From an uncultured Rubritalea sp. (GTDB taxonomy: Bacteria > Verrucomicrobiota > Verrucomicrobiia > Verrucomicrobiales > Akkermansiaceae), in the NCBI GenBank assembly GCA_937923145.1, contig CALAJT010000024.1, forward strand, positions 67,563 to 131,562: a stretch of DNA of 64,000 nucleotides, written 5' to 3'. Below the pieces are notes generated by a model. It searched no databases and was not told the DNA's origin. It saw only the letters and a program-made list of their open reading frames with translations. Each line of letters starts with the position of its first letter. Within the stretch, counting starts at the first letter, position 1. The position numbers and the translations under genes were made by a program. Below, piece after piece: positions 1 to 64,000 of the stretch.

Positions 1-634
1 TCTCAAGCGTTACGATTAAGTTACCTTCCTCTTGCTTTAAAGAAAATTTCCAATCTTCTAGGGTAGTTGGAAGCTCTTGTTTAGCAGCTTCGATAATTTT
101 AGTAGAGTCTGCATTCACTACAGGAGAGTCCGTAAGTAAAATTTCAGTTGATGCCGTGATTGTTTCAGGAGGCAAACAAATATCATCCTTACACATCTGA
201 ATTCGAATAGAAGCGCCGAGATTAAATACTGTTCCAGTAGCATCTGCTGCTGGTGTAATAGTTGTGAGAAAGTAAGCTTTCTCGCCATAAGAAAAACTGA
301 GTATCTTGTAATACCAAGCTACGTGAGGAACAGGCCATAGGATTTCTGATGCGGTGTATCCATCTGGAAGCTCAAGATCAAACTTGAGAGCTGAACCAGC
401 CGCTCCGGCATTTTTATAATAAGAGTGCCAGCCTTCAGGATGATCGATCTCTATTGCGACGTCGAACGGCTGACCAGGAGCTGCGTTTTTTACGCTGCTG
501 ATGATGGAGGCAGTAGCTTTACCATCCGAATTACCAGCGGCGAAGTTATCGGCAAAGAGTTCTTGAGCGCTCGCATTTGTTATGAGTAGGGCTAGCCCTA
601 TGAATGCTAGAAATTTAGTGATAGATGATTTCAT
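1..634 (-). CDS. DsbD N-terminal-domain-like thiol:disulfide interchange protein (partial, C-terminus beyond window)
   Basis: Minus-strand reading from ATG at 634: MKSSITKFLAFIGLALLITNASAQELFADNF... signal peptide followed by HPEGWHSYYKNAGAAGSALKFDLELPDGYTASEILWPVPH, typical of the DsbD/ScsB N-terminal domain; open at window edge. Confidence 0.75.
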   Translation of the reverse strand, partial: MKSSITKFLAFIGLALLITNASAQELFADNFAAGNSDGKATASIISSVKNAAPGQPFDVAIEIDHPEGWHSYYKNAGAAGSALKFDLELPDGYTASEILWPVPHVAWYYKILSFSYGEKAYFLTTITPAADATGTVFNLGASIRIQMCKDDICLPPETITASTEILLTDSPVVNADSTKIIEAAKQELPTTLEDWKFSLKQEEGNLIVTLE

Positions 635-727
635 GGTGTGGTAGTATTTCTGTGAAGAATAATTGATTACTAGAGATAAACGTCCTCGGAGGGAAATTTA
701 TTCCATTTACTCTCGAAAAAAGCATTT

Positions 728-1600
728 CTAGCGAGGGCGGGCGATTAAAATGCCTGCATGCTTGCTGAAACTATTGAGGTATCCAGAAATGGTTTTATCT
801 ATCACTACCTTCTTGTAAGTGCTAGATGCATGCATGAATCTAGATTGTCCCTGACTGTCTTTTATGATGATACCAACATGGGAGCAGTAGCTGCCGTCTT
901 TGTGACGAGCGATGCCTATGATGTCTCCATTTCTAAGATACTTCTCAATGCCAGCTACTTGATTTTTCGGCACCATTCTCACTGTCATTGCAGTCATTTC
1001 TCTCTCACTCTGTGCCATTAGGGGGCGGAGTGATGGGTTCATTTTTAGATAGCGATAATGTCTCCAGAGCTTCGACATTTCATTGCACTTATTATTCATT
1101 ACTACTGTAGGGAATTTTCTCGTAATGTCATCGATAGTCTTACGCTTATCATTGTCTTTATACCACTCTGCTAGGAAATGAATACGGTCCATGTAGTGAC
1201 CATTACAGACTCCGTTACGGTAGCGAGTGTGCTCTATCTGAGCGAGTAGGTCGCTAGAAGTGAAGCCACTTTTCTTAGTTTCATACATTCTCGCCATTCC
1301 CATGGTGACTTCGAAAAATGTCCAGCAATCTAGACCCTTGAAGTTTACAGAAGGGGATTCAATATGGTCGTGAATCTCTAGCGTGTAGCCTTTGTAAGGA
1401 ATCCCGCGTAGTTCTAGAGCGATCTTCGCCATACGGTCACCGATGGGTAATTTACGCCAATTCTGAGCTATAGCTTTCTTATTAATAGCTTCAAACTTGG
1501 ATTTGCCAATGAAGGTGAGCGACTGCGGCAGTTTCTCTCCTGCTCGGGAAAGCTGGCTTAGGGGCATCATAGCTAAGAGTAAAAGGAATAGTATCTTCAT
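728..1600 (-). CDS. DUF1460 / N-acetylmuramoyl-L-alanine amidase-like secreted protein
   Basis: Signal peptide; LRGIPYKGYTLE...NFKGLDCWTFFE pattern and C-terminal GDIIGIARHKDGSYCSHVGIII typical of DUF1460 (NlpC/P60-like). Confidence 0.8.
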   Translation of the reverse strand: MKILFLLLLAMMPLSQLSRAGEKLPQSLTFIGKSKFEAINKKAIAQNWRKLPIGDRMAKIALELRGIPYKGYTLEIHDHIESPSVNFKGLDCWTFFEVTMGMARMYETKKSGFTSSDLLAQIEHTRYRNGVCNGHYMDRIHFLAEWYKDNDKRKTIDDITRKFPTVVMNNKCNEMSKLWRHYRYLKMNPSLRPLMAQSEREMTAMTVRMVPKNQVAGIEKYLRNGDIIGIARHKDGSYCSHVGIIIKDSQGQSRFMHASSTYKKVVIDKTISGYLNSFSKHAGILIARPR

Positions 1601-1645
1601 GGCAGTAAGCTAAGCTCTGCCAGTCAGAAATGCAAGATCAGGTGG

Positions 1646-2974
1646 CTACTCTATCACAGGTTTTCTCCATAGTCGGAACCCTAATATAATAGAAGCGACG
1701 GTGAGCCCCACAGCGAGTCCCCACCAGATGCCGACAGGACCTACATCTTGTCTATACGCAAGCCAGCACCCGAAGGGTAGTCCTATGATCCAATAGGATA
1801 TCAAACAGACTATAGCTGGTATAGTAGTGTCCTGAAGCCCTCGCAGCATACCGATGGAAGCGACCTGCTGACCATCTACTATCTGGAAGATTCCAGCTAC
1901 GATGAGAAAGCTACTAGCAAGAGCTATAACAGAGGGGGCGTCATCAATAAAGCTACTAGCTATCTGCTCGCCAAAGAGCAGAAATATAAGAGCGCTGATA
2001 CAGGAGAAGAAGAGTGTGAGCATCCAACCTGATAAGTAGGTCTGGTGAAGGTTCGCAGTGCTGCGCTGACCTACCTTTGCACCGACACGCATGGTGAGTG
2101 CGATAGCTAGACCCAGAGGCACCATGAATGCGAGACCTGCACATACCATTGCTATATTTTGAGCAGCGAGAGCTTCCTTACCAAATGAACCTATAATGAT
2201 ACCAGCCATCACAAATGCTCCTACCTCTGTCAGCATTTGTAGTCCCGATGGGATACCGATCTTGATCAGAGATTTCATTTCTACAGTATCGAGTTTCCTG
2301 AACCAACGGTAAGGCGTCCATTCAGCAAGCGAGCTGTCTTTAGCAAACCAGATGAGCATGGCGACTACGATGGCGATTCTAGAAATAAGTGTTGCCAGTC
2401 CAGCTCCTTCTAGTTTTAGTTCAGGCGCGCCGAGGTTACCAAAGATGAATATCCAGTTGAGAAGAACATTTAGAAGCACTCCGCCGATACTGATCCAGAA
2501 TGCGGACCAGACTCTATTGAGAGAATCGGCATGATTTTTAAGCCCTATCCCTAACATAGCAGGTATGAGTGAAGCCATGATGGTGAGATAGAATGTATGC
2601 GCTCGTTCTGCTACTATTGGATCTTGTTTTAGGTGATTTAATACATCGCTAGTTAGGGCTGTGATGAGGAAGAAAAGTATACCGATGATCAGTCCTAGAT
2701 ACACACCATTTCTACAAACTGATCGCGCCTGCTCTGCATCACCAGCGCCATGAGAAATAGATGTCTTTACTGAGATACAGGTAAGAATGCCGATACCAAA
2801 AACGAAGGGGACGAAGAATAAGTTATTAGCCAAAGTGAGAGCAGCTAGTTCAGTCACACCCAGCTTTGCAATCATGACGGTATCCACCATTCCCAGCAAC
2901 ATCTGCCCCATCTGCCCGATGATGAGCGGAGTGGCTAGGAAGAGGATTGTTTTGCTTTCGCGGTAGAGAGTCAT
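1646..2974 (-). CDS. MATE family efflux transporter
   Basis: 442 aa, multiple TM helices, N-terminal PLIIGQMGQMLLGMVDTVMIAKLG characteristic of MATE/NorM. Confidence 0.93.
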   Translation of the reverse strand: MTLYRESKTILFLATPLIIGQMGQMLLGMVDTVMIAKLGVTELAALTLANNLFFVPFVFGIGILTCISVKTSISHGAGDAEQARSVCRNGVYLGLIIGILFFLITALTSDVLNHLKQDPIVAERAHTFYLTIMASLIPAMLGIGLKNHADSLNRVWSAFWISIGGVLLNVLLNWIFIFGNLGAPELKLEGAGLATLISRIAIVVAMLIWFAKDSSLAEWTPYRWFRKLDTVEMKSLIKIGIPSGLQMLTEVGAFVMAGIIIGSFGKEALAAQNIAMVCAGLAFMVPLGLAIALTMRVGAKVGQRSTANLHQTYLSGWMLTLFFSCISALIFLLFGEQIASSFIDDAPSVIALASSFLIVAGIFQIVDGQQVASIGMLRGLQDTTIPAIVCLISYWIIGLPFGCWLAYRQDVGPVGIWWGLAVGLTVASIILGFRLWRKPVIE

Positions 2975-3085
2975 GATAATAAATCAGCAGCTTTGATTTG
3001 TGCGGAAGCTAGACAGATAGATTGATTTTGGAAATGTCTAAAATCTTAATTGCCAATATTACATCGCTCACTACAATAGTAAGCA

Positions 3086-3697
3086 ATGAATGAATTAGAT
3101 CATATTTTTCAGAATAACCTCGATTGGGTGGATTCTATTAGAGCGAACGACGGTGATTTTTTTAAGAAACTAGCAGAGCAGCAAACTCCAGATTACTTAT
3201 GGATAGGTTGTTCAGATAGTAGAGTTCCAGCAAACCAACTGATGGGGCTACTCCCTGGAGATGTCTTTGTGCATCGGAATATAGCTAACATGGTAGTTCA
3301 TGCTGACTTCAATGCTCTAGCTGTGATTCAGTTCGCCGTAGAGTATCTCAAGGTGAAACACATCATCGTCTGTGGTCACTACCTCTGCGGAGGCGTCAAG
3401 TGTGCACTTTCACAAGATCGATTCGGTGTCATAGATAGCTGGCTTAGGCATATTAAAGACGTAGCCTATCTTCATAGAGATGAGTTAGATCAGCTAGAAG
3501 GTCGGGAGAAAGAGAACAGACTTTGCGAGCTCAATGCTATCCAGCAAGCTCAACACGTCTGTGAATCTCCGCCGGTGCGAGACGCCTGGGAGAGAGGGCA
3601 GGAGATCAGTGTCCATGCCTGGATCTATGGTATAGCAGATGGGAAAATCAACAAGCTACAACCACCGATCATGAGCGCCGATCAGGTTAGAAAGTAA
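3086..3697 (+). CDS. can: beta-class carbonic anhydrase
   Basis: CSDSRVPANQLMGLLPGDVFVHRNIANMV ... CGHYLCGGVK zinc-ligand motifs. Confidence 0.95.
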   Translation: MNELDHIFQNNLDWVDSIRANDGDFFKKLAEQQTPDYLWIGCSDSRVPANQLMGLLPGDVFVHRNIANMVVHADFNALAVIQFAVEYLKVKHIIVCGHYLCGGVKCALSQDRFGVIDSWLRHIKDVAYLHRDELDQLEGREKENRLCELNAIQQAQHVCESPPVRDAWERGQEISVHAWIYGIADGKINKLQPPIMSADQVRK

Positions 3698-3885
3698 TGA
3701 AGGGAACATCAAAAATTCTAAGAGCTCTGACGGTAGTTTTTTCTACGATCATCATTACTCAATCCTCTGATGAAGCCTTAAAATCCATATCTCCTGTTTA
3801 ACGCAAAAAGCTGACGTCACCATATGAAAGTTCATGAAAATCTGGGTAAGGTGGTGTCAGTCACTAGGTTCAAGCCACTATAGGT

Positions 3886-4275
3886 ATGCAATCTGAGCAG
3901 TTATTATTCATCTATGGCACATTGCGCCGAGGAGGTAGCGCACACTACATGATGGCAGATGCTAAGTATGTTAGTGCAGGAACTATCAAGGGTAGGCTGG
4001 TGCATGTGAATCAGTATCCTGGTCTCATAAGAGACTCTGAAAGTATAGTCAAAGGGGAGCTTTATTTAGTGAGTGCGGACTTAGTCGTGAACTTGGATCA
4101 ATACGAGGGATGTAACGAATTTCCTCCGCTTTATATATCTAAAAAAATAGAGGTTCTGTTAGATAGTGGAGAGAAGCTGAGTGCAGCTACCTATGTATTT
4201 CAACAACTAAAAAAGCATCACGAGGAAATAGAATGTGGCGACTGGATCGAGTGGTGTGAACGCAAAAAGTCCTAA
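3886..4275 (+). CDS. gamma-glutamylcyclotransferase (AIG2-like) family protein
   Basis: FIYGTLRRGGSAHYMM (YGTLR/G motif), LDQYEGC. Confidence 0.85.
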   Translation: MQSEQLLFIYGTLRRGGSAHYMMADAKYVSAGTIKGRLVHVNQYPGLIRDSESIVKGELYLVSADLVVNLDQYEGCNEFPPLYISKKIEVLLDSGEKLSAATYVFQQLKKHHEEIECGDWIEWCERKKS

Positions 4276-4317
4276 CGTCTTTCAACGTCAGGCTTCTAAA
4301 ATCTACTAGATAATCTG

Positions 4318-5742
4318 CTACTTTATAATAGGAAGTGGTGGAGTAGTTTTCCAGTTACCTCTAGTGAAGTCTGGGAATTCCACTGAGGCGCCATTGTCAG
4401 CGACTGATGCTTCACTGAGAGGACCTACCACTGACCATTGGATACCCTCATAGAGATTTTGGTCGAGAGGCTGTCCTAGACGAAGTGCCTCGATGACTCT
4501 GAAGTTCATGATGAAGTCCATTCCACCATGGCCGCCCATTTTTTCAGCGTCAGCTTTCATACGTGTGTAGAGTGGGTGATCGTAGGCTTGGTAGACGGCT
4601 TTAAGTTTTTCTCCCTCAGTCCATGAATGGTAGTCTGTGTGTTCCCCGTCTTTGTTAGCCATTGCAGTGAATACTGCATCTGGAAGTTCGCCTTTAGTGT
4701 AGTCGAGTGCCACTCGTGTAGGGAATCCAGCTCCAGCTCCTTTAGTTCCTTGGATCATGTTGTGACGTGAGTATGGACGTGGAGATGTCTCATCCCATTG
4801 AACCATGATAGTTTTACCCATGGTTGTCTTGATGATAGAGGTGCTAAGATCGCCACCTTTGTAATCTAGTTTATTCCACTTATGGTCCTCAGCGAAGTGT
4901 TCCTTAGCGTAAAGTGCACGTCCTCTGGGTGGAGTAGAGAATGATGTGATACGACCGAAGTTATCATCAGTACGACAGAGGTTCATATACTGAGCTACTG
5001 GACCTAGACCATGTGTTGGGTAGAGGTTACCATTTCTGTTCGCATAATGGTAAGTTCTCCATGAGCCTGTGGTATTACCATCCTTCATTTGATGTCGTAG
5101 GTCGTGAATATATGAAGCCTCGGCATGTAGTAATTCTCCGAATACTCCTTCCCTACACATATTTAAGAAGAGTAATTCATCGCGTCCGTAGTTAACATTC
5201 TCTAGCATCATGCAGTGTTTCTGAGTTTTTTCAGATACATCGACTATCTTCCAAGCTTCTTCGACTGTGATACAGAGAGGGACTTCTACACAGACGTGTG
5301 CCCCAGCTTCCATAGCATCTATAGCCATAGGTGCGTGAAGCGACCAAGGTGTTACGACGTAAACTAGATCAGGCTTGAGTTCAGTGAGCATCTTCTTGTA
5401 GATGTTTTTGTCTCCAGCATAGACTTTCACGTTAGCATGGCGTTTGGCATCGTTTTTTAGTACTTTTACTTTCGCCATTTCTGCACGATCTTGATGCAAG
5501 TCACAGATTCCAACTACTTCTGTATTTGCTATAGCTGAGAGGTGGTGATAGTGAATGCGCCCGCGAACACCACACCCGATAATGGCTATTCTGACCTTAT
5601 CTACTTTAGGAGCAATGTAACCTCCCATGTATTTAGATCCTTTCACTCTCTCACTAATTGCAGAAGCAGATGAGATAGCTGTGATCCCCGCGCCAGCAGC
5701 TGTCATTGTCTTAAGGAAGTTACGGCGATTGTTTTTTTCCAT
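4318..5742 (-). CDS. Gfo/Idh/MocA-family oxidoreductase resembling GH109 (NAD-dependent alpha-N-acetylgalactosaminidase)
   Basis: Tat-like N-terminus (NNRRNFLK); Rossmann GCGVRG; block ENVNYGRDELLFLNMCREGVFGELLHAEASYIHDLRHQMK...SWRTYHYANRNGNLYPTHGLGPVAQYMNLCRTD characteristic of GH109. Confidence 0.87.
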   Translation of the reverse strand: MEKNNRRNFLKTMTAAGAGITAISSASAISERVKGSKYMGGYIAPKVDKVRIAIIGCGVRGRIHYHHLSAIANTEVVGICDLHQDRAEMAKVKVLKNDAKRHANVKVYAGDKNIYKKMLTELKPDLVYVVTPWSLHAPMAIDAMEAGAHVCVEVPLCITVEEAWKIVDVSEKTQKHCMMLENVNYGRDELLFLNMCREGVFGELLHAEASYIHDLRHQMKDGNTTGSWRTYHYANRNGNLYPTHGLGPVAQYMNLCRTDDNFGRITSFSTPPRGRALYAKEHFAEDHKWNKLDYKGGDLSTSIIKTTMGKTIMVQWDETSPRPYSRHNMIQGTKGAGAGFPTRVALDYTKGELPDAVFTAMANKDGEHTDYHSWTEGEKLKAVYQAYDHPLYTRMKADAEKMGGHGGMDFIMNFRVIEALRLGQPLDQNLYEGIQWSVVGPLSEASVADNGASVEFPDFTRGNWKTTPPLPIIK

Positions 5743-5854
5743 CTGTCTTTATAGAGTGTTAGAGAATTGAAATTGGTTATCCTTTACTTACGATAGTTTA
5801 AGTTTAGTTCTTTCTGAAAGCAAAATATAATATTTTACGAAAATTACCAACTCT

Positions 5855-8800
5855 ATGGAACTAAATACAGTCAATATGAATTATCCAGATTTGCCAGTAA
5901 GTGCGGCAAGGGAAGAAGTATTGACTGCTATGCAGGATCACCAAGTAGTCGTGGTGGTAGGAGATACTGGCAGTGGTAAAACTACTCAGTTACCTAAAAT
6001 GGCTTTGGAATATCTCAAATCCAACATAACAAATGCTCGGAAACACAAGAAAGTAGGCTGTACGCAGCCTAGAAGAATAGCAGCTGCTAGCGTGGCAAAG
6101 CGTGTGGCAGATGAAATGCAGGTGACTCTGGGGCAGGAAGTGGGTTATCAGGTGAGGTTTGATGACGTGTCTAGTAAGGATACGATACTGAAGTTTATGA
6201 CCGATGGTATTCTGCTGGCTGAGACGCAAGGTGATGCCAGTCTAGAGGAATATGGAGTGATCATTATCGATGAAGCTCATGAGCGTAGTCTTAATATCGA
6301 TTTCTTACTAGGTTATTTGAAACGGTTGCTAAAGCACCGGAAGGATCTAAAAGTAATGATTTCATCAGCGACTCTGGATGCAGGTGGGTTCTCTGAATTT
6401 TACGATGGCGCTCCGATGATCAATGTTGAAGGGCGTACATTTCCTGTAGAAACTCTCTATCTAGCTCAGAAAGACAATGAAGATCTAGCAAGACAAGTAG
6501 CGAGAGCTGTGAAATCGACAGCTCAAGGCGGAGATCTGGGAGACGTGCTAGTCTTTCTACCTGGTGAGCGTGAAATACGTGAGTGCGCCGAGGTGTTAGA
6601 GGGGCGAAATATAGCTCAGACAGAGATTCTCCCTCTCTACGCGAGGATGGGAATGGCAGAGCAGCAGCGAGTGTTTAATACGAAGGCAGGAGTGAAGAGA
6701 GTGGTGCTCGCTACCAATGTTGCTGAGACATCACTAACAATCCCTGGTATAGTCTTTGTGGTGGATACTGGTGTGGCTCGCGTTAGCAGATGGAACCCTA
6801 GCCGACAGGTCCAGCGACTCCAGATAGAGAAGATCAGCCAAGCAAGCGCTAACCAGCGAAAAGGACGCTGTGGTCGTGTTAGTGAGGGGATATGCCTCAG
6901 ACTTTACGAGGAAGATGATTTCGATGAACGCCCTGAATTTACTGATCCAGAAATCCGTAGGAGCTCGCTGGGGGGGGTGATCTTGCGTATGAAGTCGCTT
7001 AAACTTCCTGAGATTGCAGACTTTCCATTTCTTGATCCTCCATCTAGTAAGCATATCTCAGAAGGATATCGAACACTGCGTGAAATAGGTGCTCTGGACG
7101 ATGAAGATGAACTGACAGATGCTGGCTGGAAGCTTGCTAAAATACCAGTAGAGCCAAGACTAGGTCGAATGCTGTTAGAATCTGTTAGGGTCGGTTGCTA
7201 TGAGGAGATGCTAGTCATCGTTAGTGGACTGAGTGTCATTGATCCTAGGGAGCGCCCATCAGATCGACAGCAAGAAGCAGATACTGCCCACAAGAAATGG
7301 GATGATGAAGAGTCAGATTTCACCTCGATACTCCATCTCTGGAAGGATCTAATGGGGTATAGTGACAAGAAAGGCTGGCAGCGTAATCAGCTGAGAAAAT
7401 TCTGCAAACGTAGCTACCTAAATTTCCGCAGGGTGATGGAGTGGGGAAATCTACTGAGGGAACTCAGGCAGGTGAGGATAGGTGTAGGTGCGAAAAATAA
7501 ATCGGGTGATCTCGGTGATATGCAAAGCTGGGCTAGTCATGAGCTGCTTCATAAGGCGCTTCTAATCGGGATGCCTAGACAAGTAGGTAAATTTGATAAA
7601 GAGAATAGAGCTTATAAGGGTGTGTCTGCTAAGGAGTTCGCAATTTTTCCTGGTAGTGGGATGTTCGGTCAGAAGAAGCCTGAGTGGATTCTAGCTTACG
7701 ATATGGTTGATACCTCACGTCTATGGGCTCGTAGAGTGGCTAAAATAGAGCCTCAGTGGCTAGAGGATATAGTTCCTCACCTCTGTCGCTACAGATACCA
7801 TGGAGCGAAGTGGGATAGAAAACAAGGTGCAGTCTATGCTAAAGAGGTGGTTGTTTTTGGACCGCTTAAAATAGTAGAGGGTCGCAATGTTCACTTTGGC
7901 AGAATAGATCCTGAAGCGTCGTGGAAGATATTTATCCGAGAAGGATTAATTGGTGGAGGGCTCCATTTTAAACCTAAATGTCTACGTAAGCTAGATTCTC
8001 TGAGAGACAAGGTCGCTGCCATAGAGCAAAAACTCAGGAGAGTAGGCGGTATATGGAGCGATGAAAAAATAATCGATTTCTTCGAAGAAAATCTACCTAA
8101 GAATATCTTCACTACAAAAGCATTTTTGAAATGGGAGCAGGAACAAGGTGAATCCATCATTTTAGAAATGGAGGACGTCATGTATGATGATCCCAATGAA
8201 CTACTCTGGAGTCTTAAAGGCTATCCAGACCTTGTAGTAGATGAGCTCAGTGGAGGTCAGGAATACAGTATCTACTATAGAGTAGCGCCCAATGAACCTG
8301 ATGATGGAGTAACCATAGGCGTCCACGTGGATCAGCTTATCAATATGTCTAGTGATATTATAGACTGGGGAATACCGGGCTTATTGGAAGAGCGAGTTTT
8401 CCTACTCATCAGAAGTCTACCTAAAGGACAACGTGTTGCTTGTAACCCAGCTGCAGAGCGTGCGACAGAATTCGTAGATTGGATTCAGCTAGGGCAGCGT
8501 TTCGGTAAGGGGAATCTTTATAGAATACTAGGAGACTATCTAACAGATCAGACAGGTATCACTATTGAGCCAAAGATGTTTCACGTAGAGAAACTCCCAG
8601 CCGAGTTGATCACAAAGGTTTGGGTCTGCGATGATGATGGAAACGAACTGATGATGGGACGCAACATTAGCGAAATACGTAAGAAACTAAGCGTGCTGTT
8701 AGACGAGCGCTTTGAAGCTGAATCAGGAGCTGAGTGGGAGCTCAGTGGTATGAAAGAATGGGAGTGTGATGCTCTTCCAGAATACATAGAAGTCAGAGGC

Positions 8801-9586
8801 AAAAGAGCATTCCCTGCTTTAGTGGATGAAGGTGCTACTGTTGGTATAAAAGTCTACTTAACTGCATGGGAAGCGCAGAAAAGCCATCTGGAAGGCTGCG
8901 CTAGGCTCTTCTTGTTAGAGCATACAGACCATGCTAAGTATGTATCGAAAAATCTTCCAGTCTCTACCGAACTTAAAATGTATCTTCCTCTAATCGGAGG
9001 GAAAGGAGTGAATCAGGTAGAGTTCTTAAGGTGCTCTATTCTAGGGATATTCACAAATCAGATTCCTAGAGACGCTGAGTCTTTCTCAGAAATGTCGCAT
9101 AACGGACGTGGTGAACTTTATCAATATACAGAGCAACTAGGTCAGATACTTCAGCAAGTAGTGACGATTTCACGAGAAATAGAGACCTTCATTTCAGAGA
9201 ATAAAGATGACCAGCACCTCGGTGAAATAGCAGAGGATCTCCGCGGACAGCTAGACTGGCTTCTACGCAGTGGTTTTATTCTAGAAGCAGGCTGGCAGAG
9301 CATACTTAGATACCCTACTTACTTTAAAGGCATGCAGCAGAGAATCCAGCGTCTGCGCTCATTACCCGTCATGCGAGATCTGGAGAAGATGGATAAGGTT
9401 TTAGAATTACTAATACCATGGGAAGAAGTGTTTAAACTTAGACCAGATGACGGAGATCTTATAGAATGTGGCTACCTACTAGAAGAGTGGAGGCTCGCAC
9501 AGTTTGTTCCTGAAACTGTGATTAAAGGTGCCGTCAGTATTAAAAAACTAAAACAAGCTCTAGCTACTGTAGGTGTGATGGTCTAG
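5855..9586 (+). CDS. hrpA: ATP-dependent RNA helicase HrpA (DEAH box, DUF3418 C-terminus)
   Basis: GDTGSGKTTQLPK, DEAHERSLNIDFLLGYLK, SATLD, QRKGRCGRVSEGICLRLY; 1243 aa. Confidence 0.95.
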   Translation: MELNTVNMNYPDLPVSAAREEVLTAMQDHQVVVVVGDTGSGKTTQLPKMALEYLKSNITNARKHKKVGCTQPRRIAAASVAKRVADEMQVTLGQEVGYQVRFDDVSSKDTILKFMTDGILLAETQGDASLEEYGVIIIDEAHERSLNIDFLLGYLKRLLKHRKDLKVMISSATLDAGGFSEFYDGAPMINVEGRTFPVETLYLAQKDNEDLARQVARAVKSTAQGGDLGDVLVFLPGEREIRECAEVLEGRNIAQTEILPLYARMGMAEQQRVFNTKAGVKRVVLATNVAETSLTIPGIVFVVDTGVARVSRWNPSRQVQRLQIEKISQASANQRKGRCGRVSEGICLRLYEEDDFDERPEFTDPEIRRSSLGGVILRMKSLKLPEIADFPFLDPPSSKHISEGYRTLREIGALDDEDELTDAGWKLAKIPVEPRLGRMLLESVRVGCYEEMLVIVSGLSVIDPRERPSDRQQEADTAHKKWDDEESDFTSILHLWKDLMGYSDKKGWQRNQLRKFCKRSYLNFRRVMEWGNLLRELRQVRIGVGAKNKSGDLGDMQSWASHELLHKALLIGMPRQVGKFDKENRAYKGVSAKEFAIFPGSGMFGQKKPEWILAYDMVDTSRLWARRVAKIEPQWLEDIVPHLCRYRYHGAKWDRKQGAVYAKEVVVFGPLKIVEGRNVHFGRIDPEASWKIFIREGLIGGGLHFKPKCLRKLDSLRDKVAAIEQKLRRVGGIWSDEKIIDFFEENLPKNIFTTKAFLKWEQEQGESIILEMEDVMYDDPNELLWSLKGYPDLVVDELSGGQEYSIYYRVAPNEPDDGVTIGVHVDQLINMSSDIIDWGIPGLLEERVFLLIRSLPKGQRVACNPAAERATEFVDWIQLGQRFGKGNLYRILGDYLTDQTGITIEPKMFHVEKLPAELITKVWVCDDDGNELMMGRNISEIRKKLSVLLDERFEAESGAEWELSGMKEWECDALPEYIEVRGKRAFPALVDEGATVGIKVYLTAWEAQKSHLEGCARLFLLEHTDHAKYVSKNLPVSTELKMYLPLIGGKGVNQVEFLRCSILGIFTNQIPRDAESFSEMSHNGRGELYQYTEQLGQILQQVVTISREIETFISENKDDQHLGEIAEDLRGQLDWLLRSGFILEAGWQSILRYPTYFKGMQQRIQRLRSLPVMRDLEKMDKVLELLIPWEEVFKLRPDDGDLIECGYLLEEWRLAQFVPETVIKGAVSIKKLKQALATVGVMV

Positions 9587-9868
9587 TCACTTAGTGATAG
9601 TGAACCCTTTCACATCCTCTAAGCGTGGGATTATTTCATGGCTCATAGATTTGATGTGATGAGATAGGGGAGACTCTTCGGTCAGCTCTATGATGAATTC
9701 CGCTACCTCTTCTTCTTCACCCTCTAGAACTAACTCCACAGAGCCATCAGTAAGATTTTTTACCCAACCGATGACATCAAACCCTAGGGTGATTTGTCTT
9801 GTTGCGTAGCGAAATCCAACGGCTTGGACTCGACCTTCAAAGTGGTAGCGCTTGGTGATAGTAGACAT
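9587..9868 (-). CDS. acyP: acylphosphatase
   Basis: GRVQAVGFRYATRQ...GWVKNLTDGSVELVLEGEEEEV acylphosphatase signature. Confidence 0.93.
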   Translation of the reverse strand: MSTITKRYHFEGRVQAVGFRYATRQITLGFDVIGWVKNLTDGSVELVLEGEEEEVAEFIIELTEESPLSHHIKSMSHEIIPRLEDVKGFTITK

Positions 9869-9935
9869 AATAAATCCTGCTTGGCTAATTAAGCTAGAAC
9901 AGGATTTAATAATACTTTCTAGAAAAGTAAATCGC

Positions 9936-10241
9936 TTACTTTGTTAAGTTAGTGATTGCTTGTATCCAGTCACTCTGTGAGTCACCAGGCTTGCTACGCA
10001 TTACACGGTCTAAATAGACGAAATAAGCTTCTAGCTGTATTTCTTCGCATGAAGGGATTACTTTTACCTTGGTTAATGTTGATTTTTTAACAGCAATTTT
10101 CTTGGCAGTTTTTTTTGCCACTTTCTTAGCGGCCTTTTTGGCTACCTTCTTAGTTGCTTTCTTTGCTACTTTTTTCGCCGCTTTTTTAACGGTTTTTTTC
10201 GCTGCCTTTTTCGCTGATTTTTTAACTGCTTTCTTTGCCAT
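9936..10241 (-). CDS. histone H1-like Lys/Ala-repeat protein with DUF2934-like C-terminus
   Basis: N-terminal (K)KAAKK repeats; C-terminus EEIQLEAYFVYLDRVMRSKPGDSQSDWIQA resembles DUF2934. Confidence 0.7.
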   Translation of the reverse strand: MAKKAVKKSAKKAAKKTVKKAAKKVAKKATKKVAKKAAKKVAKKTAKKIAVKKSTLTKVKVIPSCEEIQLEAYFVYLDRVMRSKPGDSQSDWIQAITNLTK

Positions 10242-10334
10242 ATATGTATGAGTGTTAATTAAACAGGGGTTGTGGCGTTGAGGTGAATGAAATATTTTCT
10301 AGTGTCAACTTTATAACTGAGTCAGTATACAAAA

Positions 10335-10362
10335 AAGAAGACCGTCGTTAGACGGTCTTCTT
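10335..10362. terminator. Rho-independent, likely bidirectional terminator
   Basis: AAGAAGACCGTC-GTTA-GACGGTCTTCTT perfect 12-bp stem, flanked by A-tract. Confidence 0.85.
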
Positions 10363-10419
10363 ATTCGTTCAATGGGGAAATGGGGATGGCGGGGGAAGCT
10401 TATGCGATTACTAAAGTTA

Positions 10420-11649
10420 TTAGAATATTCTGCTTACACCTAGTTGGAACCTATTACGGTCGTAGTCGGTATTGCCTGAGCCAGTAGAGTCATCAAATGA
10501 TGATGAACTCGTATTGTAATGGTATGATCCATTGACAGTAGTCTGCTCATTAAGTTGGTATGTGAAACCTACGTAAGGGTTGATGAGAGACTGATCTTCA
10601 TCACGGTTGGCAACTCCTGTAGCCGTATTACGTCCATCAGAGTAGTTATAGCTAATGTAGTTGATACCACCACGAAGACTAAGCTTTGGAGAAACTTGGT
10701 AGTTTAGCTCAGCACCGACACGGATTGACTGGTTTGTGTCAAAAGTAGATGTTCCGAAACTAGTTCCGTAGTTTTGAATGCCGTAATTAGCATAAGTTTT
10801 GAGTCTCGCTTTATTATTGAGAGCAGCATTATAAGCGATGCTCACGAAAGGTGAGTAGTATCCGCTTCTGCCGCCGTCTACATCACGATGTGTAGCGCCG
10901 ATTTGTGCATTCACATAGCTGTTGCGGCTGAGCTGGTGCTCAATTCCCAAACTTGCTGTAATATCAGTAGAGTCACCTGCTGATCCAGCAGCGTCAGTTT
11001 TAGCATAGCTAAGGTTAGCAGTCATAGTCGTATTTGGACCAGTTGCATATCTGAAATTATTGTAAACAGAATATGTTCTTCTGTTGTTATCTTTGTCTTG
11101 TCCACCATGATAATCAACACCATAGGCTCTTACACCTGTGTATGTAGCAAGACGCGAAGTCCAGCGGTGACCGATGGAGTGGTCTGTGCTATAGAAGATG
11201 TGCTCAGATGGCGCTCTGTTAGGAGTGAATGAGAAAGAATAGTCAGGCTCAATTCCGTAACTTACGTAAGAATTTTGCACATATCGAGTGCGTTCATTCA
11301 GGCGATGATTAAGTGCAAGATTAAGACGACCATTGTAATAGACGCCGTTATTACCAGAAGAGCTCTTCAGATACTTATTTGCTGAAACCTCAGCTCCAAC
11401 TTTCCACGAAGTTTTAGGCGTGAAGTTAACATAGTCGGCTCCTAGAGCTGCATTAACATAGGCTGAACTTACTGATTCTTCATCACTGGTGGACGTGAAA
11501 GTGTCATCAAAGCCAATACCTGCAGTCGCAGTGAACCTAAGTGGTAATGGAGTTGTTACATCCTCATCAGGACCTTCTGCGAATAAGCTTTGGCCGTGTG
11601 AGAGTGTGCTCAACATGATTGATCCTGCTACTATATATTTCTTTTTCAT
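10420..11649 (-). CDS. outer membrane beta-barrel protein
   Basis: Signal peptide, alternating amphipathic strands, C-terminal aromatic RFQLGVSRIF. Confidence 0.75.
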   Translation of the reverse strand: MKKKYIVAGSIMLSTLSHGQSLFAEGPDEDVTTPLPLRFTATAGIGFDDTFTSTSDEESVSSAYVNAALGADYVNFTPKTSWKVGAEVSANKYLKSSSGNNGVYYNGRLNLALNHRLNERTRYVQNSYVSYGIEPDYSFSFTPNRAPSEHIFYSTDHSIGHRWTSRLATYTGVRAYGVDYHGGQDKDNNRRTYSVYNNFRYATGPNTTMTANLSYAKTDAAGSAGDSTDITASLGIEHQLSRNSYVNAQIGATHRDVDGGRSGYYSPFVSIAYNAALNNKARLKTYANYGIQNYGTSFGTSTFDTNQSIRVGAELNYQVSPKLSLRGGINYISYNYSDGRNTATGVANRDEDQSLINPYVGFTYQLNEQTTVNGSYHYNTSSSSFDDSTGSGNTDYDRNRFQLGVSRIF

Positions 11650-12118
11650 GATTTTGCTTGGTGAGGAGTTTAAGTGTTTGTTTTCTGCTTACTTTAGATG
11701 CTGTGCGAACAGAATTTGTCACAACTTTTATATAAACTTATCCGTAGATTAGGTATTTTTTCTAAACTGTCAACATTTTTTTAATTTATAGTAAATATTT
11801 ATTGAAATTAAGATTTTATTAAATTTAAATTATAACTCGTTCATTATTTTAATATTTACTTCTCTTACAACGATTTGTGTTCTGTTGGCTTTGTCGGATA
11901 TTGATTATTTAAAAATAATTATTTCTATTCTGTGAGTGTCATTAATTTAAATATATAAATAATAAAGCATCGATTTTTTAGATAAGTTTCAAAAAAACTC
12001 TATTTTTTAGCAGTTTTTAATAACATTTTAGTTATGAATAATGCTTAAAATCGATGCTGAAATAGAGAAAATCACATTAGATGTCACAAAATGAACTTCA
12101 GATGCCAATGGTTAGTGA

Positions 12119-12652
12119 ATGATGATGAAAATTGTGCAAAATAAAACTATGATGGAGAGAGAAGAGTTTTCAGAGCTTGCTGAAGTTCACCACAGGGAGC
12201 TTCTAGTTTATGCTAGAGCGCTTACTAGAGAGGATGCTACTTCTAGAGATATAGTTCAGGATAGTTTTGTCGCTGCCTGGCATAATAAGGATAAATTCGA
12301 TATTACAAAAGACTTCGCCACTTGGATGCGTGGTATAGTGAGAAACAAATGGAGAGACTCTCTGCGTAAGAATAAGCGTTTAGTTCCTCTGGAAGATGAG
12401 ATTCTAGAAACTATAGATGCTGAGATGGGGGATTGGCAGACAGCTCGTAGTGATGGCGGACCAAGTGTGTTTATGAAATTAGAGCAATGTTTAGCGAAGC
12501 TACCTGTATCGATGCTAGAGGCTGTGAAAAGTTTCTACTACGAGGGAAATAGCTCTGATGAAGTAGCAAGTATACTCAATGTTGGATCATCGACGGTTAG
12601 GAAAAGGCTAGAGAGAGCACGTAGTGGACTCAAGGAATGTTTGAACAAATAA
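12119..12652 (+). CDS. ECF-type sigma-70 family RNA polymerase sigma factor (Rhodopirellula/Verrucomicrobium type)
   Basis: Region 2 DIVQDSFVAAWHNKDKFDITKDFATWMRGIVRNKWRD; region 4 SSDEVASILNVGSSTVRKRLERAR. Confidence 0.9.
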   Translation: MMMKIVQNKTMMEREEFSELAEVHHRELLVYARALTREDATSRDIVQDSFVAAWHNKDKFDITKDFATWMRGIVRNKWRDSLRKNKRLVPLEDEILETIDAEMGDWQTARSDGGPSVFMKLEQCLAKLPVSMLEAVKSFYYEGNSSDEVASILNVGSSTVRKRLERARSGLKECLNK

Positions 12653-12674
12653 GGGAATAGAAAGAATTTAGAAA

Positions 12675-14873
12675 ATGGATAAAGATAATGATTTAATCGA
12701 CAGCTTATTAAAAGAGCATGCTAAAATGAAAAATGGCGAACAAAGAGATGAGCTTTTCCTAGAAGAATTAGAGAAAAGACTAGATGCAGAAGAAGGAAAA
12801 GCGCAGATGGTAGCTGAAAAGGAGCTTATCTATATGGGAAATAGCTACAAGGAGCCTTCTAACAAAAACCGTTGGGGATTAGGATTAGGAGTAGGATTAG
12901 GAGTAGCCGCTTGTGCTGCCATTGGCTTCATGGGATATCGATCATTTCAAAATAATCAGAATGAGGATGTGGTCATATCCAATGAGAAGGCGAGTGATCA
13001 ATTTAAAGCTCAGCGATCTGAATACATTCAAGCTCCTAATGCTCGAGATGTTGCTCAGGACTCTAATTTACTTTCAGATAGAACTGAGATTGAAGCTAAA
13101 CCTGCATTAGCTAGTGATTCTGTCCGTAAAGATGCCAGAGCTATCGCAGCCGAAGTACCTGCTCAACCAAGTAAAGCAAAGATGGATATGAAGATGGAAA
13201 AGCGTAAAAGTATTCTAGAGCCTAGTCTTGATTTTGGAGATGGAGATGATTTCGAAAAGGGCTATAGATCTAGTAAAGATAAAGAGAATGTAGCTGGAAA
13301 CGATAAAAGCGGTAGTGACATTCTAAGAAAGCCTGGAGCGCGTACAAAAAATAAGAAGAGAATGATGCCAGAGACTGATTTAATCCCAAATGATATCAAG
13401 ATCAGAGGTCCACACCAGCCAAGACCTAGTAGTTCAGAGCGCTATGGTGACCTAGTCGAAAATAAATGGATCTCACCATCAGATAAAGATACTAAGCTCT
13501 CTACTTTTGCAGTCGATGTAGATACAGCATCCTATGCTAATCTACGTAGAATGATTTCATCTAATAATAAAGTCCCAGCTAATGCTATTAGGATCGAGGA
13601 AATGGTGAACTACTTCGACTATAACTACTCTCAACCTGCAGGAGAGCATCCATTTGCAGTTCATGTAGACTCTGCTGCTTGTCCTTGGAATGATAAGAAC
13701 AAGCTTGTAAGAATAGCGATCAAGGGAAAAGACCTTATGCGAGACAAGCGTCCGGCAAGTAATATCGTTTTCCTACTAGATGTCTCAGGATCTATGAATG
13801 ATGCGAATAAGCTACCCTTACTAAAAGAGAGTCTACAATACCTTTTAGAAGAGCTTAACGAGAAGGATACTGTTAGTATCGTAGTCTATGCTGGGGCTTC
13901 TGGCTTAGCACTGCCACCTACTCATGTAGATGATGATGGTCGTAGAACTATCATTGCTTCACTAGACAAACTAAACGCAGGTGGGTCTACCGCAGGTGGG
14001 CAGGGTATCAAACTTGCTTATAAGTTAGCCAAAGAAAACTTTGTGAAAAAAGGGGTGAACCGAGTAATCCTGGCTACTGATGGTGACTTCAATGTCGGCG
14101 TGTCTAGCACTAAAGGTCTCACTGATCTGATAAAGCAAGAAGCCAAAGGAGGCTCCTATCTATCAGTGCTAGGTTTCGGTAATGGAAATATAAATGACGA
14201 GATGTTAGAAACCATTACTAATAATGGAAATGGGAACTATAGTTACATCGACTCTATCAAAGAAGGTCGTAAAGTGCTACTCGAAGACATGATGGGGACA
14301 CTTGTTACGATTGCTAAGGACGTGAAAGTCAGAGTTGAGTTTAATCCTGAGAAAGTGAAAGAATACCGACTCATTGGATATGCTAATCGAGTATTACCTA
14401 ACTCAGCATTCCTCGACAAGACTGCCGATGCAGGTGAAATAGGGGCAGGGCACACCGTGACTGCGTTTTACGAAATTATCCCCGGTAAAGCTACGAATAA
14501 AGCGAAGCTAGATAACCTACGCTTCGGTAAACAAGAAATAGCTCCCGAGACGGAAGTCCCAGCAGAGCATGCTGATAAACTTCTATTCGTGGATCTAGCC
14601 TATAAACAACCGGATCAGAAAGTGAATGATGAAAGCACCTATCTAACAGTTTCTCTCATTGATGCTAACAAAACGTGGGCAGATACTGATAGTGATTTTA
14701 AGTTTGCATCATCCGTAGCTCTCTTTGGTATGATACTCAGAGATTCTGACTACAGTGGAAATGGAGATATTAATCTGGTAGAAAAACTAGCTGCTGAAGG
14801 CAAAGGAAATGATGGTAAAGGTCACCGTGAAGAATTTCTCCAGCTCGTAAAAAAAGCGAAGGCACGTAAATAG
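12675..14873 (+). CDS. membrane-anchored VWA-domain protein (YfbK/DUF3520-type) with possible anti-sigma-like N-terminus
   Basis: Single TM (WGLGLGVGLGVAACAAIGFMGY); VWA MIDAS DVSGSMND; FAVDVDTASYANLRRMI typical of YfbK; 22 bp downstream of ECF sigma gene. Confidence 0.85.
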   Translation: MDKDNDLIDSLLKEHAKMKNGEQRDELFLEELEKRLDAEEGKAQMVAEKELIYMGNSYKEPSNKNRWGLGLGVGLGVAACAAIGFMGYRSFQNNQNEDVVISNEKASDQFKAQRSEYIQAPNARDVAQDSNLLSDRTEIEAKPALASDSVRKDARAIAAEVPAQPSKAKMDMKMEKRKSILEPSLDFGDGDDFEKGYRSSKDKENVAGNDKSGSDILRKPGARTKNKKRMMPETDLIPNDIKIRGPHQPRPSSSERYGDLVENKWISPSDKDTKLSTFAVDVDTASYANLRRMISSNNKVPANAIRIEEMVNYFDYNYSQPAGEHPFAVHVDSAACPWNDKNKLVRIAIKGKDLMRDKRPASNIVFLLDVSGSMNDANKLPLLKESLQYLLEELNEKDTVSIVVYAGASGLALPPTHVDDDGRRTIIASLDKLNAGGSTAGGQGIKLAYKLAKENFVKKGVNRVILATDGDFNVGVSSTKGLTDLIKQEAKGGSYLSVLGFGNGNINDEMLETITNNGNGNYSYIDSIKEGRKVLLEDMMGTLVTIAKDVKVRVEFNPEKVKEYRLIGYANRVLPNSAFLDKTADAGEIGAGHTVTAFYEIIPGKATNKAKLDNLRFGKQEIAPETEVPAEHADKLLFVDLAYKQPDQKVNDESTYLTVSLIDANKTWADTDSDFKFASSVALFGMILRDSDYSGNGDINLVEKLAAEGKGNDGKGHREEFLQLVKKAKARK

Positions 14874-15311
14874 TTTACTCTATAGAATGGATTGATTAGC
14901 TTTCGTTATTGACGAAATCTTAGAAAATTACCTCAGCAATGTCCCTGCCTCAGGAATCATTGTTGGGGCGAGTTTTGGTGGTGTTATGTCGTTTCATGCT
15001 GGTGGCGATATTCTGAAGTTAGATTAGCATAGTCCATTTCCTAAACTTAAACTTAAAATCACTGCACAAGGGTTGGAACCCATGAGTATGAAAAATGATC
15101 CTCAAGGAGATAATTACGCCCGACATCAGCCAGATCATAACTGTCAATAAATTACGATTAGCACGGTAGTAAATGTTTCAATGCCTCAAACACCTTTCCA
15201 GCTGGTAGATGATATATTCGCATCTATAACCTAGTAAATTAGCATGACTAAGCACTGGTAATTTCTTCAAAACCCGCTATCTCTGCGCTCCAAACCAACA
15301 ACTATTATACC

Positions 15312-16580
15312 ATGCTAGACATCAGAGACATCCGTGAAAACGCAACCGACATCAAAACTAAACTCGCTACCAGAGGTGGTGATGCACACACACAGATTGA
15401 TGAAGTATTGTCCCTAGATGAGACACGCAGAGACATCGAAACCAAGAAGCAGGTGCTCCAAGCTGAGCGCAACACAGCTTCTAAAAACATCGGTATGCTC
15501 ATGTCAAAGGGTGAGGATGCAGAGCCAGCAAAGGCGGCTGTAAAAGAAATCGGTGAGCAAATCAAAGTGCTAGAAACTCAGTCTGAAGAGGTCAGTGCCA
15601 AGCTAGACTACCTTCTCATGAGTATACCTAATGTCCCGCACGTAGACTGTCCCGTCGGTGCTGACGAAAATGACAACCCTGAAGTCCGCGTCTGGGGTGA
15701 TAAGCCCTCTATAGATAACGCCAAGGATCACGTCCAGCTTGCCGAACTACACGGACTCATAGACTTCGAAGCGGCAGCGAAAATCTCAGGATCTGGCTTC
15801 GCAATGTATCATGGAGCAGGCGCTAAGTTAGAACGTGCTCTCATCAACTTCCTCCTAGACCTACAGACAGAAGAGCATGGCTATACGGAAGTAAACGTCC
15901 CACACATCATCCGCCGCAACTGCATGGAAGGCACAGGTCAACTGCCTAAATTTGAAGACGACATGTACGGCATCGAAGACAACGAAATGTTCCTCGCTCC
16001 CACTGCAGAAGTCCCTGTCACCAACCTCATGCGTGACATGATCCTCACCGAAGCTGAGCTTCCCGTGAAAATGACCGCCCATACACCATGCTTCCGCCGA
16101 GAGGCAGGCAGCGCAGGTCGTGATAACAAAGGTATCATCCGCATGCATCAGTTTGACAAAGTAGAACTCGTCCAAGTAGTCCACCCTGACAACTCAATGC
16201 AAGTCCTAGAAGAACTCACCGGACATGCAGAAGCCGCGCTACAAAAGCTAGGTCTCCACTACCGCACTATCGAACTCTGCACAGGTGACGTAGGATTCAG
16301 TTCTACCAAAACCTACGACATCGAAGTCTGGGCACCAGGGCAGGGGAAATACCTCGAAGTCTCAAGCTGCTCAAGCTTCGGCGACTACCAAGCCCGACGC
16401 ATGAAACTCCGCTTCAAGGACCTCGATGGCAAAAACCAATTCTGCCACACCCTAAACGGATCAGGCACCGCTCTCCCAAGGCTCTACGTAGCCCTCATCG
16501 AGCAAAACCAACAGTCTGATGGAACTATCAAAATTCCAGCGGCTCTCGTCCCATACTTTGGCAAAAAAGTGATTGGATAA
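15312..16580 (+). CDS. serS: seryl-tRNA synthetase
   Basis: MLDIRDIRENATDIKTKLATRG; class II motifs TAEVPVTNL, FRREAGSAGRDNKGIIRMHQFDKVE. Confidence 0.97.
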   Translation: MLDIRDIRENATDIKTKLATRGGDAHTQIDEVLSLDETRRDIETKKQVLQAERNTASKNIGMLMSKGEDAEPAKAAVKEIGEQIKVLETQSEEVSAKLDYLLMSIPNVPHVDCPVGADENDNPEVRVWGDKPSIDNAKDHVQLAELHGLIDFEAAAKISGSGFAMYHGAGAKLERALINFLLDLQTEEHGYTEVNVPHIIRRNCMEGTGQLPKFEDDMYGIEDNEMFLAPTAEVPVTNLMRDMILTEAELPVKMTAHTPCFRREAGSAGRDNKGIIRMHQFDKVELVQVVHPDNSMQVLEELTGHAEAALQKLGLHYRTIELCTGDVGFSSTKTYDIEVWAPGQGKYLEVSSCSSFGDYQARRMKLRFKDLDGKNQFCHTLNGSGTALPRLYVALIEQNQQSDGTIKIPAALVPYFGKKVIG

Positions 16581-16773
16581 TTCAAAGGAAATGTCAGAAA
16601 CCCTTGGTCCTTGGCGAAAGTTATACGTTCTTTTTCTATATCGGGCTAATACCATGTTTAATCTGTTGCTCTTAGTACTAGCTCGGCTGTAAATCTTCAG
16701 TAACTGCAGGTCTGGAACCCTGATGTATACAATTAATGTTATAGTCAGAAGCTATATTATGTATCCTTCGTAG

Positions 16774-19035
<2,262 letters not shown>

Positions 19036-19052
19036 GTTTCTAATAATTTATC

Positions 19053-19087
19053 AAAGCCTCACAGGGTAATCCCCGTGAGGCTTTTTT
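19053..19087 (+). terminator. Rho-independent terminator of icd
   Basis: AAAGCCTCAC...GTGAGGCTTTTTT stem followed by T-run. Confidence 0.85.
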
Positions 19088-19125
19088 ATTGAAGCCCAAG
19101 AATTTAGACTTTAGAAACTACCTCA

Positions 19126-19644
19126 ATGAATTTTGTAGCCATCGATTTTGAAACTGCCAACGGTAAGCGCAATAGCGCCTGTGCAGTTGGCATCGTCACA
19201 GTAAAAGATGGCGTAGTGGTGGATGAATACTACACTCTTATCAAACCACCAGGAAATGATTACCACTGGGGTTGCATAAAAGTCCACGGTATCAAGCCAG
19301 CTGACACCCAAAACGCAAAAACATTCGCTCAACTTTACCCAGAATTTGAAAGCCGACTCAAAGGGCAAGTATGCGTAGCTCACAATGCACCATTTGACAG
19401 GGGAGTCCTAAAGTCCTGCATGGATTCAGCCCTCCTAGATTACGATAGCCTAGGCATTCATGATAAATGGCAATGCACCGTCCAAATATACAGAAAGAAA
19501 GGCTACAAACCCTGCAAACTTAGCGACTGTTGTGAAGCCCTAGACATAGAGCTTATCCACCATCAAGCCCTCTCCGATGCCCAAGCTTGCGCTCAGCTAT
19601 ATCTGCGGAGGGACGAAGGGGACTATTTACCAAACATCTGCTGA
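19126..19644 (+). CDS. DEDDh 3'-5' exonuclease (DnaQ/PolC epsilon-like)
   Basis: FVAIDFETANGKRNSACAVGIV (ExoI), VAHNAPFDRGVL (ExoII), HQALSDAQACAQLYL (ExoIII). Confidence 0.9.
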   Translation: MNFVAIDFETANGKRNSACAVGIVTVKDGVVVDEYYTLIKPPGNDYHWGCIKVHGIKPADTQNAKTFAQLYPEFESRLKGQVCVAHNAPFDRGVLKSCMDSALLDYDSLGIHDKWQCTVQIYRKKGYKPCKLSDCCEALDIELIHHQALSDAQACAQLYLRRDEGDYLPNIC

Positions 19645-19670
19645 TTAGGGTTTCAAGCATCTATCCCAGT

Positions 19671-19768
19671 AAGGGCTGAAAGCCTACTCCATATTCCAGC
19701 CCATGGAGCAGCGAAGCAAGCCATGGCTAAATGATTAATAACCTGAAGGAGGGCTGAAAGCCTGACCC
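19671..19768 (+). repeat. REP/BIME-like arm, left of RAYT
   Basis: Two copies of GGGCTGAAAGCCT (19673-19685, 19751-19763) bracketing CCAGCCCATGGAGCAGCGAAGCAAGCCATGG. Confidence 0.8.
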
Positions 19769-19774
19769 ATGCAG

Positions 19775-20230
19775 CTAAGACGTCCAAATATACCTAGGAT
19801 CATACTCGATCTTCAACTTCTCCAACAAATTCACATACTCCTCCTGAAAACTAACGTCCTTATGATGTTCCTCCTGCCTATCTATATACTGACACAAGGC
19901 ATCTAGATGGGAAAAGCTTAACGAAAAAGCCACGTAGCCACCTTGCCAAGCAAACTCGCTCAGCTCTGGCGATTTTGTTTTAAGCCACTTCGAAGAGGTG
20001 GCTTTCAATTCCTCCAGTAGTTTAGATAAAGCCAAGGTGCGAGGCAAATCTATCGCTAAATGAACATGATACTCCACTCCTCCGACACGAAAGCATACAC
20101 ATTTTAAATCTCTACATTTTTTCGCTAAATATCCATGCAGCCTAGATCTAATTTCAGGTTTGAGAAACGGAGTTCTATCTTTTGTGCTGAATATAACGTG
20201 AATAAGGATGTGCGATAGAGATTGAGCCAT
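19775..20230 (-). mobile_element. RAYT / Y1 (IS200/IS605-like) REP-associated tyrosine transposase
   Basis: MAQSLSHILIHVIFSTKDRTPFLKPEIRSRLHGYL...GGVEYHVHLAIDLPRTLALSKLLEELKATSSKWLK: Y1_Tnp pattern with HVH motif. Confidence 0.9.
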
Positions 20231-20281
20231 TATTATAGATTATAATTTCTTTGGTTTATCGGAAGCTTAATCAACATGGGG

Positions 20282-20376
20282 CAGGCTTTCAGCCCTCTTT
20301 CACGCGATGGATTCTTTGACCCATGGCTCGCTTCGCAGCACCATGGGCTGGATTATGGGATAGGCTTCCAGCCCTA
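20282..20376 (-). repeat. REP/BIME-like arm, right of RAYT (inverted relative to left arm)
   Basis: AGGCTTTCAGCCC (20283-20295) and AGGCTTCCAGCCC (20362-20374) bracketing CCATGGCTCGCTTCGCAGCACCATGGGCTGG, which is 28/31 identical to the left-arm core as reverse complement. Confidence 0.8.
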
Positions 20377-20466
20377 AGATGAATGGTATGTTATAGGATT
20401 TTTTGAACCTTATTTTACATACTCTTTACACTCAGTTGCTAATCTTTGGTGTAAATATTACTCATC

Positions 20467-21007
20467 ATGAAAACACTAATATACTCATTAATCGTTGTAG
20501 GGGGGGGCAGCTCTAACAAGCTTCTCAGAGGAGGCAGATCAGTCACAAAGTAAATCCAAGGTTAGCAAAGAAGCACCATCACTAGTAGATCACGAAGGAT
20601 TTTTGGTAATGAGCGATGAGGCATTGAAATATCGCGAATCTCGGATGGTGAACCTAGATAAGTTTAATGCCATGTCAAAGGAAGCGAATACCATCATACT
20701 CGATACTCGATCAAAATGGGCATACGATGCATTTCACATCAAAGGGGCGATCCAGATGAGCTTCTCTGATTTCACAGCTCCAAAATTAGCTAAACTGATC
20801 CCAGACAAGAACACGCGCATCTTAATCTACTGCAACAACAACTTCGATACACCAAAGCGACCTGCGATTCAGAGTAAGATGGCACCATTAGCTCTCAACA
20901 TACCAACATTCATTAACCTTTACGGCTACGGATTCAAGAATATCTACGAGCTATCCGAATTAGTAAAACTCACTGATAAGAGACTTGAGTATGAAGGAAA
21001 GCAATAA
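20467..21007 (+). pseudogene. rhodanese-like domain protein; signal peptide out of frame at a G8 homopolymer (intact ORF portion 20603..21007)
   Basis: ATG at 20467 reads MKTLIYSLIVVGGG then shifts frame; removing one G gives MKTLIYSLIVVGGAALTSFSEEADQ...VMSDEALKYRESR...ILDTRSKWAYDAFHIKGAIQMSFSDF. Confidence 0.65.
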
Positions 21008-21069
21008 TTTATACAATGGACCATAGGGGAGCCCTTGCTCAGCAACAGTAACCCCAAAGAATCCGCCCC

Positions 21070-21103
21070 ATTGACAATTGACAATTGACAATTGACCATT
21101 GAC
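21070..21103. repeat. 7-bp tandem repeat (ATTGACA, about 4.9 copies)
   Basis: ATTGACA-ATTGACA-ATTGACA-ATTGACC-ATTGAC. Confidence 0.9.
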
Positions 21104-21120
21104 GTGCCCCCAGGCACAAA

Positions 21121-21154
21121 AAACAACCGCTAGGATTTCTCCTAGCGGTTGTTT
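21121..21154 (-). terminator. Rho-independent terminator downstream of rplT
   Basis: AAACAACCGCTAGGA-TTTC-TCCTAGCGGTTGTTT. Confidence 0.85.
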
Positions 21155-21180
21155 CTATAAGTGTTTAGTTAGTCTAATTA

Positions 21181-21549
21181 TTACGCGTGCTTCTTTTCGA
21201 GTGCACTTTTAGACAGCTCAACGATTGAGTTGAACGCAGCGATGTCGTTGACCGCGAGGTCAGCGAGGATCTTACGATCCACATCGATACTTGCTGCTTT
21301 TACACCTTCCATGAAGCGTGAATAAGTTAGCTCCTGTGCACGAGATGCAGCGGAAATACGCTGGATCCAGAGGCGACGGAATGCTCCCTTACGCTTTTTG
21401 CGGTCACGATATTCGTATTGACGTGCTTTGAAGACAGCGTCTTTCGCATAGCGATATAGCTTTGAACGGAAACCACGGAATCCTTTCGCGCGGAGAAGTA
21501 CTCTCTTGCGACGGGAACGTGATGCCGGACTGTTTGTTGCTCTTGGCAT
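21181..21549 (-). CDS. rplT: 50S ribosomal protein L20
   Basis: MPRATNSPASRSRRKRVLLRAKGFRGFRSKLYRYAKDAV...RDRKKRKGAFRRLWIQRISAASR. Confidence 0.97.
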   Translation of the reverse strand: MPRATNSPASRSRRKRVLLRAKGFRGFRSKLYRYAKDAVFKARQYEYRDRKKRKGAFRRLWIQRISAASRAQELTYSRFMEGVKAASIDVDRKILADLAVNDIAAFNSIVELSKSALEKKHA

Positions 21550-21726
21550 TGTATTATTTTTTCCTTTAACAGACTGTTTTTATCCTATCTCCCACAGTCT
21601 CGTCCGTTATTATTCCAGCTGAGCTGGAAAGGCTGTGTAGAGTCTGCTCGAATTGCGAGCAGGGCTTGCTTGGTGAGTAACCGAGCTTTTCTTAGTTCAC
21701 TGCATTAGTAAATTACTGTGACAGAC

Positions 21727-21936
21727 CTAGAGGAAAGGAAGTGATTCCTTAATTCTTGGTGCATCTGCTTTAGAAGCAAGGGTTGCTTTCCCGAGGGAAC
21801 GCTTACGCTTTGAACTCTTCTTTTGAAGAAGGTGGCGCTTTCCTTGTTTTCTGCGGAGTAACTTACCAGTACCAGTGACCTTGAAACGCTTTGCTACTGA
21901 CTTACGTGTCTTGGCTTTACCTGATTTTCTGGCCAT
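21727..21936 (-). CDS. rpmI: 50S ribosomal protein L35
   Basis: [40 protein letters not shown]. Confidence 0.96.
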
Positions 21937-22093
21937 AGGGGGCGGAATCTATGGATATTTGATGGGAAATCAAGACAAATGTGATCAGTTTTTGTGATTT
22001 TTAACTGATTATAAGGTCTTAATAGGGCGATTTCGCATTTTTGCTCAGTTTTGAGTTGTCGCTAGCACCAGAAACGTGTTGCCTACCACCACT

Positions 22094-22600
22094 ATGAGCG
22101 ATATTTCAGATATTAAAATCACAATCAAGACAAACAAAGGCGACATCAAAATGACTATGTACGCACACGATACGCAAGTAACCTGCGCTAGCTTTCTAAA
22201 TCTAGCAACACGTGGCTACTACGATGGACTAAAATTCCACCGTGTCATCCCAGACTTCATGATCCAAGGAGGAGACCCTACAGGCACTGGAATGGGTGGC
22301 CCTGACTATAAATTCGAGTGTGAGTGCAAGCCACACCTCAAGCACGACAAGCCAGGCATCTTCTCAATGGCGAACGCGGGACCTAACACAAATGGCTCAC
22401 AGTTCTTCATCACTCACGTGGCAACTCCACACCTAGATGGTAAGCACACTGTCTTCGGAAATGTTACCGAAGGTCAAGACGTAGTAAACAAGATCGTAGG
22501 TGGCGACAAGATCGAGACTATCGAAATCCACGACAGCACAGACGACCTCTTCGCAGCGCAAGCAGACCGCATCGCTGACTGGAACAAGACTCTAGGTTAA
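22094..22600 (+). CDS. peptidyl-prolyl cis-trans isomerase, cyclophilin type
   Basis: [23 protein letters not shown]...[18 protein letters not shown]. Confidence 0.96.
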
Positions 22601-22623
22601 TCTCTTACTCTTCAATAATCTTT

Positions 22624-22654
22624 AAAAGCAATCACTACGGTGGTTGCTTTTTTT
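22624..22654 (+). terminator. Rho-independent terminator
   Basis: AAAAGCAATCAC-TACG-GTGGTTGCTTTTTTT. Confidence 0.8.
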
Positions 22655-22682
22655 GTTGGGTGAATGGTTTAGCTGGTAGCAA

Positions 22683-22742
22683 GGGGAGCATTGTGCTGCG
22701 AACGGGAGCGAGAAGCAGCCTTCGGCTTTGGGGAGCATTGTG
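22683..22742. repeat. 13-bp direct repeat GGGGAGCATTGTG in a GC-rich non-coding patch
   Basis: Copies at 22683-22695 and 22730-22742. Confidence 0.6.
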
Positions 22743-22928
22743 TCTATCCGTTCAAGGTTGCATATCGCTCTGCGGCTTCTCCGCTTCCTGCTTCCAAAGG
22801 GCGCAGCCCCGCTCCCGGAGTAACGCTCAACCGTCCGAAAAATAAAATTAGCATTTTATACAAAGATTTTCTTGCCATTATTCAAAAATTGATTAGAACT
22901 CCGCCGCAGTCAAACGACTCACCACCAA

Positions 22929-23016
22929 GCTCGGGTGGCGGAATTGGTAGACGCGCCAGACTAAGGATCTGGTGTCCATTGCGGACGTGGGGGTTCGACT
23001 CCCCCCTCGAGCACCA
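22929..23016 (+). tRNA. tRNA-Leu (anticodon AAG as read; CCA encoded)
   Basis: GCTCGGGTGGCGGAATTGGTAGACGCGCCAGACTAAGGATCTGG...GGGGGTTCGACTCCCCCCTCGAGCACCA; class II with variable arm; anticodon stem CCAGA/TCTGG around loop CTAAGGA. Confidence 0.95.
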
Positions 23017-23020
23017 TTTA

Positions 23021-23047
23021 GCCTCTTGTTTAGTCAAGAGGCTTTTT
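23021..23047 (+). terminator. Rho-independent terminator after tRNA-Leu
   Basis: GCCTCTTG-TTTAGT-CAAGAGGC followed by TTTTT. Confidence 0.85.
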
Positions 23048-23136
23048 TGTGCCCCGGTTTTAGTTAAATTACGAGACTATAGCTTTATACTTGTCCTAGG
23101 CATAGACCTGCGTAATCTAACCTTCTAATTAAAAGT

Positions 23137-26100
23137 ATGTCTAACTTCTTTGAAAAACCGATCCTCAATTCACCATATGATTACCCAGCACGACACTGGC
23201 AATTAGATGAAGATGGTCAACCTACGGATAGCATCGTTGCAAACAGACGAAAGTCATCTTACGTAACCCCTGTCCCTAAGCCTAAGAAACGTAAAAAGGG
23301 ACAAGAAAAAGACCTGTTTGCTGAAGAACCTCAAGGCATATCTATTGATGGACAGATCTACGATCAAACTTCGTTGATTGGTGAGATACGTCAAGCGGTT
23401 GATACATGGAGAGAGCTTCCTAACTCTAACAGCTGGGGTGTAACACCTGAGACAGCAAGACTCCTTCAGCACTGGAGAGATGGTAATAATTTTCACGGTA
23501 TTAGACCTTTCTTCTGCCAAGTAGAAGCTGCGGAGATAGCGATTTGGCTTACAGAAGTAGCTCCTAAGTTACCTCAATATCAGAAATTTTTTAAGTATCT
23601 TAAAGCTGTTAATGAAGAAGCAAACCCAGAGATTTTTCGCATAGCACTAAAACTTGCCACTGGTGCTGGTAAAACAACCGTAATGGCGATGCTTATTGCA
23701 TGGCAGACCATCAATGCAATCAGGCGCCCTAACAGTAAGACCTATTCGAAGGGCTTTCTTCTAGTGGCTCCGGGTATCACCATTCGTGATCGACTCCGTG
23801 TCTTATTGCCAAATGACCCAGAGAATTATTACAGCACGCGTCAACTTCTACCTGAGGAATACACTGATGATGTTCGGCAGGCTCGAATTGTTATTACGAA
23901 CTATCACGCCTTCCAGCTACGTGAGAAAATGGCGCTGTCTAAGGGTGGTAGATCACTGCTCCAGGGGAGAGGTCCAGATATCACCACCAAAGAGACCGAA
24001 GGTCAAATGGTGCAACGGGTTTGTGGCGACCTGATGGGACTAAAGAACATCGTTGTGATTAATGATGAAGCGCACCACTGTTATCGTGAAAAAGTAGGTG
24101 ATACTGCTGAAGAAACCGTCGATGAACTCAAGGGTGCTGATAAAAAGGATGCGCAAAAGAATAACGCCTATGCTCGGCTATGGATCAGCGGGATCGAAGC
24201 TATTAAACGTGTTATTGGTGTCAAGACAGTCTTCGATCTCTCAGCTACTCCTTTCTTCCTAGCTGGCTCAGGTTACCGAGAAGGCACACTTTTCCCATGG
24301 GTAATGAGTGATTTCTCACTTATGGATGCGATCGAATGCGGCATCGTTAAGTTACCTCGTGTTCCAATCATGGATAATGCTATTGATGGAGATGATATGC
24401 CAAAGTTCCGCAAGCTCTGGCAAGCGATGAAGGACGCCAAGCAGACATTGCCTACCACGAAAAGTGCCGCTAATAAGTATGACCCTAGAGAACTTCCTCC
24501 ACTTCTAGTTACGGCACTCCAAGCCCTCTATAGTCACTATGTAAAGACATACGACCAGTGGAAGACGACTCTAGATGTTCCTCCTGTATTTATTGTGGTC
24601 TGCCAAAACACAGAGATTTCTAAGTTAGTTTATAAATTCATCTCAGGTTTTGAATTTACTGAAAACAAAGACGGCAGTCAACCGCCACCATTCCTAGGCG
24701 ACTTCTCACTGTTCCGTAACTACGATGATAATGGCGAACGACTCGCAAAGCCCAACACTCTTCTCATCGACTCCGAGCAGCTCGAATCTGGAGATGCGCT
24801 AGACTCAGATTTCCGCAAATCCTTTGCTCCTGAAATAGACCGTTACCGCCGTGAGCTGATTGAGCGCACTGGTAATTCTGAAGCGGGTAAGAAGATAGAT
24901 GATTCAGATCTCATGCGAGAAGTCATGAATACCGTGGGCAAGAAAGGAAAGCTCGGTGAGCAGATCCGCTGTGTTGTCTCTGTATCCATGCTTACCGAAG
25001 GGTGGGATACGAATACAGTCACCCACATTCTAGGCATCCGAGCTTTTGGCACTCAGTTACTCTGTGAGCAGGTAGTTGGTCGTGGTCTACGTAGACAGTC
25101 TTATGAGCTGAATGAAGAAGGATTATTTGATGTCGAATATTCTGACATACTAGGAATCCCATTCGACTTCACAGCCAAGCCCACAGTATCTGAACCCAAG
25201 CCACCTAAAACAACAGAGCGTGTCCATGCAGTGCGCCCAGAACGCGATGCTTTGGAAATTAAATTCCCACGTATTTCAGGCTATCGGGTTGAGTTACCTA
25301 AACAAGAGTTAGCAGCCCACTTCACAGAGGATCATCATTATCAGCTTTCTCCAGCTATTATTGGACCCACTCGGGCGTTACTTTCTGGAATAGTAGGGGA
25401 GACGCATGAGATCACTCCGAGCCAGCTTAAATCGAAAAGAACTTCATCCATCATCTTCACGCTTACTAATAAACTGATCGAAAAACACTATCGCGATGAG
25501 AATGGGCAGATGCGTCTAGACTTTTTCGCTCCGCTTAAACGAATCGTCCGTAAATGGTATGATACATGCCTTACGTGCACTGGTGACACCTACCCAGCAC
25601 AAGTCCTCAATGGGCAGATTGCCGATGAAGCATGTAACAAAATTTACAATGCAATCAACTCTGCAGAGGTCGGCTCTGATAGAATATTTGCTATTACAGA
25701 TCACTTCAATCCTATAGGTAGTAGTTCAATAATAAATTTCAATACATCGAAACCTATCTACGCGACCGATCCTCGACGATCACAGATCAACTACGTCGTC
25801 TACGATTCAGAGTGGGAAGCTGATTTTGCTAGAGTGTGCGACACTCATCTGCTGGTAAAATCATATGTCAAAAACCAAAGCATGGGCTTTGAGGTTCCTT
25901 ACCGGATGGGAGCAGAGTCTAAGCGCTACATTCCTGATTTTATTCTCCGCATTGATGATGGTAGTGGCGGTATTCTCAATCTCATTGTTGAGATTAAGGG
26001 ATATCGGGGAGAGGATGCTAAAGTGAAAGCAGACACGATGCAGACTTATTGGGTTCCAGGAGTGAATAATCTTGGGAAATTTGGTAAATGGGCGTTTCTT

Positions 26101-26214
26101 GAGCTGACTCAGCCGTTCTCAATGGAGCACGAGCTTTCCGAGTATATTACTAAGATCTTAGATGAGAGCCTACCCAAACTTTCAGCAGACCAGAATCCAT
26201 TTCTAGTGAAGTAA
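23137..26214 (+). CDS. type III-like restriction endonuclease Res subunit (DEAD/DEAH helicase plus C-terminal PD-(D/E)xK-like)
   Basis: Walker A ATGAGKTTVMAM; Walker B NDEAHHCY; SATPFF; GRGLRRQSY; C-terminal IPDFILRI...LIVEIKGYRG. Confidence 0.88.
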   Translation: MSNFFEKPILNSPYDYPARHWQLDEDGQPTDSIVANRRKSSYVTPVPKPKKRKKGQEKDLFAEEPQGISIDGQIYDQTSLIGEIRQAVDTWRELPNSNSWGVTPETARLLQHWRDGNNFHGIRPFFCQVEAAEIAIWLTEVAPKLPQYQKFFKYLKAVNEEANPEIFRIALKLATGAGKTTVMAMLIAWQTINAIRRPNSKTYSKGFLLVAPGITIRDRLRVLLPNDPENYYSTRQLLPEEYTDDVRQARIVITNYHAFQLREKMALSKGGRSLLQGRGPDITTKETEGQMVQRVCGDLMGLKNIVVINDEAHHCYREKVGDTAEETVDELKGADKKDAQKNNAYARLWISGIEAIKRVIGVKTVFDLSATPFFLAGSGYREGTLFPWVMSDFSLMDAIECGIVKLPRVPIMDNAIDGDDMPKFRKLWQAMKDAKQTLPTTKSAANKYDPRELPPLLVTALQALYSHYVKTYDQWKTTLDVPPVFIVVCQNTEISKLVYKFISGFEFTENKDGSQPPPFLGDFSLFRNYDDNGERLAKPNTLLIDSEQLESGDALDSDFRKSFAPEIDRYRRELIERTGNSEAGKKIDDSDLMREVMNTVGKKGKLGEQIRCVVSVSMLTEGWDTNTVTHILGIRAFGTQLLCEQVVGRGLRRQSYELNEEGLFDVEYSDILGIPFDFTAKPTVSEPKPPKTTERVHAVRPERDALEIKFPRISGYRVELPKQELAAHFTEDHHYQLSPAIIGPTRALLSGIVGETHEITPSQLKSKRTSSIIFTLTNKLIEKHYRDENGQMRLDFFAPLKRIVRKWYDTCLTCTGDTYPAQVLNGQIADEACNKIYNAINSAEVGSDRIFAITDHFNPIGSSSIINFNTSKPIYATDPRRSQINYVVYDSEWEADFARVCDTHLLVKSYVKNQSMGFEVPYRMGAESKRYIPDFILRIDDGSGGILNLIVEIKGYRGEDAKVKADTMQTYWVPGVNNLGKFGKWAFLELTQPFSMEHELSEYITKILDESLPKLSADQNPFLVK

Positions 26215-26250
26215 ATTATCACCAAACATATTTAAAAACAATTTTTCAAC

Positions 26251-29094
26251 ATGGCTAAGAAGAAAACAGCGAAAAAGAAAACGGCTAAGAGATCGACTAA
26301 AAAAACCATAGGAACCTTTAACCATGGAGATGAAGCTACGCGGAAGAACTTACCCTCAGCAGAAATGCAATCGGTGCTGGATGAGGACACTAAGAAGCCG
26401 ATAAAAGTGATTTATACCAGTTCACCGACCGCTCTCGAAGAGGAAATAGCAAACCGTGATCTTGACCTAGATCCCCAGCTGATTTGGCGAGGAAAGCGGA
26501 CAGAGCCTCTCGAAGTTCCAGCTCCGCCACTCTATATCCAAGAAAAGGTGAAGCCAAAAGCGATCATCGATGATCTCATCCGTCGCTCTAAGGACAATGC
26601 AGAAGAAGCTGGCGAAGAAACCCCAGATCTATTCTCAGACTTCAACGGACTCCCAGATAGTGCCAAATCGACCGACTTCTACCAGCATGAAGGTCACTGG
26701 ACAAACCGGATGATCCTCGGGGACTCGCTGCAAGCGATGGCTTCACTAGCTGAGCGTGAGGACCTACGTGGACAAGTGCAATGCATCTACCTCGATCCAC
26801 CGTATGGAATTAAGTTTAACTCTAATTTTCAGTGGTCCACCACCTCACGCGATGTTAAAGACGGTAAAGCCGACCACATTTCCCGTGAGCCAGAGCAGGT
26901 CAAAGCGTTTCGTGATACTTGGAGAGATGGCGTCCACTCATACCTCACCTACCTCCGTGACCGCCTTATCGTTTCGAAAGATCTTCTTCATGAGTCAGGA
27001 TCAATTTTTGTTCAGATCGGAGATGAAAACGTCCATCGTGTAAGAGCGTTAATGGATGAGGTGTTTGGGGAAGATAATTTTGTAAGTTTAATTTCTTTTG
27101 TAACCACTGGAGGGGTAAAACAAAATTATTTAGCAACTCAGTCTGATTACTTAATTTGGTTCTCTAGAGATAAAAAATATGCAAAGTATCGTCAGCCATA
27201 CTTCAAGAAAAATACTGAAGATGGTTCAGCTAAAACATTTACTTGGGTAGAAAGCTCTAACTTTGAGCGTAGAGGGCTTACGAGTAAAGAAAAAGCTAAT
27301 AATATAGTTCCTGAAAATCACAGATTATACAGCCCAAGAGATTTCACGACACAAGGCAATCCTGTCGTAGAATTCACTTTTCAAGGTAAAACTTATAAAA
27401 AACCATGGAAAACTACAATCAAGGGTCTGGAAAAAATGGGAAAAGCTAATCGTATTCATGTAGCTAAGAACAGTATTTCTCGTGTCAACTATCTTGCAGA
27501 TTTTGAAGTATCGGAAATAACTAATCTTTGGACTGATACGTTTCTAGGTAGCTTTGCAGAGAAAAAGCAATATGTGGTTCAAACTTCCCAGAAAACTATT
27601 CAACGCTGTATCCTAATGACCACAGACCCAGGAGACCTCGTCCTCGACCCCACCTGCGGCTCAGGCACTACAGCTTACGTTGCTGAACAATGGGGACGAC
27701 GTTGGATCACTATTGACACATCTCGTGTCGCCCTAGCCCTAGCTCGTGCACGGATCATGGGAGCACGCTATCCTTTCTATCACCTCAAAGACTCCCAAGA
27801 AGGGCAAATCAAAGAAGCCGCACTCAGCCAAACTTCCGTCCGCACTCAGCCCACTTACGGTAAACTACGGCAAGGATTCGTTTACGAACGTGTGCCACAT
27901 ATCACACTAAAATCCATAGCTAATAATGCTGAGATCGATGTCATCTGGGACACTTTCCAAGAGCAACTAGAACCACTCCGCGAGCAACTGAACTCCGTGC
28001 TATCGCAAAGCTGGGAAGAATGGAGAATCCCCAAAAAAGCAGAGGAAGATTGGTCCGCCACAGCGAAGAAACTCCACAGTGATTGGTGGAAATTCCGTAT
28101 CGAGCGTCAAATAGAAATAGATGCCTCTATCGCCGCCAAAGCAGACTATGAATACCTCTACGACAAACCTTATGAGGATAAAACTAAAGTCAGGGTAGCA
28201 GGACCTTTCACGGTAGATTCACTAATGCCCCACCGCACCTTAGCGGTAGATCAGAATGATGAAATCATCGATGGTTGGGCAATGCATGAAGGTGAAGAGG
28301 ACTACGGGAAAGTGCAAGATTTCACCTCAGTCATGCTAGAGACCCTCGCTTCTTCCGGAGTTCAACAGGCACATAAAGAAGATAAACTCAACTTCTCCAG
28401 TGTCTGCCCTTTCCCAGGAACCAAATATATCTGCGGTGAGGGATACTACACAGAAAGTGAATCTGAAGATGCTCCTCAGAAACGTGCAGGTATTTTTATC
28501 GGTCCAGAGTTTGGCACCGTATCACGACCTGATCTAGTAGCAGCTGCTCGTGAGGCTGCGGACATAGGATTCGATGTTTTAATCACCTGTGCTTTTAACT
28601 ATGATGCTCACACCACAGAATTTGAAAAACTAGGTGCTTTACCGATCCTAAAAGCGCGAATGAATGCCGATCTTCACATGGCAGACGATCTTAAAAATAC
28701 GGGAGCAGGTAATCTCTTCGTGATCTTCGGTGAGCCAGATATCAGCATAGAGCCGCAGGATGGAGATCTTATCCAAGTAAGAATCAATGGGGTGGATGTC
28801 TTCAAGCCATCCACTGGTAAAGTAGAATCAAGCGGTCCAGAGGGGATTGCTTGCTGGTTCATCGATACAGACTACAACGAGGAATCCTTTTTCGTCCGAC
28901 ATGCCTACTTCCTAGGACAGAATGATCCCTACAAGCAGCTAAAAACGACACTTAAAGCAGAAGTAGACCAAGAAGCATGGGACACACTGAACAGCGATAT
29001 TTCCAGAGCTTTCAAACGCCCATCGACTGGCAGAATAGCCGTAAAAGTGATCAATCACCTAGGTGATGAGGTCATGAAAGTCTATTCAGCCTAA
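26251..29094 (+). CDS. type III-like site-specific adenine DNA methyltransferase (Mod) with long C-terminal extension
   Basis: YLDPPYGIKFNSNFQW (DPPY motif IV) ... DLVLDPTCGSGTTAYVAEQWGRRWITID (SAM motif I); beta-class order. Confidence 0.9.
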   Translation: MAKKKTAKKKTAKRSTKKTIGTFNHGDEATRKNLPSAEMQSVLDEDTKKPIKVIYTSSPTALEEEIANRDLDLDPQLIWRGKRTEPLEVPAPPLYIQEKVKPKAIIDDLIRRSKDNAEEAGEETPDLFSDFNGLPDSAKSTDFYQHEGHWTNRMILGDSLQAMASLAEREDLRGQVQCIYLDPPYGIKFNSNFQWSTTSRDVKDGKADHISREPEQVKAFRDTWRDGVHSYLTYLRDRLIVSKDLLHESGSIFVQIGDENVHRVRALMDEVFGEDNFVSLISFVTTGGVKQNYLATQSDYLIWFSRDKKYAKYRQPYFKKNTEDGSAKTFTWVESSNFERRGLTSKEKANNIVPENHRLYSPRDFTTQGNPVVEFTFQGKTYKKPWKTTIKGLEKMGKANRIHVAKNSISRVNYLADFEVSEITNLWTDTFLGSFAEKKQYVVQTSQKTIQRCILMTTDPGDLVLDPTCGSGTTAYVAEQWGRRWITIDTSRVALALARARIMGARYPFYHLKDSQEGQIKEAALSQTSVRTQPTYGKLRQGFVYERVPHITLKSIANNAEIDVIWDTFQEQLEPLREQLNSVLSQSWEEWRIPKKAEEDWSATAKKLHSDWWKFRIERQIEIDASIAAKADYEYLYDKPYEDKTKVRVAGPFTVDSLMPHRTLAVDQNDEIIDGWAMHEGEEDYGKVQDFTSVMLETLASSGVQQAHKEDKLNFSSVCPFPGTKYICGEGYYTESESEDAPQKRAGIFIGPEFGTVSRPDLVAAAREAADIGFDVLITCAFNYDAHTTEFEKLGALPILKARMNADLHMADDLKNTGAGNLFVIFGEPDISIEPQDGDLIQVRINGVDVFKPSTGKVESSGPEGIACWFIDTDYNEESFFVRHAYFLGQNDPYKQLKTTLKAEVDQEAWDTLNSDISRAFKRPSTGRIAVKVINHLGDEVMKVYSA

Positions 29095-29156
29095 CGAAAA
29101 ATACATAAATACAGACCAAAACCTTAAAAAATAATTTGAAAACGCTTGTCGATCAA

Positions 29157-29170
29157 GTATCATATGATAC
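29157..29170. promoter_or_regulatory. candidate operator: perfect 14-bp palindrome overlapping a predicted -10
   Basis: GTATCATATGATAC; possible -35 TTGAAA at 29136-29141 with TATCAT at 29158-29163 (16-bp spacer); next ATG at 29206. Confidence 0.55.
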
Positions 29171-29205
29171 GAGTCTATTGGCGACACGAAATACTGAGAG
29201 TCGCA

Positions 29206-29667
29206 ATGGCAAAGAAAAAGACATCAACCAAAAGTGAACATATCCCTTCTGCCAGAGAAAAGTGTCAGAAGGTAGATATGGCAATATCAGCAATCTCGAA
29301 AGGAACAAACTATGTCCGAAATATCGCAGAAAAACACAACCAACTTGCCTACAAATTACTGTCCACTGACGATGCTAAAGTTGAAAACATGCTTGATGTC
29401 ATGGACTGGGTGCTCACCTTTCTGCATGACATCAAAGATGCTGATCCAGTAAAATGCTTTGTAGGTAAGAAAGCGCTACGATGTTATGAAAAGGGATTTA
29501 AAGATATTTTCTTATTCCCATATAAAATTTGGTCAGAAGATTACCAAACCGATGTTTACCTAAAATTCGGTATAAGAAAACAAATAACTAACGATGGGAG
29601 TGAGACTGAAGAGTTCATTTACTGCCATTTAGACTGCCACGAAGATGAGAAATATAAAGCGACCTAA
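29206..29667 (+). CDS. putative toxin of a toxin-antitoxin-chaperone cassette (possibly MqsR-like)
   Basis: First gene upstream of an MqsA-like antitoxin and SecB-like protein; C-terminal TDVYLKFGIRK...EEFIYCHLDCHEDE weakly recalls MqsR-type ends; assignment mainly by context. Confidence 0.5.
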   Translation: MAKKKTSTKSEHIPSAREKCQKVDMAISAISKGTNYVRNIAEKHNQLAYKLLSTDDAKVENMLDVMDWVLTFLHDIKDADPVKCFVGKKALRCYEKGFKDIFLFPYKIWSEDYQTDVYLKFGIRKQITNDGSETEEFIYCHLDCHEDEKYKAT

Positions 29668-29674
29668 ACATAGA

Positions 29675-30271
29675 ATGCCAAGGACTAAATGGAAAGTCCC
29701 AGAGTATTGTTCTAATCCTGACTGTGGAGCAAAACACAGCATCAAAGAGATGTTACTTCCTGGAATGCAGCTGATTCGTGATGAAGAAACCCACTATAAG
29801 GTGAATAAATACCGCTGTGTAGAATGTGAAATGACATTTCAGTCATCAGCCCAAGCTACTGAGGGCGTGAAGATAGCCGTGAGCGTGTACCAAAAGAAAC
29901 ACGGCTTACTCACAGCTGAATGTATTAAATCTAAGCGTAAGGCATTAGGAATAGAGTCAGCAGAGAAACTGGCAGAGCATCTAGACGGAGTGGTGAGTGA
30001 GGCAACACTGAAGAGAATAGAGTCAGGAGTGCATGTTCAAGACCCAAGCACGAATGCTGCGTTGGCGGCTAAACTAATAGAGTTAGAGGGAGAGCTTGGC
30101 TATATAGCTATTGATGGATTAAGTGACTTCATCATAACAGTGTGCTCAAAAAACCGAGTGCTAGGGTATCAGTCTACTCATGATGATTGGACTAAGCCCT
30201 TTGCAGGACTTTATGCAGAACTCGAGTCAGGAAAAACTACTAGTTTCGATGAAACGTTAACTATTTGCTAA
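29675..30271 (+). CDS. MqsA-like antitoxin: N-terminal Cys zinc-binding module plus XRE-type HTH
   Basis: CSNPDC...CVEC then HGLLTAECIKSKRKALGIESAEKLAEHLDGVVSEATLKRIESGVHVQDPST; ORF may start at 29645, overlapping the upstream gene. Confidence 0.75.
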   Translation: MPRTKWKVPEYCSNPDCGAKHSIKEMLLPGMQLIRDEETHYKVNKYRCVECEMTFQSSAQATEGVKIAVSVYQKKHGLLTAECIKSKRKALGIESAEKLAEHLDGVVSEATLKRIESGVHVQDPSTNAALAAKLIELEGELGYIAIDGLSDFIITVCSKNRVLGYQSTHDDWTKPFAGLYAELESGKTTSFDETLTIC

Positions 30272-30276
30272 ATACT

Positions 30277-30747
30277 ATGCTAAGCCCTATCCAAACAAGA
30301 CGTCATTTCATCAAAAAAGTAGAGTTCGAGGTTATCGAAGAAACTCATAAAGATGGAGAAGACGAAATAAAATTTAGTCTTAAAACACAGAAACATAAGA
30401 ACCATTGGCATGTTATTCTCGGTGTGAAATTCGGACCGATAGACAATAAATCAACTTCTCACTTTAAAGGTGAGATCGTTATGGAAGGCTTGTTTGATAT
30501 TGCTAACGATTTCCCAGAGGATAAGGTTAAAGATTTGGTGAAAATGAATGGAAGTGCGATCCTCTACGGGGCGATACGCGAAATGATGATTATACTAACC
30601 GCTAGATCGAATTTTGGTCCTCTAGAGCTACCTACTATTGATGCAAGGGTGTTTCTAAATTTGAACAAGGAAAAAAAACCAGCTAAAAAGAAAGCAAAGA
30701 AGGCTACCAAAAAGAAGAACTCGGTAGATCCAACTGATAAAAAATAG
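30277..30747 (+). CDS. SecB-like chaperone of TAC type
   Basis: GEIVMEGLFDIANDFPEDKVKDLVKMNGSAILYGAIREMMIILTARSNFGPLELPTIDARVFLN matches SecB pattern (G.F.I...FPE..L......L.PYAR..I..L....F.PL.L..I.F); Lys-rich C-terminal tail. Confidence 0.7.
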   Translation: MLSPIQTRRHFIKKVEFEVIEETHKDGEDEIKFSLKTQKHKNHWHVILGVKFGPIDNKSTSHFKGEIVMEGLFDIANDFPEDKVKDLVKMNGSAILYGAIREMMIILTARSNFGPLELPTIDARVFLNLNKEKKPAKKKAKKATKKKNSVDPTDKK

Positions 30748-30757
30748 CATTGTTCTA

Positions 30758-32818
30758 ATGGAATTCCTTATCGCAGAAACATTTTCTACCAGCCTTTTAA
30801 AGCTCAATGCAAATGAGCAGAAGCAGGCTAAGATAACTGTAATAGATCTACAGCTGAACCCTGCTCAGCCGAGCTTGCAATTTCATCGTATCGACAAATC
30901 TAAAGATCCTAACTTTTGGTCAATTAGGTCTAGTCTAGATATTAGAATCATTGTGCATAAGACAGCATCTAGCTTTCTAGTGTGCTATGTAGATCATCAT
31001 GATGATTCTTATAAGTGGGCTGAGAAGCGTAGAATAAGTACCCACCCTAAGACTGGTGCCACACAGATAGTAGAAGTAAGAGAGCGAATAGAAGAACAAA
31101 TAATCTATTTACAAAAAGTAGAGGAAGCTAAAGTGAAAGCTGAGCCATTACTTTTCGATACAATTGCTGATGACACGCTACTTAACTACGGTGTGCCAGA
31201 AGAGTGGATAGAAGATGTAAAACAAGCGACAGAATCAACATTACTAGATCTAGCTGATCATTTACCTTCTGAGGCTTCCGAAGCTCTCTTAGAATTAGCT
31301 ACAGGTGGCACACCTGAAACCGTCCCGAGTGTTAGCACTACTACCGGTTACAATCACCCAGATGCACAGAGACGATTCAAAGTTATTACGGATGAGGATG
31401 AGCTAGCTGTAGCGCTCGAATATCCATGGGAAAAGTGGACTATTTTTCTCCATCCATCACAACGTGCATTTGTAGAAAAAGATTTCAACGGTCCAGCCAA
31501 AGTTACAGGATCTGCTGGCACAGGTAAGACAATCGTTGCTATTCATAGAGCAGTATCTCTAGCTAAGAAATACCCCAAATCTAAGGTTCTTCTAACAACT
31601 CTCTCTGATGCACTAGCAATTCAGCTTAAGATTAAACTGAAAAGGCTAGTTCCGAAGTCGAGTGAACTTCTCGCACGAGTCTATGTGGAATCAATCCCAA
31701 CAATGCTAGATAAGTTGCTAATACAATTCTCTGATTATGCAATAATTTCTAAAGAAAGCACTTTAAAGGTTGTTGCTGAAATATGCTCGGAACAACAAAG
31801 TTCGGTATCTGCAAACTTCGTAACTGAGGAGTTTTACGATGTGATAGCAGCATGGAATGCAACTTCACTGGAGTCTTATACCAAACTCAAACGCATGGGC
31901 AGAAGAACCCGTATAGGTGTAGCTCAGAAAGAAGAAATATGGAATATATGCTCAGCACTGCGTGAAACACTAAAGTCTAAAAAGCTGATCACTGAACCTG
32001 ACGCCTATCATTTTCTATTAGAACATTCCGTTGTCCTCGGCAAAGAATTCTTCAGTTACACTCTCATAGACGAAGCCCAGGATTTGAGTATACCACAAGT
32101 TAAGTTTTTTGGTGCACTTGCAGCAAATAAGCCAAACGCACTATTTCTAGCAGGGGATATTGGTCAGCGTATTTTTCAGCAACCTTTTGCATGGTCGCAA
32201 ATGGGAGTGAATATTCGAGGACGGTCTCGTCAGTTGAAAGTGAACTATAGGACATCTCATCAGATCCGCTCAACCGCTGATCAGTTATTGCCTGAGACAC
32301 TGTCCGATGCAGATGGTCATCAAGAAGCGAGAAATAATACTATCTCCGTATTCAATGGTCCTGATCCCGTAGTGAAGTTATTTGAAAATAAGCAGGAAGA
32401 AATCGACTGGGTTTCAGAAAAACTGCATGAACTCACTATGCAAGGTATCCATCTTGAAGAAATGGGTCTTTTTGTAAGATCAGAAAAGCAATTTACCGAA
32501 GCTAGAGCAGCCCTTAAAGCTGCTGGGATAGCATGGTCAGAGCTGGAAAGAACTAATTCTCCCCAACCAGAACGCCTATCGCTATCTTCAATGCACTTAG
32601 CGAAAGGACTTGAGTTTAGAGTAGTAATTATAATGTCTTGCGATGATGAAGTCGTTCCTCTTTCAGGAAGGATCGAGGCTGTGACTGACGAATCTACTCT
32701 CGAAGAAATCTATGCCACTGAACGACACCTTCTCTATGTAGCATGCACCCGAGCCAGAGAACAACTCTATATCACAGCCTCTGAACCAGAATCTGAATTT
32801 TTATTAGATTTCGAATAG
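30758..32818 (+). CDS. UvrD-like SF1 helicase with N-terminal RelE/ParE-like domain
   Basis: Walker A VTGSAGTGKTIVAIHRA; DEAQDLSIPQ; QLKVNYRTSHQIR; SSMHLAKGLEFRVVIIM; LLYVACTRAREQLYI; N-terminus WSIRSSLDIRIIVHKTASSFLVCYVDHHDDSYKWAEKR resembles RelE-type toxin fold. Confidence 0.85.
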   Translation: MEFLIAETFSTSLLKLNANEQKQAKITVIDLQLNPAQPSLQFHRIDKSKDPNFWSIRSSLDIRIIVHKTASSFLVCYVDHHDDSYKWAEKRRISTHPKTGATQIVEVRERIEEQIIYLQKVEEAKVKAEPLLFDTIADDTLLNYGVPEEWIEDVKQATESTLLDLADHLPSEASEALLELATGGTPETVPSVSTTTGYNHPDAQRRFKVITDEDELAVALEYPWEKWTIFLHPSQRAFVEKDFNGPAKVTGSAGTGKTIVAIHRAVSLAKKYPKSKVLLTTLSDALAIQLKIKLKRLVPKSSELLARVYVESIPTMLDKLLIQFSDYAIISKESTLKVVAEICSEQQSSVSANFVTEEFYDVIAAWNATSLESYTKLKRMGRRTRIGVAQKEEIWNICSALRETLKSKKLITEPDAYHFLLEHSVVLGKEFFSYTLIDEAQDLSIPQVKFFGALAANKPNALFLAGDIGQRIFQQPFAWSQMGVNIRGRSRQLKVNYRTSHQIRSTADQLLPETLSDADGHQEARNNTISVFNGPDPVVKLFENKQEEIDWVSEKLHELTMQGIHLEEMGLFVRSEKQFTEARAALKAAGIAWSELERTNSPQPERLSLSSMHLAKGLEFRVVIIMSCDDEVVPLSGRIEAVTDESTLEEIYATERHLLYVACTRAREQLYITASEPESEFLLDFE

Positions 32819-32872
32819 AACTCTAATTCTGGGCATTAAATCAATGTTTTAAACATGCACTCTGCATAAGTC

Positions 32873-32885
32873 AGGCTTTCAGCCC
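32873..32885 (-). repeat. dispersed REP core AGGCTTTCAGCCC
   Basis: Identical to the RAYT-flanking 13-mer (reverse complement GGGCTGAAAGCCT). Confidence 0.7.
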
Positions 32886-33051
32886 TGTTTGCTTTTGGCT
32901 TTGCGTTCCTAAGGCTTGCTTCTCGATACCCTAGGCTAGTTATATATTACCTCTTCAAGGATAGATTAATCAATGGTAACTAGTAACTCATCCCTTTCAC
33001 CTAGATAAAAATTTTAGGTTAAAGTGCTATTTAAGGTTTTTAGATTTTTAA

Positions 33052-33375
33052 TCAATTATGAGTATTTTTTTTCCAGTCACTCAACTTTTTGCCAAGCAAA
33101 TATCCCGCTAGTGGTAGTATCCAGCCAATGCCAATCGCTAGCCAGGGGCTTAGCTGGGTGGGTGGGGTTATTTCTGAGTTTTGGGAGATGGATTCTAGTA
33201 TGATAAGACGATTATAGATAGGTGCTAGCATGCTAGATAGGATGAAAAGAAACCATCCTAGACTTAGTGCACTATACCACGATTTTCCAAACCATCCGTA
33301 GATGAATGGAAGTAGGAATGACAGCCCGATAAGTGTCGGGCTAATCGCTAGAATTAATGTTAGTGAGCTGGACAA
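33052..33375 (-). CDS. small membrane protein of unknown function
   Basis: 107 aa with 3 hydrophobic segments; overlaps start region with downstream end of fumarase gene. Confidence 0.55.
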
Positions 33376-35000
33376 GTGTTGAGTTGTTTGAAGAAATCGT
33401 TGCCCTTGTCATCGACTAGTATAAATGCAGGGAAGTCCTCAACGCGGATTTTCCATACGGCTTCCATTCCTAGTTCAGGGAAGTCTACTACTTCCACGGA
33501 CTTAATGTGATTTTGGGCTAAGATAGCTGCTGGTCCTCCCATTGATCCTAGGTAAAACCCGCCATGTTCCTTGCAAGAATCGGTGACGATTTGTGAGCGA
33601 TTTCCTTTCGCTAGCATGACCATTGATGCGCCTTTTTCTTGGAAGATAGGGACGTAGCCATCCATTCTGCCAGCAGTAGTAGGACCAAATGAGCCTGATG
33701 CCATGCCTTCTGGCTTCTTGGCTGGTCCCGCGTAGTAAATGGGGTAGTCTTTTACGTAGTCGGGGAGTCCTCCTCCGTTTTCACCGTTGTCGATCATTTC
33801 CTTGAGCTTCGCATGGGCGCTGTCTCGGGCTACGATGATGTGTCCGCTGAGTGCTAGTGCGGTGGTGACAGGGTATTTTGTTAGAGTCTCTAGTGTCTTT
33901 TTCATTCCTTGATCGAGATCGATCGCTACGCCTTTGAATTTCCAGTCACGGAACTTTTCTGGGATGTATTTACCAGGGTCTTTCTCCAGCTTCTCTAGGA
34001 AAATTCCATCCTTAGTAATCTTAGCTTTTGCCTGTCTATCTGCAGAGCATGAAACTCCGATTCCTACTGGGCATGATGCTCCATGACGCGGTAGTCTGAC
34101 GACTCTAACATCGAGCGCAAAGTGCTTGCCGCCGAACTGCGCTCCAATGCCGATCTCGCGTGATAGTTGGAGTAGTTCCTTCTCTAACTCCACGTCACGG
34201 AATGCTCTGCCATGTTCATTGCCAGTGATAGGCAGTTCATCATAGTAGCGAGTGGATGCCATTTTCACTGTCTTGAGATTCGACTCAGCAGAGGTGCCGC
34301 CGATGACGATGGAAAGGTGATAGGGTGGGCACGCAGAGGTGCCGAGTGTTGCCATCTTTGCCACACAGAATGATTTGAGTGTATCGGGATTAAGTAGAGC
34401 TTTGGTTTCTTGATAGAGAAATGTCTTGTTCGCTGAACCGCCGCCTTTAGCGATGTAGAGGAAATCATATTGATTTCCTTCAGTGGCGTAGAGGTCGATC
34501 TGTGCTGGAAGATTGGTCTTCGAGTTGATTTCCTCATACATGGTGACAGGCACAGCCTGAGAATAGCGGAGGTTTTCCTCTGTGTAGGTCTTGTAGATTC
34601 CGTGTGAGATCGCTTCCTCATCGTTGAATCCCGTGTAGACATTCTGCCCTTTCTTACCCATGACGATAGCTGTGCCAGTATCCTGACAGTTCGGGAGAAT
34701 TCCTCTGGCTGCGATTTCGGCATTACGTAGAAGAGTGAGCGCCATCATCTGGTCATTATCCGATGCTTCTGGGTCATCTAAAATTTCAGCCACTTGCTTC
34801 AGATGAGATGAGCGGAGAGTGAAACAGATCGCTTTTGATGCTTCATTGGAGAGGTAGGTGAGAGCTTCCTGAGAAACTACCAGTACTTCACGGTCACCAT
34901 GCTGCTGGACACTAACTCCATCAGTGCTGATGAGTTCGTACTCAGTTTTGTCTTCAGCTAGTGGGAAAGGTTTTTGGTAATAGAAATCTGGTGTGGACAT
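33360..35000 (-). CDS. fumA: class I (Fe-S) fumarate hydratase
   Basis: [23 protein letters not shown]..., [39 protein letters not shown]. Confidence 0.93.
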
Positions 35001-35086
35001 GCTGTGAGTCTCAGCTGGTAAGGCTAAGTTTTCAAGAGTGAAATGGATTTCTCACAGGCTTACCGTTTTATTTTAGACGAATATTT

Positions 35087-35452
35087 TTACCTCTCTATTA
35101 ATTCAGTTGCAGATTCGCCATTCATTTTAACTCCGAAGAATTTATCTGATTCTATGGGGTGTTGATATTTGATAAGAAATTCTCCGTCATTTGTAGAAAT
35201 TACTTTTACTGGTTCGTTTTGTAGCAAGCAGATATCTAGTTGCTTTTGAGTTATTATATTGGACGTGACCAAGTCTTCAATTTTAGAGGGAGGTTTATTA
35301 TTTTTTTTGATATAAGTTTCAGTTCCGAAGTGGATGGTATGAATATGAGATTGTGCTGCTGCATAACGCCATGCGTTTTTACCGCGCTTTACGAAATTCA
35401 CATAATAGATGGTAATGACGGTTGCTACCGCTATGATGAGATATTTTTTCAT
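35087..35452 (-). CDS. single-TM protein, pseudopilin-like, coupled to TA pair
   Basis: MKKYLIIAVATVITIYYVNFVKRGKNAWRYAAAQSHIHTIHFGTETYIKKNNKPPSKIEDLVT; ATG overlaps PIN gene stop. Confidence 0.5.
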   Translation of the reverse strand: MKKYLIIAVATVITIYYVNFVKRGKNAWRYAAAQSHIHTIHFGTETYIKKNNKPPSKIEDLVTSNIITQKQLDICLLQNEPVKVISTNDGEFLIKYQHPIESDKFFGVKMNGESATELIER

Positions 35453-35862
35453 TTAGAATATCTCTTTAAAAATTCTCCGGGAGTCACCACTTCGATGGGA
35501 CTTTTAGTGAAGCCTTTTCTATCGTTGGAGATAATTAAGTCTGCGTTCCCTACAACCGCTGTCAGAACTTGCAATGCATCTTCGAAGTCACTGTCTATGA
35601 ATTGAAATGCTAGCAACGTTTCTTCCGATCCAATTTTAGGTATGAGGTAGTTATTCACCAGACCTTCTAGAATCTGAATTAAGGCGTATCGGGAAAACGA
35701 TTTTTGAGCTATATACTCTATGATAGAAAGACTATGTAGAGCACACATAGGTTTAGCCTGAAGTTCAGTCATTCTTTTTTCAAGAGCAACTGCTTTAAGA
35801 TGACCATTACGAATGGAAATGAGCTGGTCTAAGATGATATTCGTGTCAAAAAGTAGACGCAT
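35449..35862 (-). CDS. PIN-domain toxin (VapC-like)
   Basis: MRLLFDTNIILDQL ... ADLIISNDRKGF. Confidence 0.85.
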   Translation of the reverse strand: MRLLFDTNIILDQLISIRNGHLKAVALEKRMTELQAKPMCALHSLSIIEYIAQKSFSRYALIQILEGLVNNYLIPKIGSEETLLAFQFIDSDFEDALQVLTAVVGNADLIISNDRKGFTKSPIEVVTPGEFLKRYSK

Positions 35863-36149
35863 TATGAGCCGTATTTCTCGTCGAGACGTGTGTAGTAATC
35901 AGCTTTTGTAAGAGTTTTATTAGTAGCAGGCGAGGTGTCTGTTGCTTTGCTTCTTATCTCTTCTAGCCATGTGAAACTTGTGCCATTTTCAATCGAGATG
36001 ATTTTTTTTAGCATGTTCTGATAGTCGAGTATCGATAACACGACAGCGACAGGTCTACCTTTTTTAGCGATCTCTACAGGCTCTTGATGAATTTTTTCAA
36101 GGAGTTCCCCGAATTTATTCTTAGCCTCTGTTGCTGGAATAGTAGTCAT
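35862..36149 (-). CDS. Phd/YefM-family antitoxin
   Basis: MTTIPATEAKNKFGELLEKIHQEPVEIAKKGRPVAVVLSILDYQ. Confidence 0.92.
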   Translation of the reverse strand: MTTIPATEAKNKFGELLEKIHQEPVEIAKKGRPVAVVLSILDYQNMLKKIISIENGTSFTWLEEIRSKATDTSPATNKTLTKADYYTRLDEKYGS

Positions 36150-36207
36150 AATCTTTCTTTATTAAATACTATTAGCTATTTTAGCTAATATGTCAAACAT
36201 TTACGAC

Positions 36208-36972
36208 TTACGGAAGCCTCCACACTGCTCTTAATCTCTGGTATTCAGCTTTAGTCAGAAGGACGTAAACTGGGTTTTTAGCGGGGTCGATTTTTGCGAT
36301 GAGTGACTTGAGCTTATCTGGTGCCATGGTGGTGCATCCAGCAGTTGGCTTGCGGCCTCCACCTCTCCAGATGTGGAAGAAGATGGAGCTGCCGGCATTG
36401 GGTCTAGCTTTCTGCTGAGCAGAGGCTGCATTGTGGGCGATGAAGAGTTTGAGCGAGTGTGCTGTATCACCTTGACGCATCTGTGCTTTCTTTTCGAAAG
36501 ATGATTTAGGCTCGTGATCTATGATTAGGTGGCGATTGTAGAAGGGAGAGCTGGAGTCTTCTACCCATAGATCTTTGGTGGTGATTTGACGATAGGGTAG
36601 GCTGGATTTTTTCTGGATAGCTGAAGAAGGGGCATATCCATAGGCTCCTCCTATACGGAAAATTCCTGCTGGAGCTCTGCCATCTCCTTCTTTCTTAATG
36701 AGTTTATTGGAGCTAGTCTGGATGGCTCCTGCATTGTGAACTCCTAGTCCCCATGAGAGTCCTTTTCTTCCAAGTCGTCCTTTCCAGCCTTGACCGTTTG
36801 GTTGCCATTGGGCATTTGCAGAGGGTCGCTCGAATACGGAGAGGGTGACATGAGATGAGTTCCAGCTGGGAGCTATGCCTACGATGACTTGTCTAGAGTC
36901 AGCTGGTATTTGGGCGTTCGCTGTCATGAGCAGCGGGAAAAGAGAGAGTATAGAGACGAGTATCTTGTTCAT
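36208..36972 (-). CDS. L,D-transpeptidase catalytic domain protein
   Basis: Signal peptide; FFHIWRGGGRKPTAGCTTMAPDKLKSLI (H...xGC motif). Confidence 0.82.
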   Translation of the reverse strand: MNKILVSILSLFPLLMTANAQIPADSRQVIVGIAPSWNSSHVTLSVFERPSANAQWQPNGQGWKGRLGRKGLSWGLGVHNAGAIQTSSNKLIKKEGDGRAPAGIFRIGGAYGYAPSSAIQKKSSLPYRQITTKDLWVEDSSSPFYNRHLIIDHEPKSSFEKKAQMRQGDTAHSLKLFIAHNAASAQQKARPNAGSSIFFHIWRGGGRKPTAGCTTMAPDKLKSLIAKIDPAKNPVYVLLTKAEYQRLRAVWRLP

Positions 36973-36975
36973 GTT

Positions 36976-37920
36976 TTATATAGTTTTCTGTTGGATTAAT
37001 ACCTTGAATGCTGTGCCAGCTCCGTGATCAGCAGTGAGGAACTGGTCGGCTTCATTGTTCTGACGCATGTGAGGCTGTAGATATTCATTTTGGCTCAGAT
37101 ATTGCACTGTGTCTAGTCCTAGATTTTCGCCCCACTGGATAAGGTCAGAGAAGTTGACATCTACCGTGATATCCTGATGCCCAGGATTGAGGTAGACTGC
37201 TGGTCCGGTGATACGCTGATGGTGAGCGTAGGCTCGGAGTGTACCGTTCGGCATACGGTAGTAGAGGTCAGGGTAGGTGTCGCCATAATCTATAGTGAGC
37301 ATTTGACCTTTTTTCCAATGTGGTAACCAATCCTGAAACCAATCGTAGTAGGACTCATGAAGCTCGACTCTAGTATTCTCAGTAAGTTTTTTATCACTTA
37401 GAGCAGATGAGTAGATGTCGGGAGCATGAGCTTCTCTAAAATGCTCTTCGGTTCCTTTTAAATGAAGTTCTGTTAGAGTCTCATTAGATCGCTGAAATAT
37501 TCTAACAGGAAAGGCATCAACTAACTCGTTAGAGAATATGAAAGCATTCCCTTTGGCTTTTTTAAGAGCAGATTTCATATCCGTATGCCAGTGGACTCTA
37601 CCACCGAGTTTACGCTTCTGCACGCTCGTGAGTGGTGATGATGTGTCTACAATGTGATAATGAATGAAGAAGCGATTACAAAATGGTATGGAGCCCAGGA
37701 CTGACTGTGCTAGCGATCCATCTCCACCTCCGATCTCAATAAGATGACGGGTGTGCTTGTATTTGAAAAACGAGCAGGCAATCGCTCTTCCTAGGATAGG
37801 ACTTAGCGTAGCAGTTGTTGAAAAATCTCCCTGAGCACCTACGGTATTGATCTTGCGGGCGTAATAGCCTCGCTCTGGATGATGCAGGGCCTGTTGCATG
37901 AACTGATCAAACCGAATCAT
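36976..37920 (-). CDS. MidA/NDUFAF7-type SAM-dependent methyltransferase
   Basis: MIRFDQFMQQALHHPERGYYARK...GDFSTTATLSPILGRAIA...IEIGGGDGSLA...FSNELVDAFPVRIF. Confidence 0.88.
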   Translation of the reverse strand: MIRFDQFMQQALHHPERGYYARKINTVGAQGDFSTTATLSPILGRAIACSFFKYKHTRHLIEIGGGDGSLAQSVLGSIPFCNRFFIHYHIVDTSSPLTSVQKRKLGGRVHWHTDMKSALKKAKGNAFIFSNELVDAFPVRIFQRSNETLTELHLKGTEEHFREAHAPDIYSSALSDKKLTENTRVELHESYYDWFQDWLPHWKKGQMLTIDYGDTYPDLYYRMPNGTLRAYAHHQRITGPAVYLNPGHQDITVDVNFSDLIQWGENLGLDTVQYLSQNEYLQPHMRQNNEADQFLTADHGAGTAFKVLIQQKTI

Positions 37921-37940
37921 CTTAGAGATTAGAAGATTAG

Positions 37941-40094
37941 TTATTCATCTGCATCAATTCCTTTGACGAGGTTGTCACAACCTCTCATATCAAGCTTACC
38001 AGAAGCTAGAATAGGAATTTCTTTCACGACCATGATTTCCTTCGGACACCAGAGTGATGGGATTCCAGCATCGAGAAGTTTATAGCGAAGATCGATGACT
38101 GCTTGGTGAGCAGTAGGACCATCAGTGACAGATGAGAGTAGCAAGATGGCTTCTCCTTTTTTCTCATCAGGGACGCCGACTACTGCGACTTTACGTTCTG
38201 TTTCGTCGTCTAGGTTGAGTGCTGTGATGATAGCTGCTTCTAGAGTTTCGTGTGGCACCATTTCGCCAGCGATTTTTGAGAATCGGGAAATACGACCTTC
38301 GATGTGGAGGAATCCATCATTGTCAACTCTGCCTACATCTCCAGTTTTGAACCAACCGTCATCGAAGACTTCGTCAGTTTTCTCTTTGTTATTCAGGTAG
38401 CCTGAGAAAATGTTAGGTCCTTTGAGTAAGATTAGTCCAGATTGATCAATGTCGATTTCTTTCTCGGTTGCTGGATTAAAAATCTTAACTGCGATTCCTG
38501 GAAGGAACTGACCGACTGTGCCTATACGTGATGAGAGAACATCAGGTTCAGGTGTAGGTGTCTTAGGTTTTATGATGTTAAAGTTAGTGGCAGGGGAGGT
38601 CTCTGTGAGTCCGTATCCTTCTTGTGGCAGAATGCCGAATTTCTTTTCAAAAGCTTGTGCTAGGGTAGTAGGTAACTTCTCAGCTCCTGTGACAACTAGT
38701 TCGATAGATTCCAGTTGATTAGGCTCTACTCTTCGCATATATCCACGGAGGAATGTAGGCGTGGAGAGTAGCATGTTAACCTTGTGCGTTTCTATGAGAT
38801 CTGCGAGGCGCTTAGTGTCTAGCGGGCTAGGGAAAGTAACTAGATTAGCACCTTGTATTATAGGATACCAGAGGGTAGCTGTGCAACCGAATGAGTGGAA
38901 TAGTGGTAAACATCCAAGGATCGATGAGTTCTCTGGTAGATCGAGTCTCGTACAGAATTGGCATACGTTAGAGAGCACATTCTTATGAGTGAGAGGTACT
39001 CCTTTAGGGTCTCCAGATGAGCCAGAGGTAAAGAGTAATACGGCTTCTTTGTCACCACCTTCTAGATCTATGTTGGCAAACTTGGCGATCATTTTAGGTG
39101 AAAATATCTTAGTGACGATGACCCAGCGTTTGATCGATTTCTTAAGTTTAGGGAGCACGCGTTCGATATGAATCAGGTCGCGAAGTGCTGGCCAGGGGAA
39201 GTCGGATACCTTGCGGACAAATGGATCAGCAGTGATGAATTTGTCTACATCCGCTTGTTTGATCGAGGATTTAATAGCCTTGTTACTCGCTGTAAAGTTG
39301 ATGTTAACAGGAATCTTACCCGCAAAGACGACGGCTAAGTTCGCAGTGAGTCCGCCAGTTCCAGGAGGTAGAATAATGGCGACGCGCTTCTTCTTAGTCT
39401 GCTCCTTGATGTGCTTAGCTAGAGCGAGAGCTGCGCCTAGGATAATGCCGTAGCTTCTTTCTTGATCATTCGTTCCATCAAATATTTTGTTCTTGGAATT
39501 GATCTTAAGTCCTTTGATTAGATTATAACCTAGAGATTCTGTTAGGAATGGTCGTATTTGATAAGCCGCTGAGTTACCTAGCATCACAGCTTGGTGCCAT
39601 TTTGCAGGGTTTATAATGTTAGCTTTGATCGTAGGTTCAAAGACAAAGGTAGTTCCATCATCTCCACTTACTGTGGAGAGTCTAGTTTCGGCCGCACAGC
39701 TTATAGCTAGGGGAGTAGTAGGAAGCTTTAGCTTGCATAGAGCGCTGACAGTCTCTCCGCTAAGGTGGGAATATGCTCCGTTGATAGCATTTGCCATGCC
39801 TGGAAGGAAGATAGCCACCCCGTCTGAACCTAAGTCAGAGAGTATATTCTTACCTACTTTTTCTAAATCCTTATCTGTTGCAGAGAAGGCTACTGCATCA
39901 GCATTCGAGGCAGCTATGTGTGCTTCTGTTAGAGGATCGAGCACTACTTTCTCCTCGCAAAGCCAGATGATCTTGCGACCTGTGAAACAGTTCTCTATTG
40001 CAAGCACCTGTTCATGGCTGAGTCTGCCAGGAAAAATTAGTGATGCTTTGGTAGGAATGTTGTCCTGTCCTAGAAATATGTGTTCTTTGCTCAT
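37941..40094 (-). CDS. AMP-binding acyl-CoA/acyl-ACP synthetase (Aas-like)
   Basis: LLFTSGSSGDPKGVPLTHKN; GYGLTETSPATNFN; GWFKTGDVGRVDNDGFLHIEGRISRFSKIAGE. Confidence 0.88.
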   Translation of the reverse strand: MSKEHIFLGQDNIPTKASLIFPGRLSHEQVLAIENCFTGRKIIWLCEEKVVLDPLTEAHIAASNADAVAFSATDKDLEKVGKNILSDLGSDGVAIFLPGMANAINGAYSHLSGETVSALCKLKLPTTPLAISCAAETRLSTVSGDDGTTFVFEPTIKANIINPAKWHQAVMLGNSAAYQIRPFLTESLGYNLIKGLKINSKNKIFDGTNDQERSYGIILGAALALAKHIKEQTKKKRVAIILPPGTGGLTANLAVVFAGKIPVNINFTASNKAIKSSIKQADVDKFITADPFVRKVSDFPWPALRDLIHIERVLPKLKKSIKRWVIVTKIFSPKMIAKFANIDLEGGDKEAVLLFTSGSSGDPKGVPLTHKNVLSNVCQFCTRLDLPENSSILGCLPLFHSFGCTATLWYPIIQGANLVTFPSPLDTKRLADLIETHKVNMLLSTPTFLRGYMRRVEPNQLESIELVVTGAEKLPTTLAQAFEKKFGILPQEGYGLTETSPATNFNIIKPKTPTPEPDVLSSRIGTVGQFLPGIAVKIFNPATEKEIDIDQSGLILLKGPNIFSGYLNNKEKTDEVFDDGWFKTGDVGRVDNDGFLHIEGRISRFSKIAGEMVPHETLEAAIITALNLDDETERKVAVVGVPDEKKGEAILLLSSVTDGPTAHQAVIDLRYKLLDAGIPSLWCPKEIMVVKEIPILASGKLDMRGCDNLVKGIDADE

Positions 40095-40112
40095 GACTTT
40101 TTTAAAGCTGTT

Positions 40113-41003
40113 TTACTCGCTGTGGTTTTTGGCGATCTTATCTAGAATGCCGTTGATGAATTTAGATGAATCAGAAGATCCGTAAAGTTGTGAAATTTCG
40201 ATGGCTTCATTGATCGAAACTGGGTTTGGTATTTCGGAGTTGAAGAGGATTTCAGCTACGCCGAGACGCATGATAGCACGGTCTACTGGGTCGATACGCT
40301 CTGGCTTATAGTTCTCTACCACAGTATTGATCTGCTTATCAATCTCTGACATGTGACTAGTGACCAGAGCTACAGATTCGTTGACTGCAGTTTTGAACGT
40401 AGTCATTTTTGCCGCAGTATCAATAAGGTGCTTCACATCCCCATGTGTAGGGAACTTCGTAGGATCCTGCACCATTGTAATTCTATCAGAGACTCTTCCG
40501 AGTGCTGCTATACTTGCGCTAACAGATTCGCTTTGTTGCCTGTATTGTGGATGATCAGCTAGCTGATCAGTCCAGCGCTGACGCTGCTCTTGGAGAGTGC
40601 TATTGAGTAGGTAAATCTGCTTCAGAGTCTCAGAGAGATCAGAGGAGACATGTTGATCAGAGGATTTGAATAGACGCTTCATACTATCGATCAGCGCTTG
40701 CCATTTACTTTCACTTTTCAAGACTGCGTTCAGTGCCATACTAAGCTTCTTAGCAGATGGATCAGCCGATACGATAGATTGGAATTCTGGTGACATCTCG
40801 ACTAGTTTGTTAAATCGAGTTAGTCTACCTTGGTTTAGGTGGAGAACTGATTTTACCGATGCTTTGGTTAGCTTTGTAAAATCATCTTCTAGCAGAAGTT
40901 CCCAGAAGGCTTCAGTAGTTTGCTGTGCTGGTGCTCCATCTTCGAGGTGGATACAATACAGAAACTGGATGGCAGCCTCTCTGATTTCTCTTCTACTATG
41001 CAT
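40113..41003 (-). CDS. nusB: transcription antitermination factor NusB with large internal insertion
   Basis: N-terminal RREIREAAIQFLYCIHLE and C-terminal RIDPVDRAIMRLGVAEILFNSEIPNPVSINEAIEISQLYGSSDSSKFINGILDKIAK are NusB; 296 aa total. Confidence 0.88.
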   Translation of the reverse strand: MHSRREIREAAIQFLYCIHLEDGAPAQQTTEAFWELLLEDDFTKLTKASVKSVLHLNQGRLTRFNKLVEMSPEFQSIVSADPSAKKLSMALNAVLKSESKWQALIDSMKRLFKSSDQHVSSDLSETLKQIYLLNSTLQEQRQRWTDQLADHPQYRQQSESVSASIAALGRVSDRITMVQDPTKFPTHGDVKHLIDTAAKMTTFKTAVNESVALVTSHMSEIDKQINTVVENYKPERIDPVDRAIMRLGVAEILFNSEIPNPVSINEAIEISQLYGSSDSSKFINGILDKIAKNHSE

Positions 41004-41057
41004 AATATAATGTAGGTGTGTTGACCGATGGTGTTAAAAGTTTTGTAAGTGGGGGAT

Positions 41058-41549
41058 TTATTTATTCAAAGTGGCTGGCTTCATCACGGCGAAGAGCTCT
41101 GCCATCATGTGTGCTGCTCTGGCAGCTTCTCTTCCGCGGTTAAGTTCCGCGCCCATACAGCGAGCATAAGCTTGCTGTTCATCTTCTACGAGTATGACTT
41201 CGTGAATAACAGGGATTTGATGACGTATTGCCATAGTCTGAAGGCTTTTTGTAACTGAATCAGCCACTAGATTAGCATGCTGAGTTTTTCCTTGGATAAT
41301 TAGACCTAGAGCAATAATTGCTTGGGGTGGTTTGGGTTCGTTAAGGAGTACTTCACAGGCTACAGGGATCTCGAAAGCACCGGGAACACGAGCTATATCA
41401 AGCTGTGTGTTTGGTAGGATTTTCGATAGTTCATCTCTACAATTTTCGACTAGAGCATTAGTATACTGGTCATTGTAGAGCGAAGCTACGATGGAGATAC
41501 GTGACGTATGCGATGGTGCGGACCTGGGTCTAGGTGGTAGTGCCGTGGA
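41058..41549 (-). CDS. ribH: 6,7-dimethyl-8-ribityllumazine synthase
   Basis: RVPGAFEIPVACEVLL...ALGLIIQGKTQHANLVADSV; start probably at MSTALPPRP within the 41058..41621 ORF. Confidence 0.93.
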   Translation of the reverse strand, partial: STALPPRPRSAPSHTSRISIVASLYNDQYTNALVENCRDELSKILPNTQLDIARVPGAFEIPVACEVLLNEPKPPQAIIALGLIIQGKTQHANLVADSVTKSLQTMAIRHQIPVIHEVILVEDEQQAYARCMGAELNRGREAARAAHMMAELFAVMKPATLNK

Positions 41550-41611
41550 CATAAACGAGATATTGCTAACTATGATGGAAAAGTCAACACAGCAGGGGCT
41601 CGTAAACAAAA

Positions 41612-41644
41612 AAAGAAGCAAGTGAGCGGATCACTTGCTTCTTT
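41612..41644. terminator. Rho-independent terminator
   Basis: AAAGAAGCAAGTGA-GCGGA-TCACTTGCTTCTTT perfect 14-bp stem. Confidence 0.85.
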
Positions 41645-41667
41645 ATAAAGTTGAGTCGAGTTTAAGA

Positions 41668-43128
41668 CTAAGAACTTGGAAGGAATCTATAGTAAACTTC
41701 TAGCATCAATACTGAAAGACAAGTAGCATAGTGCACAGAGTTCATTCCGTGAGCAGCTGCACCAGGGATTTTCCAAGAGCCGTCCTTTTCTTGTGCCTCA
41801 GCGAGGTTAAACATAGTCTTTTCATTATATTTTGCCCATGCTCTACCTTGAGCATTGATCATAGCTTGGCTTGAATAGTAATGATCATATAGATCACCGT
41901 GAACCTTATAGTCGAAATCATTTTTCTCATTAATCCACTTTATCATTTTACGTGTAACAGAGCGATTACCTTTACCCCATTGTTGGTAGCAAAGTGCTCC
42001 ACCGCCAGTTAGAGCATCTCTAGAAGCATTGTTGTATCCCATGAACCCTTGCTTATTGGTGCAGAATTCGAGGTATTTGATTCCATCTTTAGCTACTTTC
42101 TCAAGTCCTTTCTCAAGTCCTTCGAATTCGAGCTTTGTCATTTTGCAAGCCTTGAGAGCCTGCAGCTGCCAACAGGTGACAGACGTATCTACGTGAGCAT
42201 CCTCTGAGACAGCATAAGCGTAACCCCAGCCTCCATTTTCATGCTGGTTACGCATGATGAAGTTTCCAGCTGTTATTACTGTCTCTTCTAGATTAGGAAT
42301 GGAAATTTTAAATTCCTTACAGAGTGTGTATGCTTCGGCTAGGGCGTATGTTGCGATTGGGTGCTCATAGCACCATGATCTATCAGCTAAATTGGAGCCA
42401 AGTTTTCCCTCATTAGCTTGGCTCTTATTGATCAAGTAAACGATTGCTTTCTGAACAGTCTCACCGAACTCAGGTGAAGCAGGAGTCTCACAGTGACCTA
42501 GGTATGCGAGAAGAGCTAGACCAGTCATCGCTACTGGCTTGCCTTGAGCATTCCACGATCCATCAGCTTTCTGTGTTTTTTGAAGCCAGCGAAGTGCTGC
42601 TACTACTTGGTCTTCGAATTCAGGCTTGCCACCTTCTTTGGAGAGTCTCTGTCTGCGGTCAGCTTCTGTGCATCGTTTTTGCATGGATGCCGGGATACCA
42701 AATCCTCCGCTACTACCAGAACCAGCGCCAGCGCCAGCGCCGTCGCCCCAGCCGTCTCCGAAGTCATCTCCATCACCGAAGTCGAGTGAAGGCTCAGTTA
42801 CTGTGATTTCAGGCACAGGAACTGCTGTAGGTGAAGGAGTGTTAGCGGCTATCACCTTAGACATGCTTGAAGATGGTGATGACGGCTTATTCTCTACCTG
42901 ATTCGTCATCTCTGGTTTAGTGATTTCTTGATCAGAGTCTGAAGCTGCTGAGTAAGATACAGTTTCTTCATTGTTCTTAAAGAATGGGGTCAACGCAATA
43001 ATCCAAAGAATAACTCCTAAAAGCGTGCATACTAGAAGTGAAATGATGATAGCTGAAATAGTAGAATTCCGCTTCTGAACAGCAAGCTTAGCTTGGGCTT
43101 CGGGACTTAATTGTGCATGTAGACTCAT
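41668..43128 (-). CDS. membrane-anchored prenyltransferase/squalene-oxidase-repeat protein
   Basis: N-terminal TM; LRWLQKTQKADGSWNAQGKPVAMTGLALLAYLGHCE; repeated GGWGYAY, DGSW QW-like motifs. Confidence 0.85.
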   Translation of the reverse strand: MSLHAQLSPEAQAKLAVQKRNSTISAIIISLLVCTLLGVILWIIALTPFFKNNEETVSYSAASDSDQEITKPEMTNQVENKPSSPSSSMSKVIAANTPSPTAVPVPEITVTEPSLDFGDGDDFGDGWGDGAGAGAGSGSSGGFGIPASMQKRCTEADRRQRLSKEGGKPEFEDQVVAALRWLQKTQKADGSWNAQGKPVAMTGLALLAYLGHCETPASPEFGETVQKAIVYLINKSQANEGKLGSNLADRSWCYEHPIATYALAEAYTLCKEFKISIPNLEETVITAGNFIMRNQHENGGWGYAYAVSEDAHVDTSVTCWQLQALKACKMTKLEFEGLEKGLEKVAKDGIKYLEFCTNKQGFMGYNNASRDALTGGGALCYQQWGKGNRSVTRKMIKWINEKNDFDYKVHGDLYDHYYSSQAMINAQGRAWAKYNEKTMFNLAEAQEKDGSWKIPGAAAHGMNSVHYATCLSVLMLEVYYRFLPSS

Positions 43129-43248
43129 ATTTTTATAGTTTGGTTATAACTAGATAACTCAAACTACTCCTATTTTCTTAGGAGAAAAACCAAAAAAGAT
43201 TTTATTTTTGCTATTTCATTCCTTTTTACGCTTAAAGTGCTCTGTATA

Positions 43249-44691
43249 TTATGAACTTGGAAGGAACCGGTAGTATACTTCTAGCATCAAAATAGAGAGA
43301 CAAGTGGCATAATGCTCAGAAGACATTCCATGTTTGGCTCCGCCTGGGAGCTTCCATGACCCATCATTTTCTTGAGCTGTGGCAAGGTTAAACATCGTCT
43401 TTTCGTTATACTGAGCCCAAGCTCTTCCTTGTGCATTGATCATTGCCTGACTGGCATAATAGTGTGCATAGAGTTCTCCGTGCACTTTGTAGTCAAAGTC
43501 ATTTGTTTCAGTGATCCACTTTATCATTTTACGCGTGGCTGAGCGATTACCCTTACCCCATTGTTGGTAGCATAATGCACCACCAGCAGTCATTCTGTCG
43601 ATCGATGCATTGCTATAGCCCATGGTTCCAGCTTTAGAGTTGGTGCATTTTTCTAGGTATTTAATCCCGGCTTTAGCGCATTTCTCTAGTCCGTTGAATT
43701 CTAGCCTAGTTAGTTTACAGGCTTTAAGGGCCTGTAGATGCCAGCAGGTGATCGATGTGTCTGTGTGGGCTCCAGGTGAAATTCCGTAAGAGTAAGCCCA
43801 GCCACCATTTTCGTTTTGATTACTTATGATGAAGTTTCCAGCAGCAACTATAGTTTTTTTTAAGTTTGGAACCGTGACCTTAAATTCCTTGCAGAGTGTG
43901 TAAGCCTCGGCGAGAGCGTAAGTGGCGATAGGATGTTCGTAGCACCATTGTTTATTAGCAGTTGAGGTAGCAAGCTTGCCGTCATTGTTTTCACTGCTGT
44001 TTATGAGGTAAATGATAGCTCTTTGAACATTCTCTCCAAACTCAGGTGAGGTAGGATTTTCACAATGTCCGAGGTATGCGAGGAGTGCTAGCCCAGTCAT
44101 AGCCACTGGCTTGCCTTGAGCATTCCATGAGCCATCTTTATTCTGAGTTTTCTGGAGCCACCTGAGAGCTGATATTACTTGATCTTCAAATTCTGGTTTA
44201 CCGCCTAGGTTAGCCAGCCTCTCTCTGCGGTCAGCTTATGAGCACCGTTTCTGCATAGATGCAGGAATACTGATACCTTGATTTCCATTAAAATTACTAT
44301 TCCCCATTTCTCCTTTGCCAAAATCATCACTATTCACGAAATCTAGCGATGGCTCAGTGATCATAATTTCTGAAACAGATATAGAAAGAGGGGAGCATGC
44401 TTTAGAGTTTAGTAACCGAGCTATACTATTAGTCGGGGCTACAGGTTTTCTCTGAATATGATCTGGCATAGTTGGTTTAGTGATGAGTGGGTCAGCATTA
44501 GTAGTGGAGGCTGCCCGAGTGATTAATACTTCATTATTTTTAGAAACTATCTTCAGAGAAATAACAAATAATAGTATCCCGATCAGAGCACACATAAGAA
44601 ATGAGATGAGTATGGATGATACAGTGGAATTGCGTTTCTGGGCTGCGAGGAGTGTTTGCGCTTCAGAGCTTATTTGGGCATGGAGACTCAT
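43249..44691 (-). pseudogene. paralog of the 41668..43128 prenyltransferase/squalene-oxidase-repeat gene, interrupted by one in-frame TAA (44236-44238)
   Basis: N-part 44236..44691 ends ...IPASMQKRCS*; reading continues in the same frame ADRRERLANLGGKPEFEDQVISALRWLQKTQNKDGSWNAQGKPVAMTG...; intact paralog has RCTEADRRQRLS at this position (GAA vs TAA). Confidence 0.85.
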
Positions 44692-44902
44692 AGTTAAGTA
44701 AGGTTAGTTGATTAATATTATTCGAAACTCTGTTGTTTCAAAAGTTTCTGGATTTACAGGATTTATTATCATCATTTATAGATGGTGTTTTCTATTATTA
44801 ATTAAACTATAGAGCTATCTAGACGATATCCTTGTCTATAGAACTCAGTAGGAGATCTATTTCTTAGAATAAACAAGCTCTCATTATTTCTGAGCACAAA
44901 AA

Positions 44903-44933
44903 AAACACAGCTTGCATGGAGCAAGCTGTGTTT
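44903..44933 (-). terminator. Rho-independent terminator downstream of rplI
   Basis: AAACACAGCTTGC-ATGGA-GCAAGCTGTGTTT. Confidence 0.85.
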
Positions 44934-44958
44934 AAGAAAATTGTCAGAAAAGACTAGA

Positions 44959-45417
44959 TTAGCCTTCTTTAGCTACCACGTTGATAGTGAGTGTAGCAGT
45001 AACGTCCTGTGGAAGTTTGATCTCGATGTCGCTCTTACCAGCAACCTTTATAGGTGAATCGAGTTGGATCGCCTTGCGGTCGATCTCGATTTTGCCTTCT
45101 TCGAGTTTCTTGTGGATATCCATAGAAGTAACAGATCCGAATGCCTTACCGCCCTGACCAATTTCGAGGTCGAAGCTTGGCTTGAATTTCTTGATCATTG
45201 AAGCTGTCTTCTCTGTCTCTGCGAGTTCAGCAGCTAGACGCTCAGCGCGCTTCACTTTGAGTTCTTCGAGGTTAGCTAGATTTTCTTCAGTTGCTTCGAG
45301 AGCCTTGCCCTGTGGGACTAGGAAGTTACGAGCGAAGCCTGCTTTTACTTTAACGATGTCAGCTTCGTAGCCGAGACCGTCAACCTTTGTCTTTAGAATT
45401 ACTTGTGTAGTAGCCAT
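44959..45417 (-). CDS. rplI: 50S ribosomal protein L9
   Basis: TTQVILKTKVDGLGYEADIVKVKAGFARNFLVPQGKALEAT. Confidence 0.96.
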   Translation of the reverse strand: MATTQVILKTKVDGLGYEADIVKVKAGFARNFLVPQGKALEATEENLANLEELKVKRAERLAAELAETEKTASMIKKFKPSFDLEIGQGGKAFGSVTSMDIHKKLEEGKIEIDRKAIQLDSPIKVAGKSDIEIKLPQDVTATLTINVVAKEG

Positions 45418-45572
45418 TGTATTATTTAGGTTAGATATTGATTTAATTTAATCAGGTGTCCACTCATTAGAAAATAAACGAATAGAACTTGTCCCTTTGG
45501 TTAGGAGGCGAGTGTTTACGCTTGGTAAAGAGCTGAGTCAAGGCAGATATCCGCTTTTACTGATAAAAGCCG

Positions 45573-46388
45573 CTATTTCTGGCATTTAGGACAGTAAAAC
45601 GTAGATCTCTGACCTAGAACTATGCGTTTAATCATAGAATCACAGTCAGCACAGGGCTGACCCTCTCTATCATAAACTGCGAGCTGTTGCTTGAAGTATC
45701 CAGGCTGCCCATCGCTATGGAGAAAGTCTTTCAATGTTGTCCCTCCTTGATCTATGGAACGCTGTAGCACGGTGCGGATCTTTTCATGAAGGCTGGCTAG
45801 TCGAGCTTTACTGACTTTTCCAGCAGCCCGTTTGGGGTGGATTCCAGCCATCTTTAAAGCCTCACATGCGTAGATGTTACCAACTCCCACCACAGTGCTA
45901 TTCGTCATAATCCATTGCTTCACAGCTGTGTCTCTTCCTCTGGACTGCTGATAAAAGTAATCCCTAGTGAAATCATCACCAAGCGGTTCCGGCCCTAGCT
46001 TTTCCATTAACTTATAATGGTGAACATCACCATCAACCCAGAGCGCACATCCAAACCTCCTCGGGTCGTGATAACGCATTTGGAGACCATTACCGAGTGA
46101 GAATATGAGGTGATCATGTTTTCTGAGAGGCTCATCAGGATCAGAAATACGCAGACTACCCGACATGCCGAGATGCATAAGAATATGTTCGTGATCACTA
46201 AATTTGATGAGGATATACTTAGCTCTCCTCGTGATGCTAATCACCAGCCTGTTCATTAACTGGATGATTTCCTCTGACACAGGCCAGCGGAGGCTCTCAT
46301 TGCGCACTTCTATTGAGAGGATAGTCTGGGCTTCGAGGTGGGGTCTTATTCCTCTACAGGTGGTTTCTACTTCGGGTAATTCAGGCAT
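45573..46388 (-). CDS. mutM: formamidopyrimidine-DNA glycosylase
   Basis: MPELPEVETTCRGIRPHLE...C-terminal zinc finger CADCDSMIKRIVLGQRSTFYCPKCQ. Confidence 0.97.
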   Translation of the reverse strand: MPELPEVETTCRGIRPHLEAQTILSIEVRNESLRWPVSEEIIQLMNRLVISITRRAKYILIKFSDHEHILMHLGMSGSLRISDPDEPLRKHDHLIFSLGNGLQMRYHDPRRFGCALWVDGDVHHYKLMEKLGPEPLGDDFTRDYFYQQSRGRDTAVKQWIMTNSTVVGVGNIYACEALKMAGIHPKRAAGKVSKARLASLHEKIRTVLQRSIDQGGTTLKDFLHSDGQPGYFKQQLAVYDREGQPCADCDSMIKRIVLGQRSTFYCPKCQK

Positions 46389-46454
46389 GATGTTTTTATA
46401 AGTGTTAATTTAGGTTATTAATGGATTGCGTAAACTAAAATGGTCGACAATTAT

Positions 46455-48614
46455 ATGAGTATGATAAAATGGACTGTCATTCTCCAACTATTCTTTCTTA
46501 GTTCGTCTCTAATTTCTAGTGCCTATCAACATATAGAGTCAAAGCTCGATAGAGGATCGATAGACGATCTAGCTAAGAAAACAGGCTTTGCGTCTAAGTT
46601 ACCTAAGCAGAATGAGATCTACATTAGCTATCAAGGATTGGATAAACTCGTGCGATCCCTGATAGGTAGCAAAATTGGTATGGCTATCGATGAGCTAGCT
46701 CCTGAGGGTGGTGCTCTAAAGGAACAAGTTCTAGAGGATAGGGACTATGAGGAATTTATGACAGTTGCTGGTGAAGATATGTTTATCTCGGGAGGTGAAA
46801 AATCTTCTAAGCTAGTGGAGATATTTGCTAGGCTTGGCTCGGGGGTTATACAGTATCAGATGCGACAAGAGTATCTCAGACTAATCGCTAAACTGGAAGC
46901 GGATGAAGAATGGTGGAGGGCTGGTTTAGGAAGTGTTCCTGAATTCTTTAAAGATCGCAGCAGAGCATTAGCGCTCCTGAAAAACCTCGAAATTTCTCCC
47001 GTCTATGCAGGGTTTAGAGTGAGCAATAAAGAGAAGCGTGATGAGTTAATTAAAATAATTAGAGAGGGACTAAATGATCCGATCCAGTTTCAGGCGCAAA
47101 ATAAGGATAAGCAGTTTTTCTCCGTAGCTAAGTCAGATCTAGGTGAAGGGTTCTCTGGATTTAAGCTTAGTGGTGCGGATATGGCAAAAGGGATTCGAGG
47201 TGAACGAGCAGAGAAGTCGATGATAAAAGAACTGGGTCAAGAGCTATACGACGATGCGATGAAAGAAGTAGCGAAACGCGAGTTCGTGCTGATGGCTGGA
47301 GTAGTGGATGATTATATTGTGTTCTTTGCTGGGAAGAACGTTGCGGATATGCGGTTTGCTCCATCTGCTGCTGAGTCGCTTCTAGCAAATCCTGAGATAG
47401 ATTTTGCTCTAAACTATGCTGACAAGGATCTAACAGGTCTGATATTTTTTAGCGATACTGCTATGAAAGATATTCAAGAATTAAGATCTGAACTACCAAT
47501 GATCACTTCAGCATACACACAGGTGATGAAAAATTCTGACTACTTTGGTGATACCTTAGACATTCAAAAATTGATCAATAATGTGGGAGAAAAAAGTGAG
47601 TTTCTTTTCGATCTATTACCGAAGACTAGACTAGGTGTGGTTATGTATCTGGAAGATGGATTTAAGATGGAGAGCTATTTAGGAAAAGATGCTTCTGTAT
47701 TTGATCTCGATACGAAACGTAAATTAGCTACATTAGCAAATCATGATGGAGCGATACTCTCAGGGAATTGGATACTGAAACCTGATTTTTCTAAGAACTG
47801 TGCGCAATTATTAGAATCAGCCACGACCGCAACTCAGCAGATTTTCCAGCTAGCAGTGGAGCAAGATGTACATGATGACGACTGGCTAGAATTTGCTAGT
47901 AACTTCAGAGTCGCAGATTCTGAGTTTTCTGACGATCTAGTAAGGCTCTATAAAGCGATGCAATCTGGGCTAGAAGGTATCAGTAATGAACATGCGATAA
48001 TGCTCGATCTTAAAGGACGTATGCCGACTGCCGTGCCAGAAATACCAATGCTACTGAAAGAACACGGACTCGTCCCAAGACTCAGCTACGCTAGTGAGGT
48101 GACCGACCGAGCAAGACTATCTGCTGGCTGGGACGATATGTCGGCAGCTAGCAAAGATCTTGGGAATGGCGTAGGCAAGCTAACTAAAGAGGAAGTAGTG
48201 ATACCAAAGCCCGTCAAGTTATCAAAAGCAGGTATAGATCTATGGAGCTATAAAGTAGAGAACTGGGATCATGATTTTCAACCAACTTTAGGAGTGAATG
48301 AGAAGCTATTTTTTCTCGCTACCTCACCGAATTACATTCAAGAGCTAGCAGAAATAAAAACGGTAGCTACTGAACCAGGAGCTGAGTTAGTGATCAGGTT
48401 AGGTCCTGCTAGAGAGGCAGCGAACCATTGGCTGAAAGTATTTGAAGAGTATGGTAAGGAATTTCTCAGTGAGAGAGAATTAGCAGAGTTTCAAGCTGCG
48501 ATACCTCAAATAAAGAAATTCATAGAGGTCTCAAAGCAGGTAGAAAAGCTCGATATCTATACCCGTAAGGTTGATAGCGAGATCCGTAATACCATTCATT
48601 TTCACACTAAATGA
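46455..48614 (+). CDS. secreted protein of unknown function (about 719 aa)
   Basis: Signal-peptide-like start MSMIKWTVILQLFFLSSSLISSAYQ; no recognised domain. Confidence 0.7.
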   Translation: MSMIKWTVILQLFFLSSSLISSAYQHIESKLDRGSIDDLAKKTGFASKLPKQNEIYISYQGLDKLVRSLIGSKIGMAIDELAPEGGALKEQVLEDRDYEEFMTVAGEDMFISGGEKSSKLVEIFARLGSGVIQYQMRQEYLRLIAKLEADEEWWRAGLGSVPEFFKDRSRALALLKNLEISPVYAGFRVSNKEKRDELIKIIREGLNDPIQFQAQNKDKQFFSVAKSDLGEGFSGFKLSGADMAKGIRGERAEKSMIKELGQELYDDAMKEVAKREFVLMAGVVDDYIVFFAGKNVADMRFAPSAAESLLANPEIDFALNYADKDLTGLIFFSDTAMKDIQELRSELPMITSAYTQVMKNSDYFGDTLDIQKLINNVGEKSEFLFDLLPKTRLGVVMYLEDGFKMESYLGKDASVFDLDTKRKLATLANHDGAILSGNWILKPDFSKNCAQLLESATTATQQIFQLAVEQDVHDDDWLEFASNFRVADSEFSDDLVRLYKAMQSGLEGISNEHAIMLDLKGRMPTAVPEIPMLLKEHGLVPRLSYASEVTDRARLSAGWDDMSAASKDLGNGVGKLTKEEVVIPKPVKLSKAGIDLWSYKVENWDHDFQPTLGVNEKLFFLATSPNYIQELAEIKTVATEPGAELVIRLGPAREAANHWLKVFEEYGKEFLSERELAEFQAAIPQIKKFIEVSKQVEKLDIYTRKVDSEIRNTIHFHTK

Positions 48615-49495
48615 TGATGCCAAGCTATCTAGGAGGCATCGAAGCTGGAGGCACAAAGTTTGTCTGTGCAGTCAGTGAACGAGAATCGGGAGAGATCATA
48701 CTTGAGGAAAGGTTTCCTACTACAGACCCAATTAGCACATTAGCCAAAGCAGCCGGATTTTTCAAAGATGCTTCATCTCAAGGTTATATTATAGAAGCGC
48801 TTGGCATAGGAACCTTCGGTCCTGCTGGAGTGAATATATCACAAAGCAACTACGGTAAGATTTTAGCTACCCCAAAGCAAGGATGGGAAGGTGCTGATTT
48901 TCTAGGCACGTTCCGTAAGTCTTTTATAGACTTACCTATTGCATTCGATACAGACGTAAATGCTGCGGCAATAGGAGAGGGGAGTAATGGTGCAGCGAAA
49001 GGTCTAGATTCCTACGTCTACATCACAATAGGAACGGGAATCGGTGGTGGGGCAGTGATAAATGGACAACTCATTAAAGGCTTACTTCACCCTGAAATAG
49101 GTCATATCTCTGTGCGTAGAGAAGGTGGTGATGAATTTGCAGGCGTTTGCCCATTTCACAAAGACTGTATCGAAGGGCTAGCTAGTGGCACAGCCATTAA
49201 CGAGCGCTGGGGTATCTCTGCTGAAGAATTGCGAGAAGATCACCCCGCATGGAAATTAGAGGCAAAATACCTAGCGTCACTCTGCCAAACTCTCACTGCC
49301 ACATTCTCACCTGAACGCATCATCCTAGGTGGTGGAGTAATGCAACAAGAGCCCCTGTTAGAAATGATCCAACAAGAATTCAAAACTCTAACAAACGGCT
49401 ACTGGCAGACACCAAAAAATTACCTGGTAACCCCAGAATTAGGGAATCAAGCAGGAATTACAGGTTGCCTAAAGCTAGCCGCCTCCTTGTCATAG
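48611..49495 (+). CDS. ROK-family sugar kinase (fructokinase-like)
   Basis: LGGIEAGGTKFVCAV; YITIGTGIGGGAVINGQLIKGLLHPEIGHI; CPFHKDCIEGLASG. Confidence 0.92.
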   Translation: MMMPSYLGGIEAGGTKFVCAVSERESGEIILEERFPTTDPISTLAKAAGFFKDASSQGYIIEALGIGTFGPAGVNISQSNYGKILATPKQGWEGADFLGTFRKSFIDLPIAFDTDVNAAAIGEGSNGAAKGLDSYVYITIGTGIGGGAVINGQLIKGLLHPEIGHISVRREGGDEFAGVCPFHKDCIEGLASGTAINERWGISAEELREDHPAWKLEAKYLASLCQTLTATFSPERIILGGGVMQQEPLLEMIQQEFKTLTNGYWQTPKNYLVTPELGNQAGITGCLKLAASLS

Positions 49496-49525
49496 AATGG
49501 TAACTAATAACTGGAATCTGACAAA

Positions 49526-49993
49526 TTAACGCCTTGCTTCCCAGCTATCTACCTTATCAGAACTGTTAAAGTTCACTCTAGCGCTCACGCGTTGCACGTA
49601 ACGGACTCCTTGATTGAACCCAATACCACTATAGCTATAACGCCCGCAGCCACGGCCATAGCGACCAAAGCTAGACCCGAAGTAAGGACTAATACCACTG
49701 TAATGCACAGGCTCAGACGAAGTATAGATCCAGCGTTCATAGTTTCTGCCATCTTTATTTCCCTGAGTGACTGAAGCCGCTCTTCCCCATGCCAAGAAGA
49801 CAGCATCCTTGTGCATCCCTTTTTTGATCTGACCTTGCTGGACTAGAGTTTTGTGCGAAGCAGGAAGTCGCTCATACATTGCAGGGCTTTTTTCGATCCT
49901 CGTCTGAGGATTACTTGGTGCACAGCTGCTAAGCACCATTGCGCCTAGGATAGTTACAGCACTTAGGGAGGAAAGGAGATAATTCTTTTTCAT
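49526..49993 (-). CDS. SmpA/OmlA-like lipoprotein
   Basis: MKKNYLLSSLSAVTILGAMVLSSCAP lipobox; QQGQIKKGMHKDAVFLAWGRAASV. Confidence 0.65.
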   Translation of the reverse strand: MKKNYLLSSLSAVTILGAMVLSSCAPSNPQTRIEKSPAMYERLPASHKTLVQQGQIKKGMHKDAVFLAWGRAASVTQGNKDGRNYERWIYTSSEPVHYSGISPYFGSSFGRYGRGCGRYSYSGIGFNQGVRYVQRVSARVNFNSSDKVDSWEARR

Positions 49994-50077
49994 GGTATAC
50001 CTAGTATACACACTGTCGCTCATTGAGCAACTTTCAGGATAAAAAAGACTGACACAGTTTAAAATCTATCTTTAATA

Positions 50078-50926
50078 GTGATTATGAAATTCACCACTTG
50101 TCTTCTAGCTCTGATCTCCACTATTCCACTTCTAAATGGTCAGACTTACAGCCTTGATGAGGAAGACTATTTACCGCCCAAGGGAGTGATTCTAGAGAGA
50201 AAATCTAGTTTCAATCTTGAGAATGGGAGGATGCAAATTAAATCCAAAGACCGTGAAATGAATGGTCAGTTGAAGTCTTTGATGGCTAATCATTCGACAT
50301 TAACTAATATCGGTGATCAAACAATATTGTCGCTAATTATAAAAGACACCTCAATTAGCGAGGCTTCAGTAGATGGAAAAGTATTATCAAAAGAGGAAAA
50401 AGAGCATCCTCTCACTAATGTAGAGATGCTCTATACAAAAACCGAGGGTAAATGGTCTGCGAAAACCAAATACGAAGATTTAGAGCTTACAGAAGAGCAG
50501 AAAGTAAAGATAGAGGAGCGGCTTAAACAACTAAACATTAAAGAGTCTCTATATGGCTATGAGCCTCGTAAAGTAGGTGATATATGGGATATGGAAAAAG
50601 CCTTACTCACGAAAATTGGCGGAGAAGCGAAGTTAGCAAAAGCTAAGGGCGAAATTACCTTTAAAGAAGTAGTCCAAATAGAGGGACATAAATGCGCTAA
50701 ATTACTTTGCAAAATAGATATGGAAGGAATCAAGGATAATACTAATATGAGCCTTAAAGGTGAGGTCACAGTATGGAGGAGCTTAGAATTTTTCACCGAT
50801 GTGAAGTCCAGAGGATCACTAGTAACAATCATTGAACCAGCAGCTAAAAATGCACGCATACAAATTACTGGAAACAGTGTTGTAAGTGAGGATGTGACTA
50901 TTAAGCAATCAGTGCTGAGTAAATAA
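50078..50926 (+). CDS. secreted protein of unknown function
   Basis: Signal peptide MKFTTCLLALISTIPLLNGQ; no recognised domain. Confidence 0.6.
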   Translation: MIMKFTTCLLALISTIPLLNGQTYSLDEEDYLPPKGVILERKSSFNLENGRMQIKSKDREMNGQLKSLMANHSTLTNIGDQTILSLIIKDTSISEASVDGKVLSKEEKEHPLTNVEMLYTKTEGKWSAKTKYEDLELTEEQKVKIEERLKQLNIKESLYGYEPRKVGDIWDMEKALLTKIGGEAKLAKAKGEITFKEVVQIEGHKCAKLLCKIDMEGIKDNTNMSLKGEVTVWRSLEFFTDVKSRGSLVTIIEPAAKNARIQITGNSVVSEDVTIKQSVLSK

Positions 50927-50985
50927 CGCCTGTTAAAAGTGATTAAAACTTCTCATTTCTCACAATACAGTTTACCCCAATACCT

Positions 50986-51921
50986 ATGAATCACATCTCC
51001 ACATTCCTCAAGGGCTTTGCCATGGGTGTTGCTAATGTCATCCCTGGAGTCTCAGGCGGTACTATCGCTTTCGTCACAGGAATTTACGAACGTCTGATCA
51101 ATTCTATAAAGTCATTCGACGGCACAGCATTGAAGCTAATCATTGGCAGAAATTTCAAAGAATTGTGGAAGTATGTTGATGGTAATTTCTTACTAGCCCT
51201 CATGCTAGGAGTGGTCGTAAGTATCGTTTCTGTAGCTAAAGTCTTAGGAGTAGTTCTCCAGAATGATGTTTATAAAATTTACGTCTCAGCGCTCTTCTTC
51301 GGACTCATACTAGCCTCGGTCTGGTCAGTTTATAAAATGGTTAAAAAATGGTCGTTCGCTGCTATCATAGGACTTCTGATAGGTTGCGCTATAGCCGTAG
51401 CTCTAGCCTTCATGCCCCAAGCTCAAGAGAGCAAGAGCATCGCCTACCTCCTCATTTGTGGAGTAGTAGCAATGTGTAGTATGATCATACCTGGTGTCTC
51501 AGGATCGTTTGTGCTTCTCCTCATGGGAAACTACAAGCTCATCATGATTGACTCTGTAAACGCCTTGCGAAGGGGAGAAATGGAAGCCCTCAGCGTCCTC
51601 ATCCCCGTTGGTGTAGGAGCTGTCGCTGGCATGGCTATTCTCTCACGAGTGCTTAGCTGGCTCTTCAAGCGTTTCCATGACATAGCCGTAGCATCCATTA
51701 CTGGCTTCGTAGCAGGTTCTCTGCTCACCATCTGGCCTTGGAAAAAAGAAGTCGTAGAGACCTTCACTAGTGGCGATAAGATCAAAGAAAAAGTGATCGA
51801 CTACGATCGCTACCTACCAGCTATGGACAATCAGTTCTGGGTGGCCGTTGGCATCATGCTCATAGGTGTAGCTCTTATGATCGCAGTGGAAGTCATGGGG
51901 AGCAAAAAGAAAGATTCATAA
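50986..51921 (+). CDS. DUF368 family membrane protein (PopT-type polyprenyl-phosphate transporter)
   Basis: LKGFAMGVANVIPGVSGGTIAFVTGIYERLI; MIIPGVSGSFVLLLMGNY. Confidence 0.9.
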   Translation: MNHISTFLKGFAMGVANVIPGVSGGTIAFVTGIYERLINSIKSFDGTALKLIIGRNFKELWKYVDGNFLLALMLGVVVSIVSVAKVLGVVLQNDVYKIYVSALFFGLILASVWSVYKMVKKWSFAAIIGLLIGCAIAVALAFMPQAQESKSIAYLLICGVVAMCSMIIPGVSGSFVLLLMGNYKLIMIDSVNALRRGEMEALSVLIPVGVGAVAGMAILSRVLSWLFKRFHDIAVASITGFVAGSLLTIWPWKKEVVETFTSGDKIKEKVIDYDRYLPAMDNQFWVAVGIMLIGVALMIAVEVMGSKKKDS

Positions 51922-52839
51922 GTTCGTAAGAATTAAATCGATGACCTTTTGCACCTGAGTTTCTGGATTCATTGCGATAGGCTTGATCCACTGCTCTTTC
52001 TGAAACCACGTCCGCTGGCGTTTTGCATACTGACAGGTTGCAAAGAAAATTAATTCCTGACAGCGCTCCTGGGTGATTTCGCCATCAATATAGTCGATAA
52101 TATCCCTGACTCCAATGGCTTTAATACTGGTCTTAGAGAAGTTATTCTTCTCATGAACAGCTCGCACTTCATTAATAGCACCATGCTTAATCATGAGCTC
52201 AGTCCTGAGACCTATCCTTTCTCGGAGTAAACCACGATCCCAGTCTAACAGAAAGCCTCTCAGATGTTTCTCCATCTCCAGCGAACTTTGCTTCCAGTCA
52301 GTCTTAAGTTTTGACATAGGCTCTCCAGAGAGGATACAGATTTCTAAAGCTCGTATTACATAGCGCCTATTTTTAAGATTAGTATCAGCTGCGCCGATTG
52401 GATCTAGCTGCACTAGTTTCTTAATCTGTGCTTCAGCTGTTAGAGTTTCTAGGTAAGCCCTAAGAGTATCATCGCCAGCTGGGACAGGGGATACTCCGTG
52501 GGTGAGAAATTTTAGATACATACCAGAACCTCCGACAATGATGGGAACTTTCCCTCGCGACTGAATCTCAGCAATAGTAGGCTTAGCAATATCCAAGAAT
52601 TTATGAGCATCAAAATCCTCACTTGGCTGGAGAATACCGAATAAATGATGTGGAGCTTTAGCCAGCTCGTCAGCCGATGGAGCCGCTGTTATGGTATCTA
52701 GATCTTGATACACTTGGTAAGCATCACCATTTACAATTTCCCCACCGATCGCATTTGCAAGTGCTATGGATACTCCTGTCTTCCCTGTAGCCGTAGAGCC
52801 ACAGATATAGATAGGTCGTAATGATCCAGTTGTTTGCAC
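51916..52839 (-). CDS. miaA: tRNA dimethylallyltransferase
   Basis: ICGSTATGKTGVSIALANAIGGEIVNGDAYQVYQDLDTITAAPS; CQYAKRQRTWF. Confidence 0.95.
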   Translation of the reverse strand: MQTTGSLRPIYICGSTATGKTGVSIALANAIGGEIVNGDAYQVYQDLDTITAAPSADELAKAPHHLFGILQPSEDFDAHKFLDIAKPTIAEIQSRGKVPIIVGGSGMYLKFLTHGVSPVPAGDDTLRAYLETLTAEAQIKKLVQLDPIGAADTNLKNRRYVIRALEICILSGEPMSKLKTDWKQSSLEMEKHLRGFLLDWDRGLLRERIGLRTELMIKHGAINEVRAVHEKNNFSKTSIKAIGVRDIIDYIDGEITQERCQELIFFATCQYAKRQRTWFQKEQWIKPIAMNPETQVQKVIDLILTNL

Positions 52840-52856
52840 AGCACTACCCTTAAAGA

Positions 52857-53645
52857 CTATCGCTCCAGAAAGAAATCAGAAAAATTACGATCCAGCTGAT
52901 TATTCAGCGATTCAGAATTACCATCTAGAAGTTTTGCTAGATGTTGAGCAATGGATGGTAAATTAGCTGGATGATTTAGCTTATCTTCACTCAGTGGATG
53001 AGTGATCACATGATCTGGAGGCAACATATCAGGAGCATCTGTTTCTACTAATAATCGATCAAGGGGAATAGCTCTATAGACTTCTTGCTGTTTTACTTTT
53101 TTCTCCTGCAGATAATATCCAGAGAAAGAAAAGTAAGCACCACGCTCGATCAACTCAGACAGCAATTCTTTAGAACCATTATAAGAATGCAATAGAAACC
53201 CACGCTTTGGAAACGTGTGACTCCTAAGTAACTCCATAAACCATTCCCAAGCTTTTAAGACATGAATAGACAAAGGAGCATTCAGCTTATTAGCTAATTC
53301 CAACTGGAATAAAAACGCATCCTCCTGAGCGACTTTATCAGGATTATCCATCCACCTATCCAAACCACATTCGCCAATGCAGGGGAGAGGGGATTGAGTA
53401 ACCAAATGAGTTAGAGCATCTTTCCAACTACTCTCTTGAAAGGGCGTCTTCCATGGATGTAGTCCATAAGAGGGAATCACTAAATCAGGATATTTTAAGC
53501 TCAGCTTCTGCACTGCTATCCAGTCTTCTGAAGAAGTCCCATTCACGACACATCGCTGTATCTTCTGCGAACGCATATCACTTACAATAGTTTCTACTTC
53601 TCCAAATCGAGAGTCCTGAAGATGGAGGTGAGCATCATTCATCAC
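52857..53645 (-). CDS. TatD-family metal-dependent hydrolase
   Basis: NDAHLHLQD; PCIGECGLDR; PLSIHVLKAW; LLVETDAP. Confidence 0.88.
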   Translation of the reverse strand: MMNDAHLHLQDSRFGEVETIVSDMRSQKIQRCVVNGTSSEDWIAVQKLSLKYPDLVIPSYGLHPWKTPFQESSWKDALTHLVTQSPLPCIGECGLDRWMDNPDKVAQEDAFLFQLELANKLNAPLSIHVLKAWEWFMELLRSHTFPKRGFLLHSYNGSKELLSELIERGAYFSFSGYYLQEKKVKQQEVYRAIPLDRLLVETDAPDMLPPDHVITHPLSEDKLNHPANLPSIAQHLAKLLDGNSESLNNQLDRNFSDFFLER

Positions 53646-53646
53646 T

Positions 53647-54396
53647 TTATTCTCCAGAGCTGATGATATTACCTTTACGATACAGATCTTTGTTAGAAGC
53701 TTGAAACTCTGCCTTCAACCTTACTTTAAATTTCGAGAGGTCGACTAATTCCCAGTTGAGAAAAGTCCAGTTGCCATCGACTCCATCGTGGCTGATGCCT
53801 AGTAGAAGATGCACCGCGTCATCGTGGATCTTCATGGTGCGGGTCTTTGGCTCGAAGTAAAATGTGCGTAGACTGGAGGCTCGGGATTTGTTCTCGAAGA
53901 GCTTTGGGTCGAGGTAGAAGACGGTTTTAGTGGCTATATGCTCAATTCGCATATCAGGGTAGCCTGATCTCTGAGCTTTGCCTTTGGTGTTTTTAGGAAT
54001 GGAGCAGGATAAGTCAGGGTGGGCATCTAGCTTTATGAGTAGCAAGTCTTCGAAATAGCGAGAGGCTTCATTGATACGGCGCAGTTTTTTGATAGGGGAG
54101 TCTGCTCGATTTAGCGCAACAATACTTTCCTTAATTCCCATTTGAATCGCTGCCAAAGCCGTCTGATGAGCCACTTTCTCTTTATCAAAAGGAACGACCT
54201 CATGGCCTGTAGAACTCTTCACTACCTGAGAAAATAAGAAGCTCCTAATTCCTAAATCTTCTGCAAGTAACTGCTTCACTAATGCATCATCTGTAGTTGC
54301 TGCTCTTGGCTCATCTACCTTCTGGGCTTTTGCTGAGAGAGTAGCGATCGATAATATGGAGCTCCATATTAATGTATTGATGGGGCTTAAGTTCAT
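53647..54396 (-). CDS. secreted protein of unknown function
   Basis: Signal peptide; no recognised domain. Confidence 0.55.
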   Translation of the reverse strand: MNLSPINTLIWSSILSIATLSAKAQKVDEPRAATTDDALVKQLLAEDLGIRSFLFSQVVKSSTGHEVVPFDKEKVAHQTALAAIQMGIKESIVALNRADSPIKKLRRINEASRYFEDLLLIKLDAHPDLSCSIPKNTKGKAQRSGYPDMRIEHIATKTVFYLDPKLFENKSRASSLRTFYFEPKTRTMKIHDDAVHLLLGISHDGVDGNWTFLNWELVDLSKFKVRLKAEFQASNKDLYRKGNIISSGE

Positions 54397-54536
54397 AATT
54401 TAGATCCTCGGGTACTAACTCATTAGGGTCAAGGATGTAGATTTTTCTTACATAATAGATAAATGTTACAAAATAATTGTGAACACCTAGTTGTTATGAT
54501 ACTAATGTCACAACAACAGAACAACAAATATAAATT

Positions 54537-57110
54537 ATGGCAATGAATAAAATGACAATTAAGCTACAAGAAGCTTTGCAGGCAGCGCAACAGACTGCCA
54601 CACGATCATCTCACCCAGAGTTGAAGTCTGTCCACGTTTTACTGGAGCTTTTACAGCAAGAAGGTGGTATAGTAGTACCTATTTTAGAGAAATCAGGTGT
54701 CAATATGACCCAGTTGAAGGCGAAGATTGCTGGAGAGCTTGCGGCTATCCCAGTAGTGAAGGGCTCAGCGGGTGAGCCTCAGATAAGCTACGGACTCAAG
54801 TCCACGCTTGATGCTGCCGATAAGGCTCGTGAATCCCTAGGTGATGAATATCTAAGTGTAGAACATTTTCTACTAGGCTCACTCGATGACAATGGACCAG
54901 GAGGAAAGCTACTCACTGAAAGTGGAGTGACGAAAGAGAATCTCAACGATGCTCTTAAAAAAGTGCGTGGTAATCAGAAGGTGACAGATGAAGACCCAGA
55001 AGGAAAATATCAAACCCTTGAAAAATACGGACAAGATCTAACAGCACGAGCTAGAGCGGGTAAAATAGACCCAGTGATAGGTCGTGACGATGAAATCCGC
55101 CGTGTGCTTCAGGTGCTTAGCAGAAGAACCAAGAACAATCCAGTGCTGATCGGCGAGCCAGGTGTGGGTAAGACTGCGATTGCAGAGGGACTAGCTCGAC
55201 GTATCGTCAGTGGCGATGTTCCTGAGTCTATGAAAGGCAAGCGCCTGATCTCTATGGACATCGGTAGCATGATCGCGGGTGCTAAATACCGTGGTGAGTT
55301 TGAGGATCGCCTGAAAGCGTTCTTGAAAGAAATTTCTGAGAGCGATGGCGAAATCATCCTCTTCATCGACGAACTTCACACCATCGTAGGTGCAGGAGCG
55401 AGTGAGGGAGCTATGGATGCTTCTAATCTCCTCAAGCCTAAACTAGCAAGAGGGGAACTCAGAACTATCGGAGCGACTACGCTTGATGAATACCGCAAAT
55501 ACATCGAAAAAGATGCTGCTCTAGAGCGACGTTTCCAACCTGTAAAAGTAGATGAGCCTAGTGTGGAAGATACCATCGCAATCCTCCGTGGTTTAAAAGA
55601 TCGCTACGAGGTGCACCATGGTGTGCGCATTAAAGACAGTGCGCTAGTAGCAGCCGCTACTCTCAGTGATCGCTATATTTCAGATCGTTTCCTACCGGAT
55701 AAGGCAGTAGACTTGATGGATGAGGCTGCATCTCGTCTAAAGATAGAGCTAGATTCTAAACCAACAGAGATCGACCAGAAAGACCGTCAGCTCATGCAGT
55801 TAGAGATGGAGCGTCAGGCTTTAGAAAAGGAAGACGACTCTGCTAGCGAGAATCGTCTGGCTAAAGTGAATGAGGAAATGGCGAACTTGAAAGAGGATCT
55901 GTCAGGTATCATGGCGCAGTGGAAGAATGAAAAGGAAGTGATCGATATCACCAGAGAGGCACAAGAGCAGATAGATCAGCTCCGTACTGAAATCGAACAA
56001 GCCAAGCGAATCGGAGATCTTTCACGAGCATCTGAAATCACCTACGGGCAAATCCCAGAAGCAGAGAAGAATCTAACAGAAGCGCAGGCAAAGCTAACGC
56101 AACTACAGCAATCTGGAAGCATCTTGAAAGAAGAAGTGTCTGAGGAAGACATTGCCACCGTAGTAGCAAGCTGGACTGCAATCCCTGTAAGTCGACTCCA
56201 AGAAGGTGAGCGCTCTAAGCTGGTGAAGATGGAAGGTCGACTCGGCAAACGAGTGATCGGTCAGCGTCAAGCGATAGAAGCGGTTTCTAATGCAGTTCGC
56301 CGTGCTCGTGCTGGTCTCCAAGACGAGGATCGCCCTATCGGTTCGTTCCTTTTCCTAGGACCTACAGGTGTGGGTAAGACAGAGCTTTCTAAAGCACTAG
56401 CAGAATTCATGTTTGACGACGAAAACGCTATGGTGCGCATAGACATGTCAGAATACATGGAGAAGCACAGTGTTTCTCGCCTGATCGGAGCACCTCCAGG
56501 CTACGTGGGGTATGACGAAGGTGGTCAGCTCAGCGAGCACGTTCGCCGGAAGCCATACTCAGTAGTTCTCTTTGATGAGATCGAAAAGGCTCACCCAGAC
56601 GTCTTCAACGTCCTTCTCCAGGTCCTCGATGATGGTCGCATCACCGATGGGCAGGGGAGAACCGTGGACTTCAGAAACACCGTGCTCATCATGACCTCAA
56701 ACATCGGATCACAGTTCATCATGGAAGAAACCAATGCAGAGCAACGCGAAGCAAAAGTTAACGAAGCGCTTAAAGGGCACTTCAGACCTGAGTTCCTCAA
56801 CCGTATCGACGAGACAGTAATATTCGACCGACTTGATAAGGACGAGCTAGGAGAAATAATCAATATCCAGATCGACCGAGTTGCCAGCCGTTTGAAAAAG
56901 CAAGGACTCACTCTAGAGCTCAGCGACGACGCCAGAGACTACATCGCCACCCAAGGCTACGACCCAGCCTACGGAGCAAGACCTCTCAAGCGTGCGATTC
57001 AGAAGTATCTGTTAGATAAGCTCAGCCTCGATATTCTCGATGGTAAGTTTAGCGAAGGGGATACTGTGAAAGCTGATTTTACTGATGGGGAAGTGGTTTT
57101 TAGTAAATAA
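54537..57110 (+). CDS. clpB: ATP-dependent chaperone ClpB
   Basis: Two AAA+ modules: [15 protein letters not shown] and [19 protein letters not shown]; middle coiled coil; [11 protein letters not shown]. Confidence 0.97.
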
Positions 57111-57184
57111 GTAAATAGAAATTAGAAGGCGGCTCTAACAGAAATGTTGGAGTCGTTTTTTTATATTTATTTTAAGACATAAAA

Positions 57185-57214
57185 AAGCGGCTCCGTCGTT
57201 AGACAGAACCGCTT
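57185..57214 (-). terminator. terminator-like hairpin downstream of rplL
   Basis: AAGCGG..GTC-GTTA-GAC..CCGCTT preceded by A-run on plus strand (U-run on minus). Confidence 0.7.
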
Positions 57215-57244
57215 CGCAAAATATTTGCTTAGTGTAAGGTTGTA

Positions 57245-57616
57245 CTACTTGAGTTCAACTTTAGCACCTGCATCTTCGAGAGCTTTCTTAGCTTCTTCTG
57301 CAGCTTCCTTAGGAAGACCTTCTGCAACAGCAACTGGAGCGCTTTCAACGAGCTTCTTAGCGTCTGCAAGACCGAGGCCTGATGCAACACCGCGAACAGC
57401 TTTAATTACTGCAATCTTATTACCACCTGCTTCAGCAAGGATAACGTCGAATTCAGTCTTCTCTTCAGCAGCTTCTCCGCCACCAGCAGGGCCAGCAACA
57501 GCTACAGCAGCAGCAGCAGATACGCCCCATGCTTCTTCAAGATTTGATACGAGCTCAGCGGCTTCGATGATTGTTAGTTTGCCGAGTTCCTCAGCGATTT
57601 TAGCTAGATCAGCCAT
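57245..57616 (-). CDS. rplL: 50S ribosomal protein L7/L12
   Basis: [44 protein letters not shown]. Confidence 0.97.
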
Positions 57617-57770
57617 AATGTATTATTTTCTATTTGTTTTGTGTTTAGGTTTCGTCGCACCCAGGGCATCTGGGTTATTTCAGAGTTTCAGCCGAATTTC
57701 CGACGAGGAGCCAATGTTGGTTATCAAGCGGCTAGAGTTACCTCAAGCCGCCATCTTATCAGATTTGTTA

Positions 57771-58277
57771 TTACTCTTCTTCGTCTGAAGAAGCATCACT
57801 TGAACTATTGCCGAATTTCTCGTTGATCGCACGGAGGATACTTGTTCCTGGCTCGTTGATGACAGAGAGAAGCTTGGCAAGAAGCTCGTCGCGTGATGGT
57901 AGTGAAGCGAGGACTTCGATCTTAGCTGCGTCGATGACTTCTCCGTCAAGGATACCGATTTTGATCTTTACGTCTTTAGCTTTCTTCGCGAAGTCTTTGA
58001 TAGACTTAGCAGCTGCGGTTACTTCGCCTTCGCCTGTGACGAATGCAGTTTGACCGATGAGTTCTGAGCTGATGTCAGGAAGACCTGCTTCCGAGAGGGC
58101 TGCTCTCATGTAGGTGTTCTTAGCAACGTGTACTTCAGATCCGCCTTCACGGAGTTGGTCACGGAGATCAGAGAACTGAGGCACTGTGACGCCTGTGTAG
58201 TCCATTACTAGGACGAATGGTGAGCCGTTTACTCTAGTGAGTAGCTCGTCGATGATGATTTTCTTATCAGGATTCAT
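57771..58277 (-). CDS. rplJ: 50S ribosomal protein L10
   Basis: MNPDKKIIIDELLTRVNGSPFVLVMDYTGVTVPQFSDLRDQLRE. Confidence 0.94.
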   Translation of the reverse strand: MNPDKKIIIDELLTRVNGSPFVLVMDYTGVTVPQFSDLRDQLREGGSEVHVAKNTYMRAALSEAGLPDISSELIGQTAFVTGEGEVTAAAKSIKDFAKKAKDVKIKIGILDGEVIDAAKIEVLASLPSRDELLAKLLSVINEPGTSILRAINEKFGNSSSDASSDEEE

Positions 58278-58306
58278 TGTAGTGTTCCTTTCTTAAAATG
58301 TTTATA

Positions 58307-59002
58307 TTAGATAGCGAAGAGTGATGCCTCAAGCTTGATGCCTGGGTTCATGCACGATGCGATAGTAACTGCTTCTATGTAGTTACCTTTAGCTGATGCT
58401 GGCTTAGCTTTTACGACTGACTCAAGAAGAGCCTTTGCGTTTTCGATGATTTTTGCTTCGTCGAATGATGCTTTACCGATACCTGCTGCGATTACGCCGT
58501 TCTTATCAACCTTGTAGTTGATGCTACCAGCTTTTACCTTGTCGATAGCTGCTGCTACGTCGTCAGTAACTGTGCCAGTCTTAGGGTTAGGCATGAGACC
58601 ACGTGGTCCTAGAACACGAGCGATCTTACGAACGTCAGACATAGCGTCTGGTGTAGCAATAGCTACGTCAAAGTCAGTGTAACCGTCTTGAACCTTTTTG
58701 ATGAGTTCTGCGAGACCTACTTCGTTAGCGCCTGCTGCTTCTGCTGCCTTAGCTGCATCACCACCTGCGAATACGATTACCTTTACGTCTTTACCAGTTC
58801 CGTGTGGAAGTGACACTGAGCCACGAACCATCTGGTCTGATTTACGAGGGTCGATACCCATGCTGAATGAAAGAGTGACTGTTGGGTCAAACTTTGGAGC
58901 TGGGAACTTCTTGAGAGTCCCGACAGCTTCGTCGATGCCGTATGTCTTAGTGCGGTCCACTAATTCTGCGGCTTTGTTGTAACGTTTACTACGTTTTGCC
59001 AT
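58307..59002 (-). CDS. rplA: 50S ribosomal protein L1
   Basis: KRYNKAAELVDRTKTYGIDEAVGTLKKFPAPKFDPTVTLSFSMGIDPRKSDQMVRGSVSLPHGTGK. Confidence 0.97.
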   Translation of the reverse strand: MAKRSKRYNKAAELVDRTKTYGIDEAVGTLKKFPAPKFDPTVTLSFSMGIDPRKSDQMVRGSVSLPHGTGKDVKVIVFAGGDAAKAAEAAGANEVGLAELIKKVQDGYTDFDVAIATPDAMSDVRKIARVLGPRGLMPNPKTGTVTDDVAAAIDKVKAGSINYKVDKNGVIAAGIGKASFDEAKIIENAKALLESVVKAKPASAKGNYIEAVTIASCMNPGIKLEASLFAI

Positions 59003-59145
59003 AATGTTGTTGTTTGTTTTTGTAGCAGTAAAGCGAGCTGATAATTCCGCAACTCTCCTGCAATATTAGTTAATAAATCCACCATTTCTAGCGGAGTGGA
59101 GTGCGGTGATATGGGTGAAATGACTCTAGGTCAAGGATTTTCGGG

Positions 59146-59604
59146 ATGTTTATGGGTAATATTGTTTTTGTAGGCGGTAAAAAAATTAAGTTTGAGCGCT
59201 TTAAAAATTTAGAAGCCTTAAATGCTAAAGCTGCTCGCAAATTTAACCCTATCGGAAATGCTGAACTTACAGCTACTCTAGAGCTTTTAGTGCGCATAGA
59301 AGACAGGACTCTCATCGATAGTTATTATAGTAAGGCAAGGGTCAAATTCGATGAAAACTCGGTGCAAGAAATAGATTTAAGAGGCTTGGTAGAAGGCTTG
59401 GATTGCTCAGAAACGGGTATCTCTACGCAAGAATATGGTAACCAATGGAGCAAAAATGCTGTGACCGCTATTCTTGAGATGCCCAGTGTGGTGACATCTA
59501 GGGAGGTGAATTATTTAATTAATCTCAATCATGAGGATTTTGGAAAAATAAATTTAGGTGAGATGATTTCCTTTCCGATAGATTGCAAATTAGTAGGGAA
59601 TTAA
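59146..59604 (+). CDS. protein of unknown function
   Basis: 152-aa ORF with normal coding appearance; no recognised domain. Confidence 0.5.
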   Translation: MFMGNIVFVGGKKIKFERFKNLEALNAKAARKFNPIGNAELTATLELLVRIEDRTLIDSYYSKARVKFDENSVQEIDLRGLVEGLDCSETGISTQEYGNQWSKNAVTAILEMPSVVTSREVNYLINLNHEDFGKINLGEMISFPIDCKLVGN

Positions 59605-59656
59605 AAGAGAGTTAATAGGGAATTAGTTCTAGTCGGACTAAATTTAATCACAAAAA

Positions 59657-59688
59657 AAAGGGACGCGGTATATACCACGTCCCTTTTA
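59657..59688. terminator. Rho-independent (bidirectional) terminator
   Basis: AAAAGGGACGcGGTATATACCaCGTCCCTTTT. Confidence 0.85.
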
Positions 59689-59711
59689 TATATTGTTTTC
59701 GCAAAGTCAGA

Positions 59712-59816
59712 TTATGACTTATAACGAAGGCGTTTCTTGTGACGATTCGCCTTCATGCGCTTTTTGCGTTTGTGCTTATTGATTTTGCTCTTACGCTTTT
59801 TCTTTAAGTTTGCCAT
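59712..59816 (-). CDS. AURKAIP1/COX24-domain mini-protein (34 aa, putative ribosome-associated)
   Basis: MANLKKKRKSKINKHKRKKRMKANRHKKRLRYKS; not in supplied ORF track because of length; precedes a terminator. Confidence 0.75.
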   Translation of the reverse strand: MANLKKKRKSKINKHKRKKRMKANRHKKRLRYKS

Positions 59817-59865
59817 GATGGTTTAGTTGTTTGCGGTTAGATTATATTGGTTTTTGGAAGTTGTT

Positions 59866-60741
59866 CTAGTGAACGAGTTTGTTAAGCGGATACTCGATGA
59901 TTCCTTCGGCGCCAAGTTCCTTTAGTGTAGGAATGATTTGACGGGCTACAGATTCTTCAATCACTGTCTCAACTGCTACCCATCCTTCTTCAGCAAGCTG
60001 AGAAATAGTAGGTCTGCGGAGGGATGGTAGTGCTTCTAGCACTTTTGACAAGTTTATTTCTGGTAAGTTCATTTTTAGACCTACTTTATCACGTGCTTCG
60101 AGTGCTGCCTTGAGCATCAGAACCATGCGATCCATCTTGTCTTTTTTCCACTCATCCTTGTAAGCTTCCTTACCAGAGTAGAAGTGTGGGAACGATGTGA
60201 GGAGCGTGTCGACGATGCGTAGATTGTTCGCGCGTATTGAACTGCCAGTTTCAGTTACGTCTACTATAGCGTCTACAAGGTCAGGGACCTTTACTTCAGT
60301 TGCTCCCCATGAAAATTCGATTTCAGCTTTGACGCCTTTTTCTTCAAGATAGCGTTCAGTGATTCCTACTCCTTCAGTGGCGATGCGCTTACCTTCGAGG
60401 TCGTGAACAGTTTTGATAGGTGAGTTTTCAGGGACTACGAGTACCCATTTGGTAGGGCGGACGGTGGCGCGTGAGTATTGCAGCTCAGCTAAATCTTCTA
60501 GGCTCGCACGGTTTTCGTAAGCCCAGTCGAGACCTGTAATGCCGCAGTCGATGAATCCGTTGTCAATGTAGCGCGCGATTTCTTGCGCACGAATTAGGTA
60601 GATATCGAGTTCATTATCATCAGATGATGGTCTGAGTCCACGGTCAGACGTGTAGACATTATAGCCTGCTTTTTCGAGTAACTTAATCGTTGGCTCTTGT
60701 AGTGAGCCCTTTGGTAGAGCGATTTTGAGTGATTTTGACAT
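59866..60741 (-). CDS. hisG: ATP phosphoribosyltransferase
   Basis: LKIALPKGSLQEPTIKLLEKAGY...DCGITGLDWAYEN...DAIVDVTETGSSIRANNLRIVD. Confidence 0.95.
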   Translation of the reverse strand: MSKSLKIALPKGSLQEPTIKLLEKAGYNVYTSDRGLRPSSDDNELDIYLIRAQEIARYIDNGFIDCGITGLDWAYENRASLEDLAELQYSRATVRPTKWVLVVPENSPIKTVHDLEGKRIATEGVGITERYLEEKGVKAEIEFSWGATEVKVPDLVDAIVDVTETGSSIRANNLRIVDTLLTSFPHFYSGKEAYKDEWKKDKMDRMVLMLKAALEARDKVGLKMNLPEINLSKVLEALPSLRRPTISQLAEEGWVAVETVIEESVARQIIPTLKELGAEGIIEYPLNKLVH

Positions 60742-60854
60742 AATGAATATGTGGCGGAGGGACGGGCTTATGAGGGTGCAGCCTCGTAATATCAAGGCAT
60801 TTTTTAAGTTTTTCTAGGTTAGAGTTTAGACTAGTGGTGATACTAGTCGCTTGA

Positions 60855-61676
60855 CTAGCCGTGAGTTGCGTCGATGAGTGGTTTTACAAAGGCTGCTATT
60901 CTATGCGAAAGATCAGCTTCTAGTGCATTTTCAGCGATTTGATTCACAATGGCTGAACCTACGATGACTCCGTCTGATACGCTAGCAACCATGGCTGCTT
61001 GATCAGGAGTCGTAATGCCGAAGCCTACGCAGACTGGGACATCTGTGTGTTTCTTAATTTTAGCAACTGTATCTCCGATGGATTGCGAAGGTGCTGCCTG
61101 TGCTCCAGTAATTCCAGATCTAGAAAGAGCGTAGATAAAGCCTTCAGCCTGCTTAGCTAGTGACTCGATGCGGTCATCTGGTGAGGTAGGTGCTATAAGA
61201 GTGATGTTTTTCAAATCATACTTAGTAGAGAACTCTGCATTCTGCGCTGCCTCATCTGGTGGTAGATCTAGTAGGAGAACCCCATCAGCACCTGCGCCCT
61301 CGGCATCGACTACAAATTTTTCAAATCCATAAGCATAGAGAGGGTTGAGGTAAGTGAAAAGAACGATGGGTGTCTCGTGTGTTTTTCTAAATTCGCGGAT
61401 GAGGTCCAGAACTTTAGGCAGTGTAGCGCCTGCTTTTAGGGCTCTTTCCGCAGCTAATTGATTCACTGCACCATCTGCTAGAGGATCGGAAAAGGGGACT
61501 CCTAGTTCGATCACATCTGCTCCCACATCTGCAATACCACGGATAATCCCCAGGCATTTATCGATAGTAGGATCTCCAGCAGTCACGTAGGCGACAAAGG
61601 CTGGAGTTTTAGTTTCAGCAAGCTTGCTAAAGGTAGATTGTATTCTGCACTGGTTAGTGGCTGAGTTCATGCGCAT
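60855..61676 (-). CDS. trpA: tryptophan synthase alpha subunit
   Basis: VAYVTAGDPTIDKCLGIIRGIADVGADVIELGVPFSDPLADGAVNQLA. Confidence 0.96.
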   Translation of the reverse strand: MRMNSATNQCRIQSTFSKLAETKTPAFVAYVTAGDPTIDKCLGIIRGIADVGADVIELGVPFSDPLADGAVNQLAAERALKAGATLPKVLDLIREFRKTHETPIVLFTYLNPLYAYGFEKFVVDAEGAGADGVLLLDLPPDEAAQNAEFSTKYDLKNITLIAPTSPDDRIESLAKQAEGFIYALSRSGITGAQAAPSQSIGDTVAKIKKHTDVPVCVGFGITTPDQAAMVASVSDGVIVGSAIVNQIAENALEADLSHRIAAFVKPLIDATHG

Positions 61677-61788
61677 GGCTTAGCTTAATTTAGGTTACGA
61701 GGAAACTCTAATATCTGCTAATTTTAGATTTACAGCGATTTGCGATTTTCCCTATTGTATCTGGCAAAGATTAAGCGATAGTTCCGCT

Positions 61789-63555
61789 ATGAAATTTTTG
61801 ATGAATCTCGTAGTCAGTATCTCTATTCTGGGAGCCTGTTCTTTGACTGTGACAGCTAAGAAGTTCAACTATCGCAAAGTCATCGCTCCACCTATTAAGG
61901 CGATGGGCAAGCCTGAACTCTGGAAGGGTGTAGGCGAACTGAAGATCCTAGTCTCATCTGAAAACCGCGCTGCAGAAGATCACGTGAAGCAGGGATTTGC
62001 GCTGCTTCATGCTCAGTGGGACATCGAGGCGTATCGCCATTTTGCAGCAGCGCTAGAGAATGATGATCAGTGTCTCCTAGCTTACTGTGGGGTAGTTCTC
62101 AGTATGCTAAATCCTGAGCACGAGTGGAAAGGCTACCGAAATGTAGCTCTAAACCGTATGCTCACTCTCTGTGAAGATCAGCAGATGTTTGGAAAGGAAG
62201 GAGAAGAAGGAGCTGGAATGATCTATACTTATCCTAAGAATGAGCGAGGATTTGCCATTGCCATTATTGAGCTCATGACAGAAGGCTACAGTAAGGGGAC
62301 GGACTCCATGGTGCGGCTAGCTGACATGTATCCGAACGACATTCAGTTCGCGCTCATGGCACCATTTCTCAATCGAGGCAGTTACGATATCTTTGGACAG
62401 CCTAATTTAGCTCAAGAAGTGGCGGTGAAGAAAGTAAAAGCAATTATGGATAAAAATCCAGAGAACCCACTCACCATTAATTTCTACATCATGATGCTCA
62501 TAGAAGCGCCCTACAATGCAGTCGACCAGAAAACAGAAGTCCTGCCCTATGCTAGAAAACTGGTAGAAGTTAGTGGGGGAAATTTACCTTCCTGGCACAT
62601 GATGCATGGATACGCTGCTTGGAGATCTGGCGAGATAGAAGAAGCTAAGTCTGCCTATGAAAAAGCGATTAGACTTTATGAAACGTGGAAGAAAAAAACC
62701 AAGGCAAACATGTCAGAATGCGATGGGCTCATGAGGGCGTATTCCTTCCTAGCCGTAATTTATCATGAGCTGAATGACGACGCGGGAGTAAATAAAATGC
62801 TCACTAAAATGGCTACCGCCAGACACACTCGTAAAAGCTCCGGAGTCTACGCTATGTATGAATGGAATCAACAGCTGCTGAAATCAAAAATGCTATTTGC
62901 AAAGGCTGCAACAGGTAAAAAATCAGCATTAAATCAAGCGATTAAAGCACTACCAAAAATCGAATCAACTAACGCGAAGCTAGGCAACCTAAATAAAGTG
63001 ATAAAGGGCTACCAAGCTTATGGTCTTGCTCTAAAGAATTTTGAAAATGGTAAGCTAAATGAATCTCTACAAATGGCTTCACTGCTTGGAAAAATAATTT
63101 ATGAAGTTAAAGGGATGGCGAAGGATGCTAGCAAGAAAGCCTATTATCCACATTATCTTATGTCGCTTAAAACACTCTCAGTTTATCATAATGAACTAGC
63201 AGCGATGCGCGAAGAGAAGTCTGGTGTAGGAGTAGTTAACTGGTATAATGAAGCTACTGATATGCAGCTAGGTCCATCAAGACTCTTCCCGCCGAACGTC
63301 CTCTACCCGATAGAATACAGGCTAGGTAAATACCATGAATCAAGGAAAGAGCTAAAAAAAGCCTTAAAAGCCTATGCTCAAGGGCACAAGAGAATGGCAA
63401 GCCACCAAGCTACTAAGATAGCTTTAAAGCGAGTCAATACAAAGGTCCTAGAAATGCTTGAAGAACAGAAAAAGCAAGCTGTAGAAATGAAATCCAAAGC
63501 AGAGGCTGATTTCAAAGCTCAGGCAGAGAATGCTGAGAAAACAGAGCAACCATAG
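61789..63555 (+). CDS. secreted TPR-like protein
   Basis: Signal peptide; HAQWDIEAYRHFAAALENDDQCLLAYCGV, SGEIEEAKSAYEKAIRLYETW TPR-like helices. Confidence 0.7.
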   Translation: MKFLMNLVVSISILGACSLTVTAKKFNYRKVIAPPIKAMGKPELWKGVGELKILVSSENRAAEDHVKQGFALLHAQWDIEAYRHFAAALENDDQCLLAYCGVVLSMLNPEHEWKGYRNVALNRMLTLCEDQQMFGKEGEEGAGMIYTYPKNERGFAIAIIELMTEGYSKGTDSMVRLADMYPNDIQFALMAPFLNRGSYDIFGQPNLAQEVAVKKVKAIMDKNPENPLTINFYIMMLIEAPYNAVDQKTEVLPYARKLVEVSGGNLPSWHMMHGYAAWRSGEIEEAKSAYEKAIRLYETWKKKTKANMSECDGLMRAYSFLAVIYHELNDDAGVNKMLTKMATARHTRKSSGVYAMYEWNQQLLKSKMLFAKAATGKKSALNQAIKALPKIESTNAKLGNLNKVIKGYQAYGLALKNFENGKLNESLQMASLLGKIIYEVKGMAKDASKKAYYPHYLMSLKTLSVYHNELAAMREEKSGVGVVNWYNEATDMQLGPSRLFPPNVLYPIEYRLGKYHESRKELKKALKAYAQGHKRMASHQATKIALKRVNTKVLEMLEEQKKQAVEMKSKAEADFKAQAENAEKTEQP

Positions 63556-63564
63556 AACTAAAAA

Positions 63565-63855
63565 ATGATGAAAACATACTCACTATTATCCCTGCTAATG
63601 ATCATTTCATGGGCTTGCGTATCCTGTGGAACGCAATTTCCTGAAACCCTAAAAGGTGACATTAGCTTAGACGGAGTAAAGCCGTATCCTCTAGATACCT
63701 GCCTAGTTATCGATAGAAAGTTAGACAGCACACCTAAGACATACACTAGAGTTCACCAAGGACAGGAAGTGAAGTTCTGCTGTAAGAATTGCGTCATCGC
63801 ATTCGAGGCAAATCCTGAACCATGGATGAAGAAGTTAAAAAACTCGGGAAGGTAG
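63565..63855 (+). CDS. small lipoprotein with YHS/TRASH-like Cys motif
   Basis: Lipobox-like WACVSC; TCLVIDRKLDSTPKTYTRVHQGQEVKFCCKNCVIAFEANPEPWMKKL. Confidence 0.65.
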   Translation: MMKTYSLLSLLMIISWACVSCGTQFPETLKGDISLDGVKPYPLDTCLVIDRKLDSTPKTYTRVHQGQEVKFCCKNCVIAFEANPEPWMKKLKNSGR

Positions 63856-63952
63856 TTGTACATTTTTACATTAAAGGGCACTTCTGGAAACCCTTGGTTA
63901 GATTTTCATTTTTAGGTATTTAATTTTTCTTCGTAGAAAGTAGCTTCAAGGT

Positions 63953-64000
63953 ATGAACTACCGTAAGCCATCCAAGAACCACGATCTTTTTAGTGCTTTA
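63953..64000 (+). CDS. start of an ORF running off the window (MNYRKPSKNHDLFSAL...)
   Basis: ATG preceded by AAGGT; open to window end. Confidence 0.35.
   Translation, partial: MNYRKPSKNHDLFSAL

Follow-up and report, generated by a model that had tools for sequence, protein, structure and literature searches.

Three consecutive genes of an uncultured Rubritalea sp. form a tight operon for a predicted toxin–antitoxin–chaperone (TAC) system, and this TAC is a removable, exchangeable cassette in the accessory slot of a restriction–modification (R-M) operon. We consider it likely that this slot cargo is a divergent TAC of the MqsRAC type, whose antitoxin would depend on the chaperone and whose RNase toxin would impose a phage-triggered growth arrest layered with restriction. 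Gene order, protein families, the predicted fold, the antitoxin tail, the operator candidate, and the slot itself were computed here for the window—the whole 64,000-nucleotide stretch of DNA that was analyzed—and for its relatives. The relevant features of the window are:

23137–26214, + strand: res, restriction endonuclease of the BPTD_3080 family (NCBIfam NF046055, 1253.6 bits, cut-off 800)
26251–29094, + strand: mod, type III-like N6/N4 DNA methyltransferase (Pfam N6_N4_Mtase; PADLOC MTase_III, 1268.9 bits)
29136–29163, + strand: predicted promoter (−35 TTGAAA, 16-bp spacer, −10 TATCAT; 10/12 in the consensus scan)
29157–29170, no strand: palindrome GTATCATATGATAC, candidate operator of the antitoxin
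29206–29667, + strand: ORF1, toxin of 153 aa (ATG at 29206, stop at 29667), predicted MqsR-like RNase (RelE/BECR-type)
29645–30271, + strand: ORF2, antitoxin with MqsA-type Zn-finger (CX4C/CX2C), XRE HTH, and C-terminal extension (about 152–208)
30277–30747, + strand: ORF3, SecB-like chaperone of 156 aa, the third TAC component
30758–32818, + strand: UvrD-like helicase (Pfam UvrD), third of the core genes in the R-M operons of relatives

The TAC operon and its accessory slot

The three ORFs are present where the original prediction had placed them, overlapping or nearly abutting: ORF1 and ORF2 share 23 nt, ORF2 and ORF3 are separated by 5 nt, and ORF3 ends 10 nt before the helicase. Only the start of ORF3 had to be moved, from the initially listed TTG 30265 to ATG 30277, where its homologues bear a conserved MLSPIQ. 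Homologues of ORF1 are rare. A single clear case beyond the window's own genome is found among 394 genomes of the phylum, and seven further loci—all from Verrucomicrobiota—come from the genome contig collection, while the plasmid, phage, and viral-contig collections contain none. These homologues are 31–52% identical to the window's toxin. The order of toxin, MqsA-like protein, and SecB-like protein is kept in 9/9 Verrucomicrobiota loci; since L002 and L004–L010 all repeat it, the arrangement is not due to chance. In L007, the toxin frame is broken. Hence, the predicted TAC organization stands, with sequence, synteny, and structure prediction in agreement. A further toxin match in L003/L103 (G114) was rejected, as it is short and lies inside an unrelated 306-aa ORF.

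SecB-like TAC chaperones of every kind occur in 27 of the 394 genomes. Another recurrent three-gene set (L077, L078, L079, L081, L082, L083, L085, L088, L089, and L090) starts in most loci with an upstream ORF of about 120–140 aa bearing the pattern IP.WR..V...L; next come an antitoxin-like protein, in which an AR.MG segment is conserved, and a SecB-like protein. The small upstream protein of L090 has no Pfam match, and the set possibly represents another unannotated TAC toxin family.

The cassette sits between mod and the UvrD-like helicase of a BPTD_3080-type R-M operon, whose general layout is res–mod–slot–helicase. Assignment to this type follows from an NF046055 endonuclease over its cut-off with an adjacent DNA methyltransferase (MTase_III). 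The helicases of nearer relatives in other Verrucomicrobiota are 47–51% identical. The slot holds a TAC in the window and in L004, L005, and L006, and other cargo in the following loci:

L061: OLD-like AAA ATPase
L062: proteins without family
L063: MNT-HEPN pair, with mod beyond the contig end
L064: pentapeptide and AAA proteins
L065: HigB-like/HTH-IrrE pair
L067: SLFN/AlbA protein
L068: GHKL and methyltransferase-like proteins

L098 (mod stop at 10144, helicase start at 10155) has an empty slot. The same holds for two plasmids of Pseudomonas, in which the mod and helicase genes share one base; at this position, plasmids of Gemmobacter and Rhizobium bear unassigned genes. Since the slot is empty or bears other cargo in relatives, the R-M core does not depend on the TAC. 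Conversely, the cassettes of L002/L094, L007, and L009 lie outside an R-M core, so the TAC does not depend on the core either.

Related arrangements are found in further modification-based defences. In L010, the cassette follows the BREX-2 gene pglX (NF033451, 1467.7 bits) and precedes a 274-aa gene and then pglY, whose PglY equivalog match is below cut-off; in L008, it is flanked by what remains of a pglX and by the beginning of pglY, again of BREX-2. Altogether, cassettes of the ORF1 family reside in R-M or BREX operons in six of nine loci—a small raw count—with the three stand-alone loci named above making up the rest. On a Thiodictyon plasmid, a more distant MqsR-like/MqsA/SecB set is located between a DNA methyltransferase and the DISARM gene drmA, with an IS inserted upstream, and in L069 and L084, type I-like R-M genes have a HigB-type TAC as neighbour. 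Embedded abortive or RNase backup effectors (HEPN-MNT, Schlafen, and OLD) were described inside BREX and related modification-based defence operons (PMC12839542), in a main text with no mention of SecB, chaperones, or MqsA. The likeness lies in a backup effector within a modification-based operon, which is BREX or a related system there and the slot of a BPTD_3080 R-M operon here. For our cassette, the relatives in other DNA-methylating defences suggest a growth-arresting backup to restriction.

This exchangeability can also be read as addiction: a genuine TAC might merely hitchhike on a mobile R-M, BREX, or DISARM locus and stabilize it post-segregationally, with no link to restriction and no need for phage defence. 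The cassette has its own predicted promoter and operator, is stand-alone in some loci, and several of the host operons are plasmid-borne, all of which would suit such a role. However, the other genes found in the slot often resemble defence genes (OLD-type ATPase, SLFN/AlbA, STAND-like AAA, and MNT-HEPN), and a known MqsRAC protects against phage (PMC9519451); this speaks for defence more than for pure addiction. We regard addiction alone as unlikely.

The surroundings of the cassette show several additional features. A second slot of the same R-M operon, between res and mod, is variable and holds DUF4062/HATPase in L061, NYN in L062, Fic in L006, and a HigB-like TAC with Gp49-type toxin in L070. 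The N-terminal region of the window's helicase (30758–31180) appears RelE/ParE-like by eye (SLLKLNANEQKQAK...DIRIIVHKTASSFLVCYVDHHDDSYKWAEKR), with no Pfam domain called in it. A tRNA-Leu (22929–23016) lies directly 5′ of the R-M operon and a cyclophilin gene (22076–22600) just before it; a cyclophilin gene is also near the stand-alone TAC of L009. This tRNA-Leu/cyclophilin site is a possible integration hotspot; direct repeats of at least 16 nt bracketing the island were not found. A Phd-like antitoxin/PIN-like toxin pair, recognized by eye, lies some 3 kb away from the R-M/TAC island (35449–36149). At 41668–44691, paralogues of a prenyltransferase-like repeat protein are encoded in tandem; the second is broken into two ORFs (44236–44691 and 43249–44106) and is apparently a decayed duplicate.

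Toxin, antitoxin, and chaperone families

ORF1 had been described as a protein of no clear family, and indeed no profile matches it above cut-off. The Pfam family MqsR (PF15723) gives no match at E ≤ 10 in any of the eight ORF1-family members scanned, and none anywhere in the window's own genome. The AlphaFold2 model of ORF1—based on an alignment of eight homologues—reaches a pLDDT of 81.7 and a pTM of 0.79. Foldseek against the PDB places E. coli MqsR (3hi2_B) on top, with prob 0.92, a modest E-value of 0.038, and a TM-score of 0.55 normalized to MqsR; the other PDB matches listed have prob ≤0.14, leaving MqsR as the sole credible one. In hhalign, the ORF1 family aligns poorly with classical MqsR alone (E = 0.023). 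The alignment reaches E = 6.9e-5, with colinear DVY, YLKF, and SFKE (SF-E) motifs, when three bridging sequences are added to MqsR: an MqsR of Verrucomicrobial origin (L011) and two toxins from MqsA modules that are associated with SecB (Thiodictyon L019 and Cupriavidus L020).

On the residue level, Y118, K120, R124, H145, and E146 are invariant in the ORF1 family, position 92 is strictly K/R (R92 in the window), and the homologues share an invariant YLKFGIR as well as a conserved C-terminal motif Y-x-H/Y-L-D/N-C/L-H-E. Catalysis by MqsR requires Lys56 and Tyr81 (PMC9636575). Hereby, Tyr81 aligns with the invariant Y118, and the K/R position 92 falls within two columns of Lys56. At the position of MqsR Lys96, the family bears the invariant His145, followed by the invariant Glu146. 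Based on the fold match and the bridging profile, ORF1 is probably MqsR-like, yet no member of PF15723.

The original prediction had left a choice between a divergent MqsR-like RNase and a new toxin type, i.e., a toxin not related to MqsR in fold or activity. The latter could appeal to the missing Pfam match, to the weak direct MqsR profile score, and to the YLKFGIR...CHED signature, which is unlike classical MqsR. It is nevertheless improbable, as the single coherent Foldseek match is MqsR, the bridging profile joins ORF1 to MqsR, and the partner protein is MqsA-like. The comparisons of sequence and model thus favour the divergent MqsR-like RNase—its activity being predicted—and ORF1 probably does not constitute a new toxin type. 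An ADP-ribosyltransferase, the other fold proposed for comparison, gains no support: neither PADLOC and Pfam nor the fold search of the PDB matched such a toxin at the locus, and one weak BFVD row (PolyVal ADP-ribosyltransferase, prob 0.25, rmsd 13.6) is noise. Two further matches of ORF1 were set aside, namely Phage_TAC_3, a phage tail assembly chaperone family (E = 5.5e-4, below cut-off, absent from the homologues, and seemingly fortuitous), and the de novo designed protein 6vgb, a helical match of low specificity.

For the second protein, the MqsA-like reading holds. All four cysteines (C22-X4-C27 and C58-X2-C61) are invariant in 11 homologues. ORF2 matches the MqsA-family model NCBIfam TIGR03830 at E = 4.8e-8, below cut-off, and its homologue in L002 exceeds the cut-off of Pfam MqsA_antitoxin (PF15731; 30.9 vs 30 bits). 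Foldseek of the ORF2 model retrieves E. coli MqsA (3gn5) with E = 2.5e-5 and prob 1.00. The model is confident up to about residue 150, with pLDDT >90 across most of the Zn-finger/HTH body. Past the MqsA fold, the tail of 57 residues (152–208) has a pLDDT of about 40, with all values <50, and is predicted to be disordered; the solved chains of E. coli MqsA comprise 131–132 residues. C-terminal extensions are typical of TAC antitoxins (PMC5105189, PMC9519451), and the modelled tail of ORF2 is hence a candidate for the chaperone-addiction region, a TAC hallmark. At the C-terminus, most antitoxins of the family have small, hydrophobic residues (LAA, ALA, PAA, LCA, CLV), among them L005 with LAA, which is the ClpXP signal at the C-terminus of CmdA (PMC11618068). 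This degron-like resemblance to the CmdA tag is suggestive only, because the window's own antitoxin ends in TIC.

The third protein is SecB-like as predicted, with 34.6 bits against Pfam SecB (cut-off 26, E = 2.1e-8). Its best PADLOC match is PD-T4-9_C (CmdC), with E = 2.7e-8.

Operator candidate and known TAC systems

All 8 cassettes with a visible promoter have the sequence GTATCANNTGATAC a few tens of bases 5′ of the toxin start—exactly in seven and with one mismatch in one—and, allowing one mismatch, it is found nowhere else in those cassette loci. The 2.7-Mb genome of the window contains a single occurrence, at the cassette's own promoter. Promoter-like sites are no commoner in this region than in shuffles. 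Since the promoter call alone is not significant, the predicted promoter draws its support from its position over the conserved operator. The left palindrome arm contains its −10 box, so that autorepression by the antitoxin is predicted, and the palindrome is a candidate operator for ORF2.

Such a DNA-binding role could go further, with ORF2—together with ORF1 and ORF3—acting mainly as a C protein-like transcriptional controller of the R-M operon and with no growth-arrest module at all. The HTH region of ORF2 is fold-similar to the R-M controller proteins C.BclI and C.AhdI, and the cassette genes lie between mod and the helicase, only 10 nt separating secB and helicase. However, these fold matches are generic for XRE-HTH and weaker than that to MqsA, the sole genomic copy of the operator is at the cassette promoter with none upstream of res or mod, and homologous cassettes also exist outside R-M operons. 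This makes a controller very unlikely.

Sequence and models support MqsRAC, and not HigBAC or CmdTAC, as the closest precedent, and our verdict is a putative divergent MqsRAC, embedded as a backup effector. MqsRAC systems were described for E. coli C496_10 (PMC9519451, PMC10783111) and V. cholerae RC385 (PMC5105189). The likeness comprises the RNase toxin (predicted here), the MqsA antitoxin with C-terminal extension, and the SecB-like chaperone; judged by the published descriptions, the window differs in a toxin outside Pfam MqsR with His in place of Lys96. Work on C496_10 used its three genes as a clone; by contrast, the window's cassette is embedded and has relatives in R-M or BREX operons. 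For the C496_10 and RC385 systems, neither a scan for primer sequences nor a query of E. coli genomes with MqsRA DNA gave a match. Naming also differs in the literature: the TAC of "E. coli C496" is called HigBAC in PMC11980606, and the C496_10 system MqsRAC in PMC9519451. E. coli MqsR and MqsA (3hi2, 3gn5) are the closest solved folds of ORF1 and ORF2, but form a two-component system without chaperone and with an MqsA that lacks the tail.

CmdTAC (PD-T4-9) shares the gene order and the SecB-like chaperone. However, CmdT is an mRNA ADP-ribosyltransferase and CmdA consists of two helices and an unstructured region (PMC11618068), neither of which is seen here. CmdT by itself was not toxic. HigBAC and M. 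tuberculosis HigBA1-SecB(TA) share the tripartite logic and chaperone addiction, but bear a toxin and antitoxin of the HigB/HigA type; HigB-like TACs are also present in Verrucomicrobiota.

Proposed mechanism and its meaning

From these features, we infer RNase activity, repression, chaperone dependence, a phage trigger, and cooperation with R-M. ORF2 would bind and block the MqsR-like RNase ORF1 and repress the cassette promoter at GTATCANNTGATAC. Its disordered C-terminal extension might render the antitoxin unstable unless held by the SecB-like ORF3. A phage product that occupies or titrates the chaperone—for CmdTAC, the trigger is a capsid protein (PMC11618068)—would then lead to degradation of the antitoxin, and the freed toxin would cut mRNA and stop growth. 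This arrest might give the R-M core time to destroy the phage DNA, or abort the infection if restriction fails. For the C496_10 MqsRAC, protection of E. coli from T2, chaperone-dependent neutralization, and loss of protection upon extra chaperone were reported (PMC9519451), as was cooperation with McrBC restriction (PMC10783111). A TAC within an R-M operon fits this reported cooperation.

The TAC might also be a dedicated guard, whose antitoxin–chaperone pair senses an attack on, or the failure of, the adjacent R-M, BREX-2, or DISARM machinery, for example when the SecB-like chaperone captures an anti-restriction protein. A guard of this sort is PrrC, which watches over a type I R-M. For the present cassette, we consider a guard rather doubtful.

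The divergent MqsRAC-type cassette extends this group of TACs to Verrucomicrobiota, with a toxin branch unrecognized by Pfam. Its placement in modification-based defence operons is the more interesting part, beyond the toxin assignment: TACs are exchangeable cargo in three such defences, namely BPTD_3080 R-M, BREX-2, and—by a related TAC—DISARM. With TAC and restriction in one operon, a single cloned locus, together with the relatives that naturally lack the TAC, allows a direct test of cooperation or guarding. If the guard reading were true, TACs would serve methylation-based immunity in general as an exchangeable fail-safe layer.
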